64,000 nt of DNA from Methanomassiliicoccales archaeon (GTDB lineage: Archaea > Thermoplasmatota > Thermoplasmata > Methanomassiliicoccales > UBA472): the NCBI GenBank assembly GCA_013415865.1, contig CP058896.1, forward strand, positions 1,593,957 through 1,657,956. Reading direction: 5' to 3'. The notes below the pieces were generated by a model. That model saw only the letters and a program-made list of their open reading frames with translations, ran no database searches and had not been told where the DNA came from. The first letter of the stretch is position 1, and every line of letters begins with the position of its first letter. This document shows, piece by piece, positions 1 to 64,000 of the stretch. A program made the position numbers and the translations under genes.

Positions 1-297
1 GGCATCCCTGTTGCAACGATAACGAGGGATAAACCAGACCTGGCAGAGATGAAGGCGGCGCTTAGGAAGCACTTCGATGACTGGGAGCAAAGGCTGGAGA
101 TCTTATCCAGGGCGAAATTGGTCGAGGTGTCGACCGAGCACAGACCGATACATGTGGATTATGAGGGGATAGAGTTCGATGAACTGGTCCGGGTTATCAG
201 GGGCTGTACGGTCCTGGGAGCCCTGCCTGAGCCTTTGCGGATCTCCCATCTGATCGCGACCGCGATGGTCAGGGGCGAATCAAAAGGGGATGCTTAA
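1..297 (+). CDS. DUF99 (endonuclease dU-like) family protein, C-terminal part
   Basis: The reading frame is open from base 1, so the window cuts off the N-terminus. The last 98 codons are visible. The ending, with PEPLRISHLIA followed by GES-G-A, matches the conserved C-terminus of the DUF99 family, as does the GIPV strand at the visible start. DUF99 proteins are widespread in archaea, and Pfam links some to cleavage near deoxyuridine, so a DNA-repair role is possible but not shown here. The stop codon overlaps the stop of the convergent gene on the minus strand in a shared TTAA. The family call is from recalled motifs. Confidence 0.7.
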   Translation, partial: GIPVATITRDKPDLAEMKAALRKHFDDWEQRLEILSRAKLVEVSTEHRPIHVDYEGIEFDELVRVIRGCTVLGALPEPLRISHLIATAMVRGESKGDA

Positions 298-980
298 TCG
301 AAAGAGAGCTGATCTCTGAGGTTTGCGGTCAAGGCGAGGTCTCCATCTTTGTCGACCTTGACGAACAATTCTGCATCCGAGACCCCCATTTGCCTGACAT
401 GTATCGATATCCTTTGCTCAGGGAGATAGAGGAGCTTCTTGCCATTGACGTCCTTTTCTATGACAGGATGCCCTTTGCCGCTCAATATCTCCACGACCTT
501 ACTTCTGGCAGAATCTGCATTCATCCTCACCGATCTCCTATGCGTCCGGTCGAAGGACTCCTTCATCCTATCATTATACGCAAGGACAACGATGAGCAAT
601 ATGACCAACGTCGCGAATACCGCAAAGGTCAATGGTTTTTCGGGGTCCAGACCTTCATAGATCGACAGCATGGAGACCGCAAAGACGCTCACCTCGGTGA
701 TGTAAATTATCCCTAGCATGCTGGTTATTATCGCTCTCGAAACGACGTCCCTGCTCCAACATTTATAGCCGAGCTCATGGATCTTTTTTGCAGGAAAGAG
801 CATAGATGCTGCGGCCAAGATACCAACGAACAGGAATACCGGGAACAGAGGTTCAAAGAGCACATATGAGAACATCATCAAAGAAAGCATGGATGGAACT
901 ATCACGCCCAGTCCATACTCGATCTGCATCCCTGCCCGCTCAATTAATAACTCCTCTTCGGAGCCATGGCTCGAACTCAT
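294..980 (-). CDS. Hypothetical multi-pass membrane protein
   Basis: I do not recognise this family. From the ATG at 980 it encodes 228 residues. An upstream in-frame TTG at 1025 would add 15 residues. After a short acidic N-terminus come two closely spaced hydrophobic stretches (about residues 25-62), two more around residues 80-145, and then a basic segment leading into a soluble C-terminal domain of about 75 residues. The layout suggests four membrane helices with a cytoplasmic tail. It lies downstream of the ThiF/MoeB-like gene on the same strand, about 90 bases after its stop, so they may be cotranscribed. Function unknown. Confidence 0.6.
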   Translation of the reverse strand: MSSSHGSEEELLIERAGMQIEYGLGVIVPSMLSLMMFSYVLFEPLFPVFLFVGILAAASMLFPAKKIHELGYKCWSRDVVSRAIITSMLGIIYITEVSVFAVSMLSIYEGLDPEKPLTFAVFATLVILLIVVLAYNDRMKESFDRTHRRSVRMNADSARSKVVEILSGKGHPVIEKDVNGKKLLYLPEQRISIHVRQMGVSDAELFVKVDKDGDLALTANLRDQLSFD

Positions 981-1071
981 CCCATCCCGATTCAATAACG
1001 CAACACTTACTGATAAACATTTCAATAATGATATCGCTCAAGATCCGAAATCCGAAGTGCGCGCCGGACCT

Positions 1072-1818
1072 TCAACGTCCGCATACGATACAATCAGGGG
1101 CCCTCTCCACATCTACGACCTCGAAGTGCATGCTAAGAAGGTCCCCTATAAGCAATCTCCCGACCAAAGCACCATCGGCATCGACGATCAGCTTGATCGC
1201 CTCTGCGGCCTGTATACACCCGAAGACCCCTGCAGTCGCTCCGATTATGGGGGTCGGTCGGTCTACCTCAGGAACCCTCTTAACTAGGCATGAGATGCAA
1301 GGCGTTGCGCCGGCAAGGACCACCGTCGCCTGCCCCCTCCAGCCTTCCACGGCTGCATGCACGAGCGGTATGCGATGATACAAACAGGCTCGATTGACAA
1401 TGAACCTTGTGCTGTAATTGTCAAGACAATCAACGACAACGTCTGAACCTATGAGAAGCTCATGGACATTTTCGTCTGTTATCTCCGCATTATGCACGAT
1501 CACATTGGTAGAGCTCGACATTTTCCTGAGCTTTCTTGCAGCACTTTCGACCTTTGGGGAAGAAGCGTCACAATCCTCCTCCCAATGCAAGACCTGCCTG
1601 TTAAGGTTTGATATCTCCACAGGGTCCTTATCGATCAGCCTTATCTCACCCACTCCCGCGGCCACAAGGTATTGGGCTGCAGGAGAACCCAGTCCACCTA
1701 TTCCACATATGCTTACGACCGACGCCCCTAGCTTTCTTTGACCTTTCTCCCCGATCTGTGGGAGGATCAACTGTCTGGCAAACCTCATTTGGGCGTTCTC
1801 TTCGAGTTTTTCTTTCAT
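1072..1818 (-). CDS. ThiF/MoeB/HesA-family adenylyltransferase (E1-like)
   Basis: This protein belongs to the E1-like family that adenylates the C-terminal glycine of ubiquitin-like sulfur carriers (MoaD, ThiS, SAMP). The nucleotide-binding loop GIGGLGSP, the DKD acidic motif, the SNLNRQ arginine-finger motif and the DCLDN strand are all present in order. Two zinc-binding cysteine pairs (CISC and CIVC) sit in the C-terminal half. I see no obvious catalytic cysteine in the crossover loop after the first CxxC pair, so it may adenylate without forming a thioester. The ATG at 1818 gives 248 residues and starts close to the usual MRFARQ helix; an in-frame start at 1914 adds 32 unlikely residues. 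No sulfur-carrier gene is adjacent, so the pathway (molybdopterin, thiamine or SAMP) is open. Confidence 0.82.
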   Translation of the reverse strand: MKEKLEENAQMRFARQLILPQIGEKGQRKLGASVVSICGIGGLGSPAAQYLVAAGVGEIRLIDKDPVEISNLNRQVLHWEEDCDASSPKVESAARKLRKMSSSTNVIVHNAEITDENVHELLIGSDVVVDCLDNYSTRFIVNRACLYHRIPLVHAAVEGWRGQATVVLAGATPCISCLVKRVPEVDRPTPIIGATAGVFGCIQAAEAIKLIVDADGALVGRLLIGDLLSMHFEVVDVERAPDCIVCGR

Positions 1819-1919
1819 CCGATCGGGACGATATCGTGCATGCATTGAATAAAATATATGTACGATATCACAGACCACGCGATAACCCTCTAATCGACAA
1901 TATCTTGAGGGCATCGATC

Positions 1920-1939
1920 TGCCCCTAAGGCGAGGGGCA
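1920..1939. repeat. Short hairpin beside the large thiF/S12 hairpin
   Basis: TGCCCC and GGGGCA form a perfect 6-bp stem with an 8-base loop. In the minus orientation it would follow the larger hairpin at 1953-2020 in the leader of the ThiF-like gene. Confidence 0.5.
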
Positions 1940-1952
1940 TGACCGAGGCACT

Positions 1953-2020
1953 GTGTTCACATATCTGGCCACGACCTACGGAGCATGTGTCCGTAAAGGG
2001 GCCATATCATGTCTGAACAC
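1953..2020. other. Nested hairpin, candidate structured RNA or leader
   Basis: The arms GTGTTC (1953-1958) and GAACAC (2015-2020) pair, followed inward by an imperfect stretch and then GGCC/GGCC (1967-1970 with 2000-2003). Inside lies a second hairpin, TACGGA/TCCGTA (1977-1982 with 1990-1995), with a 7-base loop. CCGA/TCGG outside the arms may extend the stem. It sits in the divergent gap between the ThiF-like gene and S12, upstream of the S12 TATA box. If transcribed on the minus strand it would form the 5' leader of the ThiF-like gene. It matches no riboswitch I can recall, and transcription is not proven. Confidence 0.5.
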
Positions 2021-2040
2021 GCTTCGGAAACCCTATAGCA

Positions 2041-2047
2041 TTAAATA
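2041..2047 (+). promoter_or_regulatory. TATA box of the S12-S7-EF2 operon
   Basis: TTAAATA lies about 50 bases before the GTG start of S12, predicting initiation near 2068-2072. That leaves a leader of about 25 bases carrying the Shine-Dalgarno GAGGTGA. The element reads as TATTTAA on the other strand and could also serve the divergent ThiF-like gene. Confidence 0.55.
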
Positions 2048-2094
2048 GGAAATGCGTAATAGGGCATTCGCTTCCGATAAATAGAGGTGAAAGT

Positions 2095-2523
2095 GTGGCA
2101 AGAGGACTTTACACTGCCAGAAAGTTGAAAAACGACAGGCAGAAATTCAGATGGAGTGACAGCTCATACAAGCGCAGGCTATTGAAGCTCAAAGAGAAGT
2201 CGGACCCTTTGGAGGGCGCTTCTCAAGCTCGTGGTATTGTTCTTGAAAAGGTAGGTATCGAGGCAAAGCAGCCGAACTCGGCCATCAGAAAATGCGTCAA
2301 GATACAGCTGATAAAGAACGGTCGCCAGATAACCGCTTTTGCTGTTGGGGATGGCGCCATCAACTTCATCGATGAGCATGACGAGGTCCTTGTTGAGGGC
2401 ATCGGCGGAAGGATGGGACGTTCTTATGGTGACATCCCTGGTGTACGTTACAAGGTCATCCAGGTCAACAATGTTTCCCTGAACGAGCTTGTCAGGGGAA
2501 GGAAAGAGAAGCCGGTAAGGTGA
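2095..2523 (+). CDS. rps12: 30S ribosomal protein S12 (uS12)
   Basis: uS12 is a decoding-centre protein of the small subunit. The 142-residue product carries the conserved loop KQPNSAIRK that contacts the A-site codon-anticodon helix, and the [21 protein letters not shown]-terminal region typical of archaeal S12. The start is GTG, preceded by GAGGTGA at proper spacing. It opens the str-type operon S12-S7-EF2-EF1A-S10. In many archaea the RNA polymerase genes and nusA precede S12; here the upstream neighbour is a divergent ThiF-like gene, so that linkage is broken. Confidence 0.97.
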
Positions 2524-2527
2524 GCAA

Positions 2528-3118
2528 TTGACAGAAGGACCAATCATTCAGACCAACAACATACTTGTGTTCGGCAAGTACGGTCTCACTGACATAGTCA
2601 TAAAGGACGGCGGGCTCGCGAAATACATCAACCTCAACCCAGTTATCGTACCACACTCCACCGCGAAGCATGCGAACCGCTGGTTCGGCAAGTCCAAGGT
2701 GAACATCGTTGAGCGCCTCATGAACAACATGATGCGGACAGAGGTCTTCACGGGCAAGAAGATGAAGACCTACAGGGCCGTCAAGGACGCCTTCGCCATC
2801 ATCGAGGCCAAGACGAAAACCAACCCCGTGCAGGTGCTTGTCGAGGCACTTGAGAACGCAGCCCCACGTGAGGAGATCACAAGGCTGCAGTTCGGCGGGA
2901 TATCGGTCCCCAAGGCTGTCGACATCGCGCCGTCAAGACGTTTGGATATTGCATTGAGGAACATTTGCAAGGGAGCCATCCAGGCCTCCTTCAAGAACAC
3001 GAAGCCCATCGAGCAGTGCCTCGCCGACGAGATCATCTTTGCGGCGAAGAACGACATGAACAGCTTCGCCGTCTCCAAGAAGGAAGAGGTCGAGAGGGTC
3101 GCCCAGTCGGCCAGGTAA
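2528..3118 (+). CDS. rps7: 30S ribosomal protein S7 (uS7)
   Basis: uS7 organises the head of the small subunit and lines the E site. The 196-residue product has the archaeal S7 signature region from NIVERLMNNMMR through the NPVQVLVEALENAAPREE helix pair, and the GG-SVPKAVDIAPSRRLDIALRNI segment. The start is TTG at 2528, four bases after the S12 stop, and the Shine-Dalgarno AAGGTGAG overlaps that stop, so translation is probably coupled. The length is ordinary for archaeal S7. Confidence 0.97.
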   Translation: MTEGPIIQTNNILVFGKYGLTDIVIKDGGLAKYINLNPVIVPHSTAKHANRWFGKSKVNIVERLMNNMMRTEVFTGKKMKTYRAVKDAFAIIEAKTKTNPVQVLVEALENAAPREEITRLQFGGISVPKAVDIAPSRRLDIALRNICKGAIQASFKNTKPIEQCLADEIIFAAKNDMNSFAVSKKEEVERVAQSAR

Positions 3119-3142
3119 AATTGACATTGACAAGGTGGGCTT

Positions 3143-5341
3143 ATGGGACGTAAAGAGGACAATATTGCAAAGGCTCAGCATCTGATGACCCAGCCTAAAT
3201 ATATCAGGAACATCGGGACCGCGGCGCACATCGACCACGGGAAGACGACCCTGTCTGACAACCTGATCGCTGGCGCAGGGATGATGTCCGAGAATCTTGC
3301 AGGGAAACAGCTCATGCTCGATTTCGATGAGCAGGAGCAGGCGCGAGGCATCACCATAAACGCGGCGAACGCATCGATGGTACACACATATGGCGGTCAT
3401 GAATATCTCATCAACTTGATCGATACTCCTGGTCATGTCGACTTCGGAGGGGACGTCACAAGGGCCATGCGCGCACTTGATGGATGCATAATCCTCGTAT
3501 GTGCGGTCGAAGGCATCATGCCACAGACCGAGACCGTCATCAGGCAGGCGCTCAAGGAGCGCGTCAGGCCGGTCCTCTTCATCAACAAGGTGGACCGCCT
3601 CATCAATGAGCTCAAGGTTACCCAGGAGCAGATGCAGCAGCGTTTCATCCAGATCATTACAGAGGTCAACAAGCGCATCGCCATGCAGCTGCCGGATGAC
3701 CTGAAGAAGAAATGGCAGGTCAGCGTTCAGGACGGTTCCGTGGCGTTCGGTTCCGCGTATAACAATTGGGCCATAAGTGCGCCCTACATGAAGAAGAGCA
3801 ACATCTCCTTCAAGGACGTATATGAATATTGCAAGAACGGCGACCAGAAGACCCTCGCAAAGAAATCTCCGGTCCACGAGGTCTTGCTGGACATGGTCAT
3901 CACCCATGTGCCTGACCCGGTCACCGCACAGAAGATCCGTATCCCTGTCATCTGGAAAGGGGACCAGGGGTCCGAGGTCGGCAAGGCCATGATGAACTGC
4001 GATGCCAATGGGCCAACCACCTTCATGTGCACCAAGATCATCATGGACCCCCATGCTGGTGAGGTCGCCGTTGGGCGTCTGTTCAGCGGCAAGGTCGTGC
4101 GTGGACAGGAACTATATGTGCTGGGGATGCCGAACCCCAACAGGGTGCAGACCGTCGCCCTCAGCGTCGGCGCGGACCGCATACCGGTCGATGAGGTGGA
4201 CGCAGGTAACATAGTCGCATTGTCGGGACTAAAGGATGCCATAGCTGGTTCGACCGTGAGCTCTGACCCGAACATGGAACCGTTCGAGAAGATCACCCAC
4301 TATACAGAGCCTGTCGTCACTGTGGCAGTAGAGGCCAAGCACATGAAGGACCTGCCTAAGCTCGTCGATGTTCTCAGGACCATAGGAAAGGCCGACCCAT
4401 CGATACAGGTCACGATCAACCAGGAGACCGGTGAGAACCTCTTGGCAGGCATGGGCGAGCTCCATCTTGAGGTCACCCAGTACCGCATCGTCAATGATTA
4501 CAAATGCGAGATCAAGGCATCCCCGCCGATCGTCGTATACAGGGAGAACGTAAAGCATAGCGGAGGGCCGTTCGAAGGCAAATCGCCGAACAAGCACAAC
4601 CGCTTCTTTATAGTCGCTGAGCCGTTGGAAGACGCGGTCGTCAAAGCTATCAAAGCTGGTGAGATAAAGACCGAAGGCAAGATAAAAGACCCGAAGGCCT
4701 TACAAAAGCAGCTCATCGACCTTGGCATGGACCGCGAGGAGGCAAAAGGCGTCGTGGCGTTCAAGGATGACAACGTGTTCATCGATGCCACCAAAGGCAT
4801 ACAGAACCTCAACGAGACGATAGAGCTCTGCAAACAGGCGTTCGAAGAGGCCATGACGGTCGGCCCCCTCGCCCAGGAGAAGGTATCTGGGATGAAGATA
4901 AAATTGGTAGATGCCAAGCTTCATGAGGACAGCATCCACCGTGGACCTGGTCAGGTCATCCCTGCAACAAGGTCTGCCATCTATGGGGCCATGTGCCTCG
5001 GGGAGCGCGTTCTGTTGGAGCCGATCACCAAGGTCTTCATCAACGTCCCTCAGGACATGATGGGCGATGTGACCCGTGAGCTACAGTCGCGCCGTGCGAC
5101 CATCGAGGACATAAACTCCGAGGGCGACAACGCGATAATCGTCGCAAAGGCGCCCGTGGCCGAGATGTTCGGTTTCGCTTCTGCGATACGCGGTGCGACG
5201 CAGGGCCGGGCATTATGGTCCACTGAGAACGCGGGATTCGTCAGGTTGCCGACCGAACTACAGTCGAAGGTGGTCGCTGACATACGCAAGCGCAAAGGCC
5301 TCAATCCAGAGCCATATGATGCGAACTATTACGCTCAGTGA
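3143..5341 (+). CDS. fusA: Translation elongation factor 2 (aEF-2)
   Basis: EF-2 is the GTPase that drives ribosomal translocation. The 732-residue length is standard. The G1 loop AHIDHGKTT, the switch region EQARGITI, DTPGHVDF and NKVD are in order in domain I, and the domain IV tip reads LHEDSIHRGPGQ. In that tip His599 is the expected site of diphthamide, the modification made by the Dph1/Dph2, Dph5 and Dph6 pathway; a dph2 gene lies later in this window at 56241. The gene follows S7 by 24 bases and is followed by a spacer with its own TATA-like element before EF-1A. Long open frames on the opposite strand are codon-bias shadows. Confidence 0.98.
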   Translation: MGRKEDNIAKAQHLMTQPKYIRNIGTAAHIDHGKTTLSDNLIAGAGMMSENLAGKQLMLDFDEQEQARGITINAANASMVHTYGGHEYLINLIDTPGHVDFGGDVTRAMRALDGCIILVCAVEGIMPQTETVIRQALKERVRPVLFINKVDRLINELKVTQEQMQQRFIQIITEVNKRIAMQLPDDLKKKWQVSVQDGSVAFGSAYNNWAISAPYMKKSNISFKDVYEYCKNGDQKTLAKKSPVHEVLLDMVITHVPDPVTAQKIRIPVIWKGDQGSEVGKAMMNCDANGPTTFMCTKIIMDPHAGEVAVGRLFSGKVVRGQELYVLGMPNPNRVQTVALSVGADRIPVDEVDAGNIVALSGLKDAIAGSTVSSDPNMEPFEKITHYTEPVVTVAVEAKHMKDLPKLVDVLRTIGKADPSIQVTINQETGENLLAGMGELHLEVTQYRIVNDYKCEIKASPPIVVYRENVKHSGGPFEGKSPNKHNRFFIVAEPLEDAVVKAIKAGEIKTEGKIKDPKALQKQLIDLGMDREEAKGVVAFKDDNVFIDATKGIQNLNETIELCKQAFEEAMTVGPLAQEKVSGMKIKLVDAKLHEDSIHRGPGQVIPATRSAIYGAMCLGERVLLEPITKVFINVPQDMMGDVTRELQSRRATIEDINSEGDNAIIVAKAPVAEMFGFASAIRGATQGRALWSTENAGFVRLPTELQSKVVADIRKRKGLNPEPYDANYYAQ

Positions 5342-5352
5342 GGCCAAAAACC

Positions 5353-5360
5353 GTTAAATA
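5353..5360 (+). promoter_or_regulatory. Candidate internal promoter for EF-1A
   Basis: GTTAAATA lies 65 bases before the EF-1A start, in an A-rich 83-base spacer that also carries a repeated AAAAAGTCAA (near 5380 and 5404) and ends with the Shine-Dalgarno GGAGG. Extra transcription of EF-1A from here would suit its high demand. This rests on sequence only. Confidence 0.4.
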
Positions 5361-5424
5361 CAGAGAACAATATCGAGCAAAAAGTCAAAATCCATTGGAT
5401 ATAAAAAGTCAAGGAGGATAAAAC

Positions 5425-6702
5425 ATGGCAGAGAAGCCCCACATGAACATCGTGTTCATCGGTCACGTCGATCACGGAAAGTCCACTACAGTCGGCCGCG
5501 TCCTTTTGGAGACCGGCGCCATCGACAAGTACGTCATCGAGAAGTTCAAGAAAGAGGCGACTGAGAAGGGAAAGGCCACCTTCGAGTTCGCATGGGTCAT
5601 GGACAACCTGAAGGAAGAGAGGGAGCGCGGTGTCACCATCGACGTCTCTCACAAGAAGTTCAACACCGACAAATACTACTTCACGGTCATTGACGCCCCA
5701 GGTCACCGTGACTTCGTCAAGAACATGATCACTGGTACATCCCAGGCGGACGCCGCTATCGTGGTCGTCTCGGCCATCGAGGGACCTCAGGCCCAGACCA
5801 AGGAGCACATATTCCTGGCAAAGACCCTTGGTGTGAAGCAGATGATCATCGCCGTCAACAAGATGGACGCGATAAAGCCGGCATATGACCAGGCCCAGTT
5901 CAACAAGGTCGTCGGTGAGGTCCAGACCCTGCTCAAGGCAGTGGGCTACAAGATCGAAGAGGTACCGTTCATCCCGATCTCCGCCTATGAGGGCGCCAAC
6001 ATCATCAAGCCCGCAGAGCAGATGAGCTGGTTCAAGGGAGACACGCTCATCGGTGCGCTCAACAAGCTCAAGGTCCCAGAGCCCCAGACGGGAAAGCCCC
6101 TCAGGCTCCCGGTCCAGGACGTCTACACCATCACCGGTATTGGGACCGTCCCTGTTGGACGTGTTGAGACCGGCATCCTTAAGCCGGACATGAAGGTCAT
6201 CTTCATGCCGTCCAACAAGGTCGGTGAGGTCAAATCGATCGAGATGCACCATGAACAGCTGCCCCAGGCATTGCCAGGCGACAACGTCGGTTTCAACGTC
6301 CGTGGTATCGCGAAGAACGATATCAAGCGCGGTGATGTAGCAGGTCCGCTGGACAACCCACCGACCGTTGCCAAGTCCTTCATTGCGCAGATAGTCGTCC
6401 TGAACCACCCCACGGCCATTCCGGTGGGTTACACCCCGGTGTTCCACTGCCACACCGCTCAGGTCGCATGCACCTTCGTCGAGCTCCAGAAGAAGTTGGA
6501 CCCCAAGACCGGTCAGGTCAAGGAGGAGAACCCGACCTTCCTGAAGACCGGCGATATCGCGATCGTCAAGGTCGAGCCGACCAAGCCGATGGTCGTCGAG
6601 AAGGCCAAGGACTTCCCGCAGCTTGGGAGGTTCGCCATCCGCGACATGGGCCAGACCGTCGCTGCCGGTATGTGCATCGATGTTGAAAAGAAGGAGATGT
6701 AA
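5425..6702 (+). CDS. tuf: Translation elongation factor 1-alpha (aEF-1A)
   Basis: EF-1A delivers aminoacyl-tRNA to the ribosomal A site as a GTP complex. The 425-residue product has the P-loop GHVDHGKST (residues 13-21), the DAPGHRDF G3 motif, the NKMD G4 motif near residue 149, and the two C-terminal beta-barrel domains, ending with [17 protein letters not shown] as in the family. The start has a strong GGAGG site. It is the fourth gene of the str-type operon and is followed by S10. Confidence 0.98.
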
Positions 6703-6742
6703 ACTCTTTCCCACTCCCTTTCCTTTATTTTGAGGGATAAAA

Positions 6743-7054
6743 ATGGCACAGCGTGCAAGGATATCATTGAGCGGGACCGACCCAAAGAAGGTCGACAGCG
6801 TCTGCGGGCAGATCAGGCAGATCTCCCAAAGGACGGGGGTCGCCATCCGGGGACCGATACCGCTACCGACCAAGAGGCTCGTGGTACCATGCCGCAAGTC
6901 CCCTGATGGCGAAGGGTCCGAGACCTGGGACCGATGGGAGATGCGGATCCACAAGCGCTTGATCGATCTCGACGCCGATGAGAGGGCCTTAAGGCAGCTG
7001 ATGCGCATCCAGGTGCCCGATGGCGTGAACATCGAGATCGTGCTCAGGTCGTAA
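6743..7054 (+). CDS. rps10: 30S ribosomal protein S10 (uS10)
   Basis: uS10 is a head protein of the small subunit. The 103-residue product has the archaeal S10 pattern: [20 protein letters not shown] at the start, the GPIPLPTKR loop in the middle that reaches into the 30S head, and a GVNIEIVL end. It closes the S12-S7-EF2-EF1A-S10 operon, 40 bases after EF-1A, and is followed by a short T-run. Confidence 0.97.
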
Positions 7055-7075
7055 ACGGTTTTTTATCTCACACTC

Positions 7076-7097
7076 AGTGAATATCTCGATATTCACT
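7076..7097. repeat. Perfect 10-bp inverted repeat between S10 and ilvD
   Basis: AGTGAATATC and GATATTCACT flank a 2-base spacer, with CTCAG direct repeats outside. The tiny spacer and the lack of a T-run after it fit a DNA operator better than an RNA terminator. It lies 114 bases before the ilvD start. Confidence 0.55.
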
Positions 7098-7210
7098 CAG
7101 TCTTTCCCCATTTTATGGACAGCAAAGAAGATAACGGATGTTCTGAATACCCCACTTTGCCATCGCGGATATGATACAACGTCCCGTTATGGCATAGGAT
7201 GATGGTCCAG

Positions 7211-8857
7211 ATGAGGAGCGATCTTGTCAAAAAGGGCGTTGAGAAGGCCCCGAGCCGAAGTCTGCTTCGGGCCGACGGACTGAAGGACGAGGATTTCGGG
7301 AAGCCGTTCATTGCGATAGCGAACTCCTGGAACGAGGTCATACCAGGACACATCCATCTCAACAGGCTCGTCGAAGAGGTAAAGAAGGGGATCATAGAGG
7401 CAGGCGGGGTGCCCTTCACATTCGGGGTCCCGGGCATATGTGACGGCATAGCGATGGGGCATGTAGGGATGAGGTTCTCCCTCGTGTCCAGGGAGACCAT
7501 CGCCGATTGCTGTGAGCTGATGGTCCAAGCTCACAGGTTTGATGGTTGGGTAGGTATCACAAACTGTGACAAGATCACTCCTGGCATGTTGATGGCCGCG
7601 GGACGCATGGACGTTCCAGCGATCATGCTGACGGGCGGGCCGATGGAGACCGGGACCAGGGAAGGCAAGGCCTTGGACCTCCAGAGCGTCTTTGAGGCCC
7701 TGGGCGCTTATAAGGCCGGTAAGATCGACGAGATCGACGTTATTAATGTAGAACGCTCTGCTTGCCCTGGAGAAGGGGCCTGTGCAGGGCTCTTCACCGC
7801 GAACACCATGGCATGCCTGACCGAGGCCCTGGGTCTCAGCCTCCAGGGATGCGGCTCGATGTTGGCGACAGATAAAAGGAAGCTAGATCTGGCCAGACAG
7901 ACAGGGAGGAAGGCGGTCGAGCTTGCCAGGACCGAAAAAGGACCGAGGTCTATCGCGACAAGGCGTTCCTTCCTCAATGCGATAATGGTCGATATGGCCA
8001 TCGGAGGATCGACAAACACAGCCTTGCACTTGCCTGCCATTGCCAAAGAGTTCGAGGTGGATATATCGCTCAAGGACTTTGATGAGATATCAAGGAAGAT
8101 CCCCCACCTTACAAGCATCAGGCCCTCTGGACCTTATTCAATGGGAGACCTTGATAGAGCGGGAGGCATTCCTGGAATAATGCATCGTCTAAGGGACCTA
8201 TTGTACGATGAGGCGACCGTGACCGGGCCGAGCGTCAAGAAAATCGCCTTTTCTGCAAGGGTCCACGATGATGAGATAATCAGGCCGATCAGTGACCCGT
8301 TCCATAAGGAAGGCGGAATTGCGGTGCTGTATGGCAATCTTGCTCCAAAAGGGTCTGTCATCAAGCAGGCCGCGGTCAGCGATAAAATGATGAGGTTCAC
8401 GGGAAAGGCAAGGGTGTTCGATTCGGAGGACGATGCGACCTCAGCCATCATGAAAAAGGAGATAGAGGCGGGAGATGTGATCGTCATAAGGTACGAGGGG
8501 CCAAAAGGCGGGCCAGGAATGCCAGAGATGTTAGGTCCGACGAGCCTGACATCTGGCATGGGCCTCTCCGACTCTGTGGCGCTCATAACTGATGGGAGGT
8601 TCTCGGGGGCGACAAGAGGACCTTGCGTGGGCCATGTCTGTCCAGAGGCCTTTGACAAGGGACCTATTGCCGCGGTCAAGGATGGCGATAAAATATCAAT
8701 AGACATACCAGGAAGGAGATTGGAACTTCTCATATCCGATGCAGAGCTGAAGCAGAGGCTTGATTCAATAGAACCGGTCGACAGACATCCCAGAGGCGTC
8801 CTTGGTAAGTATAGAAAGCTCGTTGGCAGTGCTGACGAAGGGGCGATTTCAAGATAA
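7211..8857 (+). CDS. ilvD: Dihydroxy-acid dehydratase
   Basis: IlvD dehydrates 2,3-dihydroxyisovalerate and 2,3-dihydroxy-3-methylvalerate, a late step of valine, leucine and isoleucine synthesis, using an iron-sulfur cluster. The product has the NCDKITPGM and GACAGLFTANTM motifs with cluster cysteines, GRFSGATRGPCVGH in the C-terminal half, and the family length of about 550 residues. The family usually begins MRSD-VKKGVE, which selects the ATG at 7211; an ATG at 7199 would add four residues. It supplies the 2-ketoisovalerate used by the leuA product at 60232. It stands alone, possibly under the inverted repeat at 7076. Confidence 0.95.
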   Translation: MRSDLVKKGVEKAPSRSLLRADGLKDEDFGKPFIAIANSWNEVIPGHIHLNRLVEEVKKGIIEAGGVPFTFGVPGICDGIAMGHVGMRFSLVSRETIADCCELMVQAHRFDGWVGITNCDKITPGMLMAAGRMDVPAIMLTGGPMETGTREGKALDLQSVFEALGAYKAGKIDEIDVINVERSACPGEGACAGLFTANTMACLTEALGLSLQGCGSMLATDKRKLDLARQTGRKAVELARTEKGPRSIATRRSFLNAIMVDMAIGGSTNTALHLPAIAKEFEVDISLKDFDEISRKIPHLTSIRPSGPYSMGDLDRAGGIPGIMHRLRDLLYDEATVTGPSVKKIAFSARVHDDEIIRPISDPFHKEGGIAVLYGNLAPKGSVIKQAAVSDKMMRFTGKARVFDSEDDATSAIMKKEIEAGDVIVIRYEGPKGGPGMPEMLGPTSLTSGMGLSDSVALITDGRFSGATRGPCVGHVCPEAFDKGPIAAVKDGDKISIDIPGRRLELLISDAELKQRLDSIEPVDRHPRGVLGKYRKLVGSADEGAISR

Positions 8858-9225
8858 TATGATACAGAGGATTTGACCAATTGCCATTCAGTATGGAAAG
8901 GCCATCAATCCCCCTCCAAAATTGACAAAACGGACCACCATAACTACGCCCAGCGCTCCTATTATTTTTTATTAATGAAATCATAAAATTATATTGAAAA
9001 GACATGTCCCAGCCTCCACATTCATCTGCGGGGGACCTTATGAGCAAATTGGCGTTGAGCATACTAAAATGACTGAATGACGAGGTCGTTTGGAAAGGCA
9101 TCCGAGCTGATGAGCAGAGATTTTTCACAAGACCCATTTTAAACTACTTGGCAGAACCTATAACCCATCATCATCAGGTCAAATGGGAAATCCTTAAATC
9201 CATTATGGCATTACGAGTCTCAAAC
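8858..9225. other. Intergenic stretch before tRNA-Ala, no gene seen
   Basis: I see no credible gene here. A T-rich run near 8960-8975 may end ilvD transcription. TCCTTAAATC at 9191-9200 is a likely TATA box for the tRNA that starts 26 bases further on. Confidence 0.5.
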
Positions 9226-9302
9226 GGGCGGATAGATCAGACTGGAAGATCGTCTGATTTGCAATCAGAAGGTCTCGGGTTCAAATCCCGATCCGTCCAC
9301 CA
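9226..9302 (+). tRNA. tRNA-Ala (anticodon UGC)
   Basis: A full cloverleaf can be drawn. The acceptor GGGCGGA pairs with TCCGTCC and includes the G3:U70 wobble that defines alanine identity. The anticodon stem TCTGA/TCAGA holds the 7-base loop TTTGCAA with anticodon TGC. The T arm is CGGGTTCAAATCCCG. The discriminator is A, and CCA is encoded at 9300-9302. There is no intron. The alanyl-tRNA synthetase gene is also in this window. Confidence 0.96.
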
Positions 9303-9370
9303 TTCATCCCAATTTTGAGTTATATAAGGCGCATTTGGATCTTCCGATGGACCTTCCAATCTGAGGAATC

Positions 9371-9415
9371 ATATTATTATATTATTATATTAAATATATT
9401 AAAATAATAAAATAT
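9371..9415. repeat. AT-only low-complexity tract
   Basis: A run of ATT and TTA units with almost no G or C, about 70 bases after tRNA-Ala. It may be a transcription end or simply intergenic drift. Confidence 0.6.
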
Positions 9416-9509
9416 GCAATGACCATCTATCTCAATATTTATCGGTTCGTCGGTGAAATCTGCCGATGAGAGAATAAGGCCATGATCATCTCTATTTGAG
9501 AGCACATCG

Positions 9510-9689
9510 ATGAAAGTATTGAGATCCGCTCTCCTTTATGACAAACAAGGATGGATTGACGGATCACCCGATGGCGGTCGAGGACGCCTGAAGCCCGGTC
9601 CGCCAGATCCGTTCAAAAGATACGACAGCGGGCACCCCACCATCTACGAGTCCATGGCCATCGACACCTACTTTCAGAGGGTCTTTTGA
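9510..9689 (+). CDS. Small ORF of 59 residues, unrecognised, possible gene remnant
   Basis: An ATG frame of 59 codons ending in TGA lies in the gap before the M28 peptidase. Its second half, from the YDSGHPTIYES stretch to TYFQRVF, looks more protein-like than chance frames nearby, and the stretch is richer in G and C than the AT tract before it. I recognise no family. It has no strong Shine-Dalgarno. It may be a real small protein, the remnant of a decayed gene, or chance. Confidence 0.25.
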   Translation: MKVLRSALLYDKQGWIDGSPDGGRGRLKPGPPDPFKRYDSGHPTIYESMAIDTYFQRVF

Positions 9690-9861
9690 TCATATCGATC
9701 AAGACCGGTCTACAGGAACTGGAGTATTGTCATTGCGATGAAAATTTCACAACGTGAGATCGATCACCTTAGTGTCAGATCCATTGTCGAAGCAGATCAT
9801 ACGCTCGAAGAGAGCATCGATGCACCCATATCCCGACGGATGCATGTTCATATAGCGGTGA

Positions 9862-11550
9862 ATGACTACATCAAAAGATATCATGCCGAAAAGGGCCATC
9901 GCACTAATGATGTTAGCTGTATACATGATGGCTTCGACGATAGCCCCATTGGCATCATCTCTCAAAACGCCCATTCCCGCCTCCAACGAAGGGGTAGATG
10001 TCAAGGACCTGATAAACAAAGACCATCTGAACGCGTTCGCAGAGGACATAGCGAACATATCGGAAAACTACCCAGCATACCGGGTCGCAGGCTCGATGGG
10101 AAGCAATATGACGGCCAATTACATCCTTGACCAATTCCTACAGGCTGGCCTGGATGCCTGGAAGGAGGAGTTCATCTTTACGAACTGGGACCTAAAGAAC
10201 GCTCCTTCTCTGACGGTCGACATTGACGGAGATTGGACAACAGATCCCGACAAGGTGGCGGTCGGCTCCTTTTCGTGTGATAGCTATAGCTGGCCATCCG
10301 ACCAGAGCAGGCCCGTGGCCGAACTGGTCTATCTGCCCATGCCCCCGGCGGTCTCATATGAAGAGCTGCTTGCCTTCCGAGATATTCCATACAAGTTCTG
10401 GGACAGCTATAATATCACCGGTCGCGTGGCGATAATCCCTCAGGAGGCACGTTGGAACGTTAACGTCGAGTCGGTCCTCATGGAAAAGCTGAAAGAGGGA
10501 AGGCCTCTGGCGGTCATCAGCGCGTATTGGTATTCATGGAACTCATTTGCTTCAGCGATGTCAATGGCGTCGACAGGAGGTAGGCCGCTCTCACCCAATG
10601 GAGATTACTTCTGGGACCTTAAGGTCCCAACGGGGACCGTCAATTATAGTGATGGCGTATTCCTGAGGGAGATCGTGGACCAGGGGGGCGGTCTGGCTGA
10701 TATGAGGGTCGACTCGATCATATATCAAGGAGCTCAAGAGAACATAGTGGCTAAGATCGAAGGAACAAAGGATAGGGTCGGTCAGGTGCTGATCACTGCG
10801 CATTATGACAGCGTGATGTGCACTGGCTATATTGACAATGCTGCAGGGGTTGCTGCATTGATAGAGATGGCGCATATCATGAAACGAGCCTATGATGAGA
10901 ACATTTGGAGACCCGACATCACATTGATGTTCATAGCCTTCTCTGGAGAGGAGCTCGGTTATGTCGGCTCGACAAGATATGCCACTTCGCACGAGCTTGG
11001 CAATATCAAGAGCGTGATCAACCTGGACAGTATAGGCGGGAAGGTCATGAGGCTATCAGGGGCATACCCAGATGCTAGGATGGGTATAGATAAGAAGTTC
11101 ATCGAGGTCGCTGAGGAAGAAGGAGTGACATTACTCGACGGAGGGAGCATCAAATCGGACCACATGTCGTTCGCCGTGCCAGGATATACGGTAGGTCTTA
11201 TTTGGGACAATTGGAGGAGGAGCTTCAGCCTCACGACCTCAAAGTCAGTTCCTAACTCGTACACCGTCTTCTCTTCACCTCTCACCATTTATGAAAATGA
11301 GGATGGACAGATCGGGCTGATACATACCATCTTTGACACACCTGATCCTAAAGATCATGATTATTGGCATTCCACGGAGAGACTTTATTCTCAAGTCAGG
11401 GTGATCACAGGAGTAACTGTCTGGTTGGCCTCTGGAGGATATAATAATAATATAACAGACCCTACATGGCAGCCTTATGTTTTCGCGTTGACGATGTTGA
11501 CCGCGACCGTCCTTGTTGCATATGTTTTCAGAAAAAAGATAAAGAATTGA
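9862..11550 (+). CDS. Secreted or membrane-anchored M28 family zinc aminopeptidase
   Basis: M28 peptidases use two zinc ions to remove N-terminal residues. The N-terminus has a basic start and a hydrophobic stretch (about residues 9-33) like a signal peptide. A PA-like insert domain with many aromatic residues follows (about residues 120-270). The metal ligands are in order: His and Asp of TAHYDS near residue 314, Asp of DNAAG, the Glu pair of GEELG near 363, Asp of NLDS, and His of SDHMSF. A single C-terminal membrane helix followed by RKKIKN anchors it, so the catalytic domain should face outside. The start could also be the ATG at 9883. It probably feeds on external peptides. Confidence 0.85.
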   Translation: MTTSKDIMPKRAIALMMLAVYMMASTIAPLASSLKTPIPASNEGVDVKDLINKDHLNAFAEDIANISENYPAYRVAGSMGSNMTANYILDQFLQAGLDAWKEEFIFTNWDLKNAPSLTVDIDGDWTTDPDKVAVGSFSCDSYSWPSDQSRPVAELVYLPMPPAVSYEELLAFRDIPYKFWDSYNITGRVAIIPQEARWNVNVESVLMEKLKEGRPLAVISAYWYSWNSFASAMSMASTGGRPLSPNGDYFWDLKVPTGTVNYSDGVFLREIVDQGGGLADMRVDSIIYQGAQENIVAKIEGTKDRVGQVLITAHYDSVMCTGYIDNAAGVAALIEMAHIMKRAYDENIWRPDITLMFIAFSGEELGYVGSTRYATSHELGNIKSVINLDSIGGKVMRLSGAYPDARMGIDKKFIEVAEEEGVTLLDGGSIKSDHMSFAVPGYTVGLIWDNWRRSFSLTTSKSVPNSYTVFSSPLTIYENEDGQIGLIHTIFDTPDPKDHDYWHSTERLYSQVRVITGVTVWLASGGYNNNITDPTWQPYVFALTMLTATVLVAYVFRKKIKN

Positions 11551-11581
11551 GAAAATGATGAGAAATGGTTTGATGGTATGT

Positions 11582-12685
11582 TTACCTGACAACGTCCTCA
11601 GGCACTCTCTTCTTAGATACCAGCTCGCGGACCTGCTCGGCCATTATCTGCTCCTTTTGCATGTCCGCCTCGACCGCTTTGAGGTCGCGCCTCAGCTCGT
11701 CAGGAGTGGGTATTCTGCCCAGGATATCATCGGGGGATCCCACCATCGCAGTGATCTCCTCCTTGGTGGTCACATGCTTCTCAGGCATCTTGGCAGATAC
11801 GCCTAGATACTCTGACACACCTTCCAAGAGCTTTGTGACCTCAAATGGAAGTATCCACTTGGTGGACGCCCCCTGGCCCAATGCCTTCATGGTGTCGAGC
11901 GATAGAACGGTCAGAGCCCTTGAGTCTAAGGAGTACGCGCCAACTGAAAGTATCCTTAGGCGCTGAGCCTCACCTTGGCTCTGCAATATGATCGCCAGCC
12001 TCTCGCCTTCTGCCTCAAGCACCTTCGACTGCCTAATGCCCTCGGCCTGCAATATCCTGGCCCTCTTCTCACCTTCAGCATTTAAGATCGCAGCGGTCTT
12101 GGAACCATCCGCCTTCAAGATCGCCGCACGTCTGAGCCTCTCGGCCGAGGTCTGCTCCTCCATAGCCTGCTTGACCTTCGGGGCGGGGTCGACCTCCCTG
12201 ATCTCGACCGCATCGACCTTCACACCCCACTTGTCGGTGGCCTCATCAAGTATATCCCTCAGGCGGAGGTTTATCTTCTCCCTGTTCGAAAGTATCTCAT
12301 CCAGGTCCATGTCACCTATGATGGACTTCAGGGTAGTCTGTGCCAGATAAACCGTGGCTGCCCTATAGTCAGTGACCTCGAAGAAGGCCTTGCCCGGGTC
12401 GATGACCTTGATATAAATGATCGCGTCAACATTGACTGGTGAATTGTCTTTTGTAATGACCTCTTGCCTGGGGACATCCAGCACCTGCGTTCTCAGGTCG
12501 ATCTTGACCACTTCGTTGATGAGGGGCGTGACAAAGTTGAACCCTTGGTTCAATGTCCTAACATATCTCCCCAGCCTCATGTAGACAGCCTGTTCATATG
12601 GCCTTACGATCTTGATCCCATTGACCGCTATCAGCAATGCGGCAACGATCACAAGGACCAGCAATGCGATTATCAATACGTCCAT
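11582..12685 (-). CDS. SPFH/stomatin-like membrane protease-associated protein
   Basis: The 367-residue product has one N-terminal membrane helix (about residues 4-24), then the SPFH domain starting at VRPYEQAVYMRLGRYVRTL, then a long alanine- and glutamate-rich helical region with repeats of the form ILxAEGxK, typical of stomatins and paraslipins. These proteins form rings at membranes and partner with NfeD proteins. The gene begins 22 bases after the NfeD stop on the same strand, which is the conserved NfeD-stomatin pair. The last part (about residues 270-365) is charged and less conserved. Confidence 0.9.
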   Translation of the reverse strand: MDVLIIALLVLVIVAALLIAVNGIKIVRPYEQAVYMRLGRYVRTLNQGFNFVTPLINEVVKIDLRTQVLDVPRQEVITKDNSPVNVDAIIYIKVIDPGKAFFEVTDYRAATVYLAQTTLKSIIGDMDLDEILSNREKINLRLRDILDEATDKWGVKVDAVEIREVDPAPKVKQAMEEQTSAERLRRAAILKADGSKTAAILNAEGEKRARILQAEGIRQSKVLEAEGERLAIILQSQGEAQRLRILSVGAYSLDSRALTVLSLDTMKALGQGASTKWILPFEVTKLLEGVSEYLGVSAKMPEKHVTTKEEITAMVGSPDDILGRIPTPDELRRDLKAVEADMQKEQIMAEQVRELVSKKRVPEDVVR

Positions 12686-12707
12686 TCTTCAGACCTCCTC
12701 CTTGACC

Positions 12708-13157
12708 TCACTTCTTCTCCCCTACCGTCACATGGACCCCCTCGCTTTTCAAAACGACCACCTTGGTCCCCTTCGCTATGGGATGGTCCGCGGTCGCGCT
12801 CCAGGTCTCGTTCTTGATCTTCACCTTTCCTGACAAGGTATTTGGCCTTACCTCCTGGGTGACGATACCTTCCTGACCGACCAGAGATGTCGCGACGGTC
12901 GTTTCTGGGGGCGCAGGTGGTGCTAACCTTTGATATAGTTTTATCGTCACGTATGTCAAAGGCACGATCACCACAACGGTCACTATCGGGGAATAGATGG
13001 AGAACAGAAAATCAGGTGCCAGCATTCCGATGAAACCAAGCACGATCAATACCGTACCAGGCACTAGAAGGAACGCACCCGGGGATGACAGTTCCGCTAT
13101 TAGCAGCAATACCCCGATGATGACGAACGCGAGCGAGATCCCGAATTCTAGTTCCAT
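12708..13157 (-). CDS. NfeD-like membrane protein (short form)
   Basis: At 149 residues this is the short NfeD type without the serine protease domain. Two or three hydrophobic segments (about residues 5-75) are followed by a C-terminal OB-fold-like domain with a GQEGIVTQEVRPNTLSGKV stretch, where the LVGQEG/SG-V pattern is typical. It is the first gene of the NfeD-stomatin pair and is expected to sit in the cytoplasmic membrane with the stomatin-like ring. Confidence 0.88.
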   Translation of the reverse strand: MELEFGISLAFVIIGVLLLIAELSSPGAFLLVPGTVLIVLGFIGMLAPDFLFSIYSPIVTVVVIVPLTYVTIKLYQRLAPPAPPETTVATSLVGQEGIVTQEVRPNTLSGKVKIKNETWSATADHPIAKGTKVVVLKSEGVHVTVGEKK

Positions 13158-13269
13158 GGCCGTTCACATCAGATTGAGAGTATTTAGCACTTATTGCCTA
13201 TAAAGGAAATTACTATCCTATTTAGGTCAATTCACATGCTCCATCGTACGTTCGTACATCCTCTCCAGG

Positions 13270-14577
13270 TCACAGACCTAGGAAAAGGACCGATATCATG
13301 AGCGTCAGGAAAGTTATCGGTACTCCAGCTCTCATGAAGTCCTTCAGACCGATCTCAACGCCCTCTGCATTTGCCTTTTCGACCACTATCACATTGGCCG
13401 CTGCACCAAGGATGGTCGCATTACCAGCTAGCGTCGAGCTGGCCGCAAGGGCAAGCCAAAGGTCCCCGCTTGAAAGGTTGGAAACGAACGGTGAGAGCAA
13501 CATTACGGCCGGCACGTTACTGACAAGGTTCGACAGCAGGGCAGAAAAGATGGTAAGGCCAACAATATCGTCCAGTCCATCGCCGGTGAGGCATTGGAAC
13601 AAGGACATCATCTCATCGAGAAGGCCCGACTCCGATACTCCCCTCAAGAGAACGAAGAGACCAATGAAAAATAACAGAAGGGTCCAATCGACCTTTCGTA
13701 CGATCGTACCAGCCGTGACCTCGTGATTGAAAAGGGGAAGGAGGAACAACACTGCCGAGCCACCGACGATGGCGATGACCGACAGAGGAAGACCGATCTC
13801 GCTCGAGAGCACAAATCCCACTAAGACCAAGGTCAGTATGCTCAGGACCACATAGACTGTCTTGTTCATCTTTTTGCCACAAAGATCTTTCAAAGCCATT
13901 TGGCAATCGATCAATTTGCCATCCCTTAGACCGATGCCGCAACATCCCGCATTGACGAACTCCTTTCGAAAGAGAAGGAAGACGATCAAGATCGCGATGA
14001 TCAATGAGACGACCGCGACAGGCGCCAGTTCAACGAAGAACGTGTTGAACGTCAATCCTGAGCGTACGGCGATAAAGGCATTCTGTGGATTGCCTACAGG
14101 GGTCGCCACGCTCCCAATGTTCGCAGCAACGGCCTCACCGATCAAATAAGGCACCGGATCGGATCTTATGGCCAAGCAGGTCTTTACCACGATGGGGGTG
14201 AACAGAAGGACGACGGTGTCATTCAATATCAGGGCGGAGAGGACGGCGGTGACCCCCATCTCGATGGCAAGAAGTCTGATCCTTGTCCGAGAACGCTTTA
14301 TCATCTGAATTGCGACCTGGTCAAAGAAACCACATAGCTCGAGCCCTACCACCATGAGCATCATTCCAAGGAGCAGAGCAAGCGTATCAATATCAACCGC
14401 TTCCAGGGCGTCCATGGCCGTAACCACACCGAGCAGGACCATCATCGCCGCCCCGAATAGCACCACCGCATACCTTTCAAGGACGATGAACTTAAGATTC
14501 CTGACCGATATCAATAAGTAAGTAGGTACGAAGACCAACATCGCCAAGAGCGCGGCCGACTCCATCGGGAGGCCCAT
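13270..14577 (-). CDS. ArsB/NhaD superfamily anion or sodium/proton transporter
   Basis: The 435-residue product is almost wholly hydrophobic, with about 11-12 membrane segments. The segments with SALILNDTVVLLFTPIVV and, in the second half, LSNLVSNVPAVMLLSP form the two inverted halves with NDT and SNxPA motifs seen in the ArsB/NhaD (ion transporter) superfamily. The substrate cannot be told from the sequence: arsenite, Na+/H+ exchange and dicarboxylate are all possible. No arsenate genes are adjacent. It lies 57 bases after an Lrp-type regulator on the same strand, which may control it. Confidence 0.8.
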   Translation of the reverse strand: MGLPMESAALLAMLVFVPTYLLISVRNLKFIVLERYAVVLFGAAMMVLLGVVTAMDALEAVDIDTLALLLGMMLMVVGLELCGFFDQVAIQMIKRSRTRIRLLAIEMGVTAVLSALILNDTVVLLFTPIVVKTCLAIRSDPVPYLIGEAVAANIGSVATPVGNPQNAFIAVRSGLTFNTFFVELAPVAVVSLIIAILIVFLLFRKEFVNAGCCGIGLRDGKLIDCQMALKDLCGKKMNKTVYVVLSILTLVLVGFVLSSEIGLPLSVIAIVGGSAVLFLLPLFNHEVTAGTIVRKVDWTLLLFFIGLFVLLRGVSESGLLDEMMSLFQCLTGDGLDDIVGLTIFSALLSNLVSNVPAVMLLSPFVSNLSSGDLWLALAASSTLAGNATILGAAANVIVVEKANAEGVEIGLKDFMRAGVPITFLTLMISVLFLGL

Positions 14578-14634
14578 CGCCGAGGAACGATAATAATTTG
14601 ACCTCAGTACAATCCTAGATTATTGAAAGCCATC

Positions 14635-15075
14635 TCAGATTCCTGGGTTCCTTATGACATGGTCGAGGACCCTCATTATCTCCAGGTTCTCGAAACCGAG
14701 CGGTCTTATTTTTCTATCGACCAAGGACAAGAGCTCCGAGTCGTTCTCGGCCATCACTCGGAACATGAACCTCCTTTCCCCTGTAGTATGGATGACCTCG
14801 GTCACATTCTCGATGTCCAGCAATCCGCTCATCGCGTTCATTTCTTTCTCAGGGGGCAGATCGGCTAGTATGTAAGCATCAGCCCCTATACCTACCCTGG
14901 CCTCGTCGACGACCGCTGAATAACCAATGATCGTGCGGTCCTCCTCCATCCTCTTGATCCTGTCCCGTATGGTGGACGGGGATCGACCTAGAAGCTTTCC
15001 AATCTCCTCATTGGTCAGCTTCCCATTCTTTTGCAGGATCTCAAGGATCTTTTGATCTAGGTCGTCCTGGGACAT
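14635..15075 (-). CDS. Lrp/AsnC family transcription regulator
   Basis: The 146-residue product has an N-terminal winged helix-turn-helix (residues 1-55, with NEEIGKLLGRSPSTIRDRI as the recognition region) and a C-terminal RAM-like alpha-beta domain (about 65-140) that normally binds amino acids and builds octamers. It starts 4 bases after the HTH-Nudix gene and ends 57 bases before the carrier gene, so the three may form one operon. Confidence 0.9.
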   Translation of the reverse strand: MSQDDLDQKILEILQKNGKLTNEEIGKLLGRSPSTIRDRIKRMEEDRTIIGYSAVVDEARVGIGADAYILADLPPEKEMNAMSGLLDIENVTEVIHTTGERRFMFRVMAENDSELLSLVDRKIRPLGFENLEIMRVLDHVIRNPGI

Positions 15076-15079
15076 TGCC

Positions 15080-15817
15080 CTATAATATCTTTCCGGACTT
15101 CTTTAAGTGTTTTCCTCGAGACAGGTGGCCCCTCTGCCTCAGTGCATCCTCGATGATCTCTCTATGGTCAGCTGCCATATCTGGAAGTGATAGCGGGTCA
15201 TGCAGACCTACTCCAGCTGCATCGTCTCCTGCCCTTAGGTCTCCGCCCGTCACCTCCAGATTGAACGCGATGGTGACAAAGTGTCCCCTGGGGTCCCTTT
15301 CAGGATCAGAATAGACACCACTGATGCCCAATACTCTGGTTTGCAGTCCGGTCTCCTCTCTCACCTCACGGACGACACAGTCCTCGACCCTCTCACCATA
15401 TTCCACGATGCCTCCTGGAAGAGCCCAAAGCCCCTTGAAAGGCTCTTTCCCCCTTTTTATTAGGACGACCTTTTCATCTTTGAGGATGACCCCGTCCGTT
15501 GTCAGCCAAGGCTTCTTCCACAGATGTTCCACCTGTGCCCGCAGCACTTTTTCCCGAATATGGTAGACCGAGAGCAGCTCATCCCCCACCTCTGTCAAAT
15601 AGACAGCATCCCCCTCGAGTCGTATAAGCTGCCCTTCCTGAGATCCATTGAGAGAGCCTATTATGCCTACCAGTTCTCCCTCGCCCATCCCCATCCTTTT
15701 TGCCATCCCAGACAAGGTGCCGATTCTTCTGACCAGATCTAAGATCTTTGCACCTCCGAGGTCCAATATCTTATTACCATTTTTGCCCAGGACAAGTTCA
15801 AAGGACACTTCATACAT
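15080..15817 (-). CDS. HTH domain fused to a Nudix hydrolase
   Basis: The N-terminal 95 residues look like a ModE/LysR-type winged helix (GGAKILDLVRRIGTLSGMAKRMGM, ending LTEVGDELLSVY), although the region matching the usual wing is short. Residues 105-230 are a Nudix hydrolase with a full box at about 135-158: GG, five residues, E, seven residues, REVREETGL. The substrate is probably ADP-ribose or a related nucleotide, as in the closest-looking family. The fusion resembles NrtR-type regulators in concept but with the domain order reversed. It overlaps no gene and is followed after 4 bases by an Lrp regulator. Confidence 0.83.
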   Translation of the reverse strand: MYEVSFELVLGKNGNKILDLGGAKILDLVRRIGTLSGMAKRMGMGEGELVGIIGSLNGSQEGQLIRLEGDAVYLTEVGDELLSVYHIREKVLRAQVEHLWKKPWLTTDGVILKDEKVVLIKRGKEPFKGLWALPGGIVEYGERVEDCVVREVREETGLQTRVLGISGVYSDPERDPRGHFVTIAFNLEVTGGDLRAGDDAAGVGLHDPLSLPDMAADHREIIEDALRQRGHLSRGKHLKKSGKIL

Positions 15818-15877
15818 TGGCCAAAGGTAGCGTTTGATGGGATTTATTATTACCCCCCTGCGCTTAACCTTCTTCCC

Positions 15878-16900
15878 GTGTTGAACTTTAGAAAGAGGCT
15901 TCCGACAATAATGATGCCACAGGAGATACTAGACAAAGCGTTCCTCCGAGTTTCAAAGATTGATGCCACCGGTGATTCAAAGTTCGACATGATCAAGAAC
16001 AAATCCACGGCAAGGGTCAATGCGGCGGGGGACATAGTGCATTCTATCCTCCTTAATTACAACAGGGCCTTTCCAAGCGTGAACAAGAGGGAGGGATTCA
16101 CGGTCGAACTAATGTGCGTCCTCATCGACATGGACCAGTTGAAGAGGTCGCTGTCTAAGCTTGAATGGGGGGCGGAAAAGGTCCAGGAACTTAGGAAGGA
16201 GTATGACAGGAGGATCAAGGCCGCGAGGGACCTCGACGAGCTAGATTCTGCCAGAAAAGAATTCTATGGGCGCACTTCTTCGATAGTTTGGAGGATGGAA
16301 CCCCATCTAAAGACTCTGGCCAAGGCGAGAGAGGAGCTCCGAAAGATCCCATTGGTCGACGAGGAGATCCCGACCATGGTCATCGCGGGATTCCCTAACG
16401 TCGGGAAGAGCCAGCTTGTTGAGAGGATATCTACAGCCAAGCCGAAGATAGCCCCATATCCATTCACCACCCAAGGTATATGCATCGGACACAAGACCGT
16501 TGGATGGAGGAAATTCCAGGTGATCGATACCCCTGGGCTCTTGGACCGTCCGCTCGAAGAACGGAATTCAATAGAGCTCCAAGCGATCCTTGCCTTGAAA
16601 TATCTGGCCGATCTGATAGTGTTCGTTATCGACCCTACTGGGACAGCAGGATACACCTTGGAGCAGCAGGAAAGATTGCTCGCCTCCGTAAAGCAAAATT
16701 TTCCTGATGTGCACCTGTTGGTGGTAGAGAACAAAGCGGACATCCTCAGGACCGATAGCGACAGGAGAAAAATATCAGCCTTGTCGGGAGAAGGAATTCC
16801 TGAGCTGCTTGAGGAGATCATGGTATTCTTCAAGGAGAATGAAAAGGATTCCTTATTGTCCGAGCCGATCGATCGAATTTCAAATAGTCGGCCCTTATGA
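15878..16900 (+). CDS. Nog1-like GTPase (ribosome biogenesis)
   Basis: Nog1 proteins are OBG-related GTPases that act in large-subunit maturation. The 340-residue product has the typical N-terminal helical domain (LPTIMMPQEILDKAF, residues 8-22, and the long helices to about 165), then the G domain with GFPNVGKS (G1), DTPGLLDRP (G3) and NKAD (G4). The start is GTG at 15878. It lies 16 bases before the DNA polymerase D gene on the same strand. Length and architecture fit the archaeal family. Confidence 0.9.
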   Translation: MLNFRKRLPTIMMPQEILDKAFLRVSKIDATGDSKFDMIKNKSTARVNAAGDIVHSILLNYNRAFPSVNKREGFTVELMCVLIDMDQLKRSLSKLEWGAEKVQELRKEYDRRIKAARDLDELDSARKEFYGRTSSIVWRMEPHLKTLAKAREELRKIPLVDEEIPTMVIAGFPNVGKSQLVERISTAKPKIAPYPFTTQGICIGHKTVGWRKFQVIDTPGLLDRPLEERNSIELQAILALKYLADLIVFVIDPTGTAGYTLEQQERLLASVKQNFPDVHLLVVENKADILRTDSDRRKISALSGEGIPELLEEIMVFFKENEKDSLLSEPIDRISNSRPL

Positions 16901-16916
16901 ATGGCAGGGGAATTGA

Positions 16917-19900
16917 ATGAGAGAGCTGGCCTGCAGCGATGATATGAGGAGGTACTTCCAGAGGTTGTTCACGGAGACCGACAGGTGCTACGAGATCGCT
17001 ACAAGGGCGAGGGAGGTGGGGCACGATCCGGAGACCTTTGTGGAGATCCCAAGAGCAGAGGACCTGGCAGCCCGGGTAGAGGAACAGCTTTCACAATGGC
17101 AGGTGGATGGTGTTGCAGACATCATCCGTGAACTGAGCGCAAGGCATGAAAGCAGGGAAGAGGTCTCCTTATTGGTGGCCAAGGAGGTGGCCAAATGGCC
17201 CTCTAAGACAAGGGAGGAAGCGATCGACCGAGCGATAAGGGTCGGACTGTCAGTTTTGACCGAGGGGATATTGGTGGCCCCTATAGTCGGCATAGGCGGC
17301 GTCAAGATCGGGAAGAACGCGGACGGCTCCGAATACGTCTCACTCTTTTTCAATGGTCCCATAAGGGCGGCCGGAGGCACAGGCCAGGCCATGAGCGTCC
17401 TCATCGCCGATATCGTTCGAAGGGAGTTCGATCTGGGCGTCTACAGACCTGAGCATGGCGAGGTGGAACGGCTAAAGGAAGAGATACCTCTCTATAAAAG
17501 GTGCCAGCATCTACAGTATCTTCCGACCAATGAAGAGATCGAGCTGATATACAAGAACTGTCCCGTGTGCATCGATGGGGAGAAGACGGAGGACGTGGAG
17601 ATAACTGGTTTCAGGAACCTTCCACGCATTAAGACAAATTTCGTAAGGGGAGGGGTGTGCCTGGTCATCGCGGAGGGCCTCTGCCAGAAGGCACCAAAGC
17701 TCGAGAAGCATGTCAAGAAGCTCGGCATCGATGGCTGGGAGTTCATATCTGAATACCTTAGAAAGAAAAAAGGTACTGGCGAGAAAGACCCAAAAAAGGT
17801 CGCTCCAAGTTACAAGTATCTAGAGGACATCGTGGCCGGGCGTCCAGCTTTCAGCCATCCTTCGAGACCAGGAGGATTCAGGCTCCGTTATGGCAGGGGC
17901 CGGACAACAGGGCTCGCTGCCCTGGCCATCAACCCAGCGACAATGTATGCGTTGGATTCATTCTTGGCGATCGGGACACAGATAAAGATCGAGAGGCCAG
18001 GGAAGGCCGGGGCGGTCACTCCATGCACCGAGATCGAGGGTCCAATTCTCCTGTTGGAAGATGGCTCGCTCGTCCAGACCAACTCTGTGCAGGATGTGCT
18101 CGCTGTAAAAGAAAGGATAAAGGAGATCGTGGACCTGGGGGAGGTCCTGCTCCCCTTTGGGGAGTTCGTTGAGAACAACCATGTCCTTGTCCAGGGCGCT
18201 TATGCGTTAGAATGGTATAAGCAGGAGCTTCTAGAAGCGACCAAAGGCGAGCTCCCTGTCGATTGGAGGGAGCCATCCTATGAGAGGGCGAAGGAACTGT
18301 CCCGGACATACGGCGTCCCGCTCCATCCAAGATACAACCTGTTCTGGCATGACATTCCACTTCCAGAGCTCATAACCTTGAGGGATGATATGGTCATCAA
18401 CGGCTCGTTCTTGAACGGGAAGCTCTTTCTGAGGCCAGGGCAGGATGCTAAGAGGACGCTTGAGAATCTTGGTGCCCTTCATTATTGGAAAGATGGGTCG
18501 TTCGTCCTTGACCATTATGCAATGCCTCTGGTGGAGGGGCTCGGTCTTAAGGTCGTCGATGGCAGACTGGTAAGGTCTGCACCGTTGGAGGGGACCTCCT
18601 CAATAGCCGCAGTATCTGGTGCTTTGGGCCTGACGGTCCGTCCAAAGGCGGTCACCAGGATAGGGTCAAGGATGGCCCGGCCGGAGAAGGCGAAGGAAAG
18701 ACGCATGAAACCTCCGCCCCACGTATTATTCCCGGTTGGTAAGAATGGAGGGCCGCAAAGGCTCCTAGATAAGGCCGTGGAGAGCAGAACGATCAAGGTC
18801 CAGATCGGTGTCAGGACGTGTCCGGAATGTGAGAACTCTAACACGATCGCCTGCCGATGCGAATGCGGGCGTCATACTCTGGTAAGGGACCAACCAGATG
18901 TGATTTCGGTCCCTATTGCCAAGATGTTCCAAGAGGCGCTCGATAATCTAGGGGAGAACACGCCCCCGTCCAAGATAAAGTGCGTCGAGGGATTGATATC
19001 AAAGAACAAGACGCCAGAACCCTTGGAGAAGGGCATATTGCGTAGGAAGTACGACATCTTTGTCAACAAGGACGGGACAATAAGGTTCGACCTCACAGAC
19101 GTGCCCCTCACACATTTCAGACCTATGGAGATAGGCCTCTCGGTCGAGAAGGCACGCGAGCTTGGCTATGAGAAGGATGTTCACGACAATCCTCTTGTCA
19201 GTGGTGATCAGGTCTGTGAGCTCAAGGTTCAGGATATAGTGCCATCGACCTCCTGTGGGGACTTCCTGGTCAAAGTCTCTAGGTTCATCGACGACCTTCT
19301 TGTCAAATTTTATCATATGGAAAGGTTCTATAATGCTCGGACGAGGGAGGACCTGATAGGTCATCTGGCGATAGGTCTTGCCCCCCATACCTCTGGAGGT
19401 ATCCTGTGCCGGATAATCGGGTTCACCAGCTCAAGCGTGTGTTATGGACATCCCTTCTTCCACGCGGCCAAAAGAAGGAACGCCGATGGGGACGAGGACA
19501 GCGTCATGCTCCTAATGGACGGACTGTTGAACTTTTCTAGGTCCTATCTTCCAGATTCCAGAGGAGGATTGATGGACGCCCCGTTGGTATTGGCAATAAG
19601 GCTGGACCCCAATGAGATAGACAAGGAGGCTCACAATATAGACCTCCTTTGGGAGTACCCTCTTGAATTCTACAGGGCAACGATGGAAATGAAACATCCG
19701 AAAGATATACAGAGCTCAATGGACCTGGTGGCTGACAGGGTCAGGTCGCTCCTTCAGTATGAGGGATTCGGTTTCACGCATGATACCAAGGATATCTCAG
19801 AGGGTCCTGTCGAGTCGGCCTACAAGACCCTCGGCTCGATGACCATGAAAATGCGGTCCCAGCTAAAGCTGGCCAAGATGATCAGGGCGGTAGATGAAAG

Positions 19901-20444
19901 GGACGTGGCAAAAAGGATCATATCAAAGCATCTTCTACCCGACCTCATCGGCAACCTCGGAAGCTTTTCAAGTCAATCGGTCCGATGTACAAAGTGTGGG
20001 GCAAAATATAGACGCGTGCCCTTGAGCGGCCATTGCTATTGTGGGAACAACCTTACGCTCACTGTGCATGAGGCCAGCGTAAAGAAGTATTTGGCCGTGG
20101 CAAAGAAAATAGGTGCAGATTTTGACATTTCAAATTACATACAGCAAAGAGTAGGTATAATTGAGGAGAGCATAAGATCGGTCTTTGGGAATGCAGAGAC
20201 AAATGTGGAGATCGACCTCGATTCTCTCGGGGACGATGAGGAAACGGCAGATGTATATGAGCAGCCGTCGAAGCCGTCAGGAACAACATTGGACCTGTTC
20301 ACATCAGATACTTATGAGATCTCTAATGAAGGGACCGGACCCAGCATGGAAAATGGTCCAGGACCATTTTCAAATTCATCTAAGGACCCTACGATAAAGA
20401 AGAAGAAAAATTGCAATCTCGATGACTTTATTGATACAGATTAA
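16917..20444 (+). CDS. polC: DNA polymerase D large subunit DP2
   Basis: DP2 is the catalytic subunit of the archaeal replicative polymerase PolD. At 1175 residues with no inserted block, it carries no intein. Visible features are the N-terminal helical part, a central region with KTNFVRGGVCLVIAEG and the RPGGFRLRYGRGR motif, cysteine clusters (CPECENSNTIACRCECG near residue 640 and CTKCGAKYRR near 1023), and the acidic catalytic NADGDED motif near residue 860. The C-terminal NLDDFI after a lysine run is a likely PCNA-interacting peptide. The small subunit DP1 is not in the window. Confidence 0.96.
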   Translation: MRELACSDDMRRYFQRLFTETDRCYEIATRAREVGHDPETFVEIPRAEDLAARVEEQLSQWQVDGVADIIRELSARHESREEVSLLVAKEVAKWPSKTREEAIDRAIRVGLSVLTEGILVAPIVGIGGVKIGKNADGSEYVSLFFNGPIRAAGGTGQAMSVLIADIVRREFDLGVYRPEHGEVERLKEEIPLYKRCQHLQYLPTNEEIELIYKNCPVCIDGEKTEDVEITGFRNLPRIKTNFVRGGVCLVIAEGLCQKAPKLEKHVKKLGIDGWEFISEYLRKKKGTGEKDPKKVAPSYKYLEDIVAGRPAFSHPSRPGGFRLRYGRGRTTGLAALAINPATMYALDSFLAIGTQIKIERPGKAGAVTPCTEIEGPILLLEDGSLVQTNSVQDVLAVKERIKEIVDLGEVLLPFGEFVENNHVLVQGAYALEWYKQELLEATKGELPVDWREPSYERAKELSRTYGVPLHPRYNLFWHDIPLPELITLRDDMVINGSFLNGKLFLRPGQDAKRTLENLGALHYWKDGSFVLDHYAMPLVEGLGLKVVDGRLVRSAPLEGTSSIAAVSGALGLTVRPKAVTRIGSRMARPEKAKERRMKPPPHVLFPVGKNGGPQRLLDKAVESRTIKVQIGVRTCPECENSNTIACRCECGRHTLVRDQPDVISVPIAKMFQEALDNLGENTPPSKIKCVEGLISKNKTPEPLEKGILRRKYDIFVNKDGTIRFDLTDVPLTHFRPMEIGLSVEKARELGYEKDVHDNPLVSGDQVCELKVQDIVPSTSCGDFLVKVSRFIDDLLVKFYHMERFYNARTREDLIGHLAIGLAPHTSGGILCRIIGFTSSSVCYGHPFFHAAKRRNADGDEDSVMLLMDGLLNFSRSYLPDSRGGLMDAPLVLAIRLDPNEIDKEAHNIDLLWEYPLEFYRATMEMKHPKDIQSSMDLVADRVRSLLQYEGFGFTHDTKDISEGPVESAYKTLGSMTMKMRSQLKLAKMIRAVDERDVAKRIISKHLLPDLIGNLGSFSSQSVRCTKCGAKYRRVPLSGHCYCGNNLTLTVHEASVKKYLAVAKKIGADFDISNYIQQRVGIIEESIRSVFGNAETNVEIDLDSLGDDEETADVYEQPSKPSGTTLDLFTSDTYEISNEGTGPSMENGPGPFSNSSKDPTIKKKKNCNLDDFIDTD

Positions 20445-21126
20445 AATTGCACGGTCTTTATCTTCATTATTCTATGGGTCAGACCGCCCCTATCTTCCTA
20501 TTGTTTGCAGATCATTGAAGGTAGCATTCTTGCCAGAGAAGGGGAATTGATCGATCAAGGGTTAGATCTAACAAGTAAATATCATAGAACTCAGAGACGC
20601 ATTTTGAACACCTTTCAGATATTGCATATCCAATTATCATGTGAAAAAGTGAAGATCTGCTGGCTCGCGGTCAATAAAAAGGACTTTGTAGCCCTAAGAT
20701 CAAAAACCTATGGGTGATCCCCAGATCAAGTTCCAACGCTCACCAGGGTTCTAATCATTGCATCATATCTGAATTGATAGAATTTTGCTTTGAAACGTAT
20801 TACCCTCATATTCTGGAAAATAGAACAAATGATTTTTGTTGCCTTCCTTATCATCGGAAACATATCAGTTATAACATCAATCTCTTTACTATTGCGACTT
20901 ACGATCAAGTTATGATAAAGATCTCGACCATACAGCGATCCATTTGGATGTTTTCAACAAGACCGCTTCCGATCTAAAATAGTTCTAATCATATTTTGGA
21001 GACAACCTCGTTATTCATTTCGCGAATGCTCCTCAAGCCTCCTCTATCAATCTCCAAAGGGGTAGGATCACCAATGATTGAAACAAGGTCCTTGATTCTC
21101 AAAAATTAAAAATGTCACAATATTCA
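20445..21126. other. AT-rich gap between polD and the sensor kinase
   Basis: About 680 bases with no convincing gene. Two short frames (20505-20717 and 20714-20977) lack ribosome sites and protein-like composition. The stretch holds a tandem pair of perfect 12-base palindromes listed separately. Confidence 0.55.
20547..20572. repeat. Two adjacent perfect 12-base palindromes
   Basis: TTGATCGATCAA (20547-20558) and GTTAGATCTAAC (20561-20572) are separated by GG. Such side-by-side dyads can be binding sites for a dimeric regulator, or may reflect restriction-site-like chance; no flanking promoter is clear. Confidence 0.45.
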
Positions 21127-21136
21127 TTTAAATATA
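21127..21136 (+). promoter_or_regulatory. TATA box of the sensor kinase gene
   Basis: TTTAAATATA matches the archaeal consensus. It predicts initiation near 21155-21160, about 70 bases before the ATG at 21230. Confidence 0.6.
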
Positions 21137-21229
21137 ATTTTTTTATTCGTTTTTTGTTATGGGTCTGAAGATCCCACGGTCACAGATATGATGTAATAAT
21201 TGACAACAAAGATTGTAAGAGTTGAATCG

Positions 21230-23449
21230 ATGCGAGTGCTCTATGTAGATGATGAAGAAGCCCTATTAGACCTGGCGAGGGAATTTTTAAAGGAGGCAGG
21301 TGATATTGACCTCCTGACAGCAAAGAACGCTTCTGAAGGGCTATCGTTGTTGGCCTCATCGGAAATCGATGTGGTGGTCTCGGATTATTTAATGCCTCAA
21401 ATGGACGGGATAGAGTTCTTAAAAACCATCAGAAATGAAGGAAACCACGTCCCATTCATCTTATTCACTGGAAAAGGAAGAGAAGAAGTGATCATACAGG
21501 CATTGAACGAAGGGGCTGATTTTTACCTTCAAAAGGGTATGGACCTTGGGCCCCAGTTCCATGAACTAGTTCACATGATACGTCGTGCGTATGAAGGGCA
21601 TAGAACTATTGTCGCATTGGAACAAAAGGAAGAGAGATTGAGGAAGGCTGAGGAAAAAGCAAAGATGGGGCATTTCGAGATAAATCTACTCAGCAATACT
21701 GTGGCTTTGTCCCGAGGAGCATCGACGATCATTGGTACGCCATCATTTGAGATCCCATTAACTAATAGCGATGGCTGTCCTTGGTTGCAATATTTTGTTA
21801 ATCTAACAGAGAGCGTCAAAGGACCAGATACCAAACCGACACGCGTCATATCCGACTTTAGGACCATCAGGATGAATGATAATGCCGAGATCGACGTCCA
21901 TCTTGAGGCAGAGTATGACGACGATAAGAAAACGATCTTTGGCATCATCCAAGACATCTCTGAAAGGGTCAGGAGCGAGGAGAGACTTCGGTTTGCTTTG
22001 AAGATGGCCGAGAAAAATCAAAAAAAGCTCAAGCTCAGCGAACTTCGGTTCAGAGGGATCTTTGAGATGATCCCTATCGGTCTGTGGTTGGCCGATAAAG
22101 ATGGACGGTTGATCTCCGGAAATCCCGCAGGAAAGGCGATCTGGGCTGCGGAACCTCATGTCGGACCAGAGAATTATGGTATCTTCAAGGCTTGGAAATT
22201 GCCATCCAGAGAACCAATAAAGGAAAAGGATTGGGCATTATATCACGCTGTCACAGAAGGAAGGGTGACAGAATTTGAGGAGATAGAGATCGAGGCATTC
22301 GACGGAAAGCACAAGATAATATTGAATTGGGCATCCCCCATAAAAGACGAACACGGAGACATAATCGGTGCGTTTGTCATCAACCAGGACATAACAGAAA
22401 GGCGGAGGATGGAACAGGCCTTACAGCAGAGCGAAGAGGCGCATCGCGCAGTCCTCGAGCATGCTGGCATGGGTGTGGAATATTATGATCCCGACGGTAA
22501 GCTGGTCATGATCAATAATAAAGCAGCGATGAACATAGGCTATGAAATAGACAAAATGATAGGCAGGTCTATAGATGAGATCTATGGGAACGAGACATCA
22601 AAACTATATCATGAAAGGTTAAGGATGACAATATCATCCCAGAGGCCCCTTGAATTCGAAGATCTTGTCGACCTCCCTCGAGGGAAGACCTGGCTCCTTT
22701 CAGTCTATTCAAAGGTATACGGCAATGACGGCCGGCTCCTTGGCGTACAGGTAATTACTCACGACATCACCAAGAGGAAATCAATTGAAGAAGAGCTGTT
22801 GAACGCCAATAAAAAGCTCAACCTCCTTGGGAGCATCAGCAGACATGATATCATGAATCATCTGACAACCCTGCAAGGGTATCTTGACATCCTTTCTCTT
22901 ACAAAGCCAGATCTAAGGCAGTCTGAGGCCATAGATGCGATGAGGAGATCGATTGCATCCATAGCCAAGATATCCAACTTTATGAAAATTTACCAAGAGG
23001 TCGGTCAATTTTCACCAATTTGGCACAACATCGCAGAGACGGTTTCCAAGGCCAGCTCATCATTGGATATGACAAATGTCAAACAGACCGTCAATGTGGG
23101 GAATGTATGGGTATTAGCCGATCCGATGTTCGAAATGGTGATACACAATCTGATCAGGAATTCATTGATGCACGGAGAGAGGGTAGCTCATATCAACATC
23201 TCTTTCATCCAAGAGGATGGGCATGGAACATTGGTCTATGAGGACGATGGCGTCGGGGTCTCTAACGATGTCCGCTCACGTCTTTTCACTCCCGGGTTCG
23301 GAAAAAACTCCGGATTCGGACTTTTCTTGAGCCGAGAGATCCTTGGGATCACTGAGATGTCGATCGAGGAAAAAGGGACTTATGGGAAAGGTGCAAGATT
23401 TGAGATCATGGTCCCCGATAAGCATATAAGGTACGAAGATCCACACTAA
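21230..23449 (+). CDS. REC-PAS-PAS-PAS sensor histidine kinase
   Basis: Numbered from the ATG at 21230 (739 residues), the protein begins with a receiver domain: MRVLYVDDEE, phosphoacceptor Asp52 in SDYLMP, and Lys82 in FTGKG. A coiled linker and three PAS-like domains follow (about 135-245, 275-385 and 400-520). The dimerisation box SRHDIMNHL has the phosphorylatable His near residue 539. The ATPase domain shows NLIRNSLMHG (N box), DDGVGV, and GFGKNSGFGLFL. No membrane segment is seen, so sensing is cytoplasmic, perhaps of redox state or a small ligand through PAS. A TTG start at 21200 would add ten residues but does not fit the usual REC beginning. Partners are not adjacent. Confidence 0.9.
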   Translation: MRVLYVDDEEALLDLAREFLKEAGDIDLLTAKNASEGLSLLASSEIDVVVSDYLMPQMDGIEFLKTIRNEGNHVPFILFTGKGREEVIIQALNEGADFYLQKGMDLGPQFHELVHMIRRAYEGHRTIVALEQKEERLRKAEEKAKMGHFEINLLSNTVALSRGASTIIGTPSFEIPLTNSDGCPWLQYFVNLTESVKGPDTKPTRVISDFRTIRMNDNAEIDVHLEAEYDDDKKTIFGIIQDISERVRSEERLRFALKMAEKNQKKLKLSELRFRGIFEMIPIGLWLADKDGRLISGNPAGKAIWAAEPHVGPENYGIFKAWKLPSREPIKEKDWALYHAVTEGRVTEFEEIEIEAFDGKHKIILNWASPIKDEHGDIIGAFVINQDITERRRMEQALQQSEEAHRAVLEHAGMGVEYYDPDGKLVMINNKAAMNIGYEIDKMIGRSIDEIYGNETSKLYHERLRMTISSQRPLEFEDLVDLPRGKTWLLSVYSKVYGNDGRLLGVQVITHDITKRKSIEEELLNANKKLNLLGSISRHDIMNHLTTLQGYLDILSLTKPDLRQSEAIDAMRRSIASIAKISNFMKIYQEVGQFSPIWHNIAETVSKASSSLDMTNVKQTVNVGNVWVLADPMFEMVIHNLIRNSLMHGERVAHINISFIQEDGHGTLVYEDDGVGVSNDVRSRLFTPGFGKNSGFGLFLSREILGITEMSIEEKGTYGKGARFEIMVPDKHIRYEDPH

Positions 23450-23450
23450 A

Positions 23451-23459
23451 TTTTTTTTT
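23451..23459 (+). terminator. T-run terminator of the kinase gene
   Basis: Nine T residues directly follow the kinase stop codon, a typical archaeal T-tract terminator. Confidence 0.65.
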
Positions 23460-23475
23460 AAATAAAATATAAAAT

Positions 23476-23483
23476 AAAAAAAA
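23476..23483 (-). terminator. T-run terminator of the S13-S4-S11-rpoD operon
   Basis: Eight T residues on the minus strand begin five bases after the rpoD stop, followed by further T-rich sequence. With the run at 23451 this makes a bidirectional terminator between convergent units. Confidence 0.65.
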
Positions 23484-23487
23484 TGGT

Positions 23488-24333
23488 TTACGCCTCGAGC
23501 GAAGAGACCATCTCTTTGAAGTCATCAAACTTCTTTTGAAGGATCTCCAGCCCCTTCAAAAGGGTGTCCTTTGCGCTCAATGAGCCATCGGTCTCGAACT
23601 CGAAGATGAACTTCGTTGGATCGCCAACTACCTTTATAGCGCCTGTCTTGCAGACATCTGGATTGACGCAGGCCATGCATAATATGCATGCTTTCTCATC
23701 GACCACCTTGACCTTGTCACCCTCTTTCGCAAAGACATGCTTTGGGCAAACGGGTATGCATCTTCCACCGTCATCACACTTTGAAGGGTCTATCTTCACA
23801 GTAGGGAGATATTTGTACCCAACACCACTGGTGACCTGCCATTTGGCATGCTTTTTTCCCGTGCCTAGCTCTGCAAAGGCATAGACAAGGATCGCCTGCC
23901 CCTCGCCAAGTCTGACGATCGGTATCATATCGTCCTTTACGCGCACAGAGGAGTCGCCTTCAGTCAACGGAAGCAGGTCGCCAGAATATACATCGCAAGG
24001 TCCGGTCTTGAAGAGAGAGTAACCGATCATGCAAGAGGGGCAACCCTCTCCACCACATTCGCATTTGTCCCTCTCCTTCATAGAAAGGTCCGTCGGGATC
24101 GGGACCAGTCCGAGGCGATGGGCGACTATCTCATCGAACAAAGGAGAGACCGACTCGTACTCCCTGCCCTCAGCGTCCTTTATGGGACCAAGATGGAACT
24201 CGACTACATCTATGGCCATTTTAGGTATTTCCGACAGTAACACCCTCCTCAGGGCGTTCACAACCTCTGGGCTCGAGTTCACGACCTTGAACTTCGCCGA
24301 GGTCTCCGTCATCTCTAAGATTTCGATGTCCAT
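23488..24333 (-). CDS. rpoD: RNA polymerase subunit D (Rpb3-like) with ferredoxin-like domain
   Basis: Subunit D with subunit L forms the assembly platform of archaeal RNA polymerase. The alpha-like part has VNALRRVLLSEIP (residues 25-37) and the GLVPIPTD segment. An inserted domain near residues 180-240 carries two cysteine clusters, CDDGGRCIPVCP and CILCMACVNPDVC, as expected for bound iron-sulfur clusters; several archaeal D subunits have one or two. The ATG at 24333 gives 281 residues and starts with the usual MDIEILE strand, ten bases after S11. It ends the S13-S4-S11-rpoD run; in many archaea L18e, L13 and S9 follow, but here the operon stops. Confidence 0.95.
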   Translation of the reverse strand: MDIEILEMTETSAKFKVVNSSPEVVNALRRVLLSEIPKMAIDVVEFHLGPIKDAEGREYESVSPLFDEIVAHRLGLVPIPTDLSMKERDKCECGGEGCPSCMIGYSLFKTGPCDVYSGDLLPLTEGDSSVRVKDDMIPIVRLGEGQAILVYAFAELGTGKKHAKWQVTSGVGYKYLPTVKIDPSKCDDGGRCIPVCPKHVFAKEGDKVKVVDEKACILCMACVNPDVCKTGAIKVVGDPTKFIFEFETDGSLSAKDTLLKGLEILQKKFDDFKEMVSSLEA

Positions 24334-24343
24334 GGAAGGCGCC

Positions 24344-24727
24344 TCAGACTCTCCTTCCCCTTCTCCCGCCCTTTTTCTTGGTTCCATCGTGCGGGATCGG
24401 GGTAACGTCCTCTATCCTACCGATCTTCATCCCTGCGCGGGCGAGCCCTCGGATCGCAGCCTGGGCACCGGGTCCTGGCGAGGCGGACTTGTTCCCACCT
24501 GGTGCGCGGACCTTGATGTGTATGCTGTCGATACCCTTCTCCTTCGCGATCTCGGCGACCTTCTCGGCAGCACGCATCGCAGCATATGGAGAGGACTCGT
24601 CCTTGGCCTGCTTCACGACCATCCCACCGGTCGCTTTTGTGATCGTCTCGGCGCCGGTAATGTCGGTCAATGTGATGATTATGTTGTTATAGCTTGCGAA
24701 AATGTTCGCTATGCCCCATTTGCTCAT
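24344..24727 (-). CDS. rps11: 30S ribosomal protein S11 (uS11)
   Basis: uS11 sits on the platform of the small subunit. The 127-residue product has [14 protein letters not shown], the [17 protein letters not shown] stretch, and the C-terminal [24 protein letters not shown] tail, all diagnostic. The ATG overlaps the S4 stop by one base (TAATG), indicating coupled translation. Confidence 0.97.
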
Positions 24728-25434
24728 TACTGTCCCTCCTCGGGCAGGTCGACCGGGATGTTCGCATCGGCCGGGTTCGTGTCAACGATCGCCTTTGGGA
24801 CCTTCTTCACGAACTTCTTTGCGGCCTTCAGTCCACCGCGCTGGTCTTCCCTTTCTTTCCTTGCCTGATAGGCTGCTTCCTTTTTTGCCCTTGCCTCGAG
24901 GGCACCCTTCTGAGCGATCCGGATCGGATGCATCTCATCTGCCACAGGGGACAGCGGGTTCAGAGCTATGTTATCCTCCTCTCCCCTGGTCACAATGTAT
25001 CCTGGGATGGTGACCTTACGTCCATTGATGGTGACATGGCCATGTACTATGAACTGTCTTGCCTGTCCCATGGAGCATGCAAAACCTTTGCGGAACACGA
25101 TCGTCTGTAGGCGCCTGCCCAACATGGCCTCGGCCTGAAGACCAAGGACATCATCCAGTGTAGCGCCCTCCATAGGTAACAGACCGATCCTGGCGCAGCT
25201 CTTCAGAAGGTTCTCCTTTTCTATTTTGGCCTGTTCCTCCCCGGTCCTGATCCTGGCCTGGAGGTCCCTTGATTGCTTCCTCAGGTTCCTGACCATGGTC
25301 TTGGCCTTCCATAGCTCATGCTTGTTTTTCAGACCGTACTGCTTGACGATCTCGGCCTCTTCCTTGATACGCTCTCCCTGCCATGGATGGGAGGGGGTGT
25401 TGAACGATCTTCGTGGGAATTTTGGGTCGCCCAT
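24727..25434 (-). CDS. rps4: 30S ribosomal protein S4 (uS4) with a C-terminal extension
   Basis: uS4 is a primary 16S-binding protein. The archaeal form starts [18 protein letters not shown] as here, and the S4 RNA-binding domain (about residues 107-155, [30 protein letters not shown]) is intact. At 235 residues it is about 50 longer than many archaeal S4 proteins. The extra C-terminal part is rich in lysine, alanine and glutamate and looks disordered. It follows S13 by ten bases and overlaps S11. Confidence 0.96.
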
Positions 25435-25444
25435 TCATACCACC

Positions 25445-26041
25445 TTATTTCTTCTCCTCGGCCGGCTTGGATGCCGCCTGGGCCGCCTTCTGTCTCATTA
25501 CACCGAGCGTCAGGCCGGTCCTTCCATTGGACCTCGTCCTCTGACCACGCACCTTTTGACCGGTCTCATGGCGGACGCCCTTGTAAGAACGGATCATCTT
25601 CATACGGTTGATGTCATCCTTACGCATGACCTCCAGGTCCACCCCGACCAAATGCGCATCGGCACCGGTCTCGAAATCGTTCTGCCTGTTCACCGCCCAG
25701 GTGGGAACATACTCAGCATACGTGTTGATGAGCTTCTCCATCTCCTCGATCTTGGTGTCAGGGAGGGAGCCGATCTTTGCGGTGCGGTCCACATTGGCCT
25801 TCTTGATGACAATATCCGCGACCCTCATGCCGACCCCCTTGACGCCCTGGATGGCGATGAAAACAGGCTTGGTCCCATCCAGATCGCTGTTGACCATACG
25901 GACGATGTATTTGAAGTCCTTACCATAATCGACCTTTGCAGGGGCCTTCTGCGTGGCCTCTTTAGCCGCCTTCTCTTTCTTTTCAGCCTTCTCCTTCGGC
26001 TGCTTCTCTTCCTTGGGTTCCTTAACTTCCTTCTCCGCCAA
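25445..26041 (-). CDS. rps13: 30S ribosomal protein S13 (uS13) with a charged N-terminal extension
   Basis: uS13 is a head protein that contacts the P-site tRNA and L5. The core (from about residue 45) has the archaeal S13 pattern: FKYIVRMVNSDLDGTKPV, the GVKGVGMRVAD helix-hairpin-helix region, SYKGVRHETG and GQRTRSNGR. About 45 residues before it are almost only K, E, A, P and Q. The start is the TTG at 26041, preceded by CGGAGTGAT, a very good Shine-Dalgarno; an upstream in-frame ATG at 26164 would lie inside leader hairpins and is rejected. A leader of about 170 bases with several hairpins precedes it. Confidence 0.95.
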   Translation of the reverse strand: MAEKEVKEPKEEKQPKEKAEKKEKAAKEATQKAPAKVDYGKDFKYIVRMVNSDLDGTKPVFIAIQGVKGVGMRVADIVIKKANVDRTAKIGSLPDTKIEEMEKLINTYAEYVPTWAVNRQNDFETGADAHLVGVDLEVMRKDDINRMKMIRSYKGVRHETGQKVRGQRTRSNGRTGLTLGVMRQKAAQAASKPAEEKK

Positions 26042-26060
26042 GTGTATCACTCCGATACTA

Positions 26061-26135
26061 TCAAACCCTGAACTTGCCCAGGATTCCCTTTTTGGAGTGC
26101 TCAGCACGCTCAAGCGCGTGTTCCGCAGTTCCCAT
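26061..26135 (-). CDS. Possible 24-residue micro-ORF in the S13 leader
   Basis: An ATG frame inside the S13 leader reads MGTAEHALERAEHSKKGIL then GKFRV and stops 20 bases before the S13 TTG. The amphipathic, protein-like composition is unusual for chance. It overlaps the third and fourth leader hairpins and has no clear Shine-Dalgarno. It could be a tiny gene, a regulatory uORF or coincidence. Confidence 0.25.
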   Translation of the reverse strand: MGTAEHALERAEHSKKGILGKFRV

Positions 26136-26205
26136 CTCTGGATAGGGGCCAGTCCGGGAACCATTCGCCCTAAGGGTCGAACGCTCCGAGCGACCTTGGT
26201 CGCTC
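26105..26205 (-). promoter_or_regulatory. Structured 5' leader of the S13 operon (four consecutive hairpins)
   Basis: Read on the minus strand, the leader folds into H1 GAGCGAC/GTCGCTC with loop CAAG (26188-26205), H2 TTCG-A-CCC/GGG-CGAA with loop TTA (26164-26181), H3 GTTCCC/GGGAAC enclosing CTGG/CCAG (26128-26161), and H4 CGCGC/GCGTG with loop TTGA (26105-26118). The order and perfect arms suggest a functional RNA. It could be a site for autoregulation by a ribosomal protein (S4 or S13 in the operon) or a separate small RNA. Confidence 0.55.
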
Positions 26206-26231
26206 AGTCTTTGGTAAGGCAAATTATATTC

Positions 26232-26241
26232 TATATTTAAA
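26232..26241 (-). promoter_or_regulatory. TATA box of the S13-S4-S11-rpoD operon
   Basis: TTTAAATATA on the minus strand matches the consensus and predicts initiation near 26210-26213, just before the first leader hairpin. Confidence 0.65.
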
Positions 26242-26581
26242 CGTTTGTCAGATCACCTGTAAAAGCCAGCATTAAGAAGGGGCATATATTGGAACCTTGC
26301 CACCTTGGCCCATGCGATACCTTTCTAAGTATTGTGCGACGGATGGTAGGGACTTGAATGAATGAACATGAAAGGTCTCAAGGTCACTTGCTGACATGCC
26401 TGCATCGACGCTCAGGAGATATTTGATCGTAGGGTCTCAGCCCTAAAATTCGACATCCATCAAGGACACCCGATGGTGACATTAACTGGATCATAGGATG
26501 ACCAATGGTATGTCTTAGCGAGGTGATATCCGACCCTTTCAATCTCAGGTCCTGAGAAGGGTCCTCTCACATCCAGACATT
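26242..26581. other. Gap between alaS and the S13 promoter, nothing seen
   Basis: About 340 bases with no credible frame, no tRNA and no clear repeat. It lies downstream of alaS and upstream of the S13 promoter, both on the minus strand. Confidence 0.5.
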
Positions 26582-29260
26582 TCAAGGTCTGCACATGGTC
26601 GCTAAGATCTCTGGTACCTTTGAGAACGCCTCTGGAATCTTTGATGGGTCTCCTCCACCTCCTTGGGCGAACTCCTTCTTGCCTCCGCCCCCTCCCCCTA
26701 TGATCGACATCACTTCTTTCAATAGGAGCTTGCAATCGATGTCGACGTCATGGGACCTCGAAACAAGTACCTTGGGGCTCGTTCCAGGTATACCGATGAC
26801 CGATACAACCTTTGGTTCCGTCGACAGCAACCTGGACATCTCTTCAGCATTCTCACCTTCCTCTGAAAGATGTACCACGATCCTGATGTCACCCATCTTC
26901 CTTGCGGACCCGAGAAGGGACCTAACTTTTACCTCAGCAAAAGCCTGGCTGAAAGATTCCAACCGTTTCCTTTGTTCCCTGTTCTCAAGGATGAGCCTCT
27001 CCGTTGCGTCACCGACATCTTCCAATGGGACATTCAACTTTTCAGAGAGAGTTTCGAGCATGGACTTGTCCCTTTGCATCTCCGCCACCGCTGCCATTCC
27101 CGCGGTGTATTCCACACGAACGATCCCGTCCTGGATGCGCTTGGTCCTCCGTATCCTGATAGGCCCTACATACCCAGTGTGTGGGCAATGGATGCCACCA
27201 CAGGCCTCAGCGTCGAACCCCTCGATGTCAACGACCCTGATGATCTTACCCGGCACCGCACCGCCTTGATATAACCTGTAGCCGTGGATACGCTCCGCCT
27301 CATCTCTCTGCATGAATGTGATGTTCACTTTAATGTCCTCGAGGACGACCCTGTTGCACTCACGTTCAAGCCGGTCCCTTTGCTGGGGAGAGAGGTTCTC
27401 ATAATGCGTGATGTCAAGTCGGGCCTCGTCGACCGCCTTGTGCGCCCCTGCCTGCCAGACATGATTTCCGAAAAGCCTTCTGGCACAACCGTTTATTATG
27501 TGCGCGGCCGTGTGGTGTCTCATGAGCTGTACCCTTCTCTCACGGTCCAGCCTTCCATGTACAATCTCACCGACCTTCGGGAGCGGTCCATCGAGGTAAT
27601 GAAGAATGCAGGTCTTCACCTTGATGACCTTTGTGACCTTGCGACCAGCGAGAAGACCAAGGTCCCACTCCTGACCTCCCCCCTCCGGGTAAAAGGCTGT
27701 CTGGTCGAGTGCGACAGCGCCGTTCACCACAGCCACCACCTTGGCATCGAACTCTGAGATCTCCGGGTCCTCATAATACAACATCCTAGTCTCTGGGAGG
27801 TCATCAGGGAACTTTTCTTTGTCCTCTGCCACGACCTCAGGCCTCTCGTGTCGTTTGGCAACCTCCATGTAGAAGTGGTCAGGTACATCTACAAGATCAG
27901 GAGCGTATTCCTTGACTATCTCTGGATTTAGGCCATGAGAGTCATAAAGGTCGATCAACCGGTCCAATGAGAGCTTCTCACCCTTCTTCAGGTCCTTTGT
28001 GAGCTTGGTGACAAGCTGCTTTCCCCTTGACAACGTCTCGAAATATCTCTGCTCCTCGACGTTCACCAGGTTAAGAATATCCTCACGATTGTCCTTCAGT
28101 TCCGGGACAACGCCCAAGAAGTAGTCGATCTGCTTGTCGACGACCTCTGAGAGCCTGATATCGACGCCTAGGTTCCTGAGGGACCTTAGAGCGCGTCTCA
28201 CCAGCATCCTGGCAAAATAACCCTCCCTGACATTGGACGGCACAACACCGTCGTTCAAGAGGAGCATCAATGCCCTTGAGTGGTCGCAGATGACGTAAAT
28301 ATCCTCAAGCGGGGCCACGATCTTCATCAGTTCCTCATAGCTTATTCCGATCCTCTCAGCGGTAAGCTCTCGGAGCTTCCTAACATCGGCCGCTGTCTTC
28401 ATGTTCATCGCACCAGCGATCTTGCTGTACTCGGTGAGGACCTTTTCATCCACAGAGACCCCGCACAGGTCCTTCAGATATTGGACAACAGGACCGAACA
28501 CAGCCTCATAGGCCGAGGTCTTCCCCTGCGACACCCAACAGATCCTTTCAAGACCGTAGCCTGTATCTACCACGGTCATGTCCATCATCTTTCTTCCCTC
28601 AGGCGTCTCCCTATACATCATGAAGACCAGCGTAGCGACCTCGACCCCTTCGAGGATGACCTCGACGCATGGCCCCGAGTTGCCACCGCCCTCCCACCAT
28701 TCCTCGACATATCGGAGCTTTGTACCCTCTATGCCCAACTTTTCCGTAAAGAACCTGTGGCATAGCTCAACGGTCCTGTCCTTGAAATATATCTCCTTAC
28801 CAGGTTTATTGAATGCGTGGTGCGCCAGCATCTCGAAGAAAGTAAAATGCCTTCCTGTCTTACCGACATTGTCTATATCGTTGAAACGCACACAGGTCTG
28901 AGAAATGGTGAGCGGGTTGGCTGGCGGGTCGATGACACCATTAAGGACCCATGGCTGAAAATCATAGATCGAAGCTTGGGTGAAGAAGACATCGTCCCTC
29001 CACCTGGCCACTATCGGATACCTTTTTACTCGACCGTGACCGTTCTGTTCGAAAAAGCTGAGATAAGCTTCTCTGGTCTCATGAAGGTCGAGCTTTTTTC
29101 TCACTGGCGAGTTACCGATGAAAGTGTACTCCTCGCACGGAGGTTCACCGCAGGTCGTCCAATCACCTAAGGTCCAATAGTACCTTTGACATTTGGGGCA
29201 CTGCCTACGATGGAAACCGTTTTCCAGGAAGAACTTTAATTGGAAGTCCGACTCCGCCAT
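26582..29260 (-). CDS. alaS: Alanyl-tRNA synthetase (archaeal type)
   Basis: AlaRS charges tRNA-Ala and edits mischarged serine and glycine. From the ATG at 29260 it has 892 residues. The archaeal N-terminal zinc element CPKCQRYYWTLGDW is near residue 20, class II catalytic motifs follow (about 60-270), and the editing domain shows HHTAAHIING and the CGGIHCPHTG motif. The glycine-rich IIGGGGGGKKEFAQGGG end is the C-Ala domain. An in-frame extension to 29317 does not fit the family start. It follows acetolactate synthase on the same strand by 57 bases. Its substrate tRNA-Ala(UGC) is at 9226. Confidence 0.96.
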   Translation of the reverse strand: MAESDFQLKFFLENGFHRRQCPKCQRYYWTLGDWTTCGEPPCEEYTFIGNSPVRKKLDLHETREAYLSFFEQNGHGRVKRYPIVARWRDDVFFTQASIYDFQPWVLNGVIDPPANPLTISQTCVRFNDIDNVGKTGRHFTFFEMLAHHAFNKPGKEIYFKDRTVELCHRFFTEKLGIEGTKLRYVEEWWEGGGNSGPCVEVILEGVEVATLVFMMYRETPEGRKMMDMTVVDTGYGLERICWVSQGKTSAYEAVFGPVVQYLKDLCGVSVDEKVLTEYSKIAGAMNMKTAADVRKLRELTAERIGISYEELMKIVAPLEDIYVICDHSRALMLLLNDGVVPSNVREGYFARMLVRRALRSLRNLGVDIRLSEVVDKQIDYFLGVVPELKDNREDILNLVNVEEQRYFETLSRGKQLVTKLTKDLKKGEKLSLDRLIDLYDSHGLNPEIVKEYAPDLVDVPDHFYMEVAKRHERPEVVAEDKEKFPDDLPETRMLYYEDPEISEFDAKVVAVVNGAVALDQTAFYPEGGGQEWDLGLLAGRKVTKVIKVKTCILHYLDGPLPKVGEIVHGRLDRERRVQLMRHHTAAHIINGCARRLFGNHVWQAGAHKAVDEARLDITHYENLSPQQRDRLERECNRVVLEDIKVNITFMQRDEAERIHGYRLYQGGAVPGKIIRVVDIEGFDAEACGGIHCPHTGYVGPIRIRRTKRIQDGIVRVEYTAGMAAVAEMQRDKSMLETLSEKLNVPLEDVGDATERLILENREQRKRLESFSQAFAEVKVRSLLGSARKMGDIRIVVHLSEEGENAEEMSRLLSTEPKVVSVIGIPGTSPKVLVSRSHDVDIDCKLLLKEVMSIIGGGGGGKKEFAQGGGGDPSKIPEAFSKVPEILATMCRP

Positions 29261-29317
29261 GGCCCCGAGTATTAAAAGGAGCATATTAGTAACTTTTTCA
29301 AATGACCAGGAACGCAC

Positions 29318-30916
29318 TTATGTGATCAGACGCTGATTCTCTGAATAATCTACCTGGACATCGATCACCGCCAACGCCCCCCTCTCAAGACAATCGGATA
29401 GCACTGAGTCAAGCTCGTCGCTCGTTGTGACGCGGTGACCTTCTGCCCCGAAAGATCTGGCCAGTCCGACAAAATCAGGGTTGTTCAGAGTGCAGGCGAT
29501 CGACCTTCCATATGCCGCCTCCATCTTGAGCCTTATCAGACCATACCCTCCATCGTTGAAGATCAGGGTGGTGAACCCGATCTTCCGCTCTTTAGCGGTT
29601 GCAAGCTCGGCCATTGTCATCATGAACCCCCCGTCCCCGCAGACCGCTGCGACCTTTTTCTCAGGGAACTCCATCTTGGCCCCGATGGCCCCAGGCACGG
29701 CCACTCCCATCGGGATAAGGCCATTGTCCAGGATCAGGGTGTTCTCCTTGTAGACAGGATAATATTTCGCAAGCCAGATCAGGTGCGCTCCCACGTCGCT
29801 CACGACAATGTCCTGCTTCCCCATCTTTGCCCTCAGTATCTTGACCACATTCTGAGGTTTTATGTATTTAGCGTCATGAACGTCAGCCTCCATAATGCAC
29901 ATGGACCTTCTCCTGATCTCCTCTGCCCAAGGGTCCTTGAGCTTGGCCAACTCAGCTAATACCTTAAGGATGTGTTTCAATCCTCCGATGACCTGAACAT
30001 CGGGCAAGACATGCTCGGAGAACCCCATCGGGCTTTCTCCAAGGTAGAGTATCTCTTTTTTCTCACCGATGTTCCAATACTTTGCCTGGAATTCGATCAT
30101 ATCAAATCCGATCAGGACGATCAGGTCAGCTTTTTCATACGCCTGCCTGGCATTATCGCTCGCCCTGACCCCGATAGTGTTCAGACTGTTCTTGTCATCA
30201 TAGGGGACGCTTCCAGCCCCAAACCACGTATGTATGACCGGTATGTTCCATCTTGAGCAGAGGTCTCTCAGCTCTCTCGAGGCACCAGCTCTGATCACCC
30301 CTTGACCGGCGATGATCAAAGGTCTTGATGATTCGGCGATCATCTCCACTATCTGTGCCATTGACCTCTTATCGGGCCTGACGTGCTCGGTCTCGCTCTT
30401 TTCCATTGGCCTTCCGACCGCCTCAGCCTTCATGACATCCTCGGGCAGCTCGATGTGGACCGGTCCAGGCCTCTCTTTCTTAGCTATATCGAAAGCCCTT
30501 CTCACGGCCATCGGCACCTGGGATGGTGATCTGACCGAAAAACTCTCTTTGACAACAGGCCTCATCATCGCCTGGACATCGATAACCTGCTTTTGCGGTG
30601 GGAAACATCTTTCTGCCCCCGCTTGACCCGTTATCGCTATGAGCGGTGCATTGCTGAGATAAGCGTCCGCAACCCCTGTAACAAGGTTGGTGGCACCTGG
30701 CCCAAGCGTGGAGAGACAGACCCGAGGTTTGAACGTCATCCTTGCCTGGATGCCGGCCATGAAAGCCGCCGACTGTTCATGTCTTGTAAGGATGAATTCT
30801 ATATTAGAATCGTTGAGGCTGTCCATCAGGTCTATGTTCTCCTCACCAGGAATGCCGAATATCCTTTCCACCCCTTCGGCTTCAAGGCATTTCACCACAA
30901 GGTCCGACGATCTCAA
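29318..30916 (-). CDS. Acetolactate synthase, large-subunit type (ThDP enzyme)
   Basis: The product has the three-domain ThDP fold: an N-terminal PYR domain with catalytic Glu in RHEQSAAF, a central domain with IAGQGV, and a C-terminal ThDP-binding GDGGFMMTMAEL. The DVQVDYSENQRL ending resembles the catabolic AlsS-type enzymes more than FAD-dependent IlvB, so it may make acetolactate for branched-chain amino acids or for acetoin. No small regulatory subunit is adjacent. The best start is TTG at 30916, preceded by GAGGTAG that overlaps the nifB stop; it gives 532 residues. Other ThDP enzymes such as oxalyl-CoA decarboxylase relatives are less likely. Confidence 0.85.
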   Translation of the reverse strand: MRSSDLVVKCLEAEGVERIFGIPGEENIDLMDSLNDSNIEFILTRHEQSAAFMAGIQARMTFKPRVCLSTLGPGATNLVTGVADAYLSNAPLIAITGQAGAERCFPPQKQVIDVQAMMRPVVKESFSVRSPSQVPMAVRRAFDIAKKERPGPVHIELPEDVMKAEAVGRPMEKSETEHVRPDKRSMAQIVEMIAESSRPLIIAGQGVIRAGASRELRDLCSRWNIPVIHTWFGAGSVPYDDKNSLNTIGVRASDNARQAYEKADLIVLIGFDMIEFQAKYWNIGEKKEILYLGESPMGFSEHVLPDVQVIGGLKHILKVLAELAKLKDPWAEEIRRRSMCIMEADVHDAKYIKPQNVVKILRAKMGKQDIVVSDVGAHLIWLAKYYPVYKENTLILDNGLIPMGVAVPGAIGAKMEFPEKKVAAVCGDGGFMMTMAELATAKERKIGFTTLIFNDGGYGLIRLKMEAAYGRSIACTLNNPDFVGLARSFGAEGHRVTTSDELDSVLSDCLERGALAVIDVQVDYSENQRLIT

Positions 30917-30926
30917 CGTCTCTACC

Positions 30927-32207
30927 TCACTCGAACACCTTGGACCTCTCGTCATAGACCGCCTCGACGGCCGCCCTCACCGCTTTGTTCACCTCGCAAT
31001 TGCTGACGACCGGTAAGATCTTCTCCTGTCTTAAGAACTCCTTTGCAGGCTCACCGAAGCTCTTGGCCACCACAGCATCGAAACCTTTCAAGGCAGATGT
31101 CATCGTCTCGAGCTTTCCCCTGTGCGGCTCTCCGAACACTGCAATGTTAGGCGCTATCGCCACCTCGATCGGGGGGAGCTCTCTCACATTTTCTCCTTCT
31201 ACCTCGAAGGCCAGGAATCTTTTTGCATGACCGAAGTGGGCATCAACATTGACACCATCGCTCGAAGCAACTGCCACCCTGTGCTTGGACCCCCCCTCTA
31301 TCGTTACCGTGAACGCTCCTCTCTCTGGCATCTTACCAGCCCTGCAGGTGACATTTGCGAACTCTGCAGACCGGTCCTCTCCAAGCAGTCCTATCGCATC
31401 CGCCCTGCAAAAGCGACAATGTCTCATCTGCCTTATCTCCGGTTCACAGAGGTCCTGTAGTTTCTTCCTTTCCTCGGCGGTCGGGGCACGAACATTCTCG
31501 AACTTCGCTCCTGGTACTGGGATCATAGGGATGATATTGACGATATATGCCCCCCTCTCCTTCACTGCCTTGGCAATCTCAGGTATGTGGTCCGCATTGA
31601 CCCCCGGCACCATCACCACATTGGCCTTGACAAGCATCCCTGCCTTCACCGACATCTCGATGCCCTTCAGCTGGTTCTCGATCATCCTTTCCCCAGCAGC
31701 TCTACCTCTCAAGGTCTTTCCTTCATAGATGACAAAATCATAAAGTCTAGCGGCAATATCAGGATCGATCGCATTTATCGTGACCGTGATGAACTTCACC
31801 CCTAAGGATCTTAACCGCTCCACCGAAGAAGGAAGGTTCAGTCCGTTCGTGCTCAAGCACAATGTCAGCTCTGGAAACTCCTTCCTGACAAGTTCAAGTG
31901 TACGGAATGTCTCATCATTGGCCAATGGGTCACCCGGGCCAGCTATCCCTATCACTGAGAGATAGGGGATCTTTTCTTTAACGATCCTTATCTTTTCCAC
32001 GGCCTCTTCTGCCGAAAGGACCTCACTTGTTACCCCTGGCCTGCTCTCATTTGTGCAATCATACTTCCGGTTACAATAATTACATTGGACATTGCATTTT
32101 GGCGCTACTGGCAGATGCATCCTGGCAAACCGTGTGTGAGCCTTCTCGTTGTAACAGGGATGGCTCTCTAACAGTTTCTCTGCATTTTCTGGGACATTTG
32201 AGACCAA
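30927..32207 (-). CDS. nifB: NifB: radical SAM FeMo-cofactor precursor synthase fused to a NifX-like domain
   Basis: NifB makes the [8Fe-9S-C] core of nitrogenase cofactors. Right after HPCYNEKAHTRFARMHLPVA comes the radical SAM motif with Cys38, Cys42 and Cys45, and KYDCTNESRPGV follows; this block is diagnostic. Further cysteines (for example CRFCRADAIG) would bind the accessory clusters. The last 110 residues (from about 310) form a NifX/NafY-like cofactor-carrier domain with DAHFGHAKRF. The TTG start at 32207 has the strong site GGAGTGATC. No nifH, nifD or nifK is present in the window; its neighbours are acetolactate synthase and alaS. Lone nifB genes occur in methanogens. Confidence 0.92.
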   Translation of the reverse strand: MVSNVPENAEKLLESHPCYNEKAHTRFARMHLPVAPKCNVQCNYCNRKYDCTNESRPGVTSEVLSAEEAVEKIRIVKEKIPYLSVIGIAGPGDPLANDETFRTLELVRKEFPELTLCLSTNGLNLPSSVERLRSLGVKFITVTINAIDPDIAARLYDFVIYEGKTLRGRAAGERMIENQLKGIEMSVKAGMLVKANVVMVPGVNADHIPEIAKAVKERGAYIVNIIPMIPVPGAKFENVRAPTAEERKKLQDLCEPEIRQMRHCRFCRADAIGLLGEDRSAEFANVTCRAGKMPERGAFTVTIEGGSKHRVAVASSDGVNVDAHFGHAKRFLAFEVEGENVRELPPIEVAIAPNIAVFGEPHRGKLETMTSALKGFDAVVAKSFGEPAKEFLRQEKILPVVSNCEVNKAVRAAVEAVYDERSKVFE

Positions 32208-32301
32208 TCGATCACTCCAACATCCGTTGACAGATTCCAGCAGGAGGTATAATAGGATGTCCCTCCATTTTACGTTCTCTGGTTATGCCAGTGAAAAAAA
32301 A

Positions 32302-32310
32302 TTTATAATT
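32302..32310 (+). promoter_or_regulatory. TATA box for a leaderless UPF0216 transcript
   Basis: TTTATAATT lies about 22-25 bases before the candidate TTG and GTG starts (32325 and 32331), so the mRNA is probably leaderless. Confidence 0.5.
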
Positions 32311-32324
32311 TTGTTGATGGTGTT

Positions 32325-32729
32325 TTGATAGTGTTCGATGAGAAAACCTTAGAAAAGATGTTCAAATCGATGAATGTCCACGTTCCAGCTGTCCGCCCCT
32401 CGTTAGAAGAGATGTTGAGCATGGAAGAACCATCATATTCAGATAAGAGCGGTAGGACATATAAGGTCGATAAGAAGGAACTCTTAGAATTGGCGGAGCT
32501 GGTTGATATTTGGGACAGGGGTAAGCTCAAGATACCTATCCTTTTGATGACCGACACAAATTATGAACAGAGCTGTTGGAAGGTCATAGGCAAGACCGAG
32601 ACGGCGCTCATGTCCAAATTATTGTCCAGAGAGCCTGAGAAGGAGAATGAGATATTGATATTCTATCCACAGATGGTCGAAATACGACGTAGGTTCCCTA
32701 CTTCTACAAATGTGATGTATATGCCATGA
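32325..32729 (+). CDS. UPF0216 (DUF61) family protein
   Basis: The 134-residue product resembles the archaeal UPF0216/DUF61 family: an N-terminal helix followed by the HVPAVRPSLEEML segment, a short beta region (GRTYKVDKKELLELA), and the central LKIPILLMTD strand. The function of the family is unknown. The start could be TTG at 32325 or GTG at 32331, given the close TATA box. It is convergent with the 23S rRNA gene and divergent from nifB. Confidence 0.7.
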   Translation: MIVFDEKTLEKMFKSMNVHVPAVRPSLEEMLSMEEPSYSDKSGRTYKVDKKELLELAELVDIWDRGKLKIPILLMTDTNYEQSCWKVIGKTETALMSKLLSREPEKENEILIFYPQMVEIRRRFPTSTNVMYMP

Positions 32730-32828
32730 CGTCTCAACATCTCTTCCTGATTTCAAGCGATATGACCAAGAAAATCAAAGAATCTAGAACAGACTGTTTT
32801 TGAAAATTTAATTTTCGGAAGAGTACAC

Positions 32829-32853
32829 ACGCAACCTGTTTAACGGTTAAGCC
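32829..32853 (-). promoter_or_regulatory. 3' half of the 23S pre-rRNA bulge-helix-bulge processing stem
   Basis: On the minus strand GGCTTAAC, CGTT, AAA and CAGGTTGCGT follow one another. They pair with 35833-35857: an 8-bp helix, a central 4-bp helix (GACG/CGTT with one G-U), and a 10-bp helix, with 3-base bulges on opposite strands. This is the canonical substrate of the archaeal tRNA splicing endonuclease. Confidence 0.85.
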
Positions 32854-35832
<2,979 letters not shown>

Positions 35833-35857
35833 GGCTTAACACACGTCCAGGTTGCGT
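35833..35857 (-). promoter_or_regulatory. 5' half of the 23S pre-rRNA bulge-helix-bulge processing stem
   Basis: On the minus strand ACGCAACCTG, GACG, TGT and GTTAAGCC pair with 32829-32853. The two 3-base bulges (TGT here, AAA opposite) are separated by exactly 4 bp, as the splicing endonuclease requires. Confidence 0.85.
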
Positions 35858-36007
35858 ATGATTGGTATTCACCGAAAGATCGGGACCTCTTCCGTGCCCC
35901 GACCCCCTCTACCACTTCCCCGGAGAACCGTGTTCCCGGGTGCATTTAGCACAATCATCACAGCCACATATCCATATGGCCGCGGTGAGTCCCCCAATAA
36001 TTGAGGG

Positions 36008-36017
36008 TATATTTATA
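36008..36017 (-). promoter_or_regulatory. Proximal TATA box of the 23S rRNA gene
   Basis: TATAAATATA on the minus strand, about 150 bases before the processing stem, predicts a leader of about 130 bases. Confidence 0.6.
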
Positions 36018-36060
36018 CGTTGTTCCCGCATGTTTTTCGCATGCAGACAACGCGTTTCTC

Positions 36061-36086
36061 GCCCATTTCCGGCGAGCGGAACGGGC
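36061..36086 (-). repeat. Strong hairpin in the 23S leader between two promoters
   Basis: GCCC-G-TTCCG and CGGAA-A-TGGGC pair around a 5-base loop. It would be transcribed only from the distal promoter and might aid leader folding. Confidence 0.45.
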
Positions 36087-36099
36087 TACCACCGAACCC

Positions 36100-36109
36100 T
36101 TATATAAGG
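36100..36109 (-). promoter_or_regulatory. Distal TATA box of the 23S rRNA gene
   Basis: The box reads CCTTATATAA on the minus strand, about 90 bases upstream of the proximal box. Tandem promoters are usual before archaeal rRNA genes. Confidence 0.5.
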
Positions 36110-36132
36110 TTTCTCCATGCTAACTGGTAGCA

Positions 36133-36154
36133 TATATTTGAACCCTCAAATATA
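36133..36154. repeat. Perfect 9-bp inverted repeat upstream of the 23S promoters
   Basis: TATATTTGA and TCAAATATA flank ACCC. Each arm includes a TATA-like core, so it may be an operator, a bidirectional promoter or the end of sucD transcription. Confidence 0.5.
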
Positions 36155-36229
36155 GGGGTTTATAATTACGATCTCCCTTGATTAATATTTTATCCTTCGT
36201 CCTTCGTCAATGGTCGTTCGCTCAGCGTC

Positions 36230-37090
36230 TCAATATAAAGCGTCTCTAACAACGATGGGCACTAAAGAAAGCCGGTCGCAAACAATACTACCGACATCCT
36301 TCAAAGCATTGGTCTTATCAATATATGTATCTGAAATATCCCCAATAAGAGCTCCTGCATGCCCCATCCTTTTACCCTCGGGAGCGGTCTTTCCTGCTAT
36401 ATATGCTATCGAAATGGAGCCGATATCTGATATGGCCTTGGCAGCCTCAACCTCTTCTCTTCCTCCAATCTCTCCGATAATGACATACCCCTTCGGGCCA
36501 TATTGTTCGTTCACCAAAATGGCCAATCTTGCCATGCTCGTCCCGATGATCCGGTCTCCACCAACTCCTGCAACGAAGCACTGTCCTATACCATGCTCAG
36601 TAAGTGACATGACGACCTCATAGGTCAGGGTGCCGCTCCTAGATAATACGGCAACATCGCCATGTAAGAAAATATCGTTCGGTATTATGCCTAGCTTGAT
36701 GGCCGAGGGGACCACGATGCCAGGAGAATTTGGACCGATCACTATAGAATCAGTTCTTTCAGCAATTCTTTTTATCTTCATCGTGTCGTGTACTGGAACA
36801 TGTTCAGTGACGACCACTAACATTCGGATTCCAGCATCCATCGCCTCGATGGCCGCATCCATGCAATTCCTGGCTGGAACGAAGATAACAGAACACTCAG
36901 CCCCCGTCTTACTTATGGCATCGGACACAGTATTGAAGACTGGGAGCCCGCTAACCTTCTCACCGGACTTACCCGGCGTCACCCCACCCACTATGTTCGT
37001 GCCGAATCTTAACATCAGGTCCGTGTGGATGGAACCTTGGTGGCCAGTGATCCCTTGAACAAGCACTTTGGTCCTTGGTCCCAGTCTCAT
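36230..37090 (-). CDS. sucD: Succinyl-CoA synthetase (ADP- or GDP-forming) alpha subunit
   Basis: SucD binds CoA and carries the phosphohistidine of the enzyme that interconverts succinyl-CoA and succinate. The 286-residue product has the N-terminal CoA-binding GITGHQGSIHTDLML segment, the central IGPNSPGIV motif, and the active-site histidine in the GHAGALI segment near residue 245. The ATG overlaps the sucC stop (TAATG). Here the SucD N-terminus shows GVTPGKSGEKV as in the family. The enzyme gives either substrate-level phosphorylation or succinyl-CoA for biosynthesis. Confidence 0.94.
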   Translation of the reverse strand: MRLGPRTKVLVQGITGHQGSIHTDLMLRFGTNIVGGVTPGKSGEKVSGLPVFNTVSDAISKTGAECSVIFVPARNCMDAAIEAMDAGIRMLVVVTEHVPVHDTMKIKRIAERTDSIVIGPNSPGIVVPSAIKLGIIPNDIFLHGDVAVLSRSGTLTYEVVMSLTEHGIGQCFVAGVGGDRIIGTSMARLAILVNEQYGPKGYVIIGEIGGREEVEAAKAISDIGSISIAYIAGKTAPEGKRMGHAGALIGDISDTYIDKTNALKDVGSIVCDRLSLVPIVVRDALY

Positions 37091-38223
37091 TAGGTCCCAC
37101 CTCTTATCACAGACCTCAGGGCCAAACAGGCCTCCTCCAGGTCAAGATACGCGTCAAGGCCAGATCCCCTAAGCTTAGATCTTCCTTGGAGCTCATTGAC
37201 GCCACGCAGCCTGACGATCATCGGAATGTTCGACGGCCCGTTCGGGAGCGAACTTATGATTCCATCGGCCACAACCTCACATCTTGTGATGCCGCCGAAA
37301 ACGCATATCAATATACCTTTGATATTGGGAACCCATCGACCACCCCTCATCATTGAGATCGCATCCGCTATACGAGCGGGATCATCGGTCCCTCCGAGAT
37401 CGATGAAGGCCGCCCCCTTAAGACCTATCCGTTCCAGCTCATCTAAGACCGCCATGGTCAGTCCTGCCCCGTTGGCTATAACCCCGATCTCTCCTGCGAG
37501 CTCGACCCCGGTAAGGTCCCTTTTTCCACACTCGATCTCAAACGGGCTCTTATCTCTCCCTTTTAGATAAGAAAGTTCAGGATGTCGAAAAAGTGAATCA
37601 TCATCAATCACAACCTTTGCATCAAGGCACACAAAACCATCATGTTGAAGGACTAGGGGGTTCACCTCTACTAGTTCGCAGTCATAGTTTGAGTAGAAGG
37701 ACCAAAGTTTTGAGATGAGGGCAGATAGCATTTCAAGATGGGCATTGGTCAGACCAAGATCTAACATCACCTTCTCCGTTAATCCGTCATCAGGACCTTC
37801 CAAAGGGTCTATTGGATATTGTTTAATATGCCCATGGCCAATAACTTCGACCTCCATTCCTCCTTTTTTTCCACATATAAGGTTAGGCATTCCTGCTGCA
37901 CGGTCAATTGAGATGGCCAAGTACATCTCTTCATCATGCGGTGCGAATTCTTCGATGAGGACAGAGTCGACCTTAAAGCCTCTTACGTTCATTCCTTTCA
38001 AATTTGAAAGACCATCAATGGCCTGTTGCCGATCCATTATCTTGATGACAGCCCCTGCCTTGCCTCGTCCCCCTACAGGGACCTGAGCCTTCATCATCAA
38101 AGGGAACATCATATGAGATAACGCTTTTTCTAGTTCTGCCCCATCTTTCACCAGGTACCCCTTTGGCACCCGGATCCCCGAATGGGACAACATCTTTTTA
38201 GCCTCATTTTCAAGGAGGTTCAT
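37090..38223 (-). CDS. sucC: Succinyl-CoA synthetase beta subunit
   Basis: SucC provides the nucleotide-binding ATP-grasp domain. The 377-residue product begins with NLLENEAKKMLSHSGIRVPKGY, has KAQVPVGGRGKAGAV for nucleotide binding, ELVEVNPLVL for magnesium, and the C-terminal GGITRCEVVADGII motif. It is followed directly by sucD in an overlapping pair. The upstream region is shared with the divergent MBL gene at 38346. Confidence 0.94.
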   Translation of the reverse strand: MNLLENEAKKMLSHSGIRVPKGYLVKDGAELEKALSHMMFPLMMKAQVPVGGRGKAGAVIKIMDRQQAIDGLSNLKGMNVRGFKVDSVLIEEFAPHDEEMYLAISIDRAAGMPNLICGKKGGMEVEVIGHGHIKQYPIDPLEGPDDGLTEKVMLDLGLTNAHLEMLSALISKLWSFYSNYDCELVEVNPLVLQHDGFVCLDAKVVIDDDSLFRHPELSYLKGRDKSPFEIECGKRDLTGVELAGEIGVIANGAGLTMAVLDELERIGLKGAAFIDLGGTDDPARIADAISMMRGGRWVPNIKGILICVFGGITRCEVVADGIISSLPNGPSNIPMIVRLRGVNELQGRSKLRGSGLDAYLDLEEACLALRSVIRGGT

Positions 38224-38313
38224 AGGACAATATCATAGCCGCACACACAGTATATGATTTATTGCGATCATGAGCCAGCAGGAATATGGACATCTTTTTT
38301 TAAGACATTAAAA

Positions 38314-38323
38314 GTATAAATAA
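38314..38323 (+). promoter_or_regulatory. TATA box of the MBL-Sua5-MetAP unit
   Basis: GTATAAATAA lies about 27 bases before the ATG at 38346, predicting a leaderless mRNA. Confidence 0.6.
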
Positions 38324-38345
38324 GCGTAGGAACTTCGCATTTTTA

Positions 38346-38987
38346 ATGCCAGCATTGATGATCCCAGGGGCGGGCTATGATTCAAATATAGTGGTCGTCC
38401 CAGGAAGGGACCCGTTCATAGTCGATACCGGCACAGGTATCCATTCAAAGGAGGTTATCCGTTCTATAGAGAGGATATTAGGGGGGAATTCACCTTCCAA
38501 GATCATTTTGACACATATGCACTTTGATCATGTCGGCGGTGCATCTGAGCTTTCGGAGAAATTCTCAGCCGACGTCTTCATCCATGAGGTCGACGCCGCG
38601 AGCGTGGAATCCGGGGACAGCCTCACTACGGCGGCCAAGATGTTCGGAAGGATGCTGAAGAAGGTCGGAGTGAAGAGGCTCAAAGACGGCGATATAATTT
38701 CAAATGGAAGCTCCGATTTCACAGTGATACATACTCCAGGCCACACAGCAGGAAGCATTTGCCTTTTTGAACCTGAGAGCAGGACTTTGATATCTGGAGA
38801 TACAGTTTTCGTTGGCGGGGTGGGCCGTTGGGACCTTCCGACGGGCAATCGCAACGATCTCGGTAATTCCGTCAAAAACCTTTTATCTAAGAAACCTAAA
38901 GACCTCTACCCGGGCCACGGGCCGGCCGGTGAGGGGTTGGCGACTGAGGCGTTGATGGAAGCCCTAGAGATATTGGGGGACAACTGA
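38346..38987 (+). CDS. Metallo-beta-lactamase-fold hydrolase (glyoxalase II-like)
   Basis: The 213-residue product has the zinc-binding THMHFDHVGG motif (HxHxDH, near residue 57), HTPGHTAGS with the third histidine, SGDTVFVGGVGRWD with the bridging aspartate, and a final GHGP. This fits the glyoxalase II and persulfide dioxygenase branch of the MBL fold. The substrate is uncertain. Its stop overlaps the start of the Sua5 gene (TGATG), giving an operon of three overlapping genes. Confidence 0.85.
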   Translation: MPALMIPGAGYDSNIVVVPGRDPFIVDTGTGIHSKEVIRSIERILGGNSPSKIILTHMHFDHVGGASELSEKFSADVFIHEVDAASVESGDSLTTAAKMFGRMLKKVGVKRLKDGDIISNGSSDFTVIHTPGHTAGSICLFEPESRTLISGDTVFVGGVGRWDLPTGNRNDLGNSVKNLLSKKPKDLYPGHGPAGEGLATEALMEALEILGDN

Positions 38988-39628
38988 TGCAGGTATTCAA
39001 GTGCAAAGAACCGGACTGCCAAAAATGTGGATTCTCTGACGAGGACTTTGACTTCATCATCTCCGAGCTGCGCTCCGGCAGGTTGGTGGTGTACCCCACA
39101 GACACCCTTTATGGGCTAGGGGCTGATCCATTCGATGAAATGGCGGTAAAAAGGGTCTTCATAGCAAAAAAGCGACCATTTGATATGCCCCTCACAATCG
39201 CGGTCAGCAACGTCAGGATGATGGCGGAGATCGCCAATCTCGATGACAGGGCGAGAAAGCTGGCCGAAGCTTTTCTTCCAGGTCCATTGACACTATTATT
39301 GCACAAGAAGTCCATTATACCTGATATCGTCACATCCTCTTCCTCGGAGGTAGGTATAAGGATACCAGACCATCCAATTGCCCTAAGGATCATCGAAGAA
39401 TTCGGCCCCATCATAGCTACCAGCGCAAATCTTCATTCACACCCGAACCCTTACGATGCCCAGATCGCCCTCAGAGACCTCGGGGACAGTGTCAGCGCCT
39501 ATATTGACTGCGGGCCGACAAAGTATGGTAAACCATCGACCATCGTCCAGTTGATGGACGGGGAGGTCGAGGTCATCCGACCTGGTGCGATCCCTATCGA
39601 AAAGATAGAGGCTGTTCTGCATGGATGA
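38987..39628 (+). CDS. Threonylcarbamoyl-AMP synthase (Sua5/YciO/YrdC)
   Basis: The family makes threonylcarbamoyl-AMP for the universal t6A37 modification of tRNA. The 213-residue product has VVYPTDTLYGLGADPF, the KKRPFDMPLTI and LPGPLTLLL motifs, and SEVGIRIPDHP with SANLH in the second half. It is the short form without the C-terminal Sua5 domain. An unusual N-terminal tail carries CKEPDCQKCG, a possible small metal site. It overlaps the MetAP gene by eight bases. Confidence 0.9.
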   Translation: MQVFKCKEPDCQKCGFSDEDFDFIISELRSGRLVVYPTDTLYGLGADPFDEMAVKRVFIAKKRPFDMPLTIAVSNVRMMAEIANLDDRARKLAEAFLPGPLTLLLHKKSIIPDIVTSSSSEVGIRIPDHPIALRIIEEFGPIIATSANLHSHPNPYDAQIALRDLGDSVSAYIDCGPTKYGKPSTIVQLMDGEVEVIRPGAIPIEKIEAVLHG

Positions 39629-40514
39629 GCATGCTCTCGAGTGTGTAAGGAAGGCCGGCGCTATCGCAGGGGAGGCCAGAGAGCTAGGCCTGGGCATGGT
39701 CGACCAGAATGTAAAGCTTGTTGATGTGGCGATGGAGGTCGAGGCCCTCATAGTCCGAAGGGGGGCCTTGCCCGCCTTTCCTGTTAATATAAGCATCAAT
39801 GAGGTGGCCGCCCATTTCACCCCTAATTCTGATGACCAGACGGTCTTCAACGTGGGCGATGTTGTGAAGATCGATGTCGGGGCTCACGTCGATGGGTATA
39901 TAGGCGACACAGCGGCGACAATTGAGGTAAGGACCAAAAACTGGCAGGGATTGATAGAGTCATCGAACCGGGCGCTTCGGATGGCGATAGAGATGGTTGG
40001 TGACGGTACCCCGGTAGGGGCGGTCGGAGCGACGATAAGGTCGAGCATAATCGAGTCGGGGTATAGGCCAGTGGCCAACCTCAATGGCCATGAGATGAAA
40101 AGGTACAATCTCCATGCGGGCCTATCGGTCCCAAACATCGACGATGGGAACCAGACAAAGATACGCAGCGATATGATCGTGGCCATAGAACCATTCTCGA
40201 CAAATGGACATGGCCATGTCAGCAGCTCAAAACCGGGCAACATCTATAGGTTCATTAGGGATAGGCCATTACGTGATGAGAGGGCGGCGAGTTTTTTTGA
40301 GCGGATCAAGCAGGAGTTCAAGAGCCTCCCATTCTGCGAACGTTGGTGCGACAGGTTCGATCCAATGGCCAACCATCAGTTGAAGATCCTTCTCAGACAT
40401 GGTCTTATCTCATCATATCCAACTCTGAAAGAGATCAACAGCTCGGTGGTGAGCCAGAGCGAACACACGGTGATCATTGTCAATGGACGGGCAGAGGTAA
40501 CGACAAAACCTTGA
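39621..40514 (+). CDS. map: Methionine aminopeptidase, type II archaeal
   Basis: This enzyme removes the initiator methionine from new proteins. The 297-residue product has the five metal ligands in order: Asp of KIDVGAHVDG, Asp of GDTAAT, His of LNGHEM, Glu of AIEPFSTNG and Glu of SEHTVI. The helical insert at about residues 190-255 marks type II. The start overlaps the Sua5 end, so the trio is translated together. Confidence 0.94.
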   Translation: MDEHALECVRKAGAIAGEARELGLGMVDQNVKLVDVAMEVEALIVRRGALPAFPVNISINEVAAHFTPNSDDQTVFNVGDVVKIDVGAHVDGYIGDTAATIEVRTKNWQGLIESSNRALRMAIEMVGDGTPVGAVGATIRSSIIESGYRPVANLNGHEMKRYNLHAGLSVPNIDDGNQTKIRSDMIVAIEPFSTNGHGHVSSSKPGNIYRFIRDRPLRDERAASFFERIKQEFKSLPFCERWCDRFDPMANHQLKILLRHGLISSYPTLKEINSSVVSQSEHTVIIVNGRAEVTTKP

Positions 40515-40595
40515 TCGTCCCACCCAGTCTGAACATGGAGAGCAATAAAACCGCAACAGTTAATAAGAGCACCGCATTATCGTTCTCGGCCAAAT

Positions 40596-40683
40596 GCGAG
40601 GGTAGCCAAGCCAGGTCAAAGGCGACAGACTCAAGATCTGTTCCTGTAGAGGTTCGCCGGTTCAAATCCGGCCCTTCGCACCA
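40596..40683 (+). tRNA. tRNA-Leu (anticodon CAA)
   Basis: The acceptor GCGAGGG pairs with CCTTCGC. The anticodon stem ACAGA/TCTGT holds loop CTCAAGA with anticodon CAA. The long variable arm (around TTCCTGTAGAGG) marks a type II tRNA. The T arm GCCGGTTCAAATCCGGC is clear. The discriminator is A, and CCA is encoded at 40681-40683. It reads UUG codons, two of which occur in the leuA leader peptide at 60147. There is no intron. Confidence 0.95.
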
Positions 40684-40740
40684 TATTTTAATCCACATTA
40701 TTGACTAAGACCATGTGGACCAGGTCGTTAAGGAATGAAA

Positions 40741-40863
40741 ATTAAAATATTTTATTAATATATTTAAAATTATTTTTAATCGCTCAGCAACAATCTTTAT
40801 AGTATCCGTTACAATGGGTGGATGACCAAATCATCGTTATTGATCTCACGAGGGGGTCAGTGA
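40741..40863. promoter_or_regulatory. AT-rich stretch with a TATA-like element before the lysine-tailed protein
   Basis: An AT-only run (40741-40780) after the tRNA may end its transcription. CTTTATAGTA at about 40795-40804 is a possible TATA box, and GAGGGGGT at 40850-40857 a ribosome site for the gene at 40864. Confidence 0.4.
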
Positions 40864-41457
40864 ATGGCCGCAACGAAGTCAAAGAAGAAGACTACCGACG
40901 TTCCAAGCAAGAAGAAGACCGCATCACCCAAGAAGACTGCCAACAAGCCATCAAAAAAGGAGGTCCCGGTGATGGAAGAGGTCAATGAGGAGCATGAGCA
41001 CTCCTGTGGTTGCGGCTGCGAGGCCGACCCGATCGAGAAAAATCCTGCAAGGGCATATGTTCTGAGGGACATTTGGTTCGACAGCCTTAACAAGGTCATT
41101 GAGGAAGAGAACGTCCCCGAGGGAAATAAAATGGAGATGCTCTTCCTTACCTTGAGCAATGCGCTGCTAGACATGATCATCGACATATTGCCAGCGGACC
41201 TCGGAGAGCTGGTCGCAGAGAACATGGACGACTTCCTTGCCGTGACCTTGGTCAACAAAGAGTATAATGTCGACCTCCTTCAGAAATTCAAAGAAGACTT
41301 TGTCAACGAAAATGGTGATACCTTCGAGGACGAAGAGGAGCTGAATGACGCACTGAGCGCCTTTGAGGACAATTGGTGGAACTCCGCAAGGGACGATCTT
41401 GAAGGCAAGTCACCGAACGAAGCGCTCGAGGAGATGGCACAAAAGTATAATCTCTGA
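40864..41457 (+). CDS. Hypothetical acidic protein with a lysine-rich N-terminal tail
   Basis: I do not recognise this family. The first 33 residues are mostly K, T, S, A and P, like histone H1 tails. A CGCGCE motif (near residue 50) could bind metal. The rest (about 60-197) is an acidic helical domain with an ILPADLGELVAENMDDFLA segment. It starts after GAGGGGG. The design, a basic disordered tail on an acidic helical domain, recurs reversed in the gene at 52433. Roles in nucleic acid binding or as a chaperone are guesses. It precedes mevalonate kinase by 35 bases and may share its transcript. Confidence 0.6.
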   Translation: MAATKSKKKTTDVPSKKKTASPKKTANKPSKKEVPVMEEVNEEHEHSCGCGCEADPIEKNPARAYVLRDIWFDSLNKVIEEENVPEGNKMEMLFLTLSNALLDMIIDILPADLGELVAENMDDFLAVTLVNKEYNVDLLQKFKEDFVNENGDTFEDEEELNDALSAFEDNWWNSARDDLEGKSPNEALEEMAQKYNL

Positions 41458-41492
41458 GAGAGATGAAATGCCCATCTTTGAAGAGGTACCCG

Positions 41493-42422
41493 ATGGTCAC
41501 GGCATCCGCGCCAGGTAAGGTGATCCTGCTCGGAGAGCATGCCGTGGTCTTTGGACAGACGGCGATCTCTGTCGCAGTGGACCTGAGGCTCAGATGCAAG
41601 GTCCAAGTCTCCGATAATTATTCGCTCAATGGGCATCTTCTGTCCCAAAGACCACACCCATACATATGTCAGGCCATCAGGTTGCATTGGAACGGAAAGC
41701 CATTGGAAATAACGACCGATTCGGATTTTCCATCAGGTTCAGGCCTCGGGTCATCGGCGGCCGTTACGACCGCATTCCTTGCCTCAATAAGGCACTTGAA
41801 AGGCATTGAACCAAATGAGGAATGGGTGGCCAGGAACGCCTTCGAGATCGAATCGTTGGCTCAAGGAAGGGCGAGCCCCATTGATACTTCCACTTCCGCG
41901 CATGGTGAGGCTATTATTATAGATTCAAAAAGAAGGGAGAACCTTCTATGGCATATCGCACGGGACACGAGGGAATGGTATATCCATCATTGTCAGGCCC
42001 CAGGATTGACGTTGGTCATCGGTTTCACAGGGATCTCAGCTCCTACAGGACCCTTGGTGGCCAAGGTGAAAAGGTATGTTGACAAGAGCACCTTTGCCAG
42101 GGAGATAATCTCAGAGATCGGCGATATCGCAAGGGAGGGGATCGACCGGCTCCGTAAGAATGATAAAGAAGGATTAGGAAGGCTAATGCTCCGAGACCAC
42201 AAGCTGTTAGCGATCCTCGGTGTTTCGTGCAAAGAGCTCGACAAGCTGGTGAATGCAGTACTACCATTTTCCTATGGGGCAAAGTTGACGGGGGCCGGAG
42301 GTGGAGGGAGCATGATAGCCCTGACGGACAGTCCAGATCAGGTCGTAACAATTATAAAGGAAAAAGGAGGGACACCGTTCATCGTCAGGACAGGTGTTCC
42401 TGGTGCAAGGATAGGAGATTGA
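41493..42422 (+). CDS. mvk: Mevalonate kinase
   Basis: MVK phosphorylates mevalonate in isoprenoid synthesis, which feeds the archaeal lipid enzymes next door. The GHMP-kinase motifs are present: SAPGKVILLGEHAVV at the start, the ATP loop SGSGLGSSAAVT near residue 85, and the C-terminal KLTGAGGGGSMI. From the ATG at 41493, which has GAGGT five bases upstream, the protein has 309 residues, normal for archaea. An upstream ATG at 41463 is less fitting. It is convergent with geranylgeranyl reductase, with 17 bases between stops. Confidence 0.93.
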   Translation: MVTASAPGKVILLGEHAVVFGQTAISVAVDLRLRCKVQVSDNYSLNGHLLSQRPHPYICQAIRLHWNGKPLEITTDSDFPSGSGLGSSAAVTTAFLASIRHLKGIEPNEEWVARNAFEIESLAQGRASPIDTSTSAHGEAIIIDSKRRENLLWHIARDTREWYIHHCQAPGLTLVIGFTGISAPTGPLVAKVKRYVDKSTFAREIISEIGDIAREGIDRLRKNDKEGLGRLMLRDHKLLAILGVSCKELDKLVNAVLPFSYGAKLTGAGGGGSMIALTDSPDQVVTIIKEKGGTPFIVRTGVPGARIGD

Positions 42423-42439
42423 AAGGGTTTACCGGTCCG

Positions 42440-43630
42440 TTATAGCAGGTCCTCGAACTCCTTTACAAGCTCGGGATGCCTGTCCTTTATGGCAACCAGC
42501 AGGTTGTAGACGGTCACCTTCTCAACGCCTACCTCGGCTATTGTCTCCATCACGCTGTCCAGCGTCTTGTCGGAAAGCGTCAAGAACTTTTCTTTGGCCA
42601 TCCAATTTCTGTAAAGCTTGTCTTCGAGGTCCTCTCTCCAAAGATCCTCATACTCCTGAAGGCTCTCCTCCGAGTAGTCCTTCGACTGATAACATTTGGC
42701 AAGTACATTACCGGCATGCTTGCCTGTAAGAAGACCATTGATGATCCCCCCACCAGTAATAGGGTCGATCACACGGGCAGCATCACCAACTATCACCAGC
42801 CCGTCCGCGATGGTCTTCTCCAATGGGGGTGAAACAGAAACGGCCCCTGCAATGGCCTCAAGGGGCTGACCACAACTGAACCTTGGGTCTGATTTTATCC
42901 ATTTATCAAGATACATCTTGACCTCTCCAGGCTTCTTCAATTTGGAGAGAAGGACCCCTATACCGACGTTCGCAGTGTCATCTCCTTTCGGGAACACCCA
43001 AATATACCCTCCAGGGGCCGCAGAACCTATGACGAACTCACAGAACTCCCTCTCATGCTTTATGTTCGTGAGACGGTATTGGAAACATGTCGTGATGTCC
43101 GAGGTCTTCAGCGCCGTATCGATCCCTGCCCATCTTGCCACCTGGGACTCATAACCGTCTGCGGCGACAACACAACCGGCTTTGATCGTGATGGGTTCAC
43201 CATAGGATATGGCCTTTACTCCTTTCACGATGCCATCCTCCTTGATGACGTCGACCGCCGACGTCTTCAACATTATCTCAGCCCCGGCCCGGGCAGCGTC
43301 TGCAGCGACCGCCTTATCAAAAAGATGGCGTTCAAGGACCATTCCGACCTCATTTCCTGCGTTCTTCTCATCGATTTTTAGGACCTTCCCACCTGGTGAT
43401 ACGATCTTTGCTCCAGACACATCAGTGGATACCCATCTTTTGTCTGGCTTTATTCCCACCTTTTCCAGACCCGCGTTAGAGACCCCTTCTGCGCAACGAA
43501 GCGATGCCCCGATCTCCTGCCTCTTCTCGATGAGCAGTACTCTCGCGCCGCCCTTCGCGGCGTTCCTGGCCGTCATGCTCCCGGCTGGACCGGCACCAAC
43601 GACCACTATGTCGTATTCGAGCGTCCTCAT
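42440..43630 (-). CDS. Geranylgeranyl reductase (digeranylgeranylglycerophospholipid reductase)
   Basis: GGR saturates the isoprenoid chains of archaeal lipids with FAD. The 396-residue product has the Rossmann loop VVGAGPAGS, RCAEGVS with the conserved cysteine, the GGYIWVFPKG substrate motif and the FAD-binding GDAARVIDPITGGGI. Its ATG overlaps the stop of a small ferredoxin (ATGA), and the tetraether synthase lies just upstream. The same order, radical SAM then ferredoxin then GGR, is known from Methanosarcina acetivorans (MA1486-MA1484), where the ferredoxin supports GGR. Confidence 0.93.
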   Translation of the reverse strand: MRTLEYDIVVVGAGPAGSMTARNAAKGGARVLLIEKRQEIGASLRCAEGVSNAGLEKVGIKPDKRWVSTDVSGAKIVSPGGKVLKIDEKNAGNEVGMVLERHLFDKAVAADAARAGAEIMLKTSAVDVIKEDGIVKGVKAISYGEPITIKAGCVVAADGYESQVARWAGIDTALKTSDITTCFQYRLTNIKHEREFCEFVIGSAAPGGYIWVFPKGDDTANVGIGVLLSKLKKPGEVKMYLDKWIKSDPRFSCGQPLEAIAGAVSVSPPLEKTIADGLVIVGDAARVIDPITGGGIINGLLTGKHAGNVLAKCYQSKDYSEESLQEYEDLWREDLEDKLYRNWMAKEKFLTLSDKTLDSVMETIAEVGVEKVTVYNLLVAIKDRHPELVKEFEDLL

Positions 43631-43800
43631 TTCCTAGCCTCCAGGGTCAACGCTCCGACAGGACAGGCCTTCACACACCGACCACATCTATTACACTTTT
43701 CATTGAAGACAAGCATCACATCCGTCAGATAGATGGCATTCTGTGGGCAAGTACCCACGCACGCCCCGCAATGCATGCACTTTTCGACTGAAACTATCAT
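43627..43800 (-). CDS. 2[4Fe-4S] ferredoxin, 57 residues
   Basis: This short gene encodes a minimal ferredoxin with two CxxCxxCxxxCP clusters: CMHCGACVGTCP and CNRCGRCVKACP. It starts 12 bases after the tetraether synthase stop and overlaps the GGR start by four bases (ATGA), so it is almost surely made with them. By analogy with Methanosarcina MA1485 it should pass electrons to GGR, and perhaps to the radical SAM enzyme. Confidence 0.95.
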   Translation of the reverse strand: MIVSVEKCMHCGACVGTCPQNAIYLTDVMLVFNEKCNRCGRCVKACPVGALTLEARK

Positions 43801-43812
43801 ATTTGGCCCCTC

Positions 43813-45366
43813 TCAAGTGTACTGCTCCCCGTGTTTCTTTCTCCATTCGTTTATGGGCACTGAATACTTTTTCTCGACCTCGGTCCTGTAGGTAGGTCCT
43901 CCATTATAAGCACAGAACGGAATGATCCTACCGTCTGGAACTGCATAGTGGATGCAGCATCTTTTGACCCTCTCGATGTCGTAGTTATAGGAGTCTTGGA
44001 AGTGCATCCCACCGATGAACATCATGTTCCAAGAGAACTTTGCTAAGGATTTTTTCGAGGAATCGCCGAGCACAGATTGCAAAAGCTGAAGGAACATCTT
44101 TAGGTCAAGACCATCAGGCATCTTGTCCTCATCAATGTGCTTCTTCAGTGCATTGTATGCCTTCAATTTCGATGGGAACTTGACCTTTGCCTTCTCTGCC
44201 TTAACAGAGATGTCATAGAGGTCCCTGAACAATCCCTCAGCATCAACGAAATGCGTTAGAGGGACAATCTCACCTTTCTCGCTTACGAACAGATATGTCG
44301 CAAGACCACAATGCGGATGCGCTGTGAAGGTCACCTTGCTCTCTCCCAGAAGGGCAGATGCCAAGGTAGAGACAGGGACAACGGATGGCACAGGATACCA
44401 GTCAGATCTCTTTATCTGACCCTTGGTCTGCATCTCAAGCTCAGAGACGAGGTCCGGAAGGGTGAACCTTTGAGCTGCCCTCTCTTCTTGATTTATCCTA
44501 CCAGTAAAGGCCACAGGTTGGAAATTGATCCCCCTCACAACATCACGATTGTCCAAGGCGAACCGGAATATATCCCCGATATACTGGCTGTTTATCCCCC
44601 TGACAATGGTCGGAACAAGGACTATTGAAGGCCTTGGGCTCAGACTTCTGACGTTCTCGATGACCTTTTGTTTTACAGCCAATAGCTTCTTTCCACGTGA
44701 CATTAGATAGATATCATCATTCAGTCCGTCGAACTGAAGATATATGGTGTTCAGACCCGACTCCGTCGCCTGTTTAAGAAACTCCTTCTCCTCTGCGAAC
44801 CTTATCCCATTGGTGGCGACCTGGATCTGGGAGATGCCTATCTCTTTGGCCTTTTTCAGAACATCCAGGAACTGGGGGTATATTGTTGGCTCTCCGCCAG
44901 AGAACTGGACGGCGGGGCATGGGACGGGTCTTTCTGCCCTCAGCGTCTCCAACATCTTGACCACCTCATCGAAGGACGGCTCATACACGTATCCAGCCTG
45001 GTTGGCATTAGCGAAGCAGATCGGGCATTTCAGGTTACATCTGTTGGTGAGATCGATGTTTGCCAAAGAGGTATGGCTCAAGTGTATCTGACATAGACCA
45101 CACTCGTTCGGGCAGACCTTAGCATTAGGTATCTTCGGGTTCTCGACCCCTACTCCATCATATGCAAACTTTTCAGCCTTCAGATATAGCTCGACATCGG
45201 ACCAATAGACATCTAGGGTCTCACCATGTTCAGGGCAATTTTTTTTGATCATGACCTTCCCATCTTGTTCGAAGATGGTCGCCGGAATTATTTTTTTACA
45301 TTCCGGGCATAGAGAATCGGTCTTCTTTGGAAGACCTTTTGGGAGCGCACTGTCCTTTGCAATCAT
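43813..45366 (-). CDS. tes: Radical SAM tetraether lipid synthase (Tes-like)
   Basis: Tes joins the phytanyl ends of two diether lipids to make GDGT tetraethers. With numbering from the GTG at 45375, the radical SAM cysteines are 113, 117 and 120 (NRCNLKCPIC). Before them lies a rubredoxin-like and auxiliary-cluster region with CPECKK (23-26), Cys47 and CPNECGLC (88-95), as in MJ0619, the characterised Tes. GGEPTIYP and VLVPTIVRGINS follow in the barrel, and HCGLATYLFVSEKGE comes later. The start may be GTG 45375 or ATG 45366. A TATA box about 30 bases upstream suggests a leaderless mRNA. It heads the Tes-ferredoxin-GGR unit. Confidence 0.9.
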   Translation of the reverse strand: MIAKDSALPKGLPKKTDSLCPECKKIIPATIFEQDGKVMIKKNCPEHGETLDVYWSDVELYLKAEKFAYDGVGVENPKIPNAKVCPNECGLCQIHLSHTSLANIDLTNRCNLKCPICFANANQAGYVYEPSFDEVVKMLETLRAERPVPCPAVQFSGGEPTIYPQFLDVLKKAKEIGISQIQVATNGIRFAEEKEFLKQATESGLNTIYLQFDGLNDDIYLMSRGKKLLAVKQKVIENVRSLSPRPSIVLVPTIVRGINSQYIGDIFRFALDNRDVVRGINFQPVAFTGRINQEERAAQRFTLPDLVSELEMQTKGQIKRSDWYPVPSVVPVSTLASALLGESKVTFTAHPHCGLATYLFVSEKGEIVPLTHFVDAEGLFRDLYDISVKAEKAKVKFPSKLKAYNALKKHIDEDKMPDGLDLKMFLQLLQSVLGDSSKKSLAKFSWNMMFIGGMHFQDSYNYDIERVKRCCIHYAVPDGRIIPFCAYNGGPTYRTEVEKKYSVPINEWRKKHGEQYT

Positions 45367-45400
45367 GAATATCACTTTGATGCGCGTAGTTTCGATGGAG

Positions 45401-45410
45401 AATTTAATAC
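45401..45410. promoter_or_regulatory. Shared TATA element between tes and the TrmB-like gene
   Basis: AATTTAATAC reads as GTATTAAATT on the minus strand. At about 25 bases in each direction it predicts initiation near 45378 (minus, almost leaderless for tes) and 45431 (plus). The whole divergent gap is only about 70 bases, so a regulator bound here would affect both genes. Confidence 0.5.
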
Positions 45411-45441
45411 TATTGTAGTTCTTTCAGCTACAAATGTTATC

Positions 45442-46188
45442 ATGAACATCCTTGAGGTATTGAATCTGGACCTTGGTGAGATAGAACGTGAGTATCGTAA
45501 GATTGCATCGGTCCTTAGGAACATCGGTATGACAGAATATGAAGCAAGATTGTTAGTCGCAACGGTCGCAAAGACACACGGCTCGGCCGATGAGCTCGCG
45601 GAACTTTCCATGGTCCCCAGAACATCCGCATATAAGGCATTGCAGGCCTTAGAAAAAAAAGGTCTGGTCTTCTCCACCAAAGGAAGGCCCACGATATATC
45701 ACGCTGTCGACATCGAGGAGATGAGAAGGAAATATCTATCGGAGCTGAACGAGACATTTAACAAGCTCAACTCAATTAAAGGTCTATTATCGGAGAAGGG
45801 GACACCAGAACTGGTATATACTATTGCAGGCAAGGCCAGGGTTATGACCAAAATAGGGGAGATGATTGATACAGCGATGAAGAGGATCGTTATCTCCTCC
45901 CCAATGATGAAAGAGATCAGGATCGAGCATGGGAAAAGATTTTCTGAAGCGATAAAAAGGGGCGTTGAGATCATAATCATATCAGAGCCCATGGTCAAAT
46001 TGCCAGAGGCCACAAGGGTTTATCGAAAGAACGACCTACTGGCAACGGACATAATCATCGACGTCAGCATGGCCATCATCGCATCACCAGGCCTAGACCT
46101 CTGTGGTTTTTCAGACAATCCTTTCATTGCAAAGCATCTGGAGACCTTTATTCTCAATTCCTTACCAAAAAATGGTCCTGAAGTTTGA
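45442..46188 (+). CDS. TrmB-like transcription regulator
   Basis: The 248-residue product has an N-terminal winged helix (about residues 24-95, from LRNIGMTEYEARLLVATVAK to KGRPTIYHAV), a helical linker (95-115), and a C-terminal PLD-like alpha-beta domain (about 120-240, VISSPMMKEI, IIIISEP), the architecture of the TrmB family. The sugar-binding C-terminal part of classical TrmB is absent. It is divergent from the tetraether lipid operon over a 70-base gap, which makes it the prime candidate for control of that operon, perhaps in response to heat or pH; this is inference. Confidence 0.82.
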   Translation: MNILEVLNLDLGEIEREYRKIASVLRNIGMTEYEARLLVATVAKTHGSADELAELSMVPRTSAYKALQALEKKGLVFSTKGRPTIYHAVDIEEMRRKYLSELNETFNKLNSIKGLLSEKGTPELVYTIAGKARVMTKIGEMIDTAMKRIVISSPMMKEIRIEHGKRFSEAIKRGVEIIIISEPMVKLPEATRVYRKNDLLATDIIIDVSMAIIASPGLDLCGFSDNPFIAKHLETFILNSLPKNGPEV

Positions 46189-46233
46189 ATGTAGCGTTCA
46201 CGGATATTAATAACTCAGACGGTACTTGGTCGG

Positions 46234-49200
46234 ATGACCAAGAGGAAACCATCAACATCTTGCAATATAGAACGTAAGAGGGGACTGAAAGAGCGCAGGG
46301 ACGGACAGATGGCCTTCTCTATGGTGGCCATCATATTACTTCTTATTTCGTCCGTGGCAGTCGCAACTATATCATCTCATACCAATGGACCATCTAATAG
46401 AGGCGATTCGATCTCAGAAAGTGTCGAGGTTGAGATAAATGAGATCCAGGAACTGGTCAATTCTCTTGCCTTCTCTTCTGCTATGAATGCGTTGAACATA
46501 TCGGCCAATGATGATACAAAACTCCAGGCCAATTTCCAAAGGACGATTGATGAACAACTTGGACGTACTTTCCCTCTTATCGATGGTAATTATGAGGTCA
46601 CTCTCAGGTCAGAGAACATAATGATCACGGAAATGCCAGGGGCAAAGGTCGGCATTGGTAATGGAGATGTCGGGTCGAACATGCTGGCATTTTTCAGAGT
46701 TGTCGGAAAAGCAGAGATCTGCATACTGTCCTCATCTGTAATATCAGTACGGAACATCACGGTCGATGCCCCGATCTATTGTCCTCTTCCCATGCTCAGA
46801 GAGGCATGGAAATGCTTTGAGATTTTGATCTCCAACAGCGACTCGATGTTATGGCAGATCGTGAGATACGAGATCACAGCTCTAGTACAGCTCAGGACCT
46901 ATCAATGGTCGTTCTCTTCCCTTGGATCAATGATCATTGATCAGTTATTGTCCGAAGAGGACATATGGAATGCTATAGTACTTGCCACCATCCTCTTGCA
47001 ACGGTCGACGTTCAGTCAGTATGACCATGGACTCCTTGGGTCTTTCAAGAAGGCTCCAGGGTCCAGCTTCGACAAAAGCGTGCTGCCCGATCTCATCACC
47101 GGCGAAGGCCCTGTCGACCCTGCTGATATATTCCTTCGGCTCTATGGCAACAACGAGATAGATGCAAGGATCCTGATCGCCCAATCCTTTTTTGCCTCCA
47201 CGGACCTCTTGGCCCTTAGAATTTTAGAATATCTCGATGTGGTCGACATAATCGGGACGATCGACCGGACGATAGAATCAGGAGAGTTCTTTCTGAAAGA
47301 TGTGGTCTCATTTGTCCTCGGAAAGGACATGGAGGCTCAGAATGTGAAGAACTGGGTCAAACACAAGTTCGAATATGCCGGGATTGAAGAAACAGCTTAT
47401 AGATATCTTTGGACCGAGGAGGACGACTGGTATGTACGATTGAATTCTTCAACAATCGCCCTGCTCAACTCATCATATTGCTATCAATTGGTAACACTGC
47501 CAGATGGTGTCGGCGTCGATTTAGGTGTGAGGGACATCCTTGCATCGGACGAGTGGAAGGAGTTGATGAGGAATTATATTCTTTCAACTAACGAGCTCAT
47601 AGACAGCATCACGGCACTGGTCAAGGAGATCTCAACCATCATTGCCTCTACCTCGTCGATATCTTCAATAAGATTACAGCTCGATCCGTACGATGAAAAA
47701 GGATTCTTCGAGGAGGTAGAACAAGCGGTCATAACGACCTTAGATTCGTCGGATGGTTATTTCTCAAACTCCGCCGAAAAACTCGTGATAAAGGACGACC
47801 GCGACCCCATGGGGCTATCGATGATCAGTTCGATCAAGGATAACAAGGGAGTATTCTTCCAACGCGAGAGGACGTTGCAAGAAGCGATAGACTCTCTGTC
47901 TGAGGCAATCTATAACGATGTTCTATCACGAGAAGCATCTTTTGCCAACGCACCTCATGATTATAATGTAGGGACCATTCGTGGGTATATCGAGCAAAGT
48001 AAAATACAGAATATCATCCCACAGATAGAGGCGTTCTTTGAGAAGGATGTGGATGAAAGGATCTCGGTCTTAGAGGTAGGACTTATTAGACCATCGCCCG
48101 AGGCCCCCTCATTTTGGGGGAATGTAGTCCAAGTCTTGTTAGAGGGCGGATCGGTGGACAAGCTGGGAATGGAGAAATGGGTAGAAGATAACGTGATCGA
48201 GATGATCGAGGACATGGTAGCATCGAATGACCTGAAGGGTGGAAAAATTATCATCAACCTCCCACCAGAGTATTCGATGAGCGCATCAAACCTTGAAGGA
48301 AAGTACTTAACGATCAATTTGAGGATCGAGACCGACCTGGACAATGGCCTTTTCATCGACGTCAAAGACCCAAAAGAGAACATGGACGGTAGGATCAATC
48401 CGAACAGTCACATCACGGACCTGAAAGAAGGAAGCATGTCCCCCTTCATCAACTGCTGGAGCTTTAGCGTAGAGGGCCTTTTCAAGATGCGGTTATCTTT
48501 GGTCCAAGGGACCTCGTTCATAGCTCAAAGTTATGAAGGGTTCACTTTTTTTGGGGCGAACAGCGACATCATCGTTTCCTCCGGGTGGCCCCTACCGGAG
48601 GTCGATTATCAACCAACAAATACGCTTACTGGTGACATGCTCGACCTCTTCGATCAGATCTATAAAGCATTCAAGGACAGACTACGGACAATAGGGGGAG
48701 CCATCTATGATGTTTATCAACTGGTACAATCAATGAGGTCAAGGTCACTTGAGCTGATCTCCAGTTCGTTGCAGGTCGCATCAGATGCGGTCAAGTACAC
48801 ACTCGAGACACTACAGAGCAGCCTAAGAAACATGATCTCAGAGGGCATATGCTCGATCATTGAATCTTTGACGTATGGAAGAAGACTAGACCCGATTGAA
48901 ATCATGGTACTCGGGGTCACTCTTTCTGTGGAGCTGAATCCCAAAGATAATTGCCTCGCAGGATCAAGAACGATTGTGAAGGTGACATTTGGGTATTTCG
49001 CTGGCGATTCAAAGATCAGCGCATCAAGCCGATTATTCAAGGACCCCTCTGGGAATTATAACTTCTTATTGAATGCTTCTATTATATCAGAGAATGTCCG
49101 GTTATCTATGGTCATAGATCCGTTCCTTGCATCTTTTCCTCACATCTTAGAGGTCAGAGGATGGGTACAAGGGCTTTATGTCGATCTTTGCATGCCAGAG

Positions 49201-50403
49201 ATCGTTAGATGCAAGCAAATAGGGTTCAGCCTTGCAGATATACCAGGAATCGGTGAGATGCTTTCAAACATCCCCCTCCCGATACCAGGGGCGAAGGGAC
49301 AGGTCAATGCAGGAATCTCGATCAAATTGGCGACCGCATCTCAATCAGGTCCTGTGATAAACGAGTTTGAATTAAACCCAAAGGGAAAGGACGGAGGGAA
49401 AGAATGGGTCGAGATATTCAACCCTTCAAAACAGGTGGTCAGCCTCAGTGGGTGGACGATAGAGACCATGCACGGTAAAAAAATCGTGGACGAACTCGGT
49501 GATGTATTGCTTCTTCCATATTCAAGGATGGTATATGAGTTCCAGGCCCAGGCACTAGACAATGGTGGTACTGGCCTCCTTCCTGATGGGGATAGTCTCG
49601 TTCTCCGGGACGCTTCTGGAAAGCGTGTGGACACTGCTCCGTTCGTTCCAGACACAAAAAATGATGGAAGAACTTGGCAGCGAGATCATGACGGGTCTGA
49701 AAATTGGGTCTTCAGAGAGGGTACGAAAGGATCTCCCAATTCTGAGTCTGTCAGTAGATGGCTCGATCCTGGTGATGCCATGCTCACCCTTGAAGGCATA
49801 GTCAGGGAATCTTTGGACATACTAGAGGCATCTGGAGGTTCATTATTTTCCTTGGGGAAGGCAATGGAGATCTCAATGAGGAATGCTTTGACCACCATCA
49901 TTGAGGATCTTTCAGGCGCCATTATCGAGGTAGGTCTGTTCCTCGAGCTATCATTAGTGGATGAGACCGGGTCGGTCGGATTTACGACACGTTACTCGGT
50001 ATGCGTTGACAGCTCAATATTGGAAGAGGCCTGGTCTATCGTGTGTAGGACGATGAGGGACATGACAACAGAACCATCATCCTCCATGAGGTCATTGAGC
50101 ACTTTCGCCTCAGAGGACTTGCTTGCGGAGAATATTTGGTTCGGGCTTTCTGCAGGAGTGAAGATGAAATCTTTAAAATTGCAGGGGAGCAAACAAGCTC
50201 TCGCTTGTAAGGCGACCACCGTGGTAAAGGTCAACCTAGCAGCCACCGGGGTGTTCCTTGGAGAGGAGATAGGTGCTCCTAAAATGATCTTCGGAATACT
50301 TGTATCAGGCGTTCTGTCTGACAACGTTCCCCTGTTGGGAATGCAGGTAAGTGAGGCCTTGGATCTTTGGCTTATAAAAGGCAGCCTCGTTGCTCCTGAA
50401 TGA
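46234..50403 (+). CDS. Giant surface or secreted protein with a lamin-tail domain
   Basis: The 1389-residue product begins with a basic N-terminus and one hydrophobic helix (about residues 27-47). RRDGQMAFSMVAIILLL resembles a class III (prepilin-like) signal, with cleavage before Q. After it come over 900 residues of unrecognised, partly helical sequence, including a coiled-coil-like part (about 810-890). At about residues 1040-1165 there is a lamin-tail domain with INEFELNPKGKD, WVEIFNPSK, LSGWTI and PLPDG-like repeats, as in secreted archaeal proteins. The C-terminus (about 1170-1389) is unknown. It precedes an MscS channel gene closely, so the two may work at the cell envelope. Confidence 0.65.
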   Translation: MTKRKPSTSCNIERKRGLKERRDGQMAFSMVAIILLLISSVAVATISSHTNGPSNRGDSISESVEVEINEIQELVNSLAFSSAMNALNISANDDTKLQANFQRTIDEQLGRTFPLIDGNYEVTLRSENIMITEMPGAKVGIGNGDVGSNMLAFFRVVGKAEICILSSSVISVRNITVDAPIYCPLPMLREAWKCFEILISNSDSMLWQIVRYEITALVQLRTYQWSFSSLGSMIIDQLLSEEDIWNAIVLATILLQRSTFSQYDHGLLGSFKKAPGSSFDKSVLPDLITGEGPVDPADIFLRLYGNNEIDARILIAQSFFASTDLLALRILEYLDVVDIIGTIDRTIESGEFFLKDVVSFVLGKDMEAQNVKNWVKHKFEYAGIEETAYRYLWTEEDDWYVRLNSSTIALLNSSYCYQLVTLPDGVGVDLGVRDILASDEWKELMRNYILSTNELIDSITALVKEISTIIASTSSISSIRLQLDPYDEKGFFEEVEQAVITTLDSSDGYFSNSAEKLVIKDDRDPMGLSMISSIKDNKGVFFQRERTLQEAIDSLSEAIYNDVLSREASFANAPHDYNVGTIRGYIEQSKIQNIIPQIEAFFEKDVDERISVLEVGLIRPSPEAPSFWGNVVQVLLEGGSVDKLGMEKWVEDNVIEMIEDMVASNDLKGGKIIINLPPEYSMSASNLEGKYLTINLRIETDLDNGLFIDVKDPKENMDGRINPNSHITDLKEGSMSPFINCWSFSVEGLFKMRLSLVQGTSFIAQSYEGFTFFGANSDIIVSSGWPLPEVDYQPTNTLTGDMLDLFDQIYKAFKDRLRTIGGAIYDVYQLVQSMRSRSLELISSSLQVASDAVKYTLETLQSSLRNMISEGICSIIESLTYGRRLDPIEIMVLGVTLSVELNPKDNCLAGSRTIVKVTFGYFAGDSKISASSRLFKDPSGNYNFLLNASIISENVRLSMVIDPFLASFPHILEVRGWVQGLYVDLCMPEIVRCKQIGFSLADIPGIGEMLSNIPLPIPGAKGQVNAGISIKLATASQSGPVINEFELNPKGKDGGKEWVEIFNPSKQVVSLSGWTIETMHGKKIVDELGDVLLLPYSRMVYEFQAQALDNGGTGLLPDGDSLVLRDASGKRVDTAPFVPDTKNDGRTWQRDHDGSENWVFREGTKGSPNSESVSRWLDPGDAMLTLEGIVRESLDILEASGGSLFSLGKAMEISMRNALTTIIEDLSGAIIEVGLFLELSLVDETGSVGFTTRYSVCVDSSILEEAWSIVCRTMRDMTTEPSSSMRSLSTFASEDLLAENIWFGLSAGVKMKSLKLQGSKQALACKATTVVKVNLAATGVFLGEEIGAPKMIFGILVSGVLSDNVPLLGMQVSEALDLWLIKGSLVAPE

Positions 50404-50449
50404 AGCTGGGTTACCGAAATTTATTATCCCTGGAAGTGATTTCCCAAGC

Positions 50450-51778
50450 ATGGTCGGCCTGCCATCGATGATCTTTTTAGATATCGGGGATGAACAATGG
50501 ATGGGCGAAGTAGGTTGGCCCCTATTGTTCGTCGTTTTCCTGCTCGTGGCCAATCTGTATGCATGGTCGTACATATCCAGGAACATCGAGAAGATCCGTT
50601 CGGCCGAGGGCAGGTTCATGGACCGTGAGCTTGTAAATTATCTTGAAAAAATGATAAAAACATTGATTTTGATATTCTCGGTCTTTCTCATCATTTATTC
50701 CATCTCGCTTGTGTGGGAGGATTTCCGTGAAAATGTTTGGGAACCCTCTCTTCAGTACTTCGTGGATATTGCCATCATCATTATGGTCTTCATGGTGGCG
50801 GTCTTATTGGTCCAGATACTTCGACGTGCTGCCCTATCGAGAGGAAGACAAACAGACCCCGAGGGCGCTTCTGTGAGAGGGACCGCACAGGTCATCCTTC
50901 TCATAATCGGATATTTGATCTATGTTGGAGCGGCGATGATATCACTTGTCATCATCGTATCAGCACTTTATCCCGACATGGACCTTTTTAAGGAAATTGG
51001 CACCTTTTTGAGCGATCATGGTAATGTGCTGGTCTCTGTCATAGCGATTTTCATAGCGATACACTTTGCGACCAAATTGATCGATGAGATCCTCGAGGAT
51101 TATAAGTTCAAGACTAAAAAATTCAACCCTCAAGTCATCGATCTTTTCAAAAGGTCGGCCAAGTACGTTCTGTGGGCCATCGCATTGATGACCGTTATGT
51201 ACAGTATCTTCGCAATGTTCAACCTTCAGGACATTGGCTTCCTGTTGATCGGATTGTTCATAGTATTGTTGTTGGTCGCCTCATTCATCTCATATCATGC
51301 TCTACGCAACATCTCTTGTGGAATGGCTTTAATGGGACCCAGCATCTATGATCTGAATGAGAGGATAGTCATCGATGGCACGCTGGAAGGAGATGTTGTA
51401 CAAAAAAATCTGATGTTCACTGAGCTGAAATTATTGGACGGTACATTTGTCAATGTACCGAACACAAAGATGATAGATTCAGAGATATTCAACGTATCCA
51501 GATCCGGAGGGAAGGACATATGTGTATCCATAGCCATGTCCTTTTCCACTCCACACTCAGAGGTGGAAGGCCTTATTGAAAAGGCTCTTGAGAAGGTAGG
51601 AGGGCTTTCCAAGGACATCCCCCCTTTGATAATGGTGACGGACATTGACGGAGACAAGATGGTGTATAAGGTCAAGGTACATACAGATGACATCTCCATC
51701 GCTGACAAGGTAAGGTCAGATCTTTTAATCTGTATACAGGAGGCATTCCATCAGGCGGGATTTGAAGACCTTTATTAA
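50450..51778 (+). CDS. MscS-family mechanosensitive channel
   Basis: The product has about five or six membrane segments (within residues 15-290), then the MscS core. The pore-lining helix region is followed by the beta domain with YDLNERIVIDGTLEGDVVQKNL and GTFVNVPNTKMIDSEIFNVS, which is the diagnostic MscS pattern, and the C-terminal alpha-beta domain. The ATG at 50450 has GGAAGTGATT upstream and gives 442 residues; a TTG at 50390 overlaps the giant protein gene and is less likely. It should release solutes on osmotic shock. It is convergent with a methyltransferase, with stops overlapping in TTAA. Confidence 0.85.
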   Translation: MVGLPSMIFLDIGDEQWMGEVGWPLLFVVFLLVANLYAWSYISRNIEKIRSAEGRFMDRELVNYLEKMIKTLILIFSVFLIIYSISLVWEDFRENVWEPSLQYFVDIAIIIMVFMVAVLLVQILRRAALSRGRQTDPEGASVRGTAQVILLIIGYLIYVGAAMISLVIIVSALYPDMDLFKEIGTFLSDHGNVLVSVIAIFIAIHFATKLIDEILEDYKFKTKKFNPQVIDLFKRSAKYVLWAIALMTVMYSIFAMFNLQDIGFLLIGLFIVLLLVASFISYHALRNISCGMALMGPSIYDLNERIVIDGTLEGDVVQKNLMFTELKLLDGTFVNVPNTKMIDSEIFNVSRSGGKDICVSIAMSFSTPHSEVEGLIEKALEKVGGLSKDIPPLIMVTDIDGDKMVYKVKVHTDDISIADKVRSDLLICIQEAFHQAGFEDLY

Positions 51779-52332
51779 GGTCCCTTTCTAAATACATACT
51801 GATAAAACTCATCAAAAGAGTAATGTCTCACCAATTGAAAACCCATAAAGATAGATGGGACATCACTCTCTTCGATTCTCTCATTTAATGGTGGGCCTTT
51901 TTTTGTGAACTTCTTCTGAAAGTCGACCACCGTGGCCCCCCCACCATTTCTAAGGACCCGATGGACCTCTTTGACCATCGATACCTTTTCGTCTATCTCA
52001 TGCAACATGTTGACAATGAAAATGTGGTCTGCACTCTCATCTCTCAATGGTATCGCCGGAAGCTCTGCCAACACCGGTCTGATATTAAAGGCACGGTCAG
52101 CAGATCTCTTGAGCAGATTTTCGAGCATTTCTTTCTGGGCATCCAATGCGATGACCTTCTCAACGACATGTGACAAAGGTATTGTAAGAAATCCGTTACC
52201 ACAGCCAAGGTCTGCCACGATACCTCCGTCAATCATCGATCTGTCTATGATGTCCTCTGGAGGTTGGGACCTTTTTCTATCCTCGCTCACAAGGTCATCT
52301 TTGTTGCTATGCTCGAATCTATGTGGCTTCAC
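51775..52332 (-). CDS. Class I SAM-dependent methyltransferase
   Basis: The 185-residue product has the SAM-binding motif VADLGCGNGFLTIPL, the acidic VIALDAQKEML strand, and the post motif DHIFIVNMLHEIDEK, like UbiE-type enzymes. The substrate is unknown. The ATG at 52332 follows a 100-base gap with the divergent acidic protein gene. The C-terminal FQLVRHYSFDEFYQYVFRKG completes a Rossmann methyltransferase fold. Confidence 0.85.
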   Translation of the reverse strand: MKPHRFEHSNKDDLVSEDRKRSQPPEDIIDRSMIDGGIVADLGCGNGFLTIPLSHVVEKVIALDAQKEMLENLLKRSADRAFNIRPVLAELPAIPLRDESADHIFIVNMLHEIDEKVSMVKEVHRVLRNGGGATVVDFQKKFTKKGPPLNERIEESDVPSIFMGFQLVRHYSFDEFYQYVFRKGP

Positions 52333-52432
52333 GTGGTTACAATCGCAACCAGAAGGATATAATCGTTCTCAAAGGCGCGTTCAGGCCAATTGCTTATAAT
52401 ACTTGTACCATATTCAGAATCGGTGAGTTTTA

Positions 52433-52726
52433 ATGGTGACCCTAGGCGAACTGTTCGACGAGCTCGATTATGAATTAGAGGATATGCTGGATGCCCTTTC
52501 TCAGGCAATCGATCTCATAGAGGACGGCAAGGTTAAGGAAGGAGTCGAGGTCTTAAAAGCGCTCGAGGAGGACATGTTCGACTTCTTGGATTACGTTGAC
52601 GTTGAGGAAGAGGAATGTGATGAGATAGAGGTGGAGGAAGAGGAGGCTCCGAAAAAGAAAACAGCCCCGCCAAAACCTGCCACCAAACCAACCACCAAAC
52701 CCTCGTCGAAAAAAGGGAAGAAGTAA
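52433..52726 (+). CDS. Small acidic protein with a lysine-proline-rich C-terminal tail
   Basis: I do not recognise this family. The 97-residue product has an acidic helical body (residues 1-74, ending in runs of E and D) and a tail of about 22 residues made of K, P, T, A and S, like a histone H1 tail. It mirrors the protein at 40864, where the basic tail is N-terminal. It may bind nucleic acid with the tail while the body binds a partner. It precedes the GNAT gene by 51 bases. Confidence 0.55.
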   Translation: MVTLGELFDELDYELEDMLDALSQAIDLIEDGKVKEGVEVLKALEEDMFDFLDYVDVEEEECDEIEVEEEEAPKKKTAPPKPATKPTTKPSSKKGKK

Positions 52727-52777
52727 AGATGTGTAAATTCTTTAAAACCCTTTTTCATAATTTTAATACGTGAGAAG

Positions 52778-53287
52778 ATGCTGGGCCCTGATAAATTGAT
52801 GCTAGAGAAGGTCAACAATGATAATTTTGATGACTTTTTCAATCTGATCGTCGAACTTGCCAGGTTCGAACATCTTGATCCCCCGGATAATGCTGGCAAG
52901 GCGAGGCTCCGAGAGCACGCTCTTTCTAATACACCATTTTATGAGGCGTATATCGGCAGGCTGGGCGGAAGGCCGATCGCATATCTCATCTATTTCTTCA
53001 CATACTCGTCATTTTTGGCCAAACCGACCTTATATCTTGAAGATATATTCATCCTCGAGGAACAAAGGGGAAAAGGGTTTGGGAAGGAACTTTTCCTCTT
53101 CTGCGTCCAAAGGGCAAAAGATATGGGCTGTGGAAGGGTGGAGTGGAGCGCTCTGAACTGGAATGAAAGGGCCATAAGGTTCTATAGATCGATGGGAGCT
53201 GAACCTCTTTCTGAATGGACGTATTTTCGATTGACCGAAGGTGCGATCGAATCTCTCCTTGAGAGGAATGGCCGGCTCACTCGATAA
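52778..53287 (+). CDS. GNAT-family N-acetyltransferase (SSAT-like)
   Basis: The 169-residue product has the acetyl-CoA-binding core YLEDIFILEEQRGKGFGKELF followed by RVEWSALNWNERAIRFYRSMGAEP, which is close to the spermidine/spermine or thialysine acetyltransferase type. The substrate may be a polyamine or amino acid. It may start at 52778 or 52799. It overlaps the 3' end of serS, which is convergent, by 11 bases. Confidence 0.82.
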   Translation: MLGPDKLMLEKVNNDNFDDFFNLIVELARFEHLDPPDNAGKARLREHALSNTPFYEAYIGRLGGRPIAYLIYFFTYSSFLAKPTLYLEDIFILEEQRGKGFGKELFLFCVQRAKDMGCGRVEWSALNWNERAIRFYRSMGAEPLSEWTYFRLTEGAIESLLERNGRLTR

Positions 53288-54539
53288 GCTCTTGTCCCTG
53301 CATGTACGGACGAAGGACCTTTGGAACGACGATCTTACCATCCTTGGTCTGATAGTTCTCCATCACGGAGACCATTGTTCTGGGGAGAGCGACCCCCGAC
53401 CCGTTGAGAGTATGCACGAACTCAGACTTAAGGTGCGCCTCTGGCCTGAACTTGATACGGGCCCTCCTTGCTTGGAAATCGGTAAAGCAACTACATGAAG
53501 AACATTCGAGCCATTTATCCGTTCCTGGGGCAAAAGCCTCGATGTCATAGGTTTTTGCCGAAGCGAAACCCATATCCCCCGTGCATAACAAGAGCACCCT
53601 GTATGGGAGCTCTAAACCTTTGAAGACATCCTCGGCGTCGTTCCTCAGCCTTTCCAGCTCTTCCCACGACGTGTCTGGATGAACAAATTTCACGAGCTCG
53701 ACCTTATTGAACTCATGAACGCGGATTATCCCTTTCATCTCTGCGTGACGACCAGCTTCTCTTCTGAATGACGGTAGATATGCTGTAAGATATATGGGCA
53801 GATGCTTCTTATCCAGGATCTCATCTTGGAACATATTGGTGACCGGCACCTCAGCAGTAGGATTCAACCAGAGGTCGTCCCTTTCACACCAATACATATC
53901 GTCCTTCATCTTGGGGTACTGCCCAGTGCCGATGACGGCATTCCTGTTGATCACTACTGGGGGGAAAACCTCCTTGTAACCTTGTACTCTATGAAGGTCT
54001 AGCATATAGTTTATCATAGCCCTTTCAAGCCTGGCCCCATCGCCTTTCAAGATATAGAACCCGCTCCCAGCGATCTTGGCCCCTCTCGTGAAATCGATGA
54101 TGTCCAGGGACTCCCCCAATTCGATATGGTCCTTCGGTCTGAAGTCGAATTTTCTCAAGTTATATGCTTGCACGGTACAGACATTGTTGTCATAGCAGGA
54201 ACCAACCGGTACGGTCTCATGCGGTATGTTCGGGAACTGTAACAAAAGCTCATCCCTGATGGTCTCTATCTCAGATACCCTTTTTTCGATATCAGATATC
54301 CTGGCCGCCACGGTCTTCATTTCAGCAAGTACCCTCTGCTTATCCTCTCCTTTCAATTTAGGGACCTCGACAGATGCTTCGTTCCTTCTTTTCCTAAGCT
54401 GATTGCCCTCTTCTATGAGCTGCCTCCATTCGGAATCCAAAGAAAGGAACTGGTCCAATATTTCCACACCATAGTTACGGTTGAGGAGCATGTTCCTTAT
54501 CTTCCCGGGGTCCCTCCTGATGACATTGATGTCCAACAT
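53277..54539 (-). CDS. serS: Seryl-tRNA synthetase
   Basis: This is the common (bacterial-type) class II SerRS, not the rare methanogen form. The 420-residue product begins MLDINVIRRDPGKIRNML, has the N-terminal coiled-coil arm (about 30-100), motif 2 TAYLPSFRREAGRHAEMKGI and motif 3 with GSGVALPRTMVSVMENYQ. An upstream in-frame start at 54596 is rejected because the family starts MLDINVIRRDP. It ends a minus-strand group with the YhbY and Rpp21 genes. Confidence 0.95.
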   Translation of the reverse strand: MLDINVIRRDPGKIRNMLLNRNYGVEILDQFLSLDSEWRQLIEEGNQLRKRRNEASVEVPKLKGEDKQRVLAEMKTVAARISDIEKRVSEIETIRDELLLQFPNIPHETVPVGSCYDNNVCTVQAYNLRKFDFRPKDHIELGESLDIIDFTRGAKIAGSGFYILKGDGARLERAMINYMLDLHRVQGYKEVFPPVVINRNAVIGTGQYPKMKDDMYWCERDDLWLNPTAEVPVTNMFQDEILDKKHLPIYLTAYLPSFRREAGRHAEMKGIIRVHEFNKVELVKFVHPDTSWEELERLRNDAEDVFKGLELPYRVLLLCTGDMGFASAKTYDIEAFAPGTDKWLECSSCSCFTDFQARRARIKFRPEAHLKSEFVHTLNGSGVALPRTMVSVMENYQTKDGKIVVPKVLRPYMQGQELIE

Positions 54540-54565
54540 TGTATCCGTCTCAGCGGTCACGGATG

Positions 54566-54838
54566 TCAATGACCGGCAAAATACTTTCTCTCGCACAACG
54601 TGACAACAGAACCCCTGGCGTCTACCAAGAGCGCTCCGGCCTCTGAAGCGAGCTGTTCGGCGATCGATCTCTTATCCTCCCCAGCCGAAGGAAGCAATCT
54701 GACCTTGACCACTTTATTAGACTTCAATTGCAACTTTATCTCGCTCACCAGGCCCTCTGTTATACCATCCTTGCCCACATGGACCGTTGGCCTGAGATCG
54801 TTCGTATCTCGCATTATGTCCTTTTTTGTCCTTGGCAT
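54566..54838 (-). CDS. CRM (CRS1-YhbY) domain RNA-binding protein
   Basis: The 90-residue product is a single CRM domain: the RPTVHVGKDGITEGLVSEI core with the GKDG motif and SVVTLCERKYFAG near the end, related to bacterial YhbY, which associates with pre-50S particles. The ATG at 54838 has GAGGAGGAAATCG upstream and overlaps the end of the Rpp21 gene by 25 bases, so translation is linked. It lies between the RNase P subunit and serS. Confidence 0.88.
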   Translation of the reverse strand: MPRTKKDIMRDTNDLRPTVHVGKDGITEGLVSEIKLQLKSNKVVKVRLLPSAGEDKRSIAEQLASEAGALLVDARGSVVTLCERKYFAGH

Positions 54839-55164
54839 CGCGATTTCCTCCTCTTTTCCTTTAGGTAAGGGATCCGCCTGTAAGAACCGCACTGAGTACA
54901 TTGTACTATCACTCTCTGGGGACCAATCCTTACCCGACATGTCCTTCCCGGCACCAATGATACATGACATTCCTTACACACATCCAGATTATATGGCATA
55001 CTGATCTGGCATCTCATAGCTATGCGACGTGCTAGATCGTTATACCTCCGAGACCTTTCAAGGGCACCATCGTAGGCCTCGGTCCAAGCCAGTGACTTCA
55101 AGATAGATATCCTTTGGGAGGCAATAGTCTTGATGTCTAATTCACTAATCCTTTTCTTACTCAC
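54814..55164 (-). CDS. rnp4: RNase P protein subunit 4 (Rpp21/Rpr2 family)
   Basis: This subunit of archaeal RNase P helps 5' processing of tRNA. The 116-residue product has an N-terminal helical part and a zinc ribbon with CKECHV and CTQCGSYRRIPYLK, as in Rpp21 homologues. It overlaps the YhbY gene. The C-terminal tail is rich in K and R. Confidence 0.88.
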   Translation of the reverse strand: MSKKRISELDIKTIASQRISILKSLAWTEAYDGALERSRRYNDLARRIAMRCQISMPYNLDVCKECHVSLVPGRTCRVRIGPQRVIVQCTQCGSYRRIPYLKEKRRKSRCQGQKRT

Positions 55165-55675
55165 GGTGCTGACCGAACAACTCTAACATAAAGTAAGACA
55201 AATAGGTTTCTTCATGAGGAAGATAGGCCGGTCAGGGAGATCTGTAATTGTAATAGCATTTTGCTATTGTCGAAAGGAACATAAGGAAGCGACCTCGATG
55301 TTATTTAACGATCTATCGGTACACTCCACCTACCGAAGGCAAAGCCCTATCGTGCAGTTGTCCTCAGACCACGCATCAGATCGATCCCTACAACATCTTC
55401 ACGATCTGATATTGGTAATGTTCTGAAGAACACGATATCTGGATCCAATGATGTGTACTATTTCCTTATCCATCTATATCATTATCATCAAGATCCTACC
55501 TATCAGTTCGGTAATATCATTTTAAAAGACCACGGCCCTTTTATATAGACCAGGTCACATTATAGGATCGCTCAGATGATGTGGATTGAGAACTTGGTCC
55601 AATCCATCAGACTTATATAGGAAAATATTAATGTAGCCACCCCATCAGCTTAGATGTAATGTTTGGTGATCGATT
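55165..55675. other. Gap before L10e with two TATA boxes and an inverted repeat
   Basis: No convincing gene lies here; a 70-codon frame at 55214-55426 is weak. The end carries two similar TATA boxes, TTTATATAGA at 55540-55549 and CTTATATAGG at 55612-55621, 72 bases apart. Between them TGGATTG (55582-55588) and CAATCCA (55600-55606) form a perfect 7-bp inverted repeat. The second box suits L10e. The first could drive a short RNA or be a second L10e promoter. Confidence 0.5.
55612..55621 (+). promoter_or_regulatory. TATA box of the L10e gene
   Basis: CTTATATAGG predicts initiation near 55640, about 35 bases before the ATG at 55676. Confidence 0.6.
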
Positions 55676-56194
55676 ATGGCAAGGAAGCCAGGAAGGATGT
55701 ACCGTCAAATCAGGGGACAGGCATACTGCCGCAGGGAGTACATGGGTGGAGTGCCCGCCTCTCGTATCAGCACTTTTGATCTTGGAGTCCCGAATGGAGA
55801 CTTCGCCGTCACCCTCTCGCTCAAAGTAAAGGAGCCGTGTCAGATAAGGCATACTGCACTGGAGGCAGCCCGTATCGCCTGCAACCGGATACTCACGAAC
55901 AAGGCAGGCGGTGCGAACTACCACATGAAGATCAGGGTCTATCCTCACCATGTTCTACGCGAGAACAAGCTCGCCACGGGGGCCGGAGCCGACCGTGTAT
56001 CGAGCGGAATGAGGGCGGCGTTCGGAAAGGCCGTCGGTACGGCCGCCAGGGTCGAGCCTGGACAGACCGTGATCACTGTACGTGTCCCGGTCCAGTATGT
56101 GCCAGCGGCAAAGGAGGCCCTCTGGAGCGCTTCTTTGAAATTGCCCACTCCATGCTTTACCGAGATAGAGAAAGGTGCAGAGCTGGTCCATTAA
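55676..56194 (+). CDS. rpl10e: 50S ribosomal protein L10e (uL16)
   Basis: uL16 lies near the peptidyl-transferase centre and the A-site tRNA. The 172-residue product starts [20 protein letters not shown] and has [19 protein letters not shown] and the [16 protein letters not shown] loop, all diagnostic of the archaeal L10e. It is followed after 46 bases by dph2. Confidence 0.97.
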
Positions 56195-56240
56195 ACTTTA
56201 TTAACCTGGCGTCGTCTCACATCTTTAGAGGTCGGCGCCA

Positions 56241-57227
56241 TTGTACGATTTCCACATCGATTCCATCGTTTCATTCATAGAACGCAGGAATGCAAGGACG
56301 GTCGCGCTCCAACTTCCAGAAGGACTGAAGACGTATGCCCTCAACCTAGCGGACCAGATAGGGTCGCGCACTGGTGCGAGATGTCTCATCCTCGGTGACC
56401 CTTGTTATGGAGCATGTGATATCAACAGGGATTTCAGAAGATACGCCGAAGCACTGGTCCATATCGGGCATGCTGAGATACCATCCATGCAGAACGATGC
56501 CGATGTGGTCCACATCGAAGTGCAGATCGATTTCGACCCAGAGGCCTTATTGGAAAAGGCATTGCCCTTGCTCCGTGGAACGGTGGGGGTCGTCACCACC
56601 GTGCAGCATACAGAGTTTATTGATAAGGCGCTGACATTCCTAAGGTCGAAAGGGGTGAAATGCGTCGTCGGAAGAGGCGACCAAAGAATCAAACATCCAG
56701 GTCAATTGCTCGGGTGCAACATATCCGCAGCAACATCCGTGGACGCTGAGGTCGATTCTTATCTCTTCATAGGGAGCGGCAATTTCCATCCTCTTTCGGT
56801 AGCTATCGAGACCTCTAAAGAGGTCATTGTCATGGACCCGGTGATGAACGAGGTACGAGAGATAGGCGAGCTGAAAGAGAGGATCATGAGGCAGAGACAT
56901 GCGGCCATCGCAAGGTCTGCCGATGTAGAGGACTTCGGGATAATCGTTTCATCCAAGACCGGCCAGGACAGATTCCCTCTGGCGATGGACCTTCTTGAAA
57001 GGATCGAGCGCAAAGGGAAGAAGGCAACGGTCATCATCTTGGAAGAGATCAGCCCAGAAAGATTGCTTCCATTTCAATGCGGGGCGTTCGTTTCAACTGC
57101 ATGCCCACGTCTGGCGATCGATGACCAGTTGAGGTATCCAAAACCCATGCTCACCCCGATCGAGCTCGAGATAGTTCTAGGTGACAGAGAATGGGCCGAC
57201 TATCATTTGGACATGATAATGGGCTGA
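56241..57227 (+). CDS. dph2: Diphthamide synthase Dph2 (radical SAM-like)
   Basis: Archaeal Dph2 uses a [4Fe-4S] cluster and SAM to transfer a 3-amino-3-carboxypropyl group to the EF-2 histidine, the first step to diphthamide. The 328-residue product has the three spread cysteines expected: GDPCYGAC (near residue 55), GQLLGCN (near 157) and STACPRLAIDD (near 282). The start is TTG at 56241 after GAGGT. Its target, His599 of EF-2, is encoded at 3143-5341. Confidence 0.93.
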   Translation: MYDFHIDSIVSFIERRNARTVALQLPEGLKTYALNLADQIGSRTGARCLILGDPCYGACDINRDFRRYAEALVHIGHAEIPSMQNDADVVHIEVQIDFDPEALLEKALPLLRGTVGVVTTVQHTEFIDKALTFLRSKGVKCVVGRGDQRIKHPGQLLGCNISAATSVDAEVDSYLFIGSGNFHPLSVAIETSKEVIVMDPVMNEVREIGELKERIMRQRHAAIARSADVEDFGIIVSSKTGQDRFPLAMDLLERIERKGKKATVIILEEISPERLLPFQCGAFVSTACPRLAIDDQLRYPKPMLTPIELEIVLGDREWADYHLDMIMG

Positions 57228-57286
57228 TGTCTTTTCCTGAGGTCGCTGGTATATCGGACCGACGGTCGGACCTGCCCTCACCCATC

Positions 57287-57296
57287 TTATTTATAT
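57287..57296 (+). promoter_or_regulatory. TATA box of the mtxX-queDCE unit
   Basis: TTATTTATAT lies about 64 bases before the ATG at 57360, which has GAGGT as ribosome site. Confidence 0.5.
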
Positions 57297-57359
57297 TGTT
57301 CAGGCATTCATAATTATCTGAGTATCTGATGCTGGTCACATCGATGGAGGTATTATGAT

Positions 57360-58133
57360 ATGTTGACGCCTGAGCACATTTTCAAGATGGCAAAATCCAA
57401 GGAGAGAAGGATCGGGATAGGGTCCCTCCCTGAATCTGAAAAGGTCCTGACGAGCGTCAAGCTAGCGGATGCAGTGGGATATGGTAAGACCGAAGTCTAC
57501 TATGACAGTCTGGAGCTCGTCATGGCGCTCAAAGAAGGTCGTATCGACGCTGCGGTGAGAGGGGACCTCGACTCCAACATATCGATGCGCTCCATCAAAG
57601 ACGTCTTTGGTCTTGACAGGATACTTAGGATCGCAATGGTCCAGCCTCGTGGTGGAAATATTTTCTTTTTAGCGCCAGTGGGGATCGATGAGGGTACGAA
57701 CTCAATTGAAAAGATCGAGATGGTCGAGCTCGCGATGCCTTTGCTGAGCAAGCTCGGCATAGAGCCGAAGATAGGTATAATGTCTGGCGGCAGGAACTCG
57801 GACCTTGGAAGGAGCGCCCAGGTAGATAAGACGATCGAAGAGGCAGAAGAAATAGTTGCGGCATTAAAGGCCAAAGGGTACGATGCGGAAGATGTACAAA
57901 TCCTCATCGAGAACGCTGTGCAAAGTAAGAACCTCATCATCGCCCCTGATGGGATCTCTGGTAACCTCATTTTCAGATGTTTGCATCTGGTTGATGGTGG
58001 GAGGTCCATGGGGGCGCCCGTTCTAAACCTGAAGAAGGTCTTCATAGACACTTCAAGGGCGAAACCCAGCTATGTCGACTCGATCGCATTGGCATCAGCT
58101 TTGGTAGGGAAAAATCATTCATTAATAAAATGA
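57360..58133 (+). CDS. mtxX: MtxX-like protein (methanogenesis marker 4)
   Basis: The 257-residue product resembles MtxX, a phosphotransacetylase-like family once linked to methyltransferases and counted as methanogenesis marker protein 4. The N-terminal IGIGSLPESEKVL, the DAAVRGDLDSNISM segment, the GRNSDLGRSAQVDKTIEEAE stretch and the GISGNLIFRCLHLVDGG part are what I recall of the family. The enzyme activity is not established. Its stop overlaps the queD start (ATGA), so it shares a transcript with archaeosine genes. This is the best hint in the window of a methanogen lineage, though such markers also occur in non-methanogens. Confidence 0.72.
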   Translation: MLTPEHIFKMAKSKERRIGIGSLPESEKVLTSVKLADAVGYGKTEVYYDSLELVMALKEGRIDAAVRGDLDSNISMRSIKDVFGLDRILRIAMVQPRGGNIFFLAPVGIDEGTNSIEKIEMVELAMPLLSKLGIEPKIGIMSGGRNSDLGRSAQVDKTIEEAEEIVAALKAKGYDAEDVQILIENAVQSKNLIIAPDGISGNLIFRCLHLVDGGRSMGAPVLNLKKVFIDTSRAKPSYVDSIALASALVGKNHSLIK

Positions 58134-58681
58134 TGATCCGTGAGCGTCTTCTCGCTAACATTAAGTCACATGTGCACATATTGCGGGATCAGAGAGATAT
58201 GTTGAGATTAGAGGTAGACGGTGAGCATGCGAACATCAAATTCTCAGCATGCCATTTCATTGCTGGTCACGATAAATGTGGTAGATTGCATGGTCATAGC
58301 TACATAATCAGCCTCAAGCTATACGGAGAAACCACGGAGGGCGGGATGATCATGGATTTTGTTGCAGTGAAGAAGGCCCTTAGGGACATCGCGGATGAAC
58401 TTGACCATCGCGTGCTGATACCATCCAACTCGAACAAGATAACCGTGTCGGTCAGCGATGAGGTCGTTGTGTTGTCCGGATGTAAGAAATACATCTTTCC
58501 GGTAGATGATGTGGTCCTGCTCGATACCAAGGAGTCCAGCGCAGAGGAGCTCGCTAGCTGCCTTCTTGGAAGGTTTATTCAAATGGTCAAACTTCCGCCC
58601 AATATCATAAGGGTCGAGCTTGGCATCCATGAGGAGCTCGGTCAGAGCGCATGGGCCGGAATGGACCTTGCTCCGAGGTGA
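58130..58681 (+). CDS. queD: 6-pyruvoyl-tetrahydropterin synthase / QueD-like protein
   Basis: QueD makes 6-carboxy-tetrahydropterin, a precursor of preQ0 and archaeosine. The 183-residue product has the zinc ligands FSACHFI and CGRLHGHSY with the catalytic cysteine, LDHRVL, and an acidic end with ELGIHEELGQSAW. A later start at 58199 would fit the family core, as the first 23 residues are extra. It overlaps mtxX by four bases and is followed by queC after four bases. Confidence 0.9.
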   Translation: MMIRERLLANIKSHVHILRDQRDMLRLEVDGEHANIKFSACHFIAGHDKCGRLHGHSYIISLKLYGETTEGGMIMDFVAVKKALRDIADELDHRVLIPSNSNKITVSVSDEVVVLSGCKKYIFPVDDVVLLDTKESSAEELASCLLGRFIQMVKLPPNIIRVELGIHEELGQSAWAGMDLAPR

Positions 58682-58685
58682 TCAA

Positions 58686-59366
58686 ATGAGGGCCGTCGCA
58701 CTTTTGTCAGGAGGATTGGACTCGACCGTCTCCCTTGCATATGCCATCTCTAGAGGATATGAGGTGATCCCGTTGAGCTTCAATTACGGTCAGAGGCATG
58801 CCAGGGAGCTGGATAGTGCAAAGGCCGTGGTCAGACATTATGGCCTGAGAAAACACATCGTCATCGACATCGACCTGAGCTCTTATCGGACGAGCGCTCT
58901 GACCTCAGAAGAGGTCGCAGTACCGCAGGAGAGAGAGGATGAGATCGGCAAGGACATACCCGTCACCTATGTGCCGGCCAGGAACATCATCTTTCTATCT
59001 GTCGCTGCCGGTCTCTGTGAGAGCGAGTCAGCGTCCGTCGTTTTCATAGGGGCCAACGCTATAGATTACTCCGGTTATCCTGACTGCAGGCCAGAGTTCT
59101 TCCGCGCTTTTGAGGAGGTGCTACGGGTAGGCACGAAGGCCGGTGTGGAAGGTCGGGCGGTCAAGATAGAGGCCCCCTTGCTAAAGCTGACAAAGGCCGA
59201 GATAGTCCGTCTAGGAAAAAGATTGGGGGCACCTATGCACCTCACCTGGTCCTGCTACAGCGGCGGGCGAAAGGCATGTGGGCGATGCGACTCATGCGTT
59301 CTCCGATTGAAAGGGTTCAGGGAAGCTGGATATGAGGACGATATAGACTATGAGGTGATCGATTGA
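58686..59366 (+). CDS. queC: 7-cyano-7-deazaguanine synthase QueC
   Basis: QueC turns 7-carboxy-7-deazaguanine into preQ0 with ATP and ammonia. The 226-residue product has the PP-loop LLSGGLDSTVS, YVPARNIIFLS and a zinc site CYSGGRKACGRCDSC near residue 190. The ATG at 58686 has GAGGTGATC upstream; an earlier frame start at 58620 is rejected. Confidence 0.95.
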   Translation: MRAVALLSGGLDSTVSLAYAISRGYEVIPLSFNYGQRHARELDSAKAVVRHYGLRKHIVIDIDLSSYRTSALTSEEVAVPQEREDEIGKDIPVTYVPARNIIFLSVAAGLCESESASVVFIGANAIDYSGYPDCRPEFFRAFEEVLRVGTKAGVEGRAVKIEAPLLKLTKAEIVRLGKRLGAPMHLTWSCYSGGRKACGRCDSCVLRLKGFREAGYEDDIDYEVID

Positions 59367-59992
59367 AGATCTGCGAGATATTCCGGTCGCTTCAGGGCGA
59401 AGGCGTTATGATCGGGACCCCCACCACCTTCGTACGTCTCACAGGTTGCAATCTCGATTGCACCTGGTGCGATACCAGATATGCCCGTAAAGAGGGAAAT
59501 GAGATGACCATAGAGGAGGTCATCGAGAAGGTCAAGGAGCTCGATACGAAGTTCGTATGCATCACCGGGGGAGAGCCTTTGATGCAGAGGTCGACCATCA
59601 AGCTCATCGAGAGATTGCTGGACCTTGGTTACCACATCACGTTGGAGACGAACGGCTCGTACTCCCTGGAGGAACTTCCCTGCTCGATGAACATGATCGT
59701 CAGCATGGATATCAAATGCCCCTCATCCGGTATGGAGGAGAAGATGGACCTCTCGAACCTCGAGCTTCTGTCGCCTGTAGATCAACTGAAGTTCGTGGTC
59801 GCTGACCGTGGTGACATGGTCTATGCATCCCGGTTGCTGAAAGAGCATCCTGTAGAATGCAACGTGATCTTCACACCCGTGGGTGGCATCGATCTAGAAG
59901 AGGTGGCCGAATTCATTCTTAAGAAAAAGATCAATGCCAGGGTCCTTCCCCAGCTCCATAAGATCATATGGGGCGATGAGAGATGCCGTTGA
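59363..59992 (+). CDS. queE: 7-carboxy-7-deazaguanine synthase QueE (radical SAM)
   Basis: QueE is the radical SAM enzyme that forms 7-carboxy-7-deazaguanine. The 209-residue product has SLQGEGVMIGTPTTFVRL and the cluster motif CNLDCTWCDT, CITGGEPL and TLETNGS. It starts at a TTG that overlaps the queC stop. With queD and queC it forms the preQ0 branch for archaeosine in tRNA; the tRNA-guanine transglycosylase and the archaeosine synthase are not in the window. Confidence 0.94.
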   Translation: MKICEIFRSLQGEGVMIGTPTTFVRLTGCNLDCTWCDTRYARKEGNEMTIEEVIEKVKELDTKFVCITGGEPLMQRSTIKLIERLLDLGYHITLETNGSYSLEELPCSMNMIVSMDIKCPSSGMEEKMDLSNLELLSPVDQLKFVVADRGDMVYASRLLKEHPVECNVIFTPVGGIDLEEVAEFILKKKINARVLPQLHKIIWGDERCR

Positions 59993-60099
59993 CCGTACCT
60001 TTCTGGCCCTGCAGAGATAAGAGTTGCTCATGATCATATGAGATCTCTGACATGATGCTGGTCAGGACAGATCGACATGGGCAGTTTGTTCAGCAACCG

Positions 60100-60109
60100 T
60101 TATATATGG
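60100..60109 (+). promoter_or_regulatory. TATA box of the leuACDB operon
   Basis: TTATATATGG predicts initiation near 60126-60130, which places the leader peptide's Shine-Dalgarno about 8 bases into the transcript. Confidence 0.65.
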
Positions 60110-60131
60110 TCATCATCATTTTCGCATCTGA

Positions 60132-60216
60132 CACCGAGGGCAGCAAATGAGGCACAACAAGATGATTTGCCTATTGCTTTTGCTTCACTGATAATGCTCA
60201 TTGCTAGAACTCGGTG
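60132..60216 (+). promoter_or_regulatory. Leader RNA of the leu operon with long-range complementarity
   Basis: CACCGAG (60132-60138), which overlaps the leader peptide's ribosome site, is a perfect 7-bp complement of CTCGGTG (60210-60216) just before the leuA start. A rival pairing of GAAC (60207-60210) with GTTC (about 60226-60229) would mask the leuA ribosome site instead. GCAAAT/ATTTGC (60143-60148 with 60165-60170) folds over the leader start codon. The alternatives share bases and could form a switch set by ribosome position on the Leu codons. Confidence 0.5.
60147..60191 (+). CDS. Leucine-rich leader peptide (leuL-like), 14 residues
   Basis: The mini-ORF reads MRHNKMICLLLLLH and ends in TGA. 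Five consecutive leucine codons (CTA TTG CTT TTG CTT, 60171-60185) are followed by one His codon. GAGGG (60136-60140) lies six bases before the ATG. It stands between the operon TATA box and the leuA start, 40 bases before the ATG at 60232. Position and composition are those of attenuation leaders such as bacterial leuL. I know of no described leucine leader peptide in archaea, though I cannot search. A chance run of five Leu codons in the first 14-codon frame of this transcript is unlikely. Confidence 0.65.
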   Translation: MRHNKMICLLLLLH

Positions 60217-60231
60217 AATTTGGGTGGTTCC

Positions 60232-61836
60232 ATGAACGGCCTGGAAAATTCAGATAGAGCGGGCTCGAAGGCCCTGGAAAAGGCGTGTGTACAGGACAAG
60301 ATATTTACCAGCAAGTACAACCGCTTGGTGCTCAGGCCGACGACCTCTGAAAGGATCATGATATTTGATACGACCCTCAGGGACGGAGAGCAGACCCCAG
60401 GCATCGCCCTTTCGGTCGACGACAAAGTGAGGATCGCCACCGCACTGTCGGAGCTTGGAGTGGATGTGATCGAGGCAGGGTTTCCCATTTCCTCCGCCGG
60501 TGAGAGGGAATCGATAAGGAAGATAAAGGAAGCAGGCCTGGAGGCAAAGATATGTGGTCTGGCCAGATCGAGCAAATCAGACATCGATGCGGCACTTGAA
60601 TGCGGCCTTGACTACGTCCATACGTTCATCGCCACATCCGATCTGCACCTGAAGCATAAGCTGAACATGACAAGAGAGCAGGTAAAGGCGAGGGCGGTCG
60701 GAGCGATCGAGTATGCTAAGGCACACGGGATGACGGTCGAGTTCAGCTGCGAGGATGCGACGAGGACCGACCTAGATTTTCTCAAGGAGATGCATATCGC
60801 TGTTCAAGAGGCCAAGGTCGATAAGATCAACCTCCCAGATACAGTAGGGACGATGTCCCCTCCGGCCATGGAATATCTTGTCTCCGAGCTGATGGAGGTC
60901 ACAACCGTCCCTTTGAGCGTCCATTGTCATAACGACTTCGGGCTGGCGGTCGCAAACTCATTGGCAGCTGTCAGGTGCGGTGCGAGACAGGTCCATGTCT
61001 GCATGAACGGTCTTGGTGAGAGGTGCGGGAACGCAGCCCTTGAGGAGACGGTGATGGGGATCACGGCCTTCTTTGGATCCTCCACCAACATCAGGACCGA
61101 GAGGATAGGTTACACATCAAAACTTGTCTCTAGGCTGACAGGGGTCCCCATCCCCGATAACAAACCTATCGTAGGTAACAATGCCTTTGCCCACGAGTCT
61201 GGCATCCATGTCCACGGTGTACTAAAGAATCCCGCCACATATGAGGCATTCTGTCCTGAGCTGGTGGGCATGACGCGCAATATCGTTGTGGGAAAGCATA
61301 CCGGTGCGCACTCGGTCAAAGAGAAGCTCGGCCAGTATGGCGTCAGTCTTACGGATGAGCAGGTGGCCGAGGTCGTGGACAAGGTAAAAAAATTGGCGGC
61401 GAGCGGCAAGGAGGTCGATGACGCCGAGCTCGTGGCCCTGGCTTCGCATGTCTTCGGCAAAGGCATACGCGAGCAAAAGAAGATACGTCTGAAGGAGTTC
61501 ACCGTCTTCACCGGTCTGAACATAACCCCAACGTCGACCGTGGCAATCGAGATCGACGGAGAGGTCCATAGGAGCTCGAACATCGGTATCGGGCCAGTGG
61601 ATGCTGCTTTGAATGCCATCAGGGCGGCCGTCAGCGACAAGATATCGCTCGTCGAGTATAGGCTCAACGCCATAACTGGGGGAAGTGACGCATTGTGCGA
61701 GGTCTCTGTCAAGCTGAAGATGAACGGAACTGACATAATGTCTGTGGGAAAGAGCATCGGTTCGGACATCGTGCTGACGAGCGTCGACGCGACGGTGGAG
61801 GCGGTCGACAGACTTTATACAAGGAAGAACGCTTGA
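60232..61836 (+). CDS. leuA: 2-isopropylmalate synthase
   Basis: LeuA condenses acetyl-CoA with 2-ketoisovalerate, the first step of leucine synthesis. The catalytic barrel has FDTTLRDGEQTPGIALS, the metal-binding HCHNDFGLA, and GERCGNAALEE. The C-terminal LeuA-dimer domain (about residues 400-534, with FTVFTGLNITPTSTVAIEI) normally binds the feedback inhibitor. The ATG at 60232 gives 534 residues; a GTG at 60214 is possible. About 45 residues before RIMIFDTTLRDGE are an extra N-terminal segment. Citramalate or homocitrate synthase relatives share the fold, but the downstream leuCDB genes and the Leu-rich leader support LeuA. Confidence 0.88.
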   Translation: MNGLENSDRAGSKALEKACVQDKIFTSKYNRLVLRPTTSERIMIFDTTLRDGEQTPGIALSVDDKVRIATALSELGVDVIEAGFPISSAGERESIRKIKEAGLEAKICGLARSSKSDIDAALECGLDYVHTFIATSDLHLKHKLNMTREQVKARAVGAIEYAKAHGMTVEFSCEDATRTDLDFLKEMHIAVQEAKVDKINLPDTVGTMSPPAMEYLVSELMEVTTVPLSVHCHNDFGLAVANSLAAVRCGARQVHVCMNGLGERCGNAALEETVMGITAFFGSSTNIRTERIGYTSKLVSRLTGVPIPDNKPIVGNNAFAHESGIHVHGVLKNPATYEAFCPELVGMTRNIVVGKHTGAHSVKEKLGQYGVSLTDEQVAEVVDKVKKLAASGKEVDDAELVALASHVFGKGIREQKKIRLKEFTVFTGLNITPTSTVAIEIDGEVHRSSNIGIGPVDAALNAIRAAVSDKISLVEYRLNAITGGSDALCEVSVKLKMNGTDIMSVGKSIGSDIVLTSVDATVEAVDRLYTRKNA

Positions 61837-61848
61837 AGAGGTTGGTCA

Positions 61849-63108
61849 ATGAGAGCAAAGGACCCGAAAACGATCTCAGAAAAGATCTTGAGCGTGAAGT
61901 CCGGCATAGATGCCCACGCTGGAGACATAGTCGATGCGAACGTCGATTATGTCATGGTGAACGACGTCACGGGACCGTTGGCGTTCGAGGAGTTCGAGGC
62001 CATAGGATGTGAACCGGTCAGGGAAAAGATAGTACTGGTCCCTGATCACTATGTCCCCAACAAGGACATCGCATCCGCCCAACAGGCCAAGGAGATGAGG
62101 GATTTTGCGAGGAAGTGGAAGATCGAGAATTATTTTGAGGTCGGAAGGGGAGGGGTGTGCCATCAGGTAATGGTCGACGAAGGGTTTGCGGCCCCAGGAC
62201 GTCTTATCGTCGGGGCTGACAGCCATACCTGCACCTATGGCGGGGTGAACGCCTTCAGCACGGGGGTCGGATCGAGCGAGGCCGCGGCGGTGTTCGCGAC
62301 AGGAAGGCTCTGGTTCAAGGTTCCAGAGTCTATCAGGGTCCTTTTGAAGGGCAGATTGAAAAGATACGTCTCTGGGAAGGACCTGATCCTTAAGATCATC
62401 ACGGATATAGGTGTCGACGGGGCCAACTATAAGGCATTGGAGTTCGCTGGTACCGGTATATCGGGCCTCAGCGTCTCAGAAAGGCTGACGATCGCGAACA
62501 TGGCCATCGAAGCGGGAGGAAAGGCAGGTATATTCCCATGCGATGCGGCCACGGTGGCCCACATGAAGACGGTGAATGCGGGAAGCTGGTCGGCCGTGAC
62601 CGCCGACGAGGGCGCAAGTTACTGCAGGACGCTCGAATACGACCTTGGAAAGCTGGAGAGCATGGTGTCAATGCCTCACCTTCCTTCGAACGGAAGACCG
62701 GTCAGCGAGGTCGATGTCGAGATAGACCAGGCCTTCCTAGGCTCTTGCACCAATGGCAGGATCGAGGACCTCAGGATAGCGGCGGACATAATCCGAGGTA
62801 AAAAGGTGCATCCCAATGTGAGGATGATCGTGGTGCCCGCCAGCACGAAGGTCTATTCTCAGGCATTATCGGAAGGTCTGATCGCGGAGTTCATCAAGGC
62901 TGGCGCATTTGTCTCGGGGCCTACCTGCGCCGCGTGCCTCGGGGGGCACATGGGAGTGCTGGCAAATGGTGAAAGATGTGTGAGCACGACCAATCGGAAC
63001 TTCATAGGCAGGATGGGGCATAAGGGATCAGAGGTCTACCTCGCATCCCCGGCCGTCGTCGCAGCGAGCGCCATAGCGGGAAAGATCACCGCCCCGAAGG
63101 AGGATTGA
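61849..63108 (+). CDS. leuC: 3-isopropylmalate dehydratase large subunit
   Basis: LeuC with LeuD isomerises 2-isopropylmalate to 3-isopropylmalate using a [4Fe-4S] cluster. The 419-residue product has ADSHTCTYGGVNAF, GSCTNGRIEDLR and GPTCAACLGGHMGVL, which supply the three cluster cysteines. It follows leuA after 12 bases and precedes leuD by three. Relatives act on homoaconitate or methylmalate; the context points to leucine. Confidence 0.92.
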   Translation: MRAKDPKTISEKILSVKSGIDAHAGDIVDANVDYVMVNDVTGPLAFEEFEAIGCEPVREKIVLVPDHYVPNKDIASAQQAKEMRDFARKWKIENYFEVGRGGVCHQVMVDEGFAAPGRLIVGADSHTCTYGGVNAFSTGVGSSEAAAVFATGRLWFKVPESIRVLLKGRLKRYVSGKDLILKIITDIGVDGANYKALEFAGTGISGLSVSERLTIANMAIEAGGKAGIFPCDAATVAHMKTVNAGSWSAVTADEGASYCRTLEYDLGKLESMVSMPHLPSNGRPVSEVDVEIDQAFLGSCTNGRIEDLRIAADIIRGKKVHPNVRMIVVPASTKVYSQALSEGLIAEFIKAGAFVSGPTCAACLGGHMGVLANGERCVSTTNRNFIGRMGHKGSEVYLASPAVVAASAIAGKITAPKED

Positions 63109-63111
63109 AAT

Positions 63112-63606
63112 ATGAACGACCTGAGGGGAAAGGCATGGAGGTTCGGCGACCACGTCGATACCGACCAGATAATTCCAGCTGAGAGATTGACCAGTGACAA
63201 CAATCACAGGCTAGGGACCTTCATCTTTGAAAAGGTAAGGCCGGACATGGCCCAGCACGTCAGCAAGGGAGACATCATCATTGCAGGAAGAAATTTCGGT
63301 TGCGGGTCGAGCAGGGAGCACGCACCGAGGGCGTTGCTCCAGGCAGGTATCACCTGCGTGGTCGCGGAGAGCTTTGCCAGGATATTTTACAGGAACTCGA
63401 TCAATGTCGGTCTGCTGCCGATAGAATGTAGGATTGAGGCAGAGGAAGGGGACATCATATACATAGACCTGCAGAACGGCAGGATCACGAATGAGACCAC
63501 CAAAAGAGAATGGAAATTCGTACCGTTCCCTTCGTTCGTCAAGGACCTGATGGAAAAGGGAGGCCTATTGGCCAAGATCAAGGAGGAGAAGAGATGCACA
63601 AAGTAG
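63112..63606 (+). CDS. leuD: 3-isopropylmalate dehydratase small subunit
   Basis: The 164-residue swivel domain has [14 protein letters not shown] and the [17 protein letters not shown] substrate loop. It pairs with LeuC. It ends in a TAG stop that lies inside the overlapping leuB start region. Confidence 0.94.
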
Positions 63607-64000
63607 CTGTATTGCCGGGCGACGGGATAGGACCAGAGGTCGTTAACGAGGCCATGAAGGTGCTTCATGCGCTGGAGGAGAACTACAGCGTGAGGTTCTC
63701 GTTCACCGAGATGGACATCAACTCAGAGAGGTACCTTAGGACCGGCAAGCTCCTCACCCAGGAGGACATTGATGAGCTCAGGAAGTTCGATGCAATATTC
63801 CTGGGGGCCATCGGGGACGACCGCGTTGCACCGGGCGTTCTTGAAAAAGGCATCCTATTGGCAGCAAGGTTCGCCTTCGACCAGTACATCAACCACAGAC
63901 CAGCGCAGCTCTGGCGACCATTCGGTCGATTGAAGCGGGACGTCGACTTCAAGATAGACGTCTTCAGAGAGAACACCGAGGATTTCTACATCGGGATCGG
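63594..64000 (+). CDS. leuB: 3-isopropylmalate dehydrogenase, N-terminal part
   Basis: LeuB oxidises and decarboxylates 3-isopropylmalate to 2-ketoisocaproate with NAD. The first 135 residues are present: [16 protein letters not shown] at the start, a LGAIGDDRVAPGVLE segment and RENTEDFYIGIG at the window end. The ATG at 63594 overlaps leuD by 13 bases after AAGGAGGAGAAG. The gene runs past the window. Isocitrate dehydrogenase is related, but the operon fits LeuB. Confidence 0.9.
   Translation, partial: MHKVAVLPGDGIGPEVVNEAMKVLHALEENYSVRFSFTEMDINSERYLRTGKLLTQEDIDELRKFDAIFLGAIGDDRVAPGVLEKGILLAARFAFDQYINHRPAQLWRPFGRLKRDVDFKIDVFRENTEDFYIGI

Follow-up and report, generated by a model that had tools for sequence, protein, structure and literature searches.

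The window, by which we mean the whole 64,000-nucleotide stretch of DNA that was analyzed from a methane-producing archaeon, carries on its minus strand an operon in which the genes for ribosomal proteins uS13, uS4, and uS11 are followed by rpoD, the gene for RNA polymerase subunit D (Table 1). The genes were named with NCBIfam equivalog models, and the resulting S13-S4-S11-rpoD order is the one given in an initial annotation of this DNA. The rpoD ORF opens at position 24387, with the methionine at 24333 being the likelier start because it is clear of the uS11 end. The RpoD product (23491-24312, minus strand) includes a ferredoxin-like stretch at approximately residues 170-230 of the scanned piece, which ferredoxin-type models matched below their cut-offs. 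Upstream of the operon and on the same strand lies an alanyl-tRNA synthetase gene whose end is at 26582.

Table 1. Genes of the operon and elements of its leader, in window coordinates.
Feature	Position	Strand	Evidence or remark
uS13 gene	25445..26041	-	TTG start at 26041-26039; NCBIfam NF003140, 208.6 bits
uS4 gene	24727..25434	-	NCBIfam NF003139, 226.7 bits
uS11 gene	24344..24727	-	NCBIfam NF007176, 220.7 bits
rpoD (RNA polymerase subunit D)	23488..24333	-	NCBIfam NF001988, 274 bits on 23491-24312
Operon TATA box TTTAAATA	26234..26241	-	sequence read directly
P1 hairpin (CTGAGCGACC / GGTCGCTCGG)	26186..26207	-	compensated changes; paired in each of the five closest leaders
P2 hairpin	26162..26183	-	both-side changes in 8/9 pairs; 93.6% of cells paired; 15 sequences
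P3 hairpin	26128..26161	-	GUUCCC-[GGA]-CUGG-loop CCCCUAU-CCAG-[AGAU]-GGGAAC; most conserved part
P4 hairpin (CACGC-GCUUGA-GCGUG), closing UGC/GCA	26098..26127	-	both-side changes in 4/5 inner and 1/3 closing pairs
CACUCC strand, possible anti-Shine-Dalgarno	26094..26099	-	complementary to GGAGUG 26053-26048
AGGG, possible pseudoknot partner	26086..26089	-	would pair with P3 loop CCCU (26147-26144)
P5 hairpin	26064..26085	-	kept despite sequence change in the five closest leaders
Shine-Dalgarno GGAGTGAT	26046..26053	-	read directly; inside small hairpin GTATC/GATAC

Approximately 170 bases separate the TATA box from the uS13 TTG, and a TATA-like box occupies the equivalent place, 182-203 nt upstream of the TTG, in all 15 leaders of the class described below as type A. 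The usual archaeal spacing from the centre of a TATA box to the transcription start is ~22-27 nt. With this spacing applied, transcription would be predicted to start near 26215-26211, immediately upstream of P1, and the 5'-UTR position of the leader rests on the TATA box. The small hairpin around the Shine-Dalgarno sequence was seen only in L001 and L002 among the leaders inspected. The leader has a predicted folding energy of -74.5 kcal/mol, compared with -58.96 +/- 4.03 kcal/mol for 200 shuffled sequences (z -3.86), none of which was equally stable. P1, P2, P3, and P4 follow one another as consecutive hairpins, confirming the initial annotation's description of a TATA box and a leader of about 170 bases with four such hairpins before the S13 TTG, and a fifth hairpin, P5, lies further downstream. 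When the window sequence is folded alone, the minimum-energy structure pairs the P4 region otherwise than the comparative structure does, the latter being better supported for this region.

The leader is an evolutionarily conserved, covarying RNA structure. Conservation of its stems in relatives had been proposed as a check on the initial annotation, and in our alignment of 15 distinct leaders, which come from genera g1-g4 of a single Methanomassiliicoccales family, the window's own, the stems are indeed conserved. Counted over P2, P3, and P4 (27 pairs, 395 cells), 97.7% of the cells are paired, and 15 of the 27 pairs have changes on both sides, amounting to 42 such cells. Shuffled alignments gave 89.0% paired cells, 7.1 both-side pairs, and 12.8 both-side cells, with the observed values matched in 0 of 500 shuffles and the observed number of further pair types equalled in 84 of 500, counts that are not to be read as probabilities since the alignment rows are related. 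Sliding the partner strand by 1-3 columns, the fairer control, brought pairing down to 35-49%. RNAalifold, run unguided on the same alignment, returned the same helices, again with both-side changes in 15 of the 27 pairs. All five helices counted contain compensatory changes, most of the covariation being carried by P2 (8/9 pairs) and P4 (4/5), and P3 is largely invariant and holds little information on pairing. Both P3 helices have 100% of their cells paired, each with one both-side change, and the loop bases do not vary; the core alignment reads almost invariantly GUYCCC-GGA-CYGG-loop on one side and CCCUAU-CCRG-AGAU/G-GGGRAC on the other. P3 is presumed to be the protein-binding element.

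The outer hairpins were compared in L001-L005 only, with the arms picked by eye. Across these five closest leaders, P1 keeps 10/10, 9/9, 9/9, 8/8, and 7/8 of its pairs, the differences being compensated, and P5 keeps 7/7, 7/8, 9/9, 7/7, and 7/7. Genus g2 has other short hairpins at the P1 and P5 places.

From the 15 type A leaders, all drawn from directly upstream of S13, we built a covariance model of the core, R1. Within the window's family, 15 of the 22 genomes gave exactly one match each, and the seven genomes without a match belong to genera g5-g7. Among 147 genomes of the order, the same number matched (15/147), and a sample of 300 genomes from the class yielded 10 matching genomes, every one of them a member of the window's family; neither set of genomes contained a match outside that family. 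The R1-positive genomes are those that supplied the training sequences, and the search thus shows the restriction of type A rather than further members of it. S13 was present in all 12 of the R1 loci fetched (L141-L152), and no type A copy was found away from S13 in the family genomes or the 147 genomes of the order.

In the window scan against Rfam 15, the leader had no match at the gathering score, and when E values up to 10 were admitted for the region 25900-26600, nothing was returned except one 13-bit hit within the S13 gene. The E. coli alpha-operon leader, represented in Rfam as Alpha_RBS, is an S4-binding pseudoknot before S13. Type A shares with that leader a homologous operon, a position directly before the S13 start, and a presumed translational feedback, and a loop-to-downstream pseudoknot may form in type A too. 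However, type A is archaeal, differs in its helices and size, and has no Alpha_RBS match at E values up to 10. The initial annotation had suggested an E. coli-like device, and of this suggestion the conserved, covarying leader tied to the operon stands, whereas type A, with no Rfam match to Alpha_RBS, is not a relative of that leader. Because the leader is conserved, covarying, and tied to the operon, a regulatory leader analogous to that of the E. coli alpha operon is the best reading.

Type A also shows two of the features expected of ribosomal leaders (r-leaders), namely a structured RNA consistently located upstream of ribosomal-protein genes and a secondary structure supported by covariation. 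According to PMC7247131, S4 has been confirmed to bind leaders in Gammaproteobacteria and Firmicutes that are unrelated to each other, it probably binds four further motifs as well, and S4 leaders without common ancestry replace one another in bacteria. The Firmicutes rpsD leader and the S4 motifs of Fusobacteriales, Clostridia, Bacteroidia, and Flavobacteria given there are bacterial, but they are likewise lineage-specific, structurally unrelated, covarying, and located before S4-containing operons. The 16S-like GUAA that is conserved in S4 leaders from Firmicutes and Fusobacteria is found in one of the 15 type A leaders and is absent from the window leader. For archaea, PMC7247131 speaks of a handful of known or predicted cis-regulatory RNAs and adds four r-leaders, those for S15 (Halobacteria; Methanomicrobia), eL15 (Euryarchaeota), and L4 (Archaeoglobi). 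These too are predicted to act in cis on the strength of covariation, but they belong to other operons, lineages, and structures, and none is for S13/S4. Among the entries listed by searches of an open-access library, an archaeal S13/S4 leader was not found. As far as these searches reach, type A is a new class of ribosomal leader, itself a known kind of RNA.

We also compared the window leader with its own 16S rRNA. The longest words common to both are 8 bases long, and R1 scored the 16S locus at best 7.2 bits (E 0.33), both at noise level. Sequence mimicry of the S4 site on 16S was thus rejected, neither word sharing nor covariance-model scoring having risen above noise; a purely three-dimensional mimicry of that site by the leader is possible. 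A 10-base word is common to one g2 leader and 16S and is absent from the window's leader. As a separate observation on the rRNA genes, the 23S gene (window 32889-35816) lies ~47 kb from the 16S gene (G000:C1:1577978-1579445), making these genes unlinked.

We propose that the leader acts in cis as a ribosomal-protein leader RNA, belonging to a class absent from Rfam, through which a protein encoded in the operon would exert feedback, and we put the probability of this reading at roughly 0.7. Whenever ribosomal proteins outnumber the rRNA available to them, the operon-encoded protein would bind P4 and the invariant internal loop of P3 and would fix the part of the leader further downstream in a conformation that denies the 30S subunit access to the TTG, with S13 and the co-transcribed S4, S11, and RpoD then being made less. 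Provided that the RNA is an r-leader, we lean slightly, by analogy, toward uS4 as the most likely binder, a candidate favored as a primary 16S-binding protein and as the one proven to regulate such leaders in bacteria, with uS13 and uS11 as alternative candidates. The leader opens to direct testing whether archaea, whose ribosomal proteins resemble those of eukaryotes, share the feedback point of E. coli, and also whether the feedback extends to RNA polymerase subunit D.

Two candidate couplings to translation can be drawn. One would be a pseudoknot between CCCU of the P3 loop and AGGG, which is present in all 15 leaders at an offset of 8-9 from ACUYC, ~33 nt before the Shine-Dalgarno sequence; because AGGG never varies, this pairing draws no support from covariation. 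The other would have the ACUYC strand after P4 pair with the Shine-Dalgarno sequence or the first codons. In the window leader, the predicted CACUCC:GGAGUG duplex has an energy of -10.8 kcal/mol, a pairing possible in L001 and L002, and in most g2 leaders CUUCGC can pair with GCGAGG, which resembles group-level compensation with CACUCC:GGAGUG. In g2, the strand after P4 often pairs with S13 codons instead of the Shine-Dalgarno sequence. Other leader sites outscore the anti-Shine-Dalgarno strand in 8 of the 15 leaders, and unconstrained folds give more than one expected anti-Shine-Dalgarno pair in 2 of the 15. Occlusion of the Shine-Dalgarno sequence is therefore a possibility which the predicted folds do not consistently bear out.

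Several other explanations were weighed against this reading. It is conceivable, though we doubt it, that uS13 or uS11 rather than uS4 binds the leader, an arrangement with the same feedback that would be a variant of the preferred explanation rather than exclusive of it. S13 is the first gene and is always preceded by the RNA, and no feature that we found singles out S4. S13, however, joins 16S late and is not a known regulator of the S13-S4 operon. In PMC7247131, moreover, it is S4 that is confirmed as the ligand of the leaders in Gammaproteobacteria and Firmicutes. A riboswitch or another metabolite or ion sensor controlling ribosome synthesis would account for the nearly invariant P3 core (GGAC.GG..CCCUAUCC.GAGAU), which is like a ligand pocket, yet in the genomes searched (147 from the order, 300 from the class) the RNA occurs solely before the ribosomal-protein operon, and no Rfam riboswitch matched it, making such a sensor unlikely. 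We consider it improbable that the structures reflect incidental stability or proximity to the promoter with no regulatory role, given the compensatory changes in all five counted helices and the invariant single-stranded core.

The compact, strong fold with its own TATA box upstream would suit a stable small RNA, cut from the leader or co-transcribed with it and acting in trans, but its constant place before the S13 start, with the Shine-Dalgarno sequence just downstream, and the lack of any copy away from S13 in the genomes searched render this very unlikely. Least probable is a translated region, either as an S13 gene starting upstream (ATG 26164) or as a leader peptide beginning at the AUG of P3. 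No stop interrupts the S13 frame as far upstream as 26164, and in eight of ten g2 leaders the ORF from the P3 AUG ends beside the S13 start (at +5 in seven of them and at -5 in one). Nevertheless, base changes in the region follow the pairing, the S13 frame of L002 is stopped 24 nt before the TTG, the P3 AUG is absent in L004, the ORF from it stops after 10 codons in L003, and this ORF lies in three different frames relative to S13. The evidence from L002-L004 and from the frames led us to reject a leader peptide or upstream S13 start as a general explanation. As a detail not conserved beyond g2, the P3-AUG ORF ends in a TGA overlapping the S13 start (TTGGCTGA) in L027, L028, L029, L032, L041, L042, and L049.

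Different leaders are located at the same operon in sister lineages. Of 61 related genomes, 59 had an S13 hit and supplied upstream regions, and further upstream regions came from 80 named records, many of them titled Methanomassiliicoccales, Methanomassiliicoccaceae, or Methanomethylophilaceae. Removing 2 loci with a short upstream region and 27 duplicates from the 139 left 110, which were sorted by motif into 15 of type A, 41 of type B, 22 of type C, and 32 others, the last being assigned by inspection as six type B, seventeen type C, four type D, and five without a type.

Type B is a multibranched RNA directly upstream of S13 in Methanomethylophilaceae-type genomes (f2), with a closing stem, ACGUAAA/UUUACG, that adjoins the Shine-Dalgarno sequence. 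Its consensus, ACGUAAACUCAGGACCC...GAANACUGAGAGCGC...GCGCUUGAG...AACAUUUACGGAGG, is uncatalogued, and it occurs at L018, L023, L031 (for example L031:878-981), and 41 other loci. In an alignment of 44 distinct sequences, both-side changes affect 12 of 23 pairs, with 95.4% of the cells paired; the observed values were equalled in 0 of 500 shuffles, and slid structures paired at 27-44%. A type B covariance model, R2, matched 36 of the 300 class genomes, some of them in its training set, with one match each and all in f2. S13 was present in 42 of the 42 loci fetched for R1 and R2 together. Types A and B are thus alike in lying before S13, covarying, and occurring once per genome, with type B being multibranched. 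When R1 was run on 95 loci without type A, the best score was 18 bits (E 0.076) at L039, ~500 nt from S13 and judged to be chance, and R2, run on the window and 65 loci, found only three further type B loci and left the type A loci unmatched. A common origin of the two types was rejected, the models having given no cross-match. Words such as GCGCUUGA are common to types A and B when compared by eye only.

Type C, recognized by eye, is a short hairpin such as GTGTAGGGGAG..GCTCC soon after the TATA box, carried by families f5, f6, and f3, genera g5-g7, and more distant Thermoplasmata. It has a conserved GTGTAGGGGAGACGCTCC (in deeper relatives GTGTGGGGG..ATGCTCYCCAGAC), as in L017, L010, L006, L083, and others, and sits near the presumed transcription start, often with a second hairpin downstream. 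As such, it may be a 5'-terminal hairpin or, given its proximity to the TATA box, a promoter element. Four records (L072, L084, L088, and L090) have yet another leader upstream of S13, type D, with a CTTCTCTCAAAACGGCT...GTTTTGGTGCAG-like sequence.

The unrelated leaders of these sister lineages offer a natural series for asking how one protein comes to recognize different RNAs. Tentatively, and at somewhat less than even odds in our estimate, a single order may have swapped this operon's leader among three or more regulatory RNAs unrelated to each other (type A in genera g1-g4, type B in the Methanomethylophilaceae-type genomes, type C next to the TATA box elsewhere, and perhaps type D). On this view, one and the same protein would exert feedback through all of them, such that S4-type regulation would have been re-invented at the genus-to-family scale, and type A itself would operate as a pseudoknot that switches the ribosome-binding site. 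On an S13 tree of 147 columns, in which many forks are unresolved and 17 of the 39 type C rows were labeled by eye, the leader types cluster by lineage, with five changes among the four types as compared with 47 when the labels were shuffled.
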